In this document: positions 1 through 64,000 of the stretch, one piece after another
Layout of the letters: each line of letters starts with the position of its first letter
How positions within the stretch are numbered: position 1 is the stretch's first letter
DNA from: Clavelina lepadiformis
Lineage: Eukaryota > Chordata > Ascidiacea > Aplousobranchia > Clavelinidae
Reading direction: 5' to 3'
NCBI RefSeq assembly: GCF_947623445.1
Contig: NC_135242.1
Location: 744,001-808,000 of the forward strand
Length of the DNA: 64,000 bases
Program-made: the position numbers and the translations under genes
Notes under the pieces: model-generated
The model's input: only the letters and a program-made list of their open reading frames with translations
Database searches by the model: none
What the model was told of the DNA's origin: nothing

Positions 1-402
1 ACGAGCCGTTGGTTTGTATAAGCGGAGAGCTTCATGTATATTCTGGTTTTATTTGAAGTCTGCGCTTGTTTAGGAGAGAAACATAGCATAGACCTGCAAC
101 CGGCGCATGGGACTGTTGCTACATAAATCTGCTTTAAGCTGAACATATTAAGGAGTGCAGAGCTCGAAATTAGAGGCTGTTTACTCGCCAAACTCTGTAG
201 ATTATTAAATTTGGACTTGTAAATATATTTGTAAATTTGTACGAAAGCAAGGGAAGTATGTTTCCATACTTAATCTTTTTACTCCTTGTACTAGACTATG
301 ACCGCTATGAGTCAGGGCTAGGGCGGATATTTTTAGGTTAATTACCTTACCTTGGTTTTGGCGTTCTGGACTTATTTTCTTTTAAACGTTAGTGACGTCA
401 CT
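1..402. other. Upstream region of the Rho GTPase gene
   Basis: No coding signal is seen here. A TGACGTCA palindrome at 393-400 ends two bases before the proposed start codon at 403, so it would lie in the 5' leader or core promoter. No clear TATA box was found. Confidence 0.4.
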
Positions 403-1458
403 ATGAGTATTACTTATGAACAAACAGAGAAGATTAAATGCGTTGTTGTTGGAGATGGTGGGAGTGGAAAAACGTCCCTACTCGTTGTGTATGTGAAAGG
501 GGAATTCCCAGAGGTGAGACGATTGAACTTACTAGATTATTTCAATATTGAGTTCATGTTTTCTGAATCGTGTTAACCAGATTTTAAAGTAAAATCAAAA
601 ACAGGATATAGTTTGCGTTAACTTTATATCTTCAATATTGAGATGATTATTGATTTTGTCGTTTCTGATGCCCCCCCCCCCCCGATGGCTTTAAAATGTT
701 TTAATAAAGATCGCGTTTCCTCAATTGAAGTGCTTTTCACGGGCTTTTATTATCAAACTTTCAACTTATTTAACTGGAAATGGGCTCTCATGAACCATTT
801 TGTCAAAGCTTGTCGTTTGATTATGACGTCACTTAGTAAATTGAGAATATGTTTTGCAGCAATACTGTCCTACAGTGTTCGATAATTATTCAGCCGAGGT
901 CGATATAGGAGAAAAGAAAGCGACCCTGATGCTGTTTGACACCGCTGGCCAAGAAGATTATGACCGCTTAAGGCCGCTTTTCTATGATCAAGTTGACGTC
1001 ATAATCATGTGTTATGACGTCAACACTCACGCCAGCTTCGAGAATGTTGAAATTCGTTGGATTCCAGAAACAAGGCATTTCTGCCCGGACGCTCTGGTAG
1101 TATTAGTCGCATGCAAGACAGACCTCAGAAGGGCGCTCGTGGAAAATGACGTCACTAGTAATGACGTAGACTTGATACGTCTGAATAAACAGAGAAATAT
1201 TTTGAACCACAACAGAGTTATTACAACCGAAGAGGTAACCCAGAAAGGTATATAATTGGTAAAATGCTTACGGTATTTCCTATCTTTGTGCTCTGTTTGT
1301 AGGGTCACGAACTAGCCGAGAGAATCAAAGCTACCGCGTTCATTGAATGCTCGGCAAAGGAAAATGAAAACGTGAACAATGTCTTTCTCACATCTGTGCA
1401 AAAATTTCTGTTGGAAGCACAGAAACGAAAGCAAAGTGATTGCTGCAGATTTTTGTGA
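403..1458 (+). CDS. Rho-family small GTPase (RhoF/RhoD/Rnd-like), 3 exons, 213 aa
   Basis: Exons are 403-513, 860-1234 and 1303-1458; both introns are phase 0 with GT-AG ends. The P-loop reads GDGGSGKTSLL, switch I keeps CPTVFDNY with the effector threonine, and switch II keeps DTAGQEDYDRLRP with the catalytic glutamine. The Rho-insert region is long and polar, ECSAK (G5) is present, and the protein ends KQSDCCRFL, a CAAX box whose final Leu suggests geranylgeranylation and membrane attachment. The guanine-specificity motif is CKTD rather than NKXD, as in RhoD/RhoF and similar to Rnd (CKSD). These points fit an actin-regulating Rho GTPase that should still cycle nucleotide. The second donor was placed at 1235 because that joins TTEE to GHELA as in RhoA. 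A G15 tract is at 670-684 in intron 1 (as C). Which Rho subfamily it belongs to needs a tree. Confidence 0.85.
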
Positions 1459-2624
1459 TCCATGTCTGCTAACAGATTTGTATATTTTTGTTCATACTCA
1501 CATTCATGGTCACGTCATTTCCTAGTGTACTTTGGCCAATCATTTTTTGTTATTTATTTGCTTTATTTTCTGCTTAATATTGTTGAACACACGAATTTTA
1601 CACACACACACACACACAACTTTTAAACCTTGGTTTGTTGTTTGAAATGTTTGTAATTTTGAGATAGCATTTTGGGTCTCCAGTTGTTAAATCATATATT
1701 CTGCTTGTTTACGGTTTTATTGGTTCGTTGCAGTAAAACCAACCTGACTTTTGATGTTTCGTTTCATAATTAGTGGGGTTTTTCTTCTTCCATCCAGACA
1801 CACAGGTCGGTTCCATATCTTGACAGTGACACCACGCTTATGTCCTGAAAAACTATCAGCGTAACTTATGTTTTATATTAAATGTGTTTAAATTACTTGT
1901 TTTTGTGTTAAATTATGTTTTAATAATGTGTTTATAATTTGGGTTTGGTGGCCGTGCTGACGCTAATAACTTTTTTTCATTCTCTGATTGGTCCATAACG
2001 CACGTTTTTGCCCTCGAGGCCTTGTCACATTTTTCCCGCCCGTCCAAGTTGTAGAAAATGTCGACAACTTTTCATATGTTTGCGACCACCTGCGTCAGCA
2101 CAATTTTTTATTTCCCACATTGAAGACGAAAAATAAAATGAATGAATGAATGAATAATCGTACAAATCAGTCTTCGTTGCTTCCTGAACTGCCCGAAGTA
2201 GTTTGGTATCTACTTAGATGGTCAAGAAATGAATCTTTTCTGATGAATGAAAGTAAGCAAAGAGCGTAAGTTGTATTTGTAAAGGAAAGTTATTACTGTA
2301 TTATCAATTTGAACTTGCTATTGAAGCTTTATGGAGGCTTTTACTTGTGTTGCAAATTTGCAGCAATTTTTACCTTAATTATTTTTGAGCAAATTTTTAG
2401 CCTTTTCGGCTTTGTCATCTTTTCGCGTTCATTAGCACTTGACAGTAACAACTGGGTTGGTTTCTTCGTTCTCAACGCGCTTTTGACAAAAAATAAAGTG
2501 GTTACCGGTAACTAATTGATCGTAGTTGTGTTAAATGATGTTTATAAAGTCACAAGAAAATGATAATAAGTAGTATATAAATATGTTATTATGCTGAGGC
2601 TAGGCCTTGATCTTGCGAATGGCT
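1459..2624. other. Intergenic, no gene seen
   Basis: This holds the 3' flank of the Rho gene, a short (CA)n run near 1602-1618 and an (ATGA/TGAA)n microsatellite near 2136-2155. A 68-codon open frame at 2309-2515 shows no recognisable domain and is probably chance. Confidence 0.5.
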
Positions 2625-3040
2625 TGTAATGAAATGGTTGTTTATTCTACCTTAACCTGTAAGGTTGACCACTTCACTACAATGTTTGTCCGTTGAATTG
2701 TTTATTGCGCTCGATGGTAAATGAGTCTCAAAGGTCGTTGTTCTGCTTTTCTTAATCTTAGCATTAATTGTTCACCTTGACAACTGTATATTCTGATTAT
2801 ATTGAAGCTTCTTTGAACGAATACATCTAGATAAAACATTGGTACAGCAACTACAGCATAAAGACATGTTGCGGCGTTGATCGTACTAACAAGATTGAAT
2901 AACTCAAAATGCACACACAATAACCAGGAAGTAATCGATTACGTCACGCAGTGTTATGCTTCGCTGATTCGACACTTAAAAAACTAAATTTCCAAATGAT
3001 ATTTAATTCCGTATGTTACATTAGTCATCATATTATCACA
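2625..3040 (+). mobile_element. Solo-LTR-like insertion, copy 1 (416 bp)
   Basis: The element starts TGTAATGAAATG, ends ATTATCACA and is flanked by a perfect 4-bp duplication GGCT (2621-2624 and 3041-3044). Internal blocks shared with the copies at 10.8, 23.1 and 39.4 kb include TTGAATTGTTTATTG, ATGAGTCTC with GGTCGTTG, and CTGATTATATTG. It lies upstream of API5. TG...CA ends with a short duplication suggest a solo LTR; a DNA-transposon MITE with imperfect TGTRATGA ends is the alternative. Confidence 0.85.
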
Positions 3041-3462
3041 GGCTTTTCAAATCTTGAAAAACATTGAAAAAATAAAACTGAAATTTAGGTTGAAGATGTT
3101 CAACTAAGACGTGTTTTGGCTAAAGTTTTCCACAAGCATTAAACATCTTAGAACGCTGGATTCATTCTATTATATGATTTCTTTACCGCTGGTAGCTGAC
3201 TGTTTTCTCACGCGGTTTCCGATTCGTTGCTGGATAACCTGACCCGGAGCTGGATTTGTGGTGGAAGGAACTGGTTTATTTTGATCTTCGAAGATATTTG
3301 GTTTATCTGTTGGAGCCGAGAAAGTCAGCGCGAATTCTCCATTTGATTTTAGCCAACCAACCACTGTTTACCAGGGCGGAACGATATTATTAAGCGTAAC
3401 ATCATCAAGTTTAAGCTAGCCTACTTTTTTACCGAGAGCGTTGCAGAAAGAAATCGTAAGAA

Positions 3463-6400
3463 ATGTCGGTTGATGTGGAGCAATTATACAAAAGCTTTGG
3501 TGTACTGGCTGACGCAAAAGATAAGGCTAAAGAGGTAAGTTTAGCCAAGAAGTTCTTTTCAATAACTTTTTTGCTCAATGAATGAAAGTTATGCAAATGA
3601 AATTGCTGCATTTTACTCTTTTATTAATTAACTAAAAACATCACCGATTTTGAAAGCAAAAGCATGGTTTAGCTGCGTGGTTGTCTGCGATGGTTGCGAG
3701 ATAAAGATACTTTAAATGACGTATGTCTGACTCCGCCGGTTGAAGGTTGAAAAATGTGTGATAATCGGAACTTGCACAAAGGCTAGCTCGGTAACTGGGA
3801 CTCAAACGATAAGGAATCATCGCCGGTTTTAAGTTATGCAAAGACTTTCCTCAGACCGAGGATAAACAATATCATACCAACGCTTATATGAAGGAAGTTA
3901 ATCAACGAAACAATATAAATTAAACTAGAAAGTAAAAATTTGTCTAGTGGGGTGGCCTGGTCCCCACAGCTGTATCAAGGCTGTGCCAGTAGCGTGATAT
4001 TGGTAACAATTTGCAGATATAGCGATAGTGAAATCACAATGCTGCAATGACTATTATCAGTGGCGCATTGTACACTGCGTATTATAAATTTCAGCTTCAC
4101 ATACACAAGCACACACCATTTGTGAAAGGATCCAGTAATGTTGAATATCCGTGTTTGAATATAAATAACCTTTATCAATATCTGATCAAATTTTGTTTCT
4201 TCAGCACCCAGAAGTGTATAAGACCATTTTGAAAGGTGTTGAAGGTACGACGGCAGCTAAGAGGCTTTCTGCGCAATTTATATCACGATTTTTTAAACAT
4301 TTTTCGGACCAAGCTGAAGCAGCAATCAACGCACTGTTGGACCTATGTGAAGATGAAGACCCAGGGGTGAGATTTTGTTGTCTTTGATCTTTGCCTAGTT
4401 TTATTTAGTTCCAACATAACGCATTTTTTGTTTGATGCCAACCTTCCATCGTTGTAGCACGTTGAACTTACACCTTGTATTTCTACACATTTCTTGTTTC
4501 ACCAATCTACAAAGATGTTGGCACAGTATTGTTTGCTTTCCACGGTCAATGGCAGAAAATAAATGATACAATATGACACCATCAACTGTGATGATGCCAG
4601 TGGCAGATCTAAGGGTGGTGTCAAGGTGTCCAGTCACTCCCCTTTGTATCCTGGTTATTTTTTTGTTTACATTGAGTCTGACAAATGGTGATCTGCAGCT
4701 TACTTAAAACAACGCTTTTAAGAAAGACTAAAATCACTACAATAATAGTTGCGTGCCAAAATATCACCAAAGTCACTTTTAGAAATTTTGTCCTTACTGC
4801 ATATCGAAAAACATCATTCCCTTTCACATGGTGGACCCAACTTGCGATTCACTTATGAACGGTGGACCCTGGTGGTCCTGTTACAGAACGCACTGATTTT
4901 CAATCTGACAATAACGCCAAGTTCCCTGTTCCTACCTAGTTTTTCTCTTTATTCTTTCCATTATGAGCGCTAGTCGTCATGACGACGCCGTGCATCATCA
5001 CGATGCACTTGAAATTAACACTTGCTCTTCTGCGCTTTGTTGCTGAGTTGGATTTGCGTTTCATTTTGTCACCGGGAGAATTCATGTTTTGATACCTTTA
5101 GATTCGCAAAGCAGCTATCAAGGAAATTCCGAACCTGTGCAAAGCCAACAAAGAGCATTTGGGCAGATTGTCGGATGTCCTTGTGCAGTTATTGGTGTCT
5201 GATGATTCATCTGAGTTGAGTGTCGTAAACATCGCACTAAATGCATTGTTTGCCATCGACAGTAAAGGTGGGTTTGGATAAGATTTATCACATTGGAATT
5301 CTGTAAAACAAGTGGTTTTATCTTCCTGCTGTAGAATACATACTCATTTTTTTATCGTTTAAGTGGAAAATGCATTGCAAAGCAATTAAATGTTTGTACT
5401 CACTGCAATTGCTATTAGTTGCTAAAATAAAATCAACTAAATCAATTCTTCCAGGAACGTTGTCGGGGATATTTTCCCAAATACTCAACGGAGATGAGGA
5501 AATTCGTGAGAAAGCGCTCAAATTCTTGTGCTCTCGCCTTAAGTCCTCTTCCGAGAGTGACATGAGTAAAGAGGCAGAGGAATATGTTCTGGAGGAGTGC
5601 AAAAAGATCTTGGAAGATGTTACCGGAGATGAGTTTTTCTCTATAATGGAGGTGCGTTCGTTTTTTGCGTTTTTTGATTTCATACAAAATTAAGGTGGTG
5701 CAAGCACATATTGTTGCTGTGATGACTTGTACCTTAAATTGATGGCTCACACATGTGTGTAAATTGTGTACTGCTGTTACCTGCTCATTGTGTCCAATGG
5801 TTTTTGCTGCTTTACACTCTTCATGAAGTTAAACCAAGATATTTGTTTTCTGATGGCCACATGCTTTTTAATTGATGCAAATCAATTATAAAGCACAACT
5901 ACATTTTATCCAGTTCAATTTTACCAAAACATTTTGATAGGCGTGGCCGCGTGTGAAAGGCAGTTTAAAAATACCCAATTGCATCAAGATGTTATTTTTA
6001 ATGACATTACAATTTTATTGAAAAGGATGCAGCATGCTACTGCTTTGGCATGGTGAGCATAGCAACCTACACTATCACTCACGAAGGTTAATCTGCTTGT
6101 ATGTTCGGCGTGTTGGGCTTTACTTTCTGAGGCAATACTAGCTCATAGAAACACGATAAATGTTTGCAAACGTCCACTTGTACATTGCACATATACTGTT
6201 GCTGTGGAAATGAAGCTTGGTGATATTTTCACTAAAAAAGAAAAATTTTACTTAATTTCAGGGGCTTTCGTCTCTTCACCACCTTCAGACCTTCCAAGGG
6301 CGACAACAACTTGTCAACATCATCGCGGAGCAGATGCACTTGGACCAGGAGTTTGATGCAACTGACGCAGACTCAGTGAACCGTGTCAGTCAGTGCGTCT

Positions 6401-9143
6401 CGATGGCCCAACCACTGTGTTCGGTGAGTTCTTTTTTGCTTGATTTTTTCCGATTTTTATCAATTTTAATGCATTTTTGATTTCTTTACTTTATATTTTT
6501 TAGAAAAATGTCCATGCTTCTCGATTTGTTAATTATATGTGTCAAAAAGTTGTCTCGTCACTCTCAAAAATTACAACGGAAACACTGAACGGAAATTCAG
6601 ACGACAAGGAGGTAAATTTTTATGTGATTATTAAGTCATAACTATGCACAGCGTTAGATTGAAGACTAGTGATACGTGATAATAAAGACAGCCACTTGTG
6701 TTAACATCACAAAAATTACATCCGATATTCTAAGGACAATAATGTGCATAGTTGAATGATAAAATCTTTCACATTTTCATTTTGCCCACAGACAAAGCAG
6801 ACCGACGTGAAGTTAGATTTATTGAAGCAACTCGCTGAGATGTCTGCGTTTTGTGGAACCGGCTCCGAAGTTGTTGAAAGCGTAGAACCACTTTTCAATG
6901 GACTTCTTGTGAGTTTAGTTTCAACTCTGACTGGGCTAACCTGAAAAGTTATTTCACTCGCAAATGCCCTCGCTATATAACATTGCTGCCTGATATTGCT
7001 ATTTCAACAGCATCAAATAGCAATAATTCTATACAAATTTACTTGTCATCGTAATTTTATCGTATTTCTCAGGAGTGCATGCCACTGCCACCAGAGGGCA
7101 ATGGAGAGGCAGCAAATGCAGATGCCAACCCGAAACTCCAGTTCTCGTACGTTGAGTGTTTGATGTTCGCCTTCCACCAGATCGGTCGATTTAAAGAAGA
7201 TTTCTTCACATCCGACGACGCGGCTGCAAGACTCAAGGACTTCAGAATCAGGTTGAAAAATATTCACAACAACTGGTTCCTATTTTTTTCACAAATCAAT
7301 CTTTTCAAAGCTGCGTTTAAGTGAGCCTGGAAACTTTACAAAATAATAATGGAAACATTCTTTTTTGTTCTTCTGTTCGTTTTTTTAAAAATTTACTCAT
7401 TTAAACTTATGTTCTACAATCTGCTGCATTGTTACATCACAGACTTCAATATTTTGCACGTGGGCTTCAAGTTTACATAAAACAACTGAAAGCTTCCCTC
7501 GAAGGGAAAACCCCTACCCAGCTTCGATCCGAACCTGAGAATCGGATAAAAGTTATTGCATTGAAGACTTGCAACAACGTCAACACACTGCTTAGAGTGA
7601 GTTACATTTGTTACGGCGTGTTCAGATTTCATGTGATACTTATTAGTAATAAGTTATTACTTAACTGACAACTCTGTTCCTAGCATACATGCATTTTACT
7701 CACAACCTAATGAATAGCAATAGAGTCTGATGCAGTGGTATGCAAGCTTATGGTAAATACCTTAGCAACAGAAAAAAATACTGGCCCTATCTCTTGGATA
7801 AACATACACGACAAAACAAAAATTTTATGGCATAGTCTTTGCCTTTATTTTAAAAAGAGCAAGGTTGGGAAGCACTGACCTATTATAATCCAACCACCGC
7901 AGCATAATTGTCAGAACCTTCGTAGCTCATCTCTTAGTCATAAGTCACAGGAGCCCTGTGGTTTGTTTAAGTCGTATTTTTAACTCCGCTTTCTCGTAAT
8001 ATTTGTCGGTGTCAAACTGAATTATTTTTAGGACTTGTTTCACAACCCGCCTGCTTACAAGTCATCTGTTCAAGTCTCGTGGAAGAAGCAATCAACTGTA
8101 AGATTCAAATCAAATTGCAGTTTTCTAAAACATGTCATTTCGTACGCCTAATCACACGTGATATTTGCCAACATATCCTTACATATGATTGTGGAATATT
8201 TTTGCTTTTATGTGCAACAGCCTATTGTTGACAAGGGTGTAATTTCTTCCTGTACAGTGAACTTGAACTTATAACTTTTTATGTTTAGGGCAACAAGCCT
8301 ATGCCAGCCAAGTAAGTAAAATTAGTGATTTTCATTAAAATTAGGAGAGTGTCAATTTTCTCTGATTTTCGTGATGACATCTTGAAAGCCGTCTGACTTG
8401 GGTTCATCTTGCCGGGACAGCTTTGTTCATAATTTCATATTTTCAGCTAAATTTCTGTAAAAGTTTAACATTTGGTAAATTGATGATTTTTATGACAAAA
8501 CTATGTCGGCAAGAAATTGAATCAATGATCACGAAAGCTGAAGCGAATGAAACTGAAAAATCGAGTAAATTAACGAAATATTATCGACGGAAAAATGATT
8601 TTAAAATCAAAGTTAATGAACTTATCCACAATTTAACGATGCAGGCCGCAAAAAAGATCCAGCACCGGAGGCGACAGTGAAGTGAAGAAGAAATCTGAAA
8701 GGACTTTGTACCGGGCACCAGAGGGGAAATACAGCTCCAACATTAGTCGTGAGTGAGACCAATATTCTGGGTTTTGTAGCTGTGCTAGACAACCATCTTA
8801 TAATACAGCACAATGGTATCATCACTCTCTTGTATGTTTTAAGCCCTCTTGGACCTTGCTAATTTTTTCTGTTTCTTGTTTTTGTTTTTTTTACTTTGCT
8901 AAGGCCGCTACATATGTGCTATAAATATAACGTTTAGCATCGTGATGTTCACTCCGTACAGTGAAAAGGTGATAAATCAAACGACACGATATTCCACGTT
9001 ACTCGCCTAATGACGAGTGAAATTGCGTTTTATGCGTTGTCTAAAAATCACTATTTTTTGTTTTAGAACGCGGCCAAGGTGGATACAAACGTGGTTTTCG
9101 CGGTGGAAGAAAATGGGGCGCCTCCCGTGGCAAACGATATTAA
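3463..9143 (+). CDS. API5: Apoptosis inhibitor 5 (API5/AAC-11), 13 exons, 528 aa
   Basis: Exons: 3463-3534, 4205-4366, 5102-5267, 5455-5651, 6262-6423, 6504-6611, 6792-6908, 7073-7251, 7443-7596, 8032-8097, 8289-8311, 8645-8748, 9067-9143. All introns are GT-AG and the frame is continuous. The start VEQLYKSFGVLADA matches the vertebrate N-terminus, and recognisable blocks follow throughout: RLSAQFISRFFKHF, DLCEDED, LEDVTGDEF, GRQQLV, LAEMSAFCG, MPLPPE, KLQFSYVECL, LKDFRIRLQYFARGLQVYIKQL and GKYSSN. Length is close to the roughly 524 aa of human API5. The family is an all-helical HEAT/ARM-like scaffold that is nuclear and counters apoptosis, including E2F1- and Acinus-linked death. Exons 11-12 give a basic stretch (KPQKR...KKK) that could be the nuclear signal. 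The tail is an RG/GG-rich RNA-binding-like segment ending KRY. Exon 11 is only 23 nt. Confidence 0.95.
3535..4204 (+). other. API5 intron 1, no feature recognised
   Basis: The 670-bp first intron starts GTAAGT and ends TTCTTCAG. It has short open frames on both strands with no protein-like pattern or recognisable repeat. Confidence 0.5.
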
Positions 9144-10778
9144 ATATTTCCACCACCATGATGTAGCGCTAGAGAGTAGATGGTATTTTCTCAACAATGA
9201 ACTGGGTGCTAGAAACTTCTCCAAATTTGTTAACAACGGTCCATTGTGACGCAATCGTCATATTTTAGCAAACCGACATATAGACGTTTTTCGTTTATCC
9301 CAACCATTTCCGAATAGAACCTAGACCTGATGAAATTGTGAACAAGGTCAATATACGGACATGACCTTTCCACGCTCAATGAAGCCTCTTCACCCAGAAA
9401 TCATATAAACAACTTTCTTGTCCATGATGTCGTCGTCTGCTCCTTCATAAGTTCATTTCGAGACATAAATTTTACTTTCATCCGCCTCTTGTCGTCTCCA
9501 TCCACAAACTGTAAAATCCTGATATTTGCTTCAGAACAACGATAATTGGCCCTCTCTCTACAAACCTCTGTGTCCTTGAAACACTTGAAATGAACTTGTG
9601 AACCTGGATTCGTGATTAATGTCTTGCTGGTTTTTAAGCATTTTGCTTGCTCTTGTATTGTCGAGTTTAATTTTCTGTTTCATCGTTCAACCCGTCAAGT
9701 AAACATGGCGCCCGCTAATGACACGAAACTCGAGTGAAAATGGAAGATCCCGCCGGATTTTAGAAACTGATTGCAGGTAGGCGATATGACTTTTAACCGA
9801 TGTTTGTGTTGTAGATTTAACAAGATGGACGGACTTCTCTGGTATTTGAAGGTCACTGCGGGTAAGTCAACGACATTTTTGTATTTTTTAGCAGAGATCG
9901 AAGCAAAGAAGATGGAGTTAAGGGTTTTTTAACGAGCGGGTGGCCATGTTTACTTTACATGGAAGTGATTTGCTTTAATTTTCTGAAATAAAAACATTTT
10001 TCGGACGACTGATGCTTGATAGTTTTCTCCGATTTCGATCGAAATGGAGATTGACTCAATCTCTTAATACTTGCTGCAGTAATTTCAAAAAACTCAATGA
10101 AGACAATAGGCAAAGGTATAAATGGAACATTTCTAAGACATTACACAGTTTTCTACTTTTCTTAATCTGTTTTTATAAAATTACAAAACTCACTTTCAGG
10201 TATTTGATCGCTTTATTTCTTTTACTTTATTAAGTATTGTTATGTCATAATGTAAATGAATGCTGGTTATGAACATTGTTCACGCATTGATAATGATTTG
10301 TGCTGATTAATAAGAGGCCACGTTACACTCTTGTTTACTTATAATCTAGTAATTGGCAGTAGTACTGCTATGAGCCACACAAACAACAAATGCATGTGAT
10401 GAATATCTCATTCCTTAGGGTTGACTTCATCCCAAACTATTCAAGTGAAAATTATGACGTGAACAAGAAGTATTATGTTGAATTATATGATCCAGACATT
10501 GCTATCATAGTTGCGTCATTAATTATCCAGCTGCAATTACCCAATTGCTACAAGCTTCCACGAGCAGGGCTACATGTTTCCGTACAATCAGGCTTGGACC
10601 AACGAATAATACCTGATAGAGAAGGATTTCTTCCAGCCTCAGGTGTTTACAACAAACAACAAATTTTTTTGTGTCGAATGAATTCAGTTAAAAATGAAAA
10701 GACGTAGAAATAAATGCGACCGGATGACATAAACCATTTGCGACCAGAGCAACGACTTTTATTATGTTGTTATGCTCC
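9144..10778 (+). other. API5 3' flank and an orphan promoter/first-exon candidate
   Basis: At about 9700 the sequence AACATGGCGCCC resembles a YY1-type start-site element. At 9824 ATG, preceded by a purine, opens a 12-codon exon (MDGLLWYLKVTA) that ends at a strong GTAAGT donor at 9861. I could not find an in-frame second exon. An open frame at 10390-10707 (105 codons), with an acceptor-like CTTAG inside it, may be a later exon, but its phase does not fit the first exon directly and I do not recognise the product. It may be a small unknown gene or chance. Confidence 0.25.
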
Positions 10779-11270
10779 TGTAATGAAATGAATGTATATG
10801 GTTGCTGAACTTGACAGTTTGACTCACTTCACTACAATATTTGCTTGTTGAATTGTTTATTGTGGGTTTAGAACTCTAGATATGTGAGTCTCATGAAGTC
10901 GTTATCAGCTTTTCTCAACCTCAGATTTAATTGTTCACCTTAACAAATTATTGTCTTGTAAAGATGACAACAACGTTGTCTAACTTAACACTGAACTTCT
11001 TCAAATTGAATTCAACAATGGTTACACAGGAATGACAACTGCATGTACTGATTATATTGAATCAAAAATTTCATGTTACCACTATATTCTTGGTAAACGA
11101 AAAAATGAATGAATAACTCATAATGCACGTAGGACAGCCAACCACAATCAGGACTTAAAACGCTAAGCAGGAAGTAATCGATTTCGTAACGCAGTGTTAT
11201 GCTTCGCTAATTCGATACTTGAAGACGAGAATTCTGTATTGTATAAGTTCTGTGTATTAACATCATCACA
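10779..11270 (+). mobile_element. Solo-LTR-like insertion, copy 2 (492 bp)
   Basis: The copy starts TGTAATGAAATG and ends ATCATCACA, with a perfect 4-bp duplication CTCC at 10775-10778 and 11271-11274. It shares with copy 1 the near-terminal block AGGAAGTAATCGATT and CGCAGTGTTATGCTTCGC, and with copy 4 an extra middle block (GTTGTCT then ACTTAACACTGA) that copies 1 and 3 lack. It ends 134 bp beyond the stop codon of the fucosyltransferase gene and may contribute to its 3' UTR or poly(A) site. Confidence 0.85.
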
Positions 11271-11403
11271 CTCCCTTTGTTACAGGAAATATCCCTGGTG
11301 ACAAACATAGTATTTTAACGACTTTTATGTTAAGACCACAAAATAGCTTTGCAATAGCAGCGGACCCAAGTTAAAAAACGAAAACCGATTAAATAAAATG
11401 ACG

Positions 11404-13170
11404 TTAGTAATTACTTATACATTTCTTATCTTCATTTCCATAGAACCAGTTTCTTAAAGAATGAACGATTCTTGGTTTCTTAGGATGACCATATAAGGGA
11501 ATCTCTGAGTATTTTTCTTCAAAGTTTTCATCATATTTGTTGTCGACGTTGATTCCGTGCAAAATCCGACAAAGCTGACACAATCCCACCGCCCTACCGT
11601 GATATGGCATCTCCTCAGTGTCGTGTGTACGCCAGGCGAGGTACTCCCTGTATGCTGTGTCGTTCCCGTCCAAGTAGCGGAGATACTCGACAAGTTTCTC
11701 TGCGTTTTCAAAGTCATCCGCATAAATAAAAGAATGATTCGGGGACACGGCCTCATAGTCCGACTTCTTCGCTCCCAAGACGACAGGAACCAGTCCGCGG
11801 GTGAGGGAGTTCTGAAAAAACTTCTCTGTTATGTAATCGTTGCATGAGAAAGCGTTCTCAAATGCCATGTAGAACTTGTACGGCCTTAAAAAATCGATCC
11901 AAGTGTCGGTGATCCGTTTGTATTTTGGCAAGATTTTTGGCGCATTGGGAAAACACCCTCCTCTTCGATCTAAGTCGAGCCCGGCTTTCACCAGTTGCTC
12001 CGAGTATTTCATCCTCGCCCGAGCTCCTGGCGTGCTCCCACAGTTTCCTACGACCCACAGCGCCACCTTGCGCTTGCCCTTGATTAATTCATCCAGGTGT
12101 TTGTGGGGATTCCCCCAATCTTGGTTGTGAATTGTTTGTGAAATACTTCTGGTCGTTTCATAAGGGAAGTAGAGGTCAGAGTCCCGCCTAATAAAGAATA
12201 TTTCATGGTGCAAGCTGTATCTTTGTGTGTAATGCAAGAACATCGTAAGTTTTTGTAACTATTACATCACACCTGTACGTCATAGTGAGGTTAAAAACGT
12301 CATCAAACTCTTTCAAAGTTAAACCACGAAGCGTTCCCAACGTGACTGGCGATTCCCAAGTGAACCAGATGTAATATTGGTCTGTTCGTCTGTGAATATG
12401 TCCACGTAATAAGCAAAATACAAGTAACATGTCGCTTCTGTCTGACATAAAATGTTAAATTTACAAGAAAACAACAAACCTCTGTTTTGGCATTCTAGAG
12501 ATTCGAGCCTCGTTGAAATGGAAGATGACCGCTTTCGTTGAAAGATCATTTATCTAGAAATGACAAGGAAATTTTTAAGTTAAGTTGATTTCTTGTCTTT
12601 CATATTGTTACTCAGACCAAACTGACCTTACTTCTGTCGTAAGAAAACTGGCAGTTGCCACATTTTGAAGTTATTATGTTGTTTGGTATCCACTTTGAGC
12701 CGAACGGTGCATCCCAGACTATGATGTCATACTAAAAATAAATAGCAAACTACCTGCTGATGCCAAAATTCTTGTTGTAAAGTGAATGTGTTCAGATTTG
12801 TTTAAAACCATTTTATTTCTATTAATTTTACCCTTTCTGTTGCTTTCTCCAATGCCGCCTTTAGTCGACTTTCCTCGGCAACTTTATCATCGTTCGTGTG
12901 ATCTGAGATTTTTGATTTGATAAAATTTGAGCTTGTGGCATTCTCGACAAAGATCTGGTGAGTTGCTGGAATGTGTTTTAAAGTTGTGCCTTCCCAAAAG
13001 ATGCTAGATTGTTTTTTCACAGGAGGAGATTTTGCTGGTAATGGATAAAAATTCTTTTGTCCAATGGCATTGAGTGTTAGATGCTGGCTGAGATAGAACA
13101 GGCTGACGAACATGACGTACACAACTAATGCGAACGTCACAATAATCATACCTTTCATTAAACAGGACAT
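11404..13170 (-). CDS. GT10 alpha-1,3-fucosyltransferase, 5 exons, 472 aa
   Basis: Exons on the minus strand, in transcript order: 13170-12832, 12731-12627, 12553-12480, 12389-12273, 12187-11404. The start was taken at MSCLMKG because it directly precedes a hydrophobic segment (about residues 5-28), giving a type II Golgi membrane topology with a short cytosolic tail and a stem to about residue 113. The catalytic domain follows the family order: VWDAPFG, CQFSYDRS, AVIFHF, WFTWESP, NLTMTYRRDSDLYFPY, GNCGSTPGARARMKY, DRRGGCF, then the signature FYMAFENAF...DYITEKFFQNSL at about residues 317-340, and VPVVLGA. The enzyme moves fucose from GDP-fucose to GlcNAc of glycans. It is probably full length. 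The exact member (FUT4/7/9-like or invertebrate FucTA-type) cannot be fixed by eye. Confidence 0.92.
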
Positions 13171-13313
13171 GATCAAGTACAAAGATTACCTTAAGTCTAA
13201 CAATGATTAGGTGGAAAACTTACAACTGTTTCAAATTATACTGGTCATATAAAACGTTGACAAGTTAGGGCTATTGTTATTGTTCCAGCTACTGTAGTCT
13301 ACATAATCCTAGG

Positions 13314-13486
13314 CAGAGGCGGGCAGTACCGTAGCCACACATCGGCCTGTAGCAACATCCTTTACTCAAAAAGTACAGGTACCGACTAAGTATACCGAAC
13401 TACTTTTTAAACGGTATCGAACACTGGTACCGTCGGTACATTTTTGCCATATATCGTACCGTAACCGACGGTAGACCTATATAGGC
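13314..13486. repeat. GTACCG-rich inverted-repeat end, left side of decayed hAT region
   Basis: The segment starts CAGAGGCGGGCAGTACCG and carries repeated GGTACCG/CGGTAC blocks. These match the segment at 16287-16773, whose outer end read in reverse is CAGTGGTGGGCAATCAGTAC. Both are hAT-style CAG ends. They may be the two termini of one 3.46-kb autonomous element, but I find no matching 8-bp target duplication. Confidence 0.55.
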
Positions 13487-13739
13487 TATATAACCAATTC
13501 AATACTTTCTGCAACATGTCTTCCTCGGCTAATTCATTACGAGCCAACCTGTAGCAAAGGTTGATCAAGCCACACATCACAGGTTAAATCTTTCCAGCAC
13601 TATCAGTTATCGGCTGGATCGTAAACATTTCCTATACATTTGAAACCGAATTGAACAACTCTCACTCCACATAAGAATATTTGAAATTACAGTCTGGTCA
13701 TGATATTCTGTGGTAAAATTAAACAACAATGGGTTTGCG

Positions 13740-16038
13740 TAACAATTGCACTTGATAAGATTATTATCGATGACGATCAAAAGTTTAGGATGTCACAAGA
13801 AAAGTGAATGGTCATCCGAGGACGCTCCAAAATGCCCAAATGTTCTCTTTTTTCGCATTTCGAGTTTGTTGCTTATACTTTCAACAAGACTTTTAGGCGA
13901 GACGTTGTATTTATTTCCAAAAAATTACTGTAGCCATGAAACATGCTGAATTGCTGATTTAAAAAAGGTTTTCCAAGAAATTGCCCTTCCAGCCCTACCT
14001 TCTTGATTGTTATTGCAAACATTGTTCGACGTTCTCTGTAAAATATGGGCCTTTTTACGTGCGTGGATCTGTCATTATTTTTCTGGCGCAAGTTCGAACT
14101 TAACAGGCCGTAACGAAAGTCGTCTCGACAAGTTCGTGGTTTTACAAAAAGCTACTCTTGTGCTCGCACCAAGATTGAAGCTATCGTAAATAATGTACTT
14201 GATCCCACGTCTGTTCAGTATGTTCTAAATGATATAGAACAGCGATTCCCAAGCTGGGGTCCGCGGACCAGCTGAGGTCCGTAAAGCAGTTTCAGAAGGT
14301 CCGCAATGAGAATTAGTCTTTAAGCTTTAAAGCAGTTTCAGAGGGTGGATGTAGTACACGACATGAGAGTTGCGCTATCCAAAACCAAACCAAACATCGG
14401 TGAGTTAATTGCAGCAAAACAAGTGCACCCATCCCATTAAACGCCGTATTTGATAGTTTTTGCTTTTTCTTTCATTGGTGTGGTTTTTGTATTTTTTCCT
14501 ATAGCATTCTTTGATTTTTATAGGGCAGCGAAATATCAAAATAATTGCAAAGGGTCCGCCAGGCAAAATTTTTAGAAAAGTTTGCGAACCGCTGATATAG
14601 AAGAACATGAAATCAAGTATCTCGGAGTAGCCACTGATGGCAGTAATCACAAATCTACCAATATATAGTTATACAATATTTTGACTGGAAAAATGGAGGT
14701 CTGCAGTCTAAATTACTTGATGTCAGAAGCACTAAAAATGGAACTTCCTTGACTGTTGCAAATGAAATTAAAGAAACACTGAAGAAAACAAAACTGTTTA
14801 ATAAATGTATTTCGTTTGCTGGTGACAACTGCAACATCAATTTTGGAGGTCTGCGCCGAAGTAAAGGTAACGACGTTTTTACTCGTATGAAAAATGACGT
14901 ACCTGCTTTAATTGGTGTTGGCTGCCCAGCATACATTTTGAATAACTGTTTACACCATGGTGCAAATCAGATCAGTCTTGATGTTAAAAGTATTATCTAC
15001 AAAACCTACCAACATTTTTCTATTTATATTGTTCGGACAGAAGATTTGAAAGATTTCTGTCTATTTGTTGATATAGAGTACAAGAAACTTCTTTCCCACA
15101 GCGTAACCAGATGGTTTTCACTTTATGCTAGCCTGTCTAGAATGCTCCAAATGTATCCAGCTTTAAAGTCGTATTTCTTATCCATTGACAAGCCACCTAT
15201 TGTTCTAAAACATTTTTTTGAAAATTCATTGGGTGAACATTATTTGAGACACATGCAATCCTTTGTGGCTGTTTTTCATGAACAAGTTCAAAACATCGAG
15301 AAATCAAAGATATCTCTTGTTGAAGTTGTAGCTAGTCTCAACTCTGTAAAGACAACTATTCTACAAAGTAAAAGACAAATGTTCGTATCGATTCAAGTTA
15401 AATCAACACTGACAAAATTCAGAGAAAAGGGAAAAGATCGGGAATGTGATTTGTTCATGTCAGATGTATCTTCATTGTACGATTCTTGTGTTGCCTGCTT
15501 GGATGAATGGACCACTTCATTTGCTGAATTCAAATGTTTTGATAGGATGCTTCTGTCCAACGCCAAACAATGGGCTAACGTTGAGCCATGTGTAAATTAT
15601 CTGGCAGAGAAAAACGTTGACATTGATGATGCTATACTGTTCGACCAGTACCAAGGCTTGTGCAAATTTGTGCAAAGGCGGCATGAAACTGATGCAACTG
15701 CATTTTCGAAAATGATGGCACATGAAAAATGGACAGAATATTTCCAGCATTCCAGAACCGAAGAAATGTTCAGTGGACTGTTAAGAATTGCGCAATTTTA
15801 CTTTAGCATTATGGCCCATAATGCAAATGTTGAACGCATTTTTTCTTTGATGCAGCAACAATGGTGGAAAGAAAGAGACAACCTATTAGTTGGATCAGTT
15901 TCGAGCATCTTGACGGTTGTATATTATTTCAATGATATTTCGTGTAAACAATTTCACAATCTCGTTAAAAATGATCATTCCTTATTGGCAAAAGTTAAGG
16001 GAACCGCAAAGTATTCATGGGCTGAATCTGAAAAATAA
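13740..16038 (+). pseudogene. hAT-superfamily transposase, decayed
   Basis: The open frame at 14749-16038 (429 codons from a TTG; no initiator ATG there) carries the middle and C-terminal part of a hAT transposase. Visible are GDNCNINFGG, GCPAYILNNCLHHGAN, VTRWFSLYASL and, near the end, the hAT C-terminal dimerisation block NANVERIFSLMQQQW. Just upstream in the same reading sense, LDPTSVQYVLNDIE (14190-14238) and EHEIKYLGVATDGSNH (14603-14650) belong to the same protein but are separated by a 355-bp MITE, and a frameshift follows near 14655-14665. Earlier sequence to about 13.74 kb is broken by stops. In hAT elements this enzyme cuts and pastes the DNA; this copy cannot make a full protein. 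Confidence 0.85.
14240..14594 (+). mobile_element. hAT-type MITE (355 bp) inside the transposase frame
   Basis: The ends are CAGCGATTCCCAAGCT and, in reverse complement, CAGCGGTTCGCAAACT, near-identical terminal inverted repeats. It is flanked by a perfect 8-bp duplication ATATAGAA at 14232-14239 and 14595-14602, which fits the hAT target pattern nTnnnnAn. It encodes nothing and splits the hAT transposase reading frame. Confidence 0.95.
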
Positions 16039-16286
16039 ATTTGATTTGTTGGTTTTGTGTTTGTTTTTGTAACTTTTGCTTTGCTTTGTTTTTGTAAATT
16101 TTGCGTGCAACTACCAAGGAAATGTAAAAAATCATCAAACTCAAACGTAATAATTCTACTTTCGTTTTTCTTGCTGGCAAAAAAGTGTCCTCTTTTTGGG
16201 TGCTGAAAATATGGTAGGACTAATGTAGTGTTACTAACACAGTTTTATGAAACGACTTTTCCCTATTGTAACACTGTGCACCGGTA

Positions 16287-16773
16287 CATAGTTGGGCAAC
16301 CGCGGTACTACAGTACGGAATTACTGTACCGCAGTACTTTTGAAAAAATGTACCGAATCTCTGTACCGGATTACTTTTTTCAAAAATTTCTATCGGTCCC
16401 GGTACTCGGTTCTTTTCAGGTAATTATTTCAAAATTTTAACAGTTATGTTTGCAAAAATCCATGTTAATTAATCCTTAATACTAATTTTTGCATCTGTTG
16501 ATTTTTTTAAATTTAGAAATGTCAAATAAAATTGCAAGGGCTTAACGTCACATATGTTTTGACCTGGAGTAACCTTTACCGGGGGCGCAATACCGAACAA
16601 ACATTGCATTTGCAGCAGTATATTTTACACAAAAAGTACCGGTACCGAGTACCGACAAAGAACCGAACTACTTTTTAAAAATAATACCGAATACCGGAAC
16701 CTTCGGTACATTTTTCGCCAAGTACCGGTACCGTTACCGACGGCACTTTCAAAGTACTGATTGCCCACCACTG
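16287..16773. repeat. GTACCG-rich palindromic element, right side
   Basis: About 487 bp of interspersed GGTACCG/CGGTACT blocks in both orientations, ending CCCACCACTG. The halves resemble each other in inverted orientation. It may be the right terminus of the decayed hAT element or a separate MITE related to it. No target duplication was found. Confidence 0.6.
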
Positions 16774-19557
16774 GGTTATTTACAGCACAACTTATGCTGA
16801 TAGCGTAACATCGGGCATAATCCCAAATCACAGACACACAATGTAGAATAGACCAGGGTTTGATGATTGTGAAGCAATTGTCAATCGCGATCTTATTTTA
16901 CCATTTCAAACTACTTTTTTCTGCCAAATAGGTGGTGGTCGACTTCTTTGCTCCCTGGTGGAGAGTCGTGTAAGGTGAAATCGAATCGGGAAGCGCTGGT
17001 ATCGGAGCTGACAGCTTGCTGCAAGCAACAAGGCAAAATTTACTATAGAACCATTCCTTCTCCTTGCTTCGTGATTTACTTTACGCGGTTTCAACTTCAT
17101 AGAAAGCGCAACTCATCGATTTAAATCCAACGTAGTAACTAAAACAACTGGAAAAAGAGATTCGACTTATCGTTATAAACATTGAGTGCGAGCGCTTGCA
17201 GATTGCCGAAATGTTCCGTGCCAGTATGCGAAACGACTTATCGAGAGTTCTGTCGTTTTTCTTTTCGTTTTCACGATTGTTTGGATAATACAGCTTGAAA
17301 GAAATCTCTTTCCTTAATTTTTTTTGTCATTTGATGTGTTTTTTATGCGTCTTAATTATACGTGAGTTATTAGACATTCTCTTATGCAGCACCTCAACAA
17401 AAATTAGAACAGAACTATAATGTATTTATTACGCCAAATATTTAGGTGAAAGCTTCAATATTATTCATGTGCGTTGGACGTGACATGGGAAGATGATGAT
17501 TAAACAACCACTCGTTATTTAATGATTAAATAACACTTGCTTCGGTTTTGCTTTAGATACATCATGTATCTTTAGTTTAGACAAATGCATTGAACAGTTT
17601 TTGTTGTGTCTTAGTTGCAGTTTTTTTGGCAGTGATTTGTAATTAGCTCATTTCCCTTTTCAGAATAGGCTAGGTCTGTGTTCAGATTTTTGCTCTTCTT
17701 TACTACAATAAATTTTAACTTTTTGTACAATAATGCGTAATTTAACTACTTGAGTTCTTCATACGTCAAAATGTGTCAAAAAAAATTTTTTTAATGTCTA
17801 AATTTTCAATTTTTAGGTCAAAAACTTTCGTTTTTAGGTCAAAAAATAATCGCCCTAGATAAAACGATGTAATGAGTAGCCTAATACGAATTCGACAAAG
17901 AAGCAACAAAGTTTATTTTGAGATTTTCTAATAAGACGCGAATGATGTGACGTCAAACTCGCGAGTGAGCGCCAAACAACTGACAAAAACTACGTCATAA
18001 GAGCAACGATGAACTTTCCGAAGATATTGCATCTGCCTTCTGAGCATTAGAGGTAGTTCTATGTGTGACGTAATGTAGATTCAATCAGCAAGTGAAGGCA
18101 GGGCAAATAGAAATAAAAATAATCGACAACAAAAGAAGAGAATTAAATCATTGACAATAGTGGCAAAGTGCGATAGTGAAAGCATCAACGGGAAGTTGTA
18201 CATTGGTCAATCTTGTGCAACACTTCATACTATGGTATAAAATGGCAGAAAACGACCAACACTTGCACATTTTATAGCTAACTAGGCCTACCAGAGCAGT
18301 TTGACCTTATTTAAAGTTGCAATTTTATCCTTTGCATTATTTAAACTTTCCAGCAGTGTTATTCCTATAGCATAAATCAGGTAATGTAATAGCCTAATAG
18401 TATAATTAGGCCAATAATTACATACTCTGCTACACTGAGTACAATCAATCTAAGTACATTTAATGGCTCAGCAGCCGAGTGGCCCATTGTGGTAAGTGTT
18501 GCGCGAACAAGTTTCATCAATTTGTACCCGGAACTATTTCTATTTTCATGTCATTTATAATTAATTACACAAAGAATTGAGAGTCATTTCATTATAATAG
18601 GAACAAAAATTTCTTTAGAACTTCTGGAGCCACCCTATTTTTTATCGGCTTAAACGTTACCATTCAATTTTCTAAGATGAAAGATAGAAATTTTAAAATT
18701 TGACGAAAATCAGATTAGCGATTTTTGAATTATGGGCAAAGATATTTCCGATCATTAGGTGGCTTCAAATGAAGGAGCAACAAACAAACTTTAGTATCTC
18801 GATATCCGCTCATTGTATAACTTATAGATAGTTTTTTGATCATAGATTGATTGATTATAGATTGTTTTTGTGGGCTTTCTACTTGTCAACATGAAAATGA
18901 GCTACAGTCGTTACTTTTCAAGATAATCATTTTTAACTCCCTAACTTTAAATGACAATAAAATAATCATTCTGCACTTTTTTTGAAAACAGTTTTTTGCT
19001 TAAAAAGGAGAAAGGTAGATAAAAATCTTGCCACAAACAGTGTATTGTGATACTCACAACTTTCCACATGATAGTTATTGCAAACTACCATAGTCAATTT
19101 TTCTAATTTTAAGTGTCGTCTATTGTAGCAAGAAATTGTGTTACATGATTTTATCGTTACGAATCAACTTCTTTTCACACATCACTCGCATTACGTTAAA
19201 CAGAACACGTCATCATCCAAAAGTTGATTTAATGAAGCTCCATACGGACATCGCTTCGATAATTTTGACGTCACTTGCTTTCAGCAACAGCTGATAACAT
19301 CATCGCCACCTGACACTTTCAGTTTTAATTTTTAAGCACGGGCCTATACGAGCTACATTTCGTAGAATTGCATCCAGGGTCATTTCATGCAATAAATTCA
19401 CCTTTGAGGCATCAGTGCATTTGCACGCACAATTTTCCGTCGAAAACAGCGCTAAGTTTACTTTCCTATTGTGTCAATCTACAGCAGCACGTTCTTTGAT
19501 TTGTCGGTTCGGTAGCTGCCAGATTGTCAAGTTTGATGTTTTTGGAGAAAAAAGCCT
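16774..19557. other. Gene-poor stretch; one orphan exon-like start
   Basis: I see no confident gene in this AT-rich region. A possible first exon begins with ATG at 18462 (MAQQPSGPLW) and reaches a consensus GTAAGT donor at 18491, but no second exon was recognised. TGACGTCA palindromes occur at 17948-17955 and 19266-19273. Confidence 0.4.
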
Positions 19558-19658
19558 GGTCTAGTATACAAGTGCACAAACAGATAACGTCACAATTTGA
19601 GTAGCTAGGGTCTAGTACACAAAGGCATACTGTAGTAAGTGTAGTTGTATACTAGGCC
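19558..19658. repeat. About 100-bp palindromic mini-element, copy A
   Basis: It starts GGTCTAGTATACAAGTGCAC and ends with the near-inverse GTTGTATACTAGGCC. Similar units sit at 33372-33468 and, with weaker ends, at 54586-54697. Inverted ends, small size and no coding fit a very short MITE. Confidence 0.75.
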
Positions 19659-22600
19659 TCTAGTCTAATAGCCAATATACGCGCACTTAACAAACTTTTC
19701 TATCTGGGGTAGCAAAGTAATGAGAGCGCAGTTAAGCAGTTCATCTCCACAGTCGAGGATAGTTGCACCATATCATGCGTGAAGGCTTCAACGTCCGCAA
19801 TTCAGGTTATTCATGCATTTGCAAGGTCAAACGTGCACGTGTCAAACATAATACATCAATAAAAGAAATTTTGTAAATTGAAAAAAGAATTGGTTATTAT
19901 TCAATTTTTCATAAGTATAAGCAAATGACATTTTTAAACTTTAAATAAACATAAAGGGCTTTTGATTGAAAACCAGCGGTATCCCTGCATTTAAGCAATA
20001 CTGGGGTAGGTTTAGGGGAACCACCCACTAAAAGAGCAAACTTCTTCTAAAACATTTTTCTACATGCGATGTCGATGGAACGTTTGATTCACTTGTCAAG
20101 TGACAAGTCAGGTACAACCGTCCATGGGCTCGTGGAGAGCGAGTGCCCGACTATAGATATCTTAAGTATAACCACTAGATATCCAGCTACCTTGCGCTTA
20201 TGGGGATGATGGTGGTGGTGGTAGTAGCTTTAGGGTTGGCCTAAGCCAAGTCTGACTGTTTGACTCCGCTAATGATTGTCTTTGACTCCGTTGCGTTTAC
20301 TGTCTCTATATTGCTTCTTAAATCAACACCACTTCATAAGTTCTAATTGTTATATTGTCCGAATAAGTTGTCACATCGAAACCAATTAATCACCATTCCA
20401 CATTTTGAATAGAACTATCACTTGAACTCAATACTGAATAAGCCAAAACGTAAAACAGATCCAAAACTAAAAACCGAGAGAAGTACTAGCAAGTCCTGAA
20501 GGGACAAGCCCTTGCAGAGACTCGCCAGCCCAGATTTTAACCAAGCGTAAGCTTTTATATCATTATCTCAGCCAATCAGCAAATGACATGTCGTTATTAC
20601 ATTGCTACCATTAAACCACGTATCGCATACATTCTACGTCATCTAAACGTTTCATCAAGTACACTCAAACTTTACGCCGTGAAAACAATGCTACTTGAAA
20701 TACTTATATCTGCGTCCAATATGTCAGTTAGAAATACAATTTGTTTGAATAACAGAATTTACCAAGTGTAGCACAGCTGTCTAAATATTCAATTTTATCT
20801 AACTGGAGAAAATGCAAAAACTTATGCAAATGCCAATTTATATAACTAATTGCCAATTCTATCATGATCCCCACACGCTCGTGCTTTAAGAAATGAAGCC
20901 TTTTCAGCGTCTTAGACATCTAGTAGTTTTATATAAGATGTCTATGTGCGAGGCAATAGCGGGCTATGAACGACGCTTGCTTCTGTTCAGTGATCTTCGT
21001 CCACAGTTCCAAGTCCTGGCAATAAAACATGTAATCAAGGAATTATCGTCAGTCTAAGAATAAAAATACAATATCGATTACATTTATTGCTTTCAATATA
21101 AAAATATTGCCTTATAAATCTATTGATTGAACTATTGATCAACTTATGATTGACGTTTCCGTTCATTATTATTACAAAACGCCATCCGTCTTCAGCTCAA
21201 CTCAAGCGCGACTGGGCCTAAACAAAACGTCATTGTTACGTTTATTTTCAAAAGAACCAGTCATGTTCATCTTTCGTCATCATCAAATGTAATTAAATAC
21301 GTCACGCTTTCACTTGCTGTGTGTGTTGTGCTGGTCAATCTGTTCTACTTCGGTCCTCAACTGACATCAGTCATAGAACGACCTCGTCCTCCTACGACAA
21401 AGCAACTTTTATTTCTCTTACGGTGTCGTGCGAAAACCTGTACTCCCACTGTGACGTCTTTTGCATGAGATTTGATGATAATCATAATGTATAAAGTACC
21501 GTATATGTACAGTAGACCTCCGCCTGCTGTTCTCTACCACATGTGCGATATGTAATTGTTATAGCGCAAAGGCACTACAAGCAAGGTGTATGCTTGACGT
21601 AAAGTTGGAAAGTGTAGAGCACTAACACAACAACTGATAAAAAACAGCCAATTTGATAACAAATTTCCAAATCGATCGATTACCAGGTCTGACAATTAGG
21701 AAGGAAACTCGAATAAATTGCAATCAACAGGATCACTCTTTACTTTGTTTATCCAGTCAATATTCTCGCTGCAGGTTGTTATCGATGATTTGATGTTATG
21801 CTGATTCAGATTTTGCGCCAGTGGCAGATTATCGCCAACAGCTTATTTACTTATAGTTGCTCGGTTCATGCTGAAGTATTGTATAACGTATTGTATATAC
21901 GGCCTCTTTCATATTTATGAGGTCTCCAAATTTTCATCTTGTGTGACCCAAAAAAAAGTTTATGGACTGTATTACATTAATTTAAAGCGCCATAATGTAA
22001 ATTTACTTGATCTGAAAATAAAGAAAGGCATTGGCAAAGCTAACAGTGAAAAAATTCTGAACAACTTCAATTGCTTTTCTTATTAAATGCTTTTATTTAG
22101 TTGATGACTTGTTTCCAATATTGCACCTACAAAGGATTGCACTCAGTGGTGGTATTCAGTCGGTTCAACCGGAAATTGGAATCTTAATGACCTCCGCAAA
22201 TCGGTTGTTAACAAGCGGATGTGTAGGCCTATATGTATATCGGCCCGGGTCAATATGGCATGCTGCTAGTGAGAGAAGCGGATGTTAAAATATTTGAATC
22301 TCACCACTCCGTATCCCGCAATTCCGTGTGATTGCACCCAGAAGGAATTGCGCCCACTAGCGATTAAAGCAATATTGCTTTAGTTCGTATTTACGAAATC
22401 CCCCACACATGAGATTGCATCCACATGGAATCGGAGGCGCACCTACGGTTTTAGTGCCCTGGAGCAGAGGCAACATTTGCTTCTCCACTTGTCAAAATAA
22501 ATAAGCGATACGATAACTGAAGGAGCGAGCTATAACGGAATTTGCTTAATTTCCACGTCCAACCACCCCGTCGCCTGTCCACAAAGTGCGAAGCGCAAAT

Positions 22601-23085
22601 AGAGAATTTGAAATCTAACATTTTTTTGTACAATTTATTCTGGCTGGCTACAATTTATTTTATTGGCCTTTTATAAAGTACAATTTTGAAACGCCGTATA
22701 GAATGACTTCTGATGTCGTGTAACCATAGACATAGTAAATACACGATTTAAAAACGACATAGTATTTACATCATACATAGCCTATATGCGTGAAACCACC
22801 TGTTAGGCTAAATTTGTTTTCCTTAATCATTTAACTGTTATCTACGGTACGTATGTAACGTATTTCCTTATCTGTTACAGTACTTGTTTCTTGCAGTCCT
22901 AAAGCCCGGACGTGTGCAATTGTGGGTGCAATCACTATGAAACCCTATGTATTTGAAATAGAGAACAGCATTAAACAAATAGCACCTAAGATGAAACATG
23001 ATTAAAAGGATAGATGTTTATTTAGACGTGTACACGATTACGGGTGATGATGCCTGCAGTAGAAAATACAAGACTAGGCCTATAC
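19659..23085. other. Gene-poor stretch with repeat fragments
   Basis: No gene is recognised. A (GGT)n-like run lies near 20208-20222. A hAT-like end, CAGTGGTGGTATTCAGTCGG, lies at 22144 without an identifiable partner end. Open frames at 20583-20771 and 21868-22086 are AT-rich and show no domain. Confidence 0.4.
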
Positions 23086-23643
23086 ACACAGGGAAGCATG
23101 ACCAACTGCAAGGTCAGCGCTTTGAGGAAGGACTTCGGTTGTTTTGTAATGAAATGATTGTTTGTCGTTCCTTAGTCTGTAAGGGCGACCACTTCAATTA
23201 CAAAGTTTGTCTGTTGAATTGTTGTCCTCGATGACAAATGAGTCTCGGGTCGTTGTTTCGCTTTTCTTAATCTTAGAATTAATTGTACACCATGACAACT
23301 GTATAAACTGATTATATTGTTTCTTGTTTAAACGATTACATTAAATAATACATTGTGACAGCTACATAATAAAGTCGACCACTTTCTAGGGTTAACTTCG
23401 TAGACTGTGACGCAATGAATAGCTATAAATGAAAGAATAACTCACGTCACGATTTATAACGATACACAGGAAGTCATGCATAGGCGACACATAACGCAAT
23501 GCTTTGCTTTGCCGATTTCCGTATTCTATGCGGCATTCGATTTGCAAGCAATTTTATAAAATCATCACAGTTTCATGTAAGCCCACACCATCTGGAGATT
23601 CGTAGAACACCCGATCCCGAACATGACAAGAACCAAAGTAACC
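23086..23643 (-). pseudogene. SLC10 (bile acid/sodium symporter)-like exon fragment, split by an insertion
   Basis: On the minus strand, after a TTTCTTCCCAG acceptor, 23643-23570 reads VTLVLVMFGIGCSTNLQMVW then AYMK. This resembles the family's transmembrane segment carrying a (L/M)GC motif followed by a tryptophan-rich loop. The frame is then cut by the LTR-like element at 23145-23569 and resumes at 23144-23086 as QPKSFLKALTLQLVMLP, matching the following RPKG-loop and next helix of SLC10 proteins. Counting one 4-bp GTTT copy, the frame is continuous across the insertion. Only about 43 residues are present and I found no other SLC10 exons nearby, so this is a fragment or a gene broken by the insertion. 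Confidence 0.65.
23145..23569 (+). mobile_element. Solo-LTR-like insertion, copy 3 (425 bp)
   Basis: It starts TGTAATGAAATG, ends ATCATCACA and has a perfect 4-bp duplication GTTT at 23141-23144 and 23570-23573. It shares internal blocks with copies 1, 2 and 4 (TTGAATTGTT, GGTCGTTGTT, CTGATTATATTG, AATAACTCA, CAGGAAGT). It interrupts an SLC10-like coding segment on the opposite strand. Confidence 0.9.
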
Positions 23644-25096
23644 CTGGGAAGAAATAAAGTACTTTGACGGATATTTTGGCTTCACTCGTAAAGGGGGTTG
23701 CAAAATGTTTGAGTGCTCGGTTGTGCAGCATTTGGACCACAACCACACTCGGAACCAAACACAACTTACTGTACGACAAGAGGCATGCCTGTTATAGTGG
23801 GAGGCTTCCTTTGATGCGCAGAGCAGAATTCGAAGCCTGACGACGAATTGTCGAAAGAATCTGGGAAAAGTATGTTTGTGATCTGACAACTGATATGTAC
23901 ATCAGAAATTTCAAGAAAAAAGTTTAACAAAATTAAGCTTTTACGTAACTGAGGGTTTCACGCATGAGTGAATGGACAAAATTCTCTTATTCAAAGCTAA
24001 AAGCAACGTGCTTATATAAGAACTTTGATCGAGATCACCGATAGTTACCGGCAAAACATTTAATCCGCCTCAGAGTTAACTTTGCGCAAACAAACACAAG
24101 GTTCGCAACTGACCAAGGATTAAGAAAATGTCATTTTGTGAAGAAATGCCACATTTCTTACCGTTTCTGCGTTCTCACCACAAAAACAGAGGGCCGTAGT
24201 TTTTGTGTATTGGTCATCTTTCGTTGAGAATTGCTGGAGATATAAATTTAAACGAACATTATTTTTAAATTTTTATTTTGAACTGTGGCGTTTGCAAGAT
24301 GCCTCGTAATTGGAATTCCTTTTTTTTCCTGATAATTTTTTTGGCCTTCAATGAACCACCTTGTCAGGTGGTTACATTTCAGTCCCATTTTGAAGGGGTT
24401 AAGGATAGTGTAAGGTGTAGATATTTTTGGCAGGATAAAGACTATTAACTATTTTCAACGGACCCTTTCCGAGTTACCGCCGCCTTTTTTAGGGTTTGCA
24501 AAATTTTTTCAATCACCCAATGAAATTTGTTAACCCACTTTTATTCTTTTTAAATTATAAGCATTCTGTGCATTGGAGTGTAAAGAATTCGTTTAGGATA
24601 GTTGCATATGAATTCCTTGAGGTGAAGCTACTGTACACTGGGAATGTAAGCCCGATCACATTTTAACCAGCCTCGCAACCGAGCCAACAAAGGAAGACTC
24701 AGACAAACTCAACACTTAATGAAACAATCATCAAACTTCAAAGCAACACCCGGTTTAACATTCTGTGACTTGTTTCTCCTCTTTAAAATTTATCTATATG
24801 TGTAACTACTCTATAGAAATTGTCTAAAATAGTTTTAACTGAGCTTTGATTCGTGATTATGACTCCAAAAAAGAAGCAGATATCTTCAGTAAGAAATTCT
24901 TATGATTACTTTTTATTTGAATTCAAACTTTCATTAATTATTCACTGTTTGGTGAACTGAGCAAGTTTTACTTTTATAAGGTGTTCTAAAACCAGCTTTG
25001 GTTGATAGACCTAAAATAATGTCATTGGTTTGGTGATATTAAAAGCAGCAAAAACAATTGTTTTTAGCAGTACTGTACTTAAAACTAGTTTCTAAG
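23644..25096. other. Upstream region of the zinc-finger cluster
   Basis: No gene is seen. An acceptor-like TTTTTAGCAG at 25061-25070 precedes the first zinc-finger ATG by 26 bp, so a non-coding 5' exon or a trans-splice site is possible. Confidence 0.4.
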
Positions 25097-26002
25097 ATGT
25101 CTGTGGAAAATGTATGGCTAGATGATTTACCTGAATGTGAACAGAAACTGGTCATGTGCGTGGTGCAGCTCATTTCAAAGGAAATGCACTTGTTGCACGA
25201 CAGTCTGCGGCAAGACATCAGCAATTTGCACAGCAATTTTTATTCCTATCTGCAAAAGGAACCGAACATCAACAAATGTGAAGCCGACCCCAAGAACTCC
25301 TGCATCGATGAAGTGGTTATTTCTGATGAAGATGACCAACCGGAGGAAGTCAACATCCAAACACCGAAAGAAAGCTTTCCAGTCATTTCTGCATTCGATA
25401 AAAGCATCTCCGAGGCAGGGATTGTAGATGTTGGTGATGAGCTAAAACCTAGAAGTGTAGTTGCTAAGGCAAAGAAAGTGATCAATAACTTGGATGAGCG
25501 TAAGATTTGTTCCGTGTCACCTGTAAAGAACTCGGAAAAGAAACAAAACGACCGAGAAGCTAAAAGAAGAGAAATCGCAAAATCCATCATGACCAAAAGA
25601 AAAGGTGTCAAGCGACCTGTTACACCTGAAACTCCAAAGTCTCCGATTAAACCTACACATATTTCTTCAAAGAAAGTTTGTAAAGCTTTTTCAGTTTCAC
25701 CACTTGGTGGTGTGCTTCGAGATGATTATGTCAGTTTTGTTTGCGAATATTGCGGAAATGTGCTCCCGACAAAGGGACTACTCGCCATACACTTGCAACA
25801 CCACTTGGGTAACAAATCTTACCAATGTCAAAAATGTGGAAAGACTTTCGACCAATCACAGATGCTGCGAGAACATGAAGTGAAACACAAAAGCAAGAAA
25901 CAGTTTATTTGTAAACTCTGCAAAAAATCGTTTTTAGATAAACCAAGCTTGGTGGGACACCTTGCTATACACCAGAAGAAAATGAGTGAGAGCAATAAAT
26001 GA
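25097..26002 (+). CDS. C2H2 zinc-finger protein A, single exon, 301 aa
   Basis: The start is the first ATG of the frame (MSVENVWLDDLPECEQKL). A helical leader (about residues 10-50; EQKLVMCVVQLISKEMHLL) is followed by an acidic segment with EVVISDEDD, a candidate SUMO-interacting motif. A basic low-complexity linker comes next. Three C2H2 fingers start at about residue 216: CEYCGNVLPT, CQKCGKTFDQ and CKLCKKSFLD, each with the paired histidines. Linkers between fingers differ from the classic TGEKP. It is probably a nuclear DNA-binding regulator. It is the first of three same-strand, intronless relatives with the same architecture, which points to tandem duplication. Confidence 0.85.
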   Translation: MSVENVWLDDLPECEQKLVMCVVQLISKEMHLLHDSLRQDISNLHSNFYSYLQKEPNINKCEADPKNSCIDEVVISDEDDQPEEVNIQTPKESFPVISAFDKSISEAGIVDVGDELKPRSVVAKAKKVINNLDERKICSVSPVKNSEKKQNDREAKRREIAKSIMTKRKGVKRPVTPETPKSPIKPTHISSKKVCKAFSVSPLGGVLRDDYVSFVCEYCGNVLPTKGLLAIHLQHHLGNKSYQCQKCGKTFDQSQMLREHEVKHKSKKQFICKLCKKSFLDKPSLVGHLAIHQKKMSESNK

Positions 26003-27384
26003 AATCAACAGAAAACATTGAAAGCCAGATTTTAATTTTTACTTTGTATTTATTTCCTGGCAAAGTCACAATTTTTACAAATAACCATATGAAGAACTGT
26101 AAACTTTATGCATTGTTTTATCGACCTGACAACTTTGATAATATGCCTTACCACTGTTTACTTTCGTAACCCTTTGATTGATTAAATATACCTGCTTGCT
26201 TATTAGAGATGCTTTGTCCTGCTGCTGCTTTTTATGGTTCGATATTTCAGGAAAGTTTGATTGCTTATACCTTTACTGTGCTTATACCAGTGCAAAATGT
26301 ACCTATACAATATACGCTTTTTTAATAACTTTTGCTTCGTTGCGTAATGTTGGACGTGGCTTGTAATTTATGTTGACTGATTTCGATTTGTCAAAATTTG
26401 TCAGTTCCATGGCGTTATCTATGGATACGTTGTTGAGATAAGTTATGTTTATAACTCTCTGTGTTCTCTGGTTCCTACAATCATAATTTAGAATACCGCC
26501 AGATAAAAACGAAACGTCTGCTGCAAATTTGTACGAAATGTTTTTGCTTAGTCTGTCTATTCTTCCATTTATGCTGCTTGTGAAATAATTCTTGAGTTTT
26601 CATAACACATATTCCCGTACATGTAAGTGGCCTAAATCATAATACTCATAGTATTTTTATTGCTTTTGGTCAAGGTTTTATCTGCTTCTTGACAGTCAGT
26701 TGTATGAAATATATCATAGATAATATTTAGTAACCTCATTTACTGTGCTGGCAAGTTTTCTCCCAATTTTTTTAGGTTCGATTACAATTGCAATATATTG
26801 TATTTATGTGCTGAATTTTACCGATGCCTTTGTAATGCAGTTCATTGTTTTGCTTCTTTATTGCGTTCAATCTCGTCTGTTTTTCAGCGATTGCCTCATA
26901 AAGCTATATTACGTTTTTCATTATTTTAAAATGTTACTAATTTATTGCAGACTGTTTGTATAGAGATAAGCTGTTAGGAATCTGCTCCAACTGCCAAGTT
27001 AAGAGCTCCCTGGCTTTGTTGTGATATGGCGTGACATCAGCCAGTTACATGGCGTGACTGAAAGTCATCAGCTAGAAAGAATTTCTGGAAAAATTAAATT
27101 TGTATCAATTTTCTGCAAAAAGTGACGTCATGTTCAAAATTGTCAACATTGTCTAAATTGGTCTCATCAAATATGTCTATGTTTTGACTCGATAATATAA
27201 TTTTATCCTCATACCCATGATAATGGAACCGTCTTCGAACCTCTTAGAACCGATTCGTTAATGCTTTGCTTCAAATGTGCGAGCTATTTTAACAATGATA
27301 TATTTCATAGATATTGACGTAAATCTAAACACAGTTTAAGGTTTCATGTTTGTTGAAATTTTGGGACTATTCGCTTAAATCATA
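26003..27384. other. Spacer between zinc-finger genes A and B
   Basis: T-rich, with no coding signal. A TGACGTCA palindrome at 27123-27130 lies 255 bp upstream of gene B's ATG and could bind CREB/ATF-type factors. Confidence 0.4.
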
Positions 27385-28434
27385 ATGACAAGCCGAGGAG
27401 ATGAAGAGAACTTGGCAGATCATGAGCAGAAGTTGGCTCATTTCATTGTCGGCAAGATCACAAGAGAGCTGAAGATGCTGCGCATAGATTTAAAAGAAGA
27501 CATTACCAAACTCTGGCAGAAAGTGAACACTTTTCCTCATAAGCGGAAGGCCCCGGATATCACCGAGGGAAGCAAGAATTTTGTTGATGAAGTTATAGTT
27601 GATGTTGATGATAACACCGATATTGCATCGTGGGAAGATGAAGCAGGAAGTTCCCTTTTATCGTTGGAAATATCGCAAGATTACAGCGCCACAAATGTTG
27701 CCGTGGAAGACAACTTACTGCTTCCTAAATCGACCAATCAGAGTAAAGAAAAGTTTATCAACAATAAATGGACATCTAGTTGTGATAAACAAATTACTGG
27801 GACTACAACACCACATGGAGAGAGAAATTCTTCGTCTAAAGCCGTGGAAAAATCAAAGATATGCTTCGCACCAAAATCGTTTATTTATCTACCACAACCT
27901 GGCTTAAAAAAGAAAATTTCTGGTACAAAAACAACGAAATCAAATAGTGAGTCTATCGACTTAGCAAGTCAAAATGCCTTCCTTGGTGAAGTGAGATTTG
28001 TTTGCGAAGTTTGTGGTAAACTCTATCAGTCTAAAAGTCGACTGACTGACCACGTGAAAAGCCATTACCTAGTTGACTTTCACTTCGAGTGTGAAGTGTG
28101 CGGCCGGTCGTTCAAGTATCGCAACAGCCTCCAGGAACATTTGGTGACGCACACAAGGGAAAAACCGCATAAATGTGATGTTTGTGACCGTGCATTTGGT
28201 GATAAAAGCAGTTTCCTGCGCCATATGAAATCTCATAAAAACGAACGTAAATACCCCTGTCATGTGTGCCCCAAGCGTTTTAATAACAGAGGGAATTTGA
28301 ATAAACATCTTATAACACACACTGGGGAGCGGCCATACAAATGCAAAGGATGTGGGAAGGCTTTTAACAATAGAAGTGCGTTGAGATCACACCAAAAAAA
28401 TATGCACAAGGAAAGCATTGTTTATACGTTTTGA
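27385..28434 (+). CDS. C2H2 zinc-finger protein B, single exon, 349 aa
   Basis: The leader ENLADHEQKLAHFIVGKITR and the following LKMLRIDLKEDITKL align with the leader of gene A. FVDEVIVDVDD sits where A has CIDEVVISDEDD and is again a SUMO-interacting-like motif. Five C2H2 fingers run from about residue 207 to 342: CEVCGKLYQS, CEVCGRSFKY, CDVCDRAFGD, CHVCPKRFNN and CKGCGKAFNN. TREKPHK and TGERPYK linkers join fingers 2-3 and 4-5. This is a probable sequence-specific nuclear regulator; its target is unknown. It ends within the last finger plus a short tail. Confidence 0.88.
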   Translation: MTSRGDEENLADHEQKLAHFIVGKITRELKMLRIDLKEDITKLWQKVNTFPHKRKAPDITEGSKNFVDEVIVDVDDNTDIASWEDEAGSSLLSLEISQDYSATNVAVEDNLLLPKSTNQSKEKFINNKWTSSCDKQITGTTTPHGERNSSSKAVEKSKICFAPKSFIYLPQPGLKKKISGTKTTKSNSESIDLASQNAFLGEVRFVCEVCGKLYQSKSRLTDHVKSHYLVDFHFECEVCGRSFKYRNSLQEHLVTHTREKPHKCDVCDRAFGDKSSFLRHMKSHKNERKYPCHVCPKRFNNRGNLNKHLITHTGERPYKCKGCGKAFNNRSALRSHQKNMHKESIVYTF

Positions 28435-28971
28435 AGCCAGTTTTAGCAGATGTTTTCCACACTTTTCACCTCATGAATCTCACGATTGTGAAATATTGTA
28501 TACCTCATTACTTTGATTCCGAGACACGTTTTTATGTCACTAGTTCTCTGTCAGATTCTTCGTACAGGTTCACTTCACCTTTTATATGTCGCTCTACCCC
28601 TGGATATCTTTTGCAAAAATATCAAGTTGCATTCTCCCGGAAAATGCAATATTTAGAGACCAATATACAGATAATACCGTGCTTATTTTAAGTCAAAACA
28701 TATTGTTTTTTAATCCCACATGTATGTCATCAGGTGGTTTAAACGAAAGTTTTTGGCGACATGACAAAAATATCATCCAGAAAATGCTTCAAGTATCAAG
28801 TTTAATGCAAATACAAACTGATCGTTTTGAGAAATGTGCTGAAAGTTTGTAATTGTAAATACCAGGCTATACTTTAAATCAACTTTTCTTGCATCGTTGT
28901 CCCAGAACTATCTAACATTAACTCACTGCCTTTCGACAGCTCAAATTTTCAGTAAGTATCTGTAAGTAGCC
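28435..28971. other. Spacer between zinc-finger genes B and C
   Basis: 537 bp with no recognisable gene. An acceptor-like TTTTCAG at 28945-28951 lies just before gene C's ATG, as seen upstream of gene A. Confidence 0.35.
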
Positions 28972-30018
28972 ATGGAAGGATTCTTTCGCCTACCTTGCTT
29001 AAGTGTCGATGAAATTACCGACATGATTGACAAGGAGGTTAAATTGTTGCGTTTCGAGTTACGAGAAGAAATGAGATTGACGGAAGAGAAATTGGACAAA
29101 CTTCTTTTTATGAGTAAAACCCTACAAAGTCCGTTGCTAAAAGCAAACTGGCAGAAAACAAACGACCAAAAAGACCCACTTTTCACATCATCTTCTAACT
29201 CGGAACAAGGCTTTGAGATAAAAGTCCCTGATAGCTCAGAAAATGCAGAACCCACAACTGAAGTTTTCATCAAAGAAGAATCTTCAAGTGCAGACATGGA
29301 CTGTTCTCAGACACATGAACCACATGAGTTTGGAGCTGATGTTGATGATCTGAGGGAGGAGAACAACAAACTAACAGAAAAAAAGAATGAAGTAACTGGG
29401 AAAAAGGTTGGTGACAGTAAACGTTTCGTGCAAGTTGTAATCCCTGGGATGCTGTCTCTGCTTTCAAAAAAGCATCAGGGCACCACAGTTGAAATTGAAA
29501 TTACGGACGACAAATCTAATTCCCTCCCAGAGCAAGCCGCATCGTCAGAGAAACAAGGAACTAAACCGAAGCGACAAAAAACTACTTTTTCCTGTCAGGA
29601 GTGTGGTCGATCATTTGGAAGGAGGAGGAATTTTGTTTTTCACATGAGGACACACACTGGTGAGAGGCCTTGTGTTTGCCCTCACTGTAATAAAGCTTTC
29701 CGCCGTGAAGATTCTCTCAAGCACCACATCGGGATGCATAATAATGAAAGACGCCACGTATGTGACCTGTGTGGAAAGCGGTTTCGATCCAAGGCCAGTT
29801 TAAAACAGCATCACACCATCCACACAGGTGAGAAACCGTTCACTTGCAAACTGTGCGAGAAATCATTCCGTCACAGCAGAACGTTGATGAAGCATCAGTC
29901 TGTGCATGCTGAGAAAAAAACTCTTCAGTGTGTGTATTGTGGCGGGCTATTTGCACGAAAAGAATCGCTTCACAGACACTACGCTACTCATAAGGACCTT
30001 GTTCGACTCAAGAAATAG
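28972..30018 (+). CDS. C2H2 zinc-finger protein C, single exon, 348 aa
   Basis: The ATG sits in a good context (GCCATGG). The leader (SVDEITDMIDKEVKLLRFEL) is a diverged version of the helix in A and B. EVFIKEESSS at about residue 100 contains a consensus SUMO acceptor site (IKEE). Five C2H2 fingers start at about residue 208: CQECGRSFGR, CPHCNKAFRR, CDLCGKRFRS, CKLCEKSFRH and CVYCGGLFAR. TGERP and TGEKP linkers indicate base-specific DNA binding by several fingers. Single exon, same strand and same layout as A and B. Confidence 0.88.
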   Translation: MEGFFRLPCLSVDEITDMIDKEVKLLRFELREEMRLTEEKLDKLLFMSKTLQSPLLKANWQKTNDQKDPLFTSSSNSEQGFEIKVPDSSENAEPTTEVFIKEESSSADMDCSQTHEPHEFGADVDDLREENNKLTEKKNEVTGKKVGDSKRFVQVVIPGMLSLLSKKHQGTTVEIEITDDKSNSLPEQAASSEKQGTKPKRQKTTFSCQECGRSFGRRRNFVFHMRTHTGERPCVCPHCNKAFRREDSLKHHIGMHNNERRHVCDLCGKRFRSKASLKQHHTIHTGEKPFTCKLCEKSFRHSRTLMKHQSVHAEKKTLQCVYCGGLFARKESLHRHYATHKDLVRLKK

Positions 30019-30456
30019 GTTTGACAATTTGTTATAGGCAGAAAGACGGAGATCTACAAGCATAATAATAGATTTTATCTTTGGCAACTCTTCTTGTGGA
30101 CTGGTGAAAGAATATTGATTTGTTGTAGTTGTAGCCCATTTCATTCTGTAATGTCTTTGACACTTACCCTTATTTATTCCAAACTACAACAAATTTACAA
30201 AGTAATCTTTTGGCAAAACACTTAGCAATTGATTTTAATAAACTTTGTACAAATGAGGTGTAATCTCATCTATCACAATACAGTTAGCTCACAGTGTTTG
30301 GATTCGTAGGCAACTAGTCAGTGGAGTGTGGCACTTATCAATGGAATAATCTCAATGTAGCATTTACATAGCACAGCATACATCAAAGGGCAAGAGGTGA
30401 ACAATCTCACTGAGGTTTAAAATAAACATTTAAAGTTGTAGCAGAAGACAGAAATG

Positions 30457-33400
30457 TCACAAGGTGGCAAACGGTCCAATGTCGTGTCTCTTTGAGCGTC
30501 TCTGCACACACATGGTGAACGCGGGATGGCTGCGTTTTGCCACGTTCAACGAAGACTGCAGCGAATATACATTCGGTGCGGGAACATTCGCTGCAAGGTT
30601 TAAAACAAAACTTCAACAATGAACACTTAGTTGAAACTGAATATTACAAAATGCAGCATTTCCGCTTCATTGTAAACTCACGCGTCTTGACCCAGGTTTT
30701 ATTGGGCAATTTGCAGCCCATCGAGAAAGCCGGGGCCCTTGACATGACTTGTCGTTTGGCCAAATCCGGCTCGTACTGGTTTGCAGCTGGCATCTCCGCC
30801 TTTCTGGCGATCATAGACTGGAAGTTACGTCTTACACCTGTATTGATATAATATAATGTACACTTGTCACAAGGAAATTTATTTTCATTGAAGATAACCA
30901 GGGAGTTCTGGCTGAATTTAACTGACTACACACGTCATAAAAACATTTTCTATTAATGTTGGTTAACTTTACTTGCCGATACTGTGACTTGGAAATTCTG
31001 GTTTCGATGCCTGCTTCGGTCCGAGGGTTGATTTTTGCTCATACTGCGAACCGGAAGGCCACCTCAACTCGTATTCTGTTTTTTGGGTGAATGGGGTGTG
31101 TGAGCGGATCCACAGTTTCGACCACGCTTTGCGGCCACCACCCGCTACAAAGTAAATGAACAAAAACTCTTAAATTATATTGACGGAGGGTGGTGGTTTC
31201 CTGAAAAGATTATCGCAACCACATCATTGAATGAAACATCCAGGATGTGCTCACCTTTCTCTGCATCCTTTCTGCCAAAGGAATATGCCGGCGCGTTTGT
31301 CTCGTAGAGAGGTTTGTTGCGCGGTGAGTAAGTGGTTGCTGTGGGACCAGACATGTCGATTTGCAGAGGTGGTCTACTTTCCATGGCCACATGATAAGCT
31401 GTAACAGTTAAAATGGAAATTGGTTCACTCACAGCTGAATGCGACCAAGCAAATTAGTTTAAGTTGCCTGAAATTTTGAATGAAACAGCAACCACTGTTG
31501 ATAAAATACGAACTCGTGAAAGAGATGATTCTACTCACTTATAAGCTTCACAGGCATCCGAAGAGTTCCATCGCTGAGTAGTGAGTTTGGTCGTCTTGCT
31601 CGCATCTGCTGTCTGTGGAAAATGTGTAATTTTATAATTTGCTCATAATAAAAAAAATGAGAAAATCATAAGAGTGAAAACAAAAATCAAGTCAATGTAT
31701 ACCAATGTTGTAATGACTATAGTCATACTTTCTCATGACTCGAGTCAAAGGTTCTAAATGACTCGAGTGACTTTATGACAGTCGTGAAGATAAAAGTAGA
31801 GCTTTAGATCAAAAAAAAATAATGATGTGATTTTTTCGGTGATATTTTCTTAAAAATTACACCTGAGCTGTAAAAAATATCAGCCAAAATAATTTACAGC
31901 CATGGCAGCATAGTAACTAAGTTAATAGGCTACAACACATAGTGTGACCTTAAAATGCTTATAAGTTAAAGGCATTGCCTTCACACAATTTTTTTCTCAC
32001 TCGAGTCAATTAAAGTTATAACTTGAGTCAGAAAAAACATGATTCGGTATTTACCTCGCTGAAGCTGTTGCAAGCCTCATGAATTTTTCCCGAACACTTT
32101 GATCCGACGATTGCCTAAACAGCAAAGACAAGAAAAAGTTTTAATACAATCATCATGACAAAAATATAACCTTTAATTCCTACATACCTTCCAGTATGAG
32201 GTGGTAGCAATCTGAGGTAGCTGGTATCAGGATTAAAGTAGGGTATCTTGGGTTTGTATTCCGAACCCTGGGTTTAATGAGTTTCATTAAAAACAGAATT
32301 GAAACTTTGATAATATCAAAAGACAAGTTCAATATTTGATATAATGTTACTGAATTCAACCAACTGTAAATGATTTATTTAACTATATGAAGTATCTGTT
32401 TGATATATTCACTGAGCCTACATCTTGCACTGCCGTAGAATAGGCCTACCATATTCTCATCGCCAAAAAAGAGGACAATTTCTCCAGCAAGTACAATGCA
32501 AAAAAAGTTTTACGTTTAAAGGACTTATCACATGTTTTTGGATAATTACACGCAAAATGCACAAGTAATGCATTCAGCTTCAAAATCATTATGTCTTTTT
32601 CTGAAACAAGGATACTTCTGCCGCAGTTCATCAGAAAACACAGTGTTCGTCTTTGGCATTATTGCTTAGCTTTATTTAGATTTTATGTTTGTCTAAATTA
32701 AAACAATGATAATAAAAATGATTAGACCTCATGCTGTCGCTGAAAAGTCATTTAACTTGACTTAGGCCTTATGCCGAAAAGTCACATAAACATATAATTC
32801 TGTTGAAGATATAAGCCAGAAAGCGCAAAATGCAAAAAAGGAGGACATTTGGGCGTTTTTCAGTGTCCTCGGAGGACAATTCATTTTTCTTTAGAAAAGA
32901 GGACATTTGGTAGCCCTAGCCTAACCCTAAAATATAACGAGACAGCCTGCCTAACCTTGTGAGCCCTAGTTCCAGTGACACATGTTTTGTTTGTATTCAC
33001 CTACCGTAGATGACCCTGACACTTCATGTTCTACCTCAGGGGTTGGCATATGCACTGATGCCGCCCGTTGCTTTGCCGTAGCCAGTGTCTCATGTTTGAC
33101 ATCAATACCTAAACACACATCTCATGATTGTTTAATGTAAGCAACCTCTTTTGAAGCATCAAATAGGAATGCAGAAACTTTATTTATTTACAGGTCGATC
33201 TGGTATGTTTCAGACATAAACATTTTTCCCGCTTCAGAGAAAACATAAAAGAATTAATGGTGCAATGAATATACTTAGGACAAATGTTTATGTTCAAAAC
33301 ATGCCAGGCTAACTTGCAAATAATTATAACCCCTGCGCTTGGTGCTTTCATTGCAACGACACCAATGGTTGGGTCTAGTATACAAGTGCACAACCAGATG

Positions 33401-33784
33401 ACATCACTATTTGAGCAGCTGGGGTCTAGTATATAAAGGCATATTGTTGTGCACTTGTATAATAGGCCCCCAATTTCAAAATCGACTTCCACTCTTCCTG
33501 CATTTTATCATTTTACATTATAATTTTGAGTTAGCATGAAAACTATGGTAAAAATGTAAAGACTTAGGTTCAATATCGAAAGAAAATGCAAAATGTAAAA
33601 GACAAATTGTTTGCAAACCACTATCTGCGCCATCATGTGACGGAGGCCTATCTTCATGTCCAAGAACTCGGTCGACCTTTTGTACGACTGAAGTGAAGCT
33701 GGGAAGGCCTCCTTGTTCTATTGCTGCAAGAATCATACGATTTTCCTCCGAAAAAATATCAACATCCTCAGGGGGAGAATCCAT
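30457..33784 (-). CDS. SHIPPO/STPG-repeat ciliary-flagellar protein, 9 exons, 359 aa
   Basis: Exons in transcript order: 33784-33622, 33108-33005, 32267-32188, 32114-32055, 31612-31539, 31398-31255, 31144-30973, 30830-30682, 30590-30457. All are GT-AG and the frame is kept throughout. The N-terminal third is acidic and unstructured. From exon 6 on come degenerate Pro-Gly-type repeats: GPTATTYSP then APAYSFGRK; GPKQASKPEFPSHSIGKR; PAANQYEP then APAFSMG; and PAPNVYSL then HPAFTM. This is the pattern of ODF3/STPG/CIMAP proteins that coat axonemal microtubules in sperm tails and cilia. Exon 8's acceptor was chosen at GTGTAAG because it restores SIGKR. Reading through the exon 7 donor instead meets an immediate stop, giving a 266-aa form. 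The member (STPG3-like or ODF3-like) is uncertain. Confidence 0.75.
31705..32045. repeat. Inverted-repeat element in an STPG-gene intron
   Basis: ACTCGAGTCA-type blocks occur near 31737 and 31759 and return near 31998-32030 as CACTCGAGTCAATT and ACTTGAGTCAG. It is non-coding and looks like a decayed MITE. The ends are not sharp. Confidence 0.45.
32443..32916. mobile_element. MITE with GGCCTACCA-type ends (474 bp)
   Basis: The left end is GGCCTACCATATTC and the right end in reverse is GGGCTACCAAATGTCC. TA lies directly outside both ends (32441-32442 and 32917-32918), fitting a TA duplication. AAAAGAGGACA-like blocks are inverted inside. It sits in the intron between exons 2 and 3 of the STPG gene. 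Confidence 0.6.
33372..33468. repeat. About 100-bp palindromic mini-element, copy B
   Basis: It begins GGTCTAGTATACAAGTGCAC and ends GTGCACTTGTATAATAGGCC, so the two ends are near-perfect inverses. It is the cleanest of three copies in the window and lies in intron 1 of the STPG gene. Confidence 0.8.
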
Positions 33785-35969
33785 ACTTATTTTTTTAATT
33801 ATATTTTACTCGTATCTTCATCTACATTCAGGCATTGTGATAATGCTCCTGGCAGCCTGGGTTAAATAAAATACCATGGTAATATTAATAAGAATTTCCA
33901 CTTGTTGATATGATGGCAGCAACAAGTCGTACAATATTTGAACGCATTGGCAGTGGGTTAAAAAATAAGCAGGTTTAATTCAAAGTGGAAAATGTGGCAC
34001 ACGCACGAAAGTTATCACTTATCAACCTGAACAGGTGAACATCGAGTTTTTACAAATTTACGACGAATCTATAGAACAACTTAGCTCATTCGGGCAGCAC
34101 CAGAAATAGCTGAAACGTTCCCTCTAATTGCTCGCCATCAGACTCTACCTATGCTGTACTGTGTTTGTTGCCAATCATGTTTACCACAAGCGCCGGATAA
34201 ACAATAGTTTACAAATTGTTTAACCAATGGACGCTGATTGTGTTTCCATGGACCAATTTGTATACATTTGTCGCCACTCAAGTGTGACCGGTATTACATC
34301 ATATAATTGTAATTAATTTAAAGAAGAAATCGTGAATTCAAAAATCTAACCTTTCTCGTCAATTTGTTAAATGTATTTTATAATATCTGTTTACAGTGAG
34401 ATATTGTTATTTGTTTAGTTTAGTGCCATATTCTGGAATTAGAACAAAATAATATTCTGATATTATCATTTCAGTGCGCGCTTTACATCAAACATTGTTA
34501 CATCATACAATACTTTAAGATTGATTGACGACAGTTAATGACAAAATGAACTTTTAAGTAGAATATCTACAAAAAAGTAAAATCGTTGATAACGAAACTT
34601 CGCCTACTTGTGTATGAAGGTAATAAAAATCTTTAGAAATTTTTATTTATGTAAAACATAGACGTGGTAACCTTCTATCGGTGTAGAACCACTGTAATTC
34701 ACAAATTGCACGTTTTAAGCCCTTGTGACGGTTACGTCACGAATCACGAGTTGTTTTTCGAAGCATTGAATTTTATTTTGAGATGATGCAATTCAGTTGT
34801 TGACCAGACTTAAATTCTCCTTAATGACGTCAAATAATTTCCTCAATTGAACTGGAGTTTCACATATATATACCGATGTAATGTGTGCAATCTTTCCTTT
34901 TAGCCTTTTAACGTGATTGATTTCACTTGTTACTGAGCGCAATGTAACATGCAGTAAGCTTTGCCCGAAGGTGAAAACCTTTGTGTCTGATAATAAATAA
35001 AAATGGAACTTTATTATTTAGCAATTTGTATAGACAGAATTTAAACTACTAACAGCATAATCACGCCGTTTGAGAAATGAGAACTCATATCATCGAAGCA
35101 GAAGTAAAACAAGTCATCAACCATCAATCGTCCTCGCTCATATTCTAACAATAACTGCCAGCACACGCGGTTTTTATGACAGATATGTTTGTTGTGTAAT
35201 ACTTCACACAAGTAATACAGCAATGAATATTAATTTGTCATACCCTCAGGGTTTTGCCGCTTTTTTCCTGTTCGTTAGTTGTCTATGAACAATCCTTGTT
35301 TGACGATTCTGCAACGAAGTTAGCAACTAGTTAGCAATTAGTTAGCTACGAAGTTAGTTAATATTTTTCGCTCCCACTATCAATGGCGAAAAATAAAAGT
35401 AAACCAAAAGTTTCATTTTAGCAAATATTTATTTTTTAACATTAAAACCCGTTTTAAACTCGTCACGCTTCATCGCTTTGGCGTGTTTGCCACTCCCCAG
35501 AAAGTGGTGTTTGCTTTTAATTTCGATGCCAGTAAGTGTGGTGTTGAAAAGCGTGTTGTTGTTTTTTAATTAGGCTATGTGGATGGAAATTTTTGGCACC
35601 TTAACTTGCCAAGAAATTGATCTCAATGAATGGTCTGATCTGAAAGAAATTCAAGGATTGCAGTTAGTTCAATTTTTTATTTTCAGATCGCAATATTGTG
35701 GCGTTTGGATATAATCAAATTAAACAAGTTCTATAATTGGCATTTGTTAAGCAATTTTTGTTTCTCCAGTTAAATTCTAAACAAATTTGAAATGTATTGT
35801 TCCTAGTTTAATCCTTACTCAATCTTAGTTACAAATCGACATGTGACGTAGTTAAGTGTGTCAAGTGGTTTTCTGTACCCGATGTAAATCGATTTTAATT
35901 CTTTGTGATAAAAGCTTAGAATGTAACATGGACAAGTAGATACGTGTCATTGTATGGCTAGTTTGGCAC

Positions 35970-36060
35970 TCGCCCATTGGTCAAAATACGGGAGTATAAA
36001 ACCTAATGTTTGGTCTAAATCTCTCTCTTCTCTCTGAGTGATTTCTTCTGTTCTGCTGAA
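35970..36060 (+). promoter_or_regulatory. Orphan promoter-like segment (CCAAT, TATA, pyrimidine initiator)
   Basis: CCCATTGG at about 35972-35979 (inverted CCAAT), GTATAAAA at about 35993-36000 and a TCTCTCTCTTCTCTCTGAG run at about 36018-36038 lie at typical core-promoter spacings. No downstream coding exon is recognisable. It could serve a non-coding transcript or be the U3-R part of a decayed LTR. Confidence 0.35.
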
Positions 36061-36830
36061 TTGAAGTTATTGCGGAATTATTCGGAATTGGAATGATTAC
36101 TGAATTCGAGTTATAGCCTGGTTAAAAGCAATCTACACCACCATCATCCCCATAATATAATAAAACACTTCGTAATACACATTAACAGTGTATTTTTCAC
36201 ATGCATGAGATAGTTGATGAGACTCGTTTGTGCAAGTACCGAAGTTCCCACTGTGACCTCTAACATACTTCTGAAAGAATCAAGAGTTTATCTTTCATTG
36301 GTTTGACCATAGGCTGAATATTTTACTAGAAATTTGTATTAATTTAAAATAAATGCGTTCTGGATAAGTTTAACAAAATATAACAACAAAATCATCCTCT
36401 TGATCTAAGCGATGTGGCGGCTGGTATTTTATTATCTAAACAATCTTTGGGATAACAATATGGTGTCATTGCGTCAACAGTTTGCAATACAGCAGAATCC
36501 GCTTAATATAACCACGGATAACATGATCACCCGCTTTATAAGACCAGTTTGGTACGGTCCCGAATTTTGCCACATAAAATTCTCCGTTTACTACGCAAAA
36601 AATGTAGGCCTATGAAACTTCAAAAAACTTTAGCCCCTTCGACTAAGTTAGATTCTCAATACGCCGGTGGGTCCGCCCGCTTCAAAAATGCTTCTTCCAT
36701 CACTGGTCAACAATAGCAGCCTGTCAATGACTGAGCAGTAAGCAATAACAGGGCGCTTTTTGAAAATAGCAGGCTGCTGTATAACAATAACAGTCGTTCT
36801 TTTGCAACAAAATCGTGCTTCAGCAACCAC

Positions 36831-36890
36831 GTGACGTCACCAATTGCAAGGTGCTTTTAAAAAACAGCCAGCTGCAATTGGTGACGTCAC
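36831..36890. repeat. Perfect 18-bp-arm hairpin carrying two CRE sites
   Basis: The arms GTGACGTCACCAATTGCA (36831-36848) and its exact reverse complement (36873-36890) flank a 24-nt loop. Each arm itself contains the palindrome TGACGTCA. Confidence 0.9.
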
Positions 36891-37376
36891 AAGTAAATTT
36901 TAACAGTCTCTCAGTCAAAGCTGGTTTTGTCAAAATACTCTGTTTCGCATATAGACAGAGTCTAATGGACCAGCACATTAGACGGAGTTGCATGCTGCAA
37001 ACTGTTTTCGCCATACTCACTCTACCTACAGCTGCAGATCCAGCTCTGCAGTGTTGGAATGACAACATTTCTACAGAAAGTTTAGGTCATTGGCGAGATA
37101 TAGGGAGTTGATCCAAGAACTACCGCCTCAAACATAAAAATATCATTATTGTCAAACCAAGAGTCAGAGTCCATACTTTTTTAAGTGTAACATGTTAAAA
37201 TCTGCTTCCATCTAAAAACTTCGATGACGTCGATGAAAAGGATCACAGCAGGCTACTTATGCAAAAATTTAAGACTCATGAAGCGCTGGGTTTTACAAAG
37301 GTCATCATCTTGCACAACGTATTGCTATAACCATTCTGCATTCATGCCACTTTGCATCGAACTGGTATGTGTTTAA

Positions 37377-37930
37377 CCCTATCCTAACCAGGCTTGCGAG
37401 TTTACTAAAAAACTAGGTGTGGCCGACCCCGCACACACATTTTCAATCGTTAATTACTAGAAAACTATACGTCGTAAACTGATCGGATTTTGACAGGTTA
37501 GTAGAAAAATCATCTGGCTTCCTGTATACATCATAATTGTAAAACTAAAGAAAGTGAATTTTGTGTAAATTAAGTATTTCTAAAAGTGACACATTTCTAG
37601 AAATTCTTCTTGTTACGCCGCGTCCCCGCTGTGCGGAAAACCAGCTGACCGCGAGAAGAGAAGGAAAGAGACTAGTTAGTCGAGTTATTGGTGCGTAAAT
37701 GAGTAATACGCTTCAATGCGGAGAGCAGAGCAAAGCAGAGAAAAATTATGAAAATATCGCAATAACTTCAAAATTACAAAATCCAACTTTATCAAACAAA
37801 CATTGACAGATAGCTGAACATTTTTTAGGAAAAGTCACCAAATTTCAAGTTTCTACAGCAATCAATGCAACTGTACGCCACGTTTTGCTATGACAGTGTG
37901 CGGGAGAAGCCAAGCCTAGTTAGAATAGGG
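37377..37930. mobile_element. piggyBac-type MITE (554 bp) with TTAA duplication
   Basis: TTAA flanks both ends (37373-37376 and 37931-37934). The termini are CCCTATCCTAACCAGGCTTG and, in reverse, CCCTATTCTAACTAGGCTTG, a 20-bp repeat with two mismatches. CCCT ends with a TTAA target are the hallmark of piggyBac. The interior holds no transposase frame, so it is non-autonomous. Confidence 0.9.
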
Positions 37931-38904
37931 TTAAACAACGTTCTACGGCGATGACGTCACATGTACACACTTCACAGCCTTAAGAAGCCTTCATCAACAT
38001 CTTGTAACAAATAAAGTTAAAAACACTTTGTTTCCATTTTCGGAAGCGGCGAATTTTTATATTTCTTAGAAAATAGGCTAAAAATAACTTCAGTTCGTTT
38101 TGAAGCAAATTCTACAAAATTGTACAAGATGGTTAAAGTTTGAAATCATCAAAAATCTGCCAAGAATTTTAGCCTGGCACTGTCAATTGTGAAGCGTTTG
38201 ACTCAAAAAACCACCTAACACATAGGCTTACCATATTTTTGTGATTGAAAAGCGGGACGCTTCAGAACAACGAGCCCTATCAGACAAATGTGGTTCATAT
38301 TTTACTAGAAGTATGAGACTATTTTGGATTCCTATCGTCAGGGACAACTGAAGTAGTAAGACACCAAGAAAAACTAAAATAATGGATTTTACTAGGAAAC
38401 AAAACAATGTTCAAGCATTTGTAAATTTACATAATCGTCCAATCATACTTTTCTGTAGACAATACTTTCTTCCAGAAGTCTATATTCAACTTTATTTTCT
38501 CATAAAAATCACAGCAGGAAAAGTCAGTTTTAATTTTGCAGGTGATAAGGGCTTTCACATTCAAATGGTTTTTGCAGAAGAAAATGCAAACAAGTAACGG
38601 TACCGTACGAAATAAGTTCTTTCAATAACCTAACTGCAAAAAGATCATCTCCTCCTCCTAGCCTACTATTACTGAACAAGCGAATGCGCTAACAATCAAC
38701 TCACTACTGGACCAATTACCCGCTACAATGACGTAACAATTATTTCACATTTAACACAACGAAACAAGAACACGCATCGTGTATTGCTTTTCAGCAAGTT
38801 GGCTAAACAGACCAATCACATCATGCTAATATCCGTGTAGTGTAGGGCAATGCGCCAATGCTGGCTCAGTAAATACGAGGCGGGGAAGTGATCCATTTAT
38901 GACT

Positions 38905-39352
38905 TGCAAGCCAGGCATGAAATTCAGAAGCCTGGGTCGAGATTACAGAGGTCATGGCTCGTATAAAATTAAGCCTGGGTCGAGATTACAGCAGTCATGG
39001 CTCGTATAAATCGAAGCCTGGGTCGAGATTATAGAGGTCATGGGTTCTGTAGATTGAAGCCTGGGTCGAGTTTGGAAGGGTCATGGCTCGTATAAAATGA
39101 AGCCTGGGTCGAAGTTACAGAGGTCATGGGTTCTGTAGATTGAAGCCTGGGTCTAGTTTGGAAGGGTCATGGCTCGTATATAATGAAGCCTGGGTCGAGA
39201 TTATAGAGGTCATGGGTTCTGTAGATTGAAGCCTGGGTCGAGTTTGGAAGGGTCTTGGCTCGTATAAAATGAAGCCTGGGTCGACATTACAGAAGTCATG
39301 GCTGGTATAAATTGAAGCCTGAGTCTAGATTGGAAGGGTCATGGCTCGTATG
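38905..39352 (+). repeat. Tandem satellite, left arm (about 43-44-bp units)
   Basis: Every unit contains AAGCCTGGGTCGAG. Two unit types alternate, one with GGAAGGGTCATGGCTCGTAT and one with AGAGGTCATGGGTTCTGTAG, giving a higher-order period near 87 bp. It resumes beyond the nested LTR-like element. Confidence 0.9.
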
Positions 39353-39356
39353 AATC

Positions 39357-39967
39357 TGTAATGGAATGATTGGTTATTGTAGTTGAACTTGACTGTACCA
39401 GTCACTCCAATACAATCTTTGATTGTCTGAATGTTTATTGTCATCGATATAATGAGCCTCAAGGTCGTTGTTTGCTTAATCAATCCTAGACTCGATTGTT
39501 CAGCTAAAAGCTGATTGTCTTGTGAAGCCGACAAGCAGAGTTGTCTGACTTAACACTGAGCTTATCTTAGGTTGCACTGTTCAGTAGTTTGCACAAATTT
39601 GTTGATTGTATAAACTGGTTATATTGTTTCTTCGTTATACGATTACAAATTGACAGAACATTGGCACATCAACAGCACTTCATTCAACAGTCAATGTAAT
39701 AGCATTATGGCTTAGCTATATTCAACTGCATTAAATTGCTGATTGCTGATTATTCCCAGACTTGTTACATCGTACTGTATCGCGCTAACAAACTTATTTT
39801 CGACAAACTGAACGCATACGAGAAAGGCAAAATATTACGTCACAACAATGGTACAGGAAATGATTGCGGGTCGTGTTACTCTTTGCTAAAACGACGCATA
39901 AGTATTAGAATTGTAAATCTCACATAATCTGTATATTAGTTTTGGTTATAATCACAATATTATCACA
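39357..39967 (+). mobile_element. Solo-LTR-like insertion, copy 4 (611 bp), nested in the satellite
   Basis: It starts TGTAATGGAATG, ends ATTATCACA and has a perfect 4-bp duplication AATC at 39353-39356 and 39968-39971. It is the longest copy. It shares the GTTGTCT and ACTTAACACTGA block with copy 2 and has extra 3' sequence. A 63-codon frame within it (39736-39927) is not convincing. Confidence 0.88.
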
Positions 39968-40105
39968 AATCGAAGCCTGGGTCGAGATTACAGAGTTCAT
40001 GGGTTCTGTAGATTGAAGCCTGGTTCGAGATTGGAAGGGTCATGGCTCATATAAAATGAAGCCTGGGTCGACATTACAGAAGTCATGGGTTAGGCTATGT
40101 AGCCT
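39968..40105 (+). repeat. Tandem satellite, left arm continued
   Basis: About three further AAGCCTGG(G/T)TCGA units continue the left array in the same phase and orientation after the nested insertion. Confidence 0.85.
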
Positions 40106-41034
40106 ATGACTGGAAAGTTCACAGCTTTTTTTACTAAAGGTTTGATCGACAATAAAGAGGTCATGCCTAAAAGGCTGGTTTGAAATGAAATAGATCATGT
40201 TTTTTAATTAAATCCTGTATCACTAAGTTTGCGTTGTGCAGTAAATTATCATACATTACCTATATTACGGAAATTAAGCCCCACAAATTACACACGAAGT
40301 TAAATTGAGTGCCACAGGAATGTTGAGTTATGCAAAACCACAAATACATTATGCAAGTACATGATAAAATTATTGTTGAACCACTTATTTGTGGTGTTTC
40401 TGATAAAATGCCTGCTACCAATTACTTTTTTTCTCCTCACATGTTGATTACCCTATTGTCTTTTGTTGTACTTTACAGGTATATAGTGATTTGCTTAGCT
40501 ATTGAAGAACATAAAAATGGAGTGGTTTGACCATACATTATTACTGCATGTTAGGATTAAGAAAGGCTGATTCCGTAAATCAGTCATTTTTTCAGTATGG
40601 CCTATAACTACTAATAAAGTAGCTAACCTATCACCCAAATAATACCCGGCTACCAGGTTACGGTAGTCAATGAAAACATTATGTCAGTATGCGACTTTGG
40701 GACCACATACCAGTATGTACCGGTATCCTACTATAAGCTACAACCTATAATATTCGTTTCAGATTGCCTAATAATAAATTTCGCCTCATACAGGCCTAGC
40801 CTAACTTTCAATGCAATCAAAACCCATGGCTTGAAATATTTCAATAGTGAAATTTCAATATTCAATGCCTACACACTGACACAGTAATTTCTTTAACAAT
40901 AATAATACAGCGTCAGCAGTCTGCCAGTCCTAAAAAAAACAGCAAAAGAGCTCGACTAACCCTCCTGCTTTCTGGTTCAACATATTTAACTTCAGACTCC
41001 AGGTCTCAATTCTATTCGAATTCATCATTTTCTT

Positions 41035-41655
41035 ATATCGACCCAGGCTTCAATTTAAACGAGCCATGCCCCTTCCAAACTCGACCCAGGCTTCAATTTA
41101 AACGAGCCAAGACCCTTCCAAACTCGACCCAGGCTTCAATCTACAGAACCCATGACCTCTGTAACCTCGACCCAGGCTTCATTATATACGAGCCATGACC
41201 TTTCCAATCTCGACCCAGGCTTCAATTTATACGAGCCAAGACCCTTCCAAACTCGACCCAGGCTTCAATCTACAGAACCCATGACCTCTATAATCTCGAC
41301 CCAGGCTTCATTATATACGAGCCATGACCTTTCCAATCTCGACCCAGGCTTCAATTTATACGAGCCAAGACCCTTCCAAACTCGACCCAGGCTTCAATCT
41401 ACAGAACCCATGACCTCTATAATCTCGACCCAGGCTTGATTATATACGAGCCATGACCTTTCCAATCTCGACCCAGGCTTCAATTTATACGAGCCATGAC
41501 CCTTCCAAACTCGACCCAGGCTTCAATCTACAGAACCCATGACCTCTATAATCTCGACCCAGGCTTGATTATATACGAGCCATGACCTTTCCAATCTCGA
41601 CCCAGGCTTCAATCTACAGAACCCATGACCTCTATAATCTCGACCCAGGCTTCAT
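41035..41655 (-). repeat. Tandem satellite, right arm (inverted copy)
   Basis: About 14 units of CTCGACCCAGGCTTCA-type sequence, the reverse complement of the left array, with the same two alternating unit types. The open frame across 41152-41439 is simply the satellite read in one frame. Confidence 0.9.
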
Positions 41656-41934
41656 TTGTGACGCCTGTCTTTTCATTGTGGGTTGAAATAGTGGCCTGTA
41701 GAAGATGTGACCTGTAAGTTGTGGGTTGTATTGGCAGTGGGTTGGCTCCTATGAAACGTGACCTTAGAATAGTGGCGTCTTTTCAAATTTTCATGACCTG
41801 GGTTCGAAGTCATTAAATAATCACTTCCCCTATTGGTAAATACCAAAGCGGGACTTTAGTTGACTGACCGGGACGCCGGGACAAAGCCTTTAAAAGCGGG
41901 ACTGTCCCGGCTAAAACGGGACGTATGGTAAGCC

Positions 41935-44099
41935 TGTAGAGGTTGGGGTCGTTTTAGGATGTAGAGGTTGATGCCGACAGATGCAGATACAGAGTTTATC
42001 GGTCTTAGCTTACGTTACGTTATTGACTTAGTTAACCTACTACATTAGTATCTGACTCTATTGTTGCGTGCGGTTAGAATTCTCTAACCTTTCTGACAGC
42101 CGAACGTTCGTATTATATTATAACAAATACCGTTTGCCAGAAAAGGCTTTTATTGTAGGTGCTGTACACTTTCTCAACATTACAAATAACCAAGAACACA
42201 AGTCATGCGACTGTTTGCACGATGTCTACTGATTCACGTCTGCGTCACCGTTTGTGTCTGAGGCTCTCCGGAGTCTCGCACAGAAGTTCAAGCTTATAAT
42301 ACGTGCTGCGATGTGGCGGAAATATATGACAAAAAAGGCATGAACATTTCAAGGCGTGTGGACGTGAAAAACGGTGCGTTTGCAATGCAAATTACATTCG
42401 GTTTAGTTGGAAACAGTTTCTTGGAAGCGACTTGGTAACGTACAAATAAGGAGCTTTCACACGAAATTATTCGTAGCAAGTTTACAAATATACCAACGGT
42501 AGTTTGCAGTGTTTTGAAAAGCAAGATTATAAACTCCAATTACTAGCTGGAAAACTCCTTCCTAAGAATGATGTGGCGGAACTGAAAGTTTAAAAACTCC
42601 AATTGTTCTGGAAAACACATTTCTAAGAATGTCGTAATGATTTTACAAAAGCGAGCCAAGCCGCCACAAGCCTACCTAACACGCTTTCTCTTGTTTAGTG
42701 TTAGCGGTAAACTGTAGTAAAAGTGAGTGAAGCACAGAAACCAACGTAAAATCACTTCCTACCAAAAGCACAAAAGCGTTGAGGAATAGGCCTAATCGTT
42801 GATTTCAAATCTTCCAAAAACTTTATTTAGTCCCATGTTAACTACCATATGAAAACGCACTGTACTGAAACAAATGATGATAAACAACTAATTCAGCAAT
42901 TTCAGTGAAGTACGCTGCGAGTAGCTACGTGCATTGCACTTTGATTAGTGACATCATAGCTTACTATAAGTCTTAAGGGGTCACTTCCCAATAGAAAGAC
43001 AATTTTGAGCCGGCAACCCAGTGGTCGTTGCGTGTTCGCACTCAATGAGTCATATTAAAAAAAGTAAGAAATTTTCCGGTCCAATGCGCATGTGACGTCG
43101 ATGCGGAGTAAATTGTTGTTGTTTTGGCGACAGCTGGTTCCAGGTCTAGGCTAAGTTGTAAATTTTGTGTGGGTTTGAATTTTTGGTATTTTGGAGTATT
43201 TGTCCAAAAATTTTAAGCTAAAAACTTGTTGTAAAGTTTAAGCAGTTGTTATAGAAAACTGAGTACATGGATTTTGTCCAAATTAAGACTGTAGGCAGTC
43301 ATAACCTAGATCTCGATCGTTGCAAGCCAAAATTCAGGGTAGGTTTATGATGTAGTTTTGCGTTGGTAGCTTCTTGATTTAATGTTCTAATTTAATAATT
43401 TAAGATTCTTGAATTGGGATATGACTCCTTAAGGTATTCTATGGTTACACAAGATTTCATCTTTCGTATATTAGTAATTTGATTTCCATGTCGAAAGATA
43501 AAAATTTTATGTTTGCTACCATAACAGATTATTTTATGTCATTCAACTTTAATGTTATCCAACAATCGTTTACAATCCGTTTATAATTTCCCTACCGTAC
43601 TTGAACGTGATGACTGTAATTAATATGTATGTAGATGTACGTATGCAGATTTTTTAACCGCGTGATGACGCCATCACTACGTAACCATGAACCAGTTCAC
43701 CTTTCAGCGGCCAGCCAAGTGGAATTAGGCCAAAGTGTTCATTCATTATTTTTCATCAAAAGCGCGGTGGAGGGTATAGTCTTGTAGCTTAGGTATAGGC
43801 TTACTAGTTGACGACCAAGCCTCCAGTAAGATGTAATCTACATTTGTAAAGGTTTAACTTGGGTCTGTTGTTAAATAATTAATTTAGGCATTAAAAGAAA
43901 AATACGATATTTGAAAGCTCATGTAGACCTACTATGAGTGTGCAGTACTGATGAACTCTGCTTTGTTAGTTCGTGACTCATTGAAACGATTTCGATTTAT
44001 TTTTCTTGCTGAAGTCAATCAATTTCAAATAATGTTATATTTCTTTAGATCTAGGTGAAGAGTAAGGCAACTGCAACGTGATGTTTTGAAATCAAGAAA
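41935..44099. other. Intergenic; 5' region of COQ10
   Basis: A short frame at 42205-42432 is discussed under findings. Near 43084-43099, ATGCGCATGTGACGTCG combines an NRF-1-like site and a CRE half-site. A donor-like CAGGGTAGGT at 43336 and an acceptor-like TTTCTTTAG at 44041-44049 suggest a 5' UTR intron for COQ10. Confidence 0.45.
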
Positions 44100-44717
44100 A
44101 TGAATAAGATACTTGTCCGTTGTAAGCCATTTGTGGCGAATTATTTTGTAAAAGAAACAGTGTTATGTTACTTTCCTGCAAAACTATGTGTTGAATCAAT
44201 CACAGCAACGTTTGACACTCGGCATTATGCTTCAATGTTTGCTCCCAAAACAAAGCAACTGAAGCATTCTGATCGAAAATGTGTTGCCGTACCCATGGAT
44301 GTCATGTACAAAGTTGTAGCCGATGTAGATTCCTATAAGCACTTCATCCCGTGGTGCACTGAAAGCATTGTTACATCAAGAAGTGATAAATCTGCCAGAG
44401 CAAAGCTTACTGTCGGCTTTGGCCCTATACAGGAGCACTATGTGTCCACACTTGTGTTTAACAAGCCTCAGTATGTGAAAGCCATTAGCAGTGAAGGAAG
44501 ATTATTTCATTTGATGGACTGCACGTGGAGATTTACACCTGGTCCTTCCCCTTCAATGTGCTTCATTAACTTTGATGTGATTTTTGAATTTCGCTCTCGA
44601 ATGTATACAAAATTGGCGAACATGTTTTTCAATGAAGTTGTGAAGAAAATGGTTTCAGCTTTCGAAAAACGAGCAATTCAAGAACACAGGCATATGATGA
44701 TAAAAGGGAAAACTTAA
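44100..44717 (+). CDS. COQ10: Coenzyme Q-binding protein COQ10, START domain, single exon, 205 aa
   Basis: The N-terminal 40-50 residues are basic and hydrophobic, as expected for mitochondrial import. From about residue 60 the COQ10/START (polyketide cyclase-like) fold is recognisable: VPMDVMYKVVADVDSYKHFI, then PWC, VGFGPIQEHYVS, GRLFHLMDCTWRF, and FEFRSRMYTKLANMFFNEVV ending in KMVSAFEKRA. In other eukaryotes the protein binds ubiquinone in the inner mitochondrial membrane and helps respiration and Q biosynthesis. Length and order match the family. The intronless coding region starts just after an acceptor-like site, so its only intron may be in the 5' UTR. Confidence 0.93.
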   Translation: MNKILVRCKPFVANYFVKETVLCYFPAKLCVESITATFDTRHYASMFAPKTKQLKHSDRKCVAVPMDVMYKVVADVDSYKHFIPWCTESIVTSRSDKSARAKLTVGFGPIQEHYVSTLVFNKPQYVKAISSEGRLFHLMDCTWRFTPGPSPSMCFINFDVIFEFRSRMYTKLANMFFNEVVKKMVSAFEKRAIQEHRHMMIKGKT

Positions 44718-46005
44718 TGGTGACAGGTCACAGATAAATTCTGCCTCATATTTTATTGATTTTATTTCCAATTTAGAAAAGTTTTACAGATTCTATTAGT
44801 ATTATGTTGTGGTGTAGGAAATGTAATTTTTAAACAGCTTTTTTGTGTATTTGCTGAAATTTTTTGCGAATTGACCCCAAACAAATGAATATCTTGAAAG
44901 CATAATTTTTCCATCAAACCATTAAACATGTTAATGTATTTATTAAATATTGCAAAGTAATAAATTTGCTTATGCTCATGAATAAAATGCAGTGACGTCT
45001 TCGTAAATCCAAATAATGACAGAAAGAAATTTACTGCATGTGGTTCTGGACCACAGACTTTAGAGATTTGCCGTGCACTGTGCGATGTCATACTTTTATC
45101 AAGCAATCTTCCTCACTGCTGCAAGTGGTCATTTTTATTTCAAAGTTTATTTACCGGTGTATGACTTTGTAAGCAATTCTTTGGGAAAATTTGGGGTTGT
45201 GTAAGTCGATTGTACAAAGCTAGAAACACTTATTAAAGGTGCAACTGAACCCAGGTGACACAGTAGGCGCAAACAACACTAATCCCCATCAATGGGATGA
45301 CCTTGTTATGTTGTCTTCAACATTACAAGTTCAACAAAGTTCTTTTCAGCATAAGCAACAATGATAACGTAATCTATGAGTTAGAAATGTTTTGAAAACT
45401 CAATATAGATGTGTTGATCATGTCTAATGTTTCCAGTACATTGTTTCAACCTATTGGTTGAGAAAGGTATCCCATAAATTTAACTTATTTTGTTGTCGAT
45501 ATTTGTAACAGCATGCAAGGCTGGTGCGTATCTTTATAATGCAATATATTTTGGTGCACTTCACAGGCACATGCCATGATATATATTGTACCATGTATGG
45601 TGCTGGTGATGACATTTTTATGTTTGCAGCTAATGCCACGTGGTTGTTAATGTGATGTATTGTTTAGTGATTGTATATCATGTCTATCTGGCAATAGTAC
45701 CGGTGGTGGTCATGTGCTTTGAATGTTGCATAGACTGCCTTGAACCATTTATATGGCATAGATGGAATATTTTCTGTGGGAGTCTTTTTCTTTATAAATC
45801 CACGACCATTATTCTCATTAATCAATACTTTGAATGTAACATTTCATTTTCATGACATGGAACTTCTTTAGTAAAAATACTTAACCTGCCTTTTGTTTGC
45901 AAAAGTTTATTTCTAGTATTTTCATTACTCAAATATAAAATTCTTATTAAACTAATTTCTGCTACGTAGTGTATGCAGTGCTAGGCAATTTATTTAATAT
46001 TTAAA
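44718..46005. other. Spacer between COQ10 and COPS4
   Basis: About 1.3 kb with no recognised gene. The open frames at 44762-45106 (-) and 45640-45855 (+) show no domain pattern. The spacing is too long to suggest a classical operon. Confidence 0.45.
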
Positions 46006-47229
46006 ATGGCGATGAACATAAGAGCTGACTTGACTGTAATTGGCCAAGCTGCCTCCAGTTCGCACAAAGATTTGACGGAAAGGTATCAAGAAATATTAGA
46101 CAGGTGTTTCAGGTTGGATGTTGTGGAAAAGATCAACGCTTTAAAAGCTTTCTTGGATGCGATGATGAACGAAAACGTGAGCCAGATGGTTTCAAGACAG
46201 CTTTTGAGTGACTTTTGCACACGATTGTCGCAGCTTGACAACGAGGCGTGCAAAACCATCTCTCTTTTTGCTCTTAATCGTGTCCAACCAAGGGTGATAT
46301 CATTTGAAGAGCAGGTTGCGCAGATAAGGCAGCATCTGGCCACCATATTTGAGAAGGAGGAAAACTGGAAAGATGCTGCCCTCATGCTGGTCGGCATCCC
46401 GATAGAGTCGGGTCAGAAGCAGTATAGTCTCGATTATAAACTTGAAACCTATCTCACCATCGCCCGACTCTATCTTGAAGATGAAGACCCAGTTCAGGCG
46501 GAGGCGTACATAAATCGAGCTTCATTGCTTCAAAGTGAGACAAACAACATGGAACTGCAAATTCACTACAAGGTCTGCTACGCCAGGGTGTTGGATTACA
46601 GACGAAAGTTTCTGGAAGCCGCCCAACGTTACAACGAACTATCCTACAAGACTGCAATTCATGAAACCGAGCGCACAAAAGCCCTAGAAAAGGCCTTAAA
46701 TTGTGCGATTTTGGCTCCGGCTGGTCGACAACGTTCCAGAATGCTCGCAACTTTATTCAAGGATGAGCGCTGCCAACTTCTTCCGTCTTATGGAATATTA
46801 GAAAAGATGTTCCTGGATAGAATCATTCGATCTCAGGAAATGAACGAGTTCGGTCGACAGTTGATGCCACATCAGAAGGCGGTTACTGCCGACGGTTCAA
46901 ACATTCTCAGTCGAGCCGTGACGGAACATAACCTGCTGTCAGCGAGCAAACTCTACAACAACATCCACTTCAGCGAGCTTGGATCTCTTCTTGAAGTTCC
47001 TTACCAGATGGCGGAGAAAATTGCATCACAGATGATTTGTGAAGAACGCATGCTAGGTTACATCGATCAGATTGAGGGAATAGTTTATTTTGAAAATCGC
47101 GAACCGCTACCCACCTGGGACATGCACATCCAGTCAGTCTGTCTTGAAGTGAATTCAATTGTCGACAAAATATCAGCTGCTCATCCTGAGTGGGCAGCTT
47201 CTGCCATGGACAGAATCGTCTCAAATTGA
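46006..47229 (+). CDS. COPS4: COP9 signalosome subunit 4, single exon, 407 aa
   Basis: The frame is full length (human CSN4 has about 406 aa) and highly conserved, with [13 protein letters not shown], the [20 protein letters not shown] block, [19 protein letters not shown] and the N(E/D)LSYKT-type helical repeats. The C-terminal PCI domain is at about residues 295-365 ([37 protein letters not shown] and the winged-helix end). The tail ends in an amphipathic helix ([16 protein letters not shown]). In the COP9 signalosome it scaffolds removal of NEDD8 from cullins, controlling cullin-RING ubiquitin ligases. The gene is intronless here. Confidence 0.97.
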
Positions 47230-47784
47230 TATGATGAAATGAAATATCTTTCATTTTAAACTTTTTGACAGCGAAAATTGATAGCATCGGAAATGTGATA
47301 GATAACAATTTGTTGATAATATTTTATGTTCATTATTCCGGGTAATTCTATAGTCGTTTACATGATTTGGGAGCAACCTTTCATCTATTGCTGCTATAAA
47401 ATTTTCTTTTGATTGTGAGTCTATTTTGCAATATCTTTGTGTTCTATGTTCTTCTACAGGTCACAGATATGATTAGTTATTGAACTATGTTAGACTAGGA
47501 TGGATGGAAGAGTATTCACTGCGGTCCCTTCATCTCGCAGGCGAAACACCGATGTCACATTTCATCGCGTTTTCAGCAGTGACAGACCATTCATATTCGG
47601 AAACGGCGTTCCCAGACCGCTTACAACATCACGTGAGAAACCAAATGCTTTTGATTGTTACCGATCCCATCTTCTTCATCAATGAGAAGATGATAAACCA
47701 AGGAATTCTTAGTCATTTTCAGCCGACACAAACGTAGATCGGAAGTTGTGAGTTGGCAATAAAAGCTTCTTAATATTCTTTCAG
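47230..47784. other. Spacer between COPS4 and DUSP23
   Basis: 555 bp. Overlapping open frames at 47480-47737 lack domain patterns, though the first DUSP23 exon with the start codon must lie here or the mRNA be trans-spliced at the acceptor at 47784. Confidence 0.4.
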
Positions 47785-48771
47785 CCTCAGCGCGTCGTTC
47801 CACGGCTGAGTCGCCGCCTAATTTCTCCTGGGTTGATAAAGGTTGGCTTGCTGGCTGTGCAATGCCGACAAATTCAAGTAAGCTTTGCATTTTTTTGGGG
47901 TTTAACGGTTGCTGAAGATTTGTAATTTTTGTGGTTGCAGGTCATTATCGATTTTTATTTGAAAGTGGGGTACGGCACGTCATATCGCTGATGAAGCAAC
48001 GTCCACAAGGGGCCCTAGAGAGCATTCAACTCCCAAAGTTGAATCGTCTAAAAATTCGAATCGATGATTTTTGTGCCCCGTCACTGAATCAGATCAAGCA
48101 GTTTGTACGAATTGTCGAGGATGCTAATGACAGAAAAGAGGTAGTGATGTAACCAGTCACTCTCTAGTGAATATTTTGTTGCACGGCATTGAATTTCATA
48201 CGAGTCATAACAATGTTAATAAGAGATAATTGGGAAATGTTTGTCAATCAAAGCTAATTTTGGTTCAAATTAAACCAAAGACAATTCTATTCGACCAAGG
48301 TTATATAAAACAAAGCAAACAGAACAAAGGTTATAACAGCATCCCACCCTTTGCCTTACCTGCACAAATGAGGTGCGACAGGGTTATTTTGCTGGTCAGT
48401 TTAATGGGTAAATGTGCATCGTATGTGCAGGGACGCACATTCTACTTATGTTGTACATTCCTACTTATGTGTTGTGAAATACTGTAACGAAAACGTATTT
48501 TATGAGGAATAATCTTCAAATTTAAACTTATCAGTAAGTCGGCTTTTCAAGCAAGTTCCTCTCTGTCCAGGCTGTTGCAGTTCATTGTGAAAACGGCAAC
48601 GGGCGTTCAGGAACGATGCTGGCTTGCTACTTGGCCAAGACTCGGAGGATATCCGGGAGTGATGCGCTCCGTGAGATCCGGAAGCTTCGACCTGGATCCG
48701 TTGAGTCCCTGGAGCAGGAGAAAGCGATTGAGCAGTATCATCATCATTTAAGGAGCGAGAATCAAAGATAA
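47785..48771 (+). CDS. DUSP23: Dual-specificity phosphatase 23 (VHZ-like), 3 visible exons, start codon not found
   Basis: Exons: 47785-47877 (after a TTTCAG acceptor), 47941-48140 and 48571-48771. The first contains PPNFSWVDKGWLAGCAMP, matching the N-terminus of DUSP23. The second gives HYRFLFESGVRHVISL and RIDDFCAPSLNQIKQFV. The third gives the phosphatase signature HCENGNGRSGTMLACYL with catalytic Cys and Arg (CX5R), then RKLRPGSVESLEQEKAI. The visible length of about 163 aa is close to human DUSP23 (150 aa). DUSP23 is a small atypical dual-specificity phosphatase. The frame upstream of 47785 has no ATG before a stop, so the true start is in an unseen upstream exon or follows trans-splicing; the only ATG in exon 1 would lose the conserved PNFSW. 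Confidence 0.88.
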
Positions 48772-50212
48772 AGCGTTGCCACCGACTGGGACACGCCCTA
48801 ATTTTTTTTCCTTTTCTGGTGTATCACAACAGTTTTGAGATTTATTGTAGTCTGTGATGTAATTGTTTGTTGTGACCATTTAAATGGATTCAACACGCCT
48901 CATGAACGAGACTTATCTTTGTGCCATAAAACTATTTATCTCTAACAAACAAAAAATGCATATTTATTTTGTTTATTCTTGCCGGAAGATTAGTTATTAT
49001 GCCTATGTGTGAGATTCATTGACTTTATGCAAAACGACGTAACATTTGCATTTTCACTGTGACTTGCTGTTTTGCGTTTCTATAAAAGTTTTAATATTTG
49101 CCCTTGCTATAGGCATTGTTGTCAGAAAATAGGTTTTTGCAAGGTCTACGCCTAACCCTGAAATAAGACGAGGCAACCCGCCCAATAATTTTTCTTCCAC
49201 ACCGAGCTTGTGAGGCGTAATTCCACTGAAACATGGTTTCTTTGTATTCAGCATCAATTTCTGCTTCTTATATTTAAGATCAACTTAAACTTGTTTCGTT
49301 TTTATCCGGCTCATGACCGAGCTGATACGTCATGTTAATGTTTGACGGATACGAGACGCCGAATAATGATATATTTTACTTTCCGCAACAGAAGACTGAC
49401 TTAGTTGTTAATACAGGGTTGTTCAAACCATGGCATGTGGCAACATCTTCGGCAGACCACATTTCCAGTGCAAGGTCCGCAGGTGTTGGAATAAATTTTT
49501 TATTTAAATCCATTACCACATGCCGACGGCACATCAGTTAGGCTAAAGTCAACACGTGACTATCATAGAGTTATGCTTTCCATGACATTATTGGCCGCCA
49601 GTCACGATAAATCTTCAACAGCAAAAAATTAGGTGTAAATGGAGTTTCAATTTATTGTAGACTTTTAAATTTCAATGTGAGGTTCACTGCAAGGAACAAC
49701 CAACTCACTACGCAGATGACAGCAGCGAAATAACTGGATTGTTAGCTCGATGCCCACAACAAGTTCAAATTCGTTCAACAATGGCTAACGAAAAAGAGCA
49801 TCTTTCGCTTTTCCGTTATGTGATTGAAGAATTGTGAGGTTGCTTCACATCTACGGTTCTGCGTTGGCGTTCCTGAACAGAACTGAGCAGCATTCGTGGA
49901 GCGAAGAAAATTTAATAAATACTTTGCGCGCGGAAGACATCATATAATTGATCAAAACTTCAATAAAAAATTTACCATGTCATGATTAAAGGGTAAAAAA
50001 TTAAGTAAAAGTTTTGTAGAAAATCGTAGTACAAATTGTTATATGACATAAAGTACAAACCATGATTGCTTCATAGTGCATGGTAGAAAATACATGATGG
50101 TGGAAAGGCAAATTAACAGCTTCTTTGCGAAATAACTCACTTGATTGCCGGGAAACGAAGAAGGAACACAGAATAAAATAAAGATCAGTTGATCGTAAGA
50201 AGAAATTTCTCT
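48772..50212. other. Convergent 3' region between DUSP23 and the XK-related gene
   Basis: No gene is recognised. The segment at about 49150-49253 is a dispersed repeat also found at 32920-33000. The open frame at 49332-49541 shows no domain. Confidence 0.45.
49150..49253. repeat. Dispersed repeat shared with 32920-33000
   Basis: Both copies run CTAACCCTRAAATAWRACGA, then a variable middle, then CTTGTGAG and TTTGTATTCA in the same orientation. The copy near 32.9 kb begins right beside the MITE ending at 32916. Confidence 0.6.
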
Positions 50213-55121
<4,909 letters not shown>

Positions 55122-57114
55122 CGCATAATCAGCTGTCGATAAGCATGGACGGTAATTACAGCAGCAAATGAGCTAATTCAACCATAAATACCGCAAAAAT
55201 CCAACGAGACACACCTACGCACCTTTCAATGCTTAACCAAACCGCGTAGTCAGCGTAAACAATGTTTTTACGATTTTAAACCTGGCGCCTTCACAAATGT
55301 GATGTTATTTTACGTTATGAGATTTCTATACAACCAGGATAAAATACCAAAGTTTTTACTTTGAAATGTTATTATCAAAGACAGTTGACGCCACAAATGT
55401 TGGATTTGCAATTGACTGTTTTGGAGAATTCGTTTGAAAATTTATTCACGTGCATTTAAAACAGCACTTCCTCAACGTGTTCTAGTGCGTATTTCTAAGT
55501 AAATACTAGTGGTGGGTCGGGCGTGTGTTATCTTTTTAACTTCAATCTTCTTCGTCTGTCATTTCTAACTAAAACCAAAAATACACCGTGATAACACAAT
55601 TACATGTAACAAAGCTTTCTCTTTTTGATGCAATACCTGATGTTTAAAATATAATCTATGTAATAACTAACACAATTCGTAACTTTCAAAACCATTCTCT
55701 GCTACAACTAAAAACCTTAGTTCAGGCGATCAAAGCTGACCGTGCAACAAGCTAATAAATAATTAATTATTAGTAACATGATTACTTTTTATATTACACT
55801 CAACGAAATATTTACTATTTTAATATAAGTGTGGCGCATTGCGTAGCTGAATGATGACTTCTTTTAAGCTGTCTCTTACTCCTGTAGTCAGTTGCTGACT
55901 TAACTTAATCTTTAACGTTAGACACAAAAAACTTAAAACGACCTTCTCGGTAACACGTACACAGACTAATGAACACGAAAGGCCACACAGAAGTTTAAAG
56001 TTAAAGGTACAGGTCCAATTTTATCTGTTAAAAACAAATAAATTTAGGTTTGGGATGATTATGTGGCACTGAGCCGAACAAACGCAATAAGCTTTTAAAT
56101 CCATAGTGCGCGCAAATAAAATTTAATTTTGATGACGGAAAATGTTGTCCAATTTCGTAGCTGAATGTTGCAGTTTTTGCTTTATATTTCCCTATTTGCC
56201 ATTAAGCTGAAAGTCTGTCGCTGAGAGCATTCGAAAATAGGTATCTAATGGCAACGTACAATGCCAAGAAAAACTTTCTACCGTTGCAAGAAACGCCAGC
56301 ACAATAACAACAAAGTGAGATTATCGTAAGTTTTACCAACGTTTAATTTCATGGTTTTGTCATCGTACAGTAGCTAGCGTGATTATCTATTAACATTAAT
56401 ACAATTTATTTTCACTACTATGGATAAGAATAATGAATAGAAATCTTGAGGGCACTCGACTAGCATTGTTAAGATCTTATTTGCAATCGCAGTAGAAGCA
56501 AAATGGAACCATGAACAGATGATTATTCCTTATAGAGTTACTGGCATAGCTGTTAGCGGTTAGAAGTGAAATATCGTTTCAACGTGGTAAGTTCGTTCTT
56601 TTTCAAACTACAAACAATTACACATATACCAGCACCACCTACTTCATGCTGCGTGAGCTGCACATCGTTTAGCTAGTGTAGAGTTTTATTGAAGTAGCAA
56701 ATCTAACTCAAATAATACATAGCCCGTTGATAAAACGGAACTGTTAAAAGTAACGATTAGTCGCCATTGCACTGTGCGGATGGACCAAAGCATCATTGAA
56801 TATATTCAAAGCATAGAACCAGCAACTCGCGTACATAAAAATAAGAATGATCTAAGTCTGTCATATTCCCAAGTGTGATGATAAATTCGAATTATTGCAA
56901 AGCCGGAATGTAAAAGCAGCAAACGGAATGGCAGCTGTCCACGTTATCGGCACGTCACAATGCACGTACGTTGGAAGAAATCGTTGTTCTAAAACGTCAC
57001 CACAAACTGGATGATATGACGTCATAACTGAAGACTCAAAATATCTTGGCTCGGAATGTCGATCTGGGCGATGACGTCATAAGGTTATGCGACATCACGT
57101 CTAACGTAAGAATC
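55122..57114. other. XK-related gene upstream region and CABIN1 3' flank
   Basis: About 2 kb without a recognisable gene. TGACGTCA sites at 57017-57024 and 57072-57079 lie just beyond the CABIN1 stop, probably in its 3' UTR. Confidence 0.45.
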
Positions 57115-60100
57115 TCAGGTGGAACCAGCGGTGGTGATGACGGCGGGCTGGTGCGGGGTCACCAATAAGCTGGATGCTTCGTCGGAAAATTTCCTCTTCC
57201 TATCGTTGCTCACCCCCGGGAGTTCGTCATCATCGTCCTCGCTCTGCGACGAATCGGAATCTGCGTCCGCATCACCGTGGATCTCCATCATCTCTTGGTC
57301 TGCGACAAGGCGCTCGTTTACACGACGTAACAATAGGGTCTATTACATCATAAGACGTCATAATACCGGTTATGCTGGGCTTCCTGACAAGGGCGGCGGA
57401 GGTGCGAGAGAGAATGGCGGTTTTCAGCTTCAACTTGGTCGAGTCCGATACAAAGGATCCGGTCCTGTAGAGGGACCGGTGATGGGGCGGAGTATTTTCC
57501 TCACCTTCTGGGTAAGATACGGGGACGGATGTCGAACGGATCAATTTCTTCCCTAGATCGTTGTTGCCTGGGAACGAATATGACGTCCAAATGTGATTAT
57601 GACGTGAAAAATGACTTCCGAACTACGACACTGACCTTGCAGCTTCAAGTGTTGAAGTCGCGGGTCGAGTCGGGGCCGCTTTCCTTCATCTTTGGTGGGG
57701 CGGAACGCACTGCCGGGAGATGGCGCAAAAGGTCTCTGGTTGTCCATGGCGGAAGGTGGCCCGATGCGAGTGTACGTCCTGCCCCCCCTTTCCACTATGG
57801 TCACCTGCCAATATTTACTTGTTAACACCATCACGATCAGACACAATACACATTCATATATTAATAATACACTCACACACACATAAATACAACGTAATAC
57901 ATGCACTCAGGATATTGTGTAGACTGAAGAGCAACGCTTGTGAACCTTTGTATTTGCTCGAAATCTCTTAAACCCTAATCATGGTAGCTGGACAGGACTC
58001 GGTTGAAAGTTAGAGATTTTAAAACAAAATTTTCGCATGAAAAGGCGAAAAAAACCAGCAGGGGGTTTATTCTTTCAATAATGAGAGCTGTCAAAACAGC
58101 TTCATCAAGGTACAACCTGATAAAACTTTCAACATTGGACAAAGCCAGGAGCACACCGGTGCTCTCCGGTGAAGATGCAACCCTACTAGAACTCTGGCAC
58201 ATTTGGGGTTCAAGTACAAGTGGCAGCCAAGCACTGCATCAGATTTATAAATCGTCAACTTCTTCTCACCTTGCCCGATGTTGCTTTCTCGGCAACTGAT
58301 GACGTGGATACTTCGGATTCGTTCGTCTTCTTTCCGACGCAATTTTTCGACGAATCGGGTTTCGCAACGTCATCGATGCGTAAGCCCTTCACTTCGTCTG
58401 CAGTTGAATGAGCGCCATCTAACGAGGAATTTGAAACCGGCCTGAAACCGCTGCCGGAAGGAAGCTTGGTGGTTGACGTCACCTTCGTTGTAGATGATGC
58501 AGCGGTCGCTTTCTTACACAACGCTTGCTGTTGACAGAATCGAAGAGCTTCATCCAGAAGTGATTGACAGTTTGGCGATGACGGCTTGTTGCTTCTCTGC
58601 GGGATTTATTTCAAAATTATTTCAAAATTATTTGACTCGCCGTTAGAAGTCGCCAGATAGAGACCTTAATCAAACCGTCATTACGTTGAAAACGCTATTG
58701 CAGTAACTAGTGACAGTCTACCGCACCTTGACGTTACTTAAAATACCATACAACGCATTCTCACCGCGACAAGACACGTGTACTTGTGGAATGCGTCCGC
58801 TAGTAGTCGCTGTTGAGTGGCATCGTCTGGGTCAGCTTCATTATCAAGCATGGTGGTGGAGTCAGGATGTTTGTGGCTGTCCTGGTACACTTTATAGGCG
58901 TCCATCAACCGGTTTAGGCATTCCTCAGTGCTGGAGTTCATTTTAATACTCTTATATGCGTCCTAACAACATGTTACAATCAGTTAAAGAGCCATTAAAA
59001 CATTACAATAACAAAAAGGAGTTCAATCCATCAACCATTCAATCAATCAATCAAGCCAAACTAATGTTTCTTGGCCACGATTCTTGAAAGTAAAAGTAAT
59101 TTAGCTCAACGCGACTTTCAGCCGAAGCCGTAACACCCTTTCCGGGAAATCCTGCGGTAACAAAATTAACGGAAACATAAAAATTCACCACACACAGAGT
59201 TCTGCTGGGGGCAAAGTAAGCTGGTAGGAAGTCTCACGTGAGAGTTGTACGCGGTGAGTGGCGACATCCCCTAATTTGTGCAGAAACCACTTCACAGAAG
59301 CGGCGTGGGACTATCCACAGTGTGTGGCTCCGATGTAACATTTTCAACAACCGACCATTCTTAACCACCGTCTCATTGTTGCGATGGTGGGTAAATGATG
59401 GGGATGAACGGGGGTATGGGGTTAACACAACCTGCCATCGGCAGAAGGTTCCAGCAAACGCGTAATTATGAAACGCGCTGGAAGCGATTGGAAATGTGGC
59501 ATTTCCGAGCAAACTATTCAGTCACGACTTCAATGTACTGCCAAGAAATGCACAAAACTGTATCGACGCCAACAATTTCTACTGAAACATCAAACAAGAA
59601 CAACCCGCACAATGAATATGGTTGCTCATGTTCTTGTCATTCAAAAAATAAGATATCACCGGAGGTGAAAACAAATGGAATGTGGCGCAGGCTTACAGCA
59701 GTTTGCACTGTTTATTTGTCCACACCGCGGCAATGGCGAAAAAGATAACAATTGTTTGAGCAAATTAAGTCAAGCACAGAGAAAATTACTCCCAATGATG
59801 GAACTATTTAAGTCGTCGTTAACTAATCCAGGCGATGATATTATTCTGCTATTGCTATAAAAACGAGTACTCATAAAATTTTGACAAAATTTCTATCAAG
59901 CGTTCAACATCATTCAAGTATCATCAGCGCAATACACAAGCAACGTGCTGCCAACCTGGCTATATGCACCCACGTGACAATCGAATGGTTACAACTGTCA
60001 TAAAATTTCCGGTTTCCTGCGCCAGGGGGGAGGCAAATTGTATCAACGAACTCGTTGTAATAACGCTGACAGCCCACGCTGAAGGAAACAAGCAGACAAG

Positions 60101-63100
60101 ATAATGGTCTCACTTCTGTTTTAAGCTTACTGGCTGCAGTAACTACAATGCAAACTACGTGCGGCGCCCGGGAATTTACATACAGGCATCTCAGACTGCA
60201 TTAACTGTCAGTATTTTAAAACATACGAAACTGGGAACCACAAATTTTGAAACAAAAAGTAAAAATGAAACGAAAACAAAGTTGCGAAACAACCTCGCAA
60301 ATGTCTTTGGCCTGACATTGGACGAGGAAACCTCGACCAAAAGTCCCACCCGAGTCACATACGGTGAAGAGCTAATTATGGGATAAAATAGGGGGGAATA
60401 TCGACACAGAGTAAAAATATAACAATTTTGTTCCGGAAAATACTGAAAGGCTTGAAATAAACGACCGAGTTAAATAGTCATTCAGCCGAACTTTAAAAAA
60501 TTGCCTGAGACAGATGAGGACACATAAATCTTGTTCGTAATTCGACTCCACAAAAACCAAACTAGGGCTAAACCAGTTGCATTTAAACGCAGAATCCCCT
60601 AATACGCAGCTAAGAGCAATAACGAAAAAAGTCGTCCCCATACGTTTATGCTGTATTATGATGTAACAATTACAAGTTAGTATCTTTTAAGTGGGGACTG
60701 GAACGCGATAGGATTGTTGGAAAGATAACCTGAACTATACGCGCGATGACACGTCGAATTTCACACAACCCAGTGTTTGACAAACAAGTAAGGCATCGTG
60801 TAAAATTTACTAAGTGAATCACCATACCTATAATTAGACGTCGCGCAAGGCACGATTCATTCAACCCCACCCTAAAGATGTTGTCTATGAAACGCAAGAT
60901 TCCATGAAAAACAGACCGTTAAATTGCGCACATCTATATAGGAAGGATGTTATAGTTTCTGAGCACGCAACCAGTTACATGGCTTTAAACAAGCTAACAG
61001 ACTACCCAGGACTAGCAGGCGGGCCGTGTAGCTGGCTGGTCCTGTTGAATCACTTGTATAAGCATGAAAGCAAGTTATGCGATTATCCCATCACAATCAT
61101 TCATCAGCGCATCGCTGTCAACAACGCGCTGTAGCACATCTGAGGTGAAATCTGGTTGGAAATACCCAGTCCAAATTAATGGATGTCACTAGCAACACAG
61201 CGCACACACATTCAGTGAGTTTAGAGCGTCACTAATTACACCGGATGTAGTATTTTTAGTTATTTCTGTTTCGGCAGTAGTTTAAGCGGTTGCCGTTTGT
61301 TGTAAAGATTAAGTGTAGATCTGCTGTTGGCTAACTACTACCTACATTCCACAGAAATGTGGAACGTAGCTGGCAAACAATATCGTCTGGTTACACATAT
61401 ACCTGAGTAACCCGGCACACTACAACATTTCACCTAAAATTCAACTTACTTTAGCCCTACGTGTAACAGAAAGTAGACTATCACGCCTATGGTATCACAA
61501 ACGAATATGCAACGTCACAAACAAGTTAACAATACGACCGGCAGCACAAAAGAACAAAGCCAATTACATCATTGTGCTATGCAGCCCCAATATTTGAGCT
61601 ACAATACCAGCACCTACCACTAAACTGCCTGTGTCAACAGTAACAACAACCTGAGGCACTTTGATTCGCTCCTGACATAGCGTTGTTGACTATAACACTG
61701 CCTTGTTATTTTGAATATACAGCTGGCAGCTTATCACAAGCTAATACAGATATACTGTCCATATTAGATTCCCATAAAGTAAATTTTTTCATGAACAAGC
61801 TCTCCTTTGCAAATCGATGTTCCAGCCAAATGCTCTAAATATACACAGACAGTGGAATGGGCCTGCTTAGGCTGCTAGCTGGAAGCAATAAACCAAATCT
61901 AATCTCACTAACGCTTTGGTTTTTCTGAGATCTTTCACACAAATACCTACCTTCTACCCCCCATGTCAAATCGTTCAATCACTCCGTTTAGCTTTTTCAC
62001 ATGCACCAGCAATGCGAACTGCGTGTGTGTGCGCACGATACATTCTACTTAAGTAGATTGGCTTCGACGGAAACAGTAATTCTATTTTTAGATGCCTCCG
62101 CGCAAAATATGACGAACGAAAAAGTCTTTTTAACACGCGCGCTACAACGGCCAGTTAAATCGAGCGAGCGTTAACAATTGCGATCCCTTTGTAACAATCA
62201 ACCTAACTGGCACTGATAACCACGTCCCACAATTTGATAAGACGCTCATAAAGGAAAAGGGGTAAATAGCAGATAAGGTGTACAATGGGCCATGAAAGCA
62301 ACGTAACTGCTTCTAATGTCGACATCAAATTCCTTATTTTTTCCACACATTATGCCCCCGACCTCATACCAGTTACCTCGCTTTCCAGATGTCGTCACGT
62401 AGCTATAGCAACAACAGCATGAAAATTGCTCATTCGCAAAATCTTCAACGGTCATTTACATATTCGTCACAAAGGCTGTTTATGTCGTCATTAAGCTTTG
62501 ATGTTTTAAAACCGAGTTTGTTGTTGGCCGAGTTGAAGTAGTCAATATTGTCGGACATTTTTCTGCTTTAGATCTGTGTTGAAGCAACCAAACCACGTTT
62601 TAAAATAGATTTACTCAAATTCCTGAAACTGCGGTTGATTGTCTGAAACAATTTTTGCCAAGTGCAAAGATAGAAATCATATTGACACGACTACGGTTGT
62701 AGGAATTTAAAGTGTTTGCCTCGACAAGATGAAGGTATTAACAAAACCGGTGAGCGCACTTTTTAATGACCACCTCTGGGCAAGTTAAACAACATACAAT
62801 AATAACTAAAATTTAACTCAACAACAACTAACTTAGAAGCTATTAATACAAATAATTCTGCTCCTTAGTTCCGATAAAAGTGAAATATTTTCTGATATTC
62901 GTGGTAATTGAGCCTATAAGGAGCTCGTGCGCACATGTCTAGTACTAAAGTGAAACGGCAAACACGCACAATAAGCACGTGTGGTAATTCTACCCAAGAT
63001 ATCAATTAACGAAGCTGCTAACACAATTTTGAGAAGGTCCAATCTGGTTTCCGGGTTTCAAAAAACCAACTACTCCCCGCACTTACATAAAACCCGGATG

Positions 63101-63900
63101 TAATTAGTGAAGGTTGCGTGATAGGTGGTAGGTGGGTTGAACCACGTTGAGTAGGTCTGCTACAGTGGGCAGAAAACGTGCGGAGGGTATCGTGCAAAAT
63201 ACGGTCAGTTTAAAAACAATCAAGAAACATTTCATGTAGCAAGCCAGCTAATACGCAAACTATTCTCAAAAGATGTCGCATAATCATGGGGCGCGCCGAC
63301 GCAAGTTAATGCTCCAATTTAAAGAAGTTAAATGGTTAGGACTTCCTGTGCCAGCGCCAAAGCTGGTCGTGTGACTCAAATTTAAGAAATTTATTGATTT
63401 TTCAGAGAAAATACCAAAATCATCATCAACCATCAGGTTCAACCGAGGTCAGTGAGAAATTGCTACGTCATGGGAAAAATACGATTTCTGTGTTTAGCAA
63501 ATCGCGTGACCATAGGCACTACGACATTCCAAAACGCACGATAAAGGTTAAATTAATTATCTACGTCATAAGCTATTGACTAACTTACCTCGGTATCTGT
63601 TAAACTTCTGATATTATCTACACCTGTAAAAATAATGAACATTGTTAGTCTAATTCCATACTTGGGTTGTGACACAAGTTTCCTTCAGTTAAACAGAGCG
63701 ATGACGTCACTTTTCCACAAACTATGACGTCAGTCATTCGTACTAAGACAACAGGGGAGTACATACCGGTAAAACGGTCCAGATTAGGGCAGCTGGACTC
63801 GGATGTTCTCAAAGCTTTGATCTTCCTGTGAAGGACAGCTCTGCAGTAGACCAGCGATATCCTGGACAGACCTACCCTGTCAACCTCACGAAGATACTTC
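57115..63900 (-). CDS. CABIN1: CABIN1 (calcineurin-binding/HIRA-complex subunit), C-terminal 416 residues, 7 exons
   Basis: Exons in transcript order: 63900-63767, 63623-63589, 58962-58765, 58596-58270, 57804-57636, 57567-57367, 57299-57115 (stop). The first visible exon starts mid-codon, so the gene continues beyond the right edge. It opens with KYLREVDRVGLSR, like the KYLRDADRQ helix of vertebrate CABIN1. MDAYKVYQ and LLDEALRFCQQQAL match the next conserved helices. Near the end SFVSDSTKLKLKTAILSRTS matches the C-terminal MEF2-binding motif (SEETKQKLKSAIL), and it finishes with an acidic Ser-Asp stretch. CABIN1 is the animal Hir3-like member of the HIRA histone H3.3 chaperone complex and restrains calcineurin and MEF2. 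The final intron before the stop exon is 67 nt, whereas the one between visible exons 2 and 3 is 4.6 kb. Confidence 0.88.
58963..63588. other. Large CABIN1 intron (4.6 kb)
   Basis: No recognised gene lies in this intron. It contains a (TCAA)n microsatellite near 59035-59056 and overlapping open frames at 59395-59860, including two in one frame split by a single stop (59468-59665 and 59675-59857). Their origin is not clear. Other open frames at 60159-61134 and 62246-62455 look like chance. Confidence 0.5.
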
Positions 63901-64000
63901 CTATGATGTAACAAAAGACCAATTTGTAAATGCTGTGTGTATATACTACGTCTGTAGCAGGGTGCTCGACTTCATAATAGTCGATTGTTTTCCTCACAAT

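Follow-up and report, generated by a model that had tools for sequence, protein, structure and literature searches.

The window analysed here, a 64-kb stretch of DNA in which positions are counted from the first letter, very probably carries a solo LTR in a partial duplicate of an SLC10 (sodium/bile acid cotransporter family) gene, inserted after the duplication and without the destruction of a transporter gene. In the course of events that we propose, a 0.8-kb piece of the gene, comprising exons 2 and 3, would have been duplicated into a site on the same chromosome, 376 kb from the original. A small non-autonomous TRIM-type LTR retrotransposon would later have entered exon 3 of this fragment, duplicating 4 bp, and recombination between both LTRs, the usual origin of solo LTRs, would then have left a single LTR behind. 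As far as is visible, the fragment would already have been without the start exon and the transport core, and therefore no transporter gene would have been lost.

The interrupted SLC10-type exon and its surroundings comprised the following features, where “parent” designates the paralogous SLC10 locus described below:

22343..22944, minus strand: interspersed foldback-type repeat adjoining the fragment end (inner limit approximate)
22945..24179, minus strand: duplicated fragment, from the last base of the modelled exon 1 through exons 2 and 3 and introns 1 and 2 into intron 3, together with the LTR and the extra copy of the target site duplication (limits of homology to C3:1143644-1144440)
23090..23140, minus strand: SLC10-like exon 3, 3' part, followed by a GTGTGT donor as in the parent (alignment to the parent)
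23141..23144, no strand: target site duplication copy 1, GTTT on the plus and AAAC on the minus strand (empty site with a single AAAC at the parent locus)
23145..23569, minus strand: solo LTR, 425 bp, TGTGATGA...TCATTACA (repeat family, uniform ends, 4-bp duplications)
23570..23573, no strand: target site duplication copy 2, GTTT on the plus strand (comparison with the parent locus)
23570..23643, minus strand: SLC10-like exon 3, 5' part, with the acceptor AG as in the parent (alignment to the parent)
23770..23860, minus strand: SLC10-like exon 2, 91 bp, identical to the parent, with acceptor and donor as in the parent (alignment to the parent)

On the minus strand, ...ATGAAAC was followed by the 425-bp repeat TGTGATGA...TCATTACA (23569 down to 23145) and then by AAACAACCG..., so that exon 3 runs from 23643 down to 23570 and continues from 23140 down to 23090. 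The 4-bp duplication flanking the LTR was exact (GTTT on the plus strand, AAAC on the minus strand). With the element left in, the frame of the interrupted exon terminates directly past WAYMKL; when the element and one AAAC copy were removed, the exon read in frame as ...MFGIGCSTNLQMVWAYMK joined to QPKSFLKALTLQLVMLP. The original prediction, made from the window alone, had proposed an LTR-like insertion at a GTTT duplication, with a frame that resumes exactly and with precise boundaries. All of this was borne out: the element had TG...CA ends and belonged to a repeat family with uniform ends and with paired copies elsewhere in the genome, the reading frame was restored as predicted, and the duplication and the boundaries were confirmed by an uninterrupted paralogous exon in the same genome, in which AAAC occurs once.

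This exon lies in the stretch C3:1143644-1144440, on the same contig as the window fragment and about 376 kb away from it, and represents the empty site: ATGAAACAACCG was unbroken there and the frame was open, as expected from the original prediction for an ancestral site. When the flanks of the window element were joined and aligned to it, 755 of the 807 columns were identical; the alignment contained 41 substitutions and 7 gap runs. For 606 bp of one flank (23574-24179), the 209-Mb assembly to which the window belongs (95 contigs) gave two matches in a nucleotide search that skips very common words: the window itself and C3:1143644-1144246. The empty site fixes the boundaries of the insertion and places it later than the duplication. 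An intron or a haplotype artefact was rejected, given the uniform repeat ends, the 4-bp duplications in 25 of 33 rows (see below) and the two SLC10 loci, which have just 0.8 kb in common of 30 kb compared.

The LTR family was abundant. With a 435-bp query (the element plus flanking bases), at least 40 places, query included, were scored out of 838 first-look candidates, and the other 39 were 92-97% identical to the window copy. When up to 2 mismatches were allowed, a 25-base LTR pattern gave 167 matches (82 + 85) vs. 0 for the reversed control. Target duplications were counted in 33 near-full-length rows from 30 loci, shorter rows (e.g. in L025, L031 and L037) being left out: 25 showed an exact 4-bp duplication at the same repeat ends, and the other 8 were seven LTRs adjoining the internal part (L021, two in L031, and two in L023 that are listed again in L029, the rows of both loci being the same two LTRs) and a truncated one (L019). 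L030, L033 and L034 have common flanks and probably count as one insertion. The family LTRs measured about 425-436 bp, and their TG...CA ends and short target duplication of constant length are those of a solo LTR in the window copy. At L037 (G000:C4:2288388-2288825), a family LTR occupied the identical 8-base word, CATGAAAC, and was flanked by an AAAC duplication; AAAC was the duplicated sequence in 3 of the 33 rows (L008, L009, L037), a recurrence that perhaps reflects a weak target preference. At L059 (G000:C5:19069169-19071951), 3 near-full LTRs, 2 LTR pieces and 2 internal parts of the family stood in a row, a tandem arrangement that has been reported for some plant TRIMs.

Paired copies of the family, with PBS-like and PPT-like words identified by eye, were also present. 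In C6:5620481-5621872, two LTRs enclosed an internal part of about 534 bp, which starts with ACGTTTATGGTGCCAACG and finishes with GGGGGGAGGTTA, and AGCT was found at both outer sides; the PBS-like TGGTGCCAACG lies 3' of the 5' LTR and the PPT-like GGGGGGAGG lies 5' of the 3' LTR. Six-frame reading of this one copy gave just short frames and no long ORF, and a 54-residue stretch of the internal part had no Pfam match at E 0.01; the internal part is thus short and without gag/pol in the one copy read, as in TRIMs. When 533 bp of the internal part served as query, 40 of the 105 first-look candidates were scored and gave at least 53 matching pieces. Some of these were split, an indication of internal parts that are longer or variant. 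The window element is therefore most likely a solo LTR of a short non-autonomous TRIM-like LTR family. A tRNA- or 5S-derived LTR was rejected: Rfam gave no match up to E = 1 for one paired copy (L058:4400-5950), and no tRNA was found in the 64-kb window with ARAGORN.

The parent locus is predicted to be a complete-looking SLC10 gene. Its coding stretches 1-8 were modelled at about C3:1143590-1145855: exon 1 with its ATG at 1143590, exon 2 at 1143959-1144049, exon 3 at 1144177-1144301, and five more stretches to about 1145855. The joined coding pieces gave one Pfam SBF match (E = 2e-34, 119.4 bits). The SBF profile search of the genome gave 16 matches, one of them at the parent locus (C3:1144525-1144704) and none inside the window. 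The SLC10-type reading of the exon was supported through this parent copy; the similarity of the 71-residue two-exon reading of the window on its own was weak (Pfam SBF E = 0.0023, 18.1 bits, under the curated cut-off of 24.3), and its best PDB match was an SLC10A1 chain (E = 0.00081, for a query with one residue as in the parent).

Concerning the further SLC10 exons sought in the flanking sequence, exon 2 and the adjoining intron were found, but exon 1 and stretches 4-8 were not. By blastn, the parent gene matched the window at 22945-23149 and 23570-24179; two further, short matches had E = 0.54. Tblastn with exon 1 and stretches 4-8 gave no match better than E = 0.25 in the 64-kb window. No complete SLC10 gene, with a start exon and transport-core exons, was found there. 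The homology starts at GGTGAG, which comprises the final base of the modelled exon 1 and its donor, and ceases within intron 3, where the foldback-type repeat starts. The outer end of this repeat coincides exactly with the fragment end at 22944; inverted arms of about 140-210 bp, seen in four other copies (L063-L066), were not seen in the window copy. Gene capture by the repeat was rejected, since the orientation of the repeat, in the light of these four copies, turns its outer end towards the fragment and leaves the fragment outside it.

Between window and parent, 4 of 216 exonic sites differed vs. 37 of 580 aligned non-coding sites plus 7 gap runs (Fisher p = 0.010). The age of the LTR insertion, fairly recent in the original prediction, is only bounded by this non-coding divergence, being younger than the duplication. 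Of the 4 exonic differences, one was silent and the other three altered two codons, replacing A by V through one change and S by K through two; the splice sites of exons 2 and 3 were retained. Lower divergence in exons than in introns, together with the kept splice sites, could indicate that the window copy was constrained for a time, and as far as the rate goes, in this small sample, it would argue against a purely neutral fragment. Constraint on the parent alone would lead to about 7 exonic differences (an estimate at half the non-coding rate), and the 4 observed are no strong departure from it.

These data bear on how much of a gene the LTR interrupted. The window may once have held a complete, working second SLC10 copy, which was broken by the LTR and whose remainder was deleted or replaced by repeats. 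The exon divergence below that of introns and the retained splice sites would suit such a copy, whose original continuation may have vanished where the foldback-type repeat abuts 22944, but it is unlikely, as no remnant of exon 1 or of stretches 4-8 was found in the 64-kb window and three of the four exonic differences are amino acid replacements. Exons less divergent than introns may also be compatible with earlier use of the fragment: there is a slender chance that it served as an exon cassette (e.g. spliced into a neighbouring transcript) until the LTR ended that use, which would account for both the low exon divergence and the retained splice sites. The “polymorphic loss-of-function allele” of the original prediction was not supported, given that exon 1 and stretches 4-8 were not found in the window and that a complete-looking copy exists 376 kb away. 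Such an allele, produced by a recent and perhaps polymorphic hit on a working SLC10 gene, would agree with the in-frame empty site and with identities of up to 97% to other family copies (at least 40 scored places); against the two exons of the window copy and the complete-looking gene elsewhere, it is extremely improbable.

With only exons 2-3 found in the window and a complete-looking gene 376 kb away, insertion into a fragment after duplication is most likely. We infer this order, and a larger copy may have existed whose other parts disappeared; our high confidence in a solo LTR within a partial duplicate is marginally lower because of it. The feature looks like ordinary genome debris and not like the loss of a working gene. 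It makes a clean case of insertion boundaries proven by an empty site within one genome, and shows that a search for the remaining exons should come before an in-frame break is taken for the loss of a gene.

Other features were observed in the window. Three consecutive C2H2 zinc-finger frames on the plus strand (25043-26002, 27379-28434 and 28966-30018) form a small cluster at 25043-30018. Frames matching Pfam families were found at 11404-12258 on the minus strand (Glyco_transf_10, fucosyltransferase), at 44082-44717 on the plus strand (Polyketide_cyc) and at 45985-47229 on the plus strand (a single uninterrupted 414-residue frame matching PSMD12-CSN4_N plus PCI). A 463-residue open frame at 14647-16038, which by eye we take to resemble a hAT/ZBED-type transposase, had no Pfam match at E 0.01.

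Compared with the SLC10 family (NTCP-type, SBF), the two-exon reading of the window aligned with the N-terminus and first helices of SLC10A1 chains, and the window copy consists of two exons only. For the LTR element, a literature search on TRIM, solo-LTR and tunicate found nothing relevant. The Helenus, Ajax and Cassandra TRIMs (PMC10886601) are likewise small non-autonomous LTR elements, and the animal Helenus also produces 4-bp duplications; their LTRs contain tRNA-like or 5S-like sequence, whereas none was detected by Rfam in one paired copy of the present family (up to E = 1). Among animals, TRIMs that combine abundant solo LTRs with duplications of 4 bp have been described, an example being PbTRIM of the harvester ant (PMC3532108). 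By description the present family resembles PbTRIM in being a small non-autonomous LTR element with these same two properties, its own dimensions being about 425-436 bp for the LTR and about 534 bp for the internal part (one copy).
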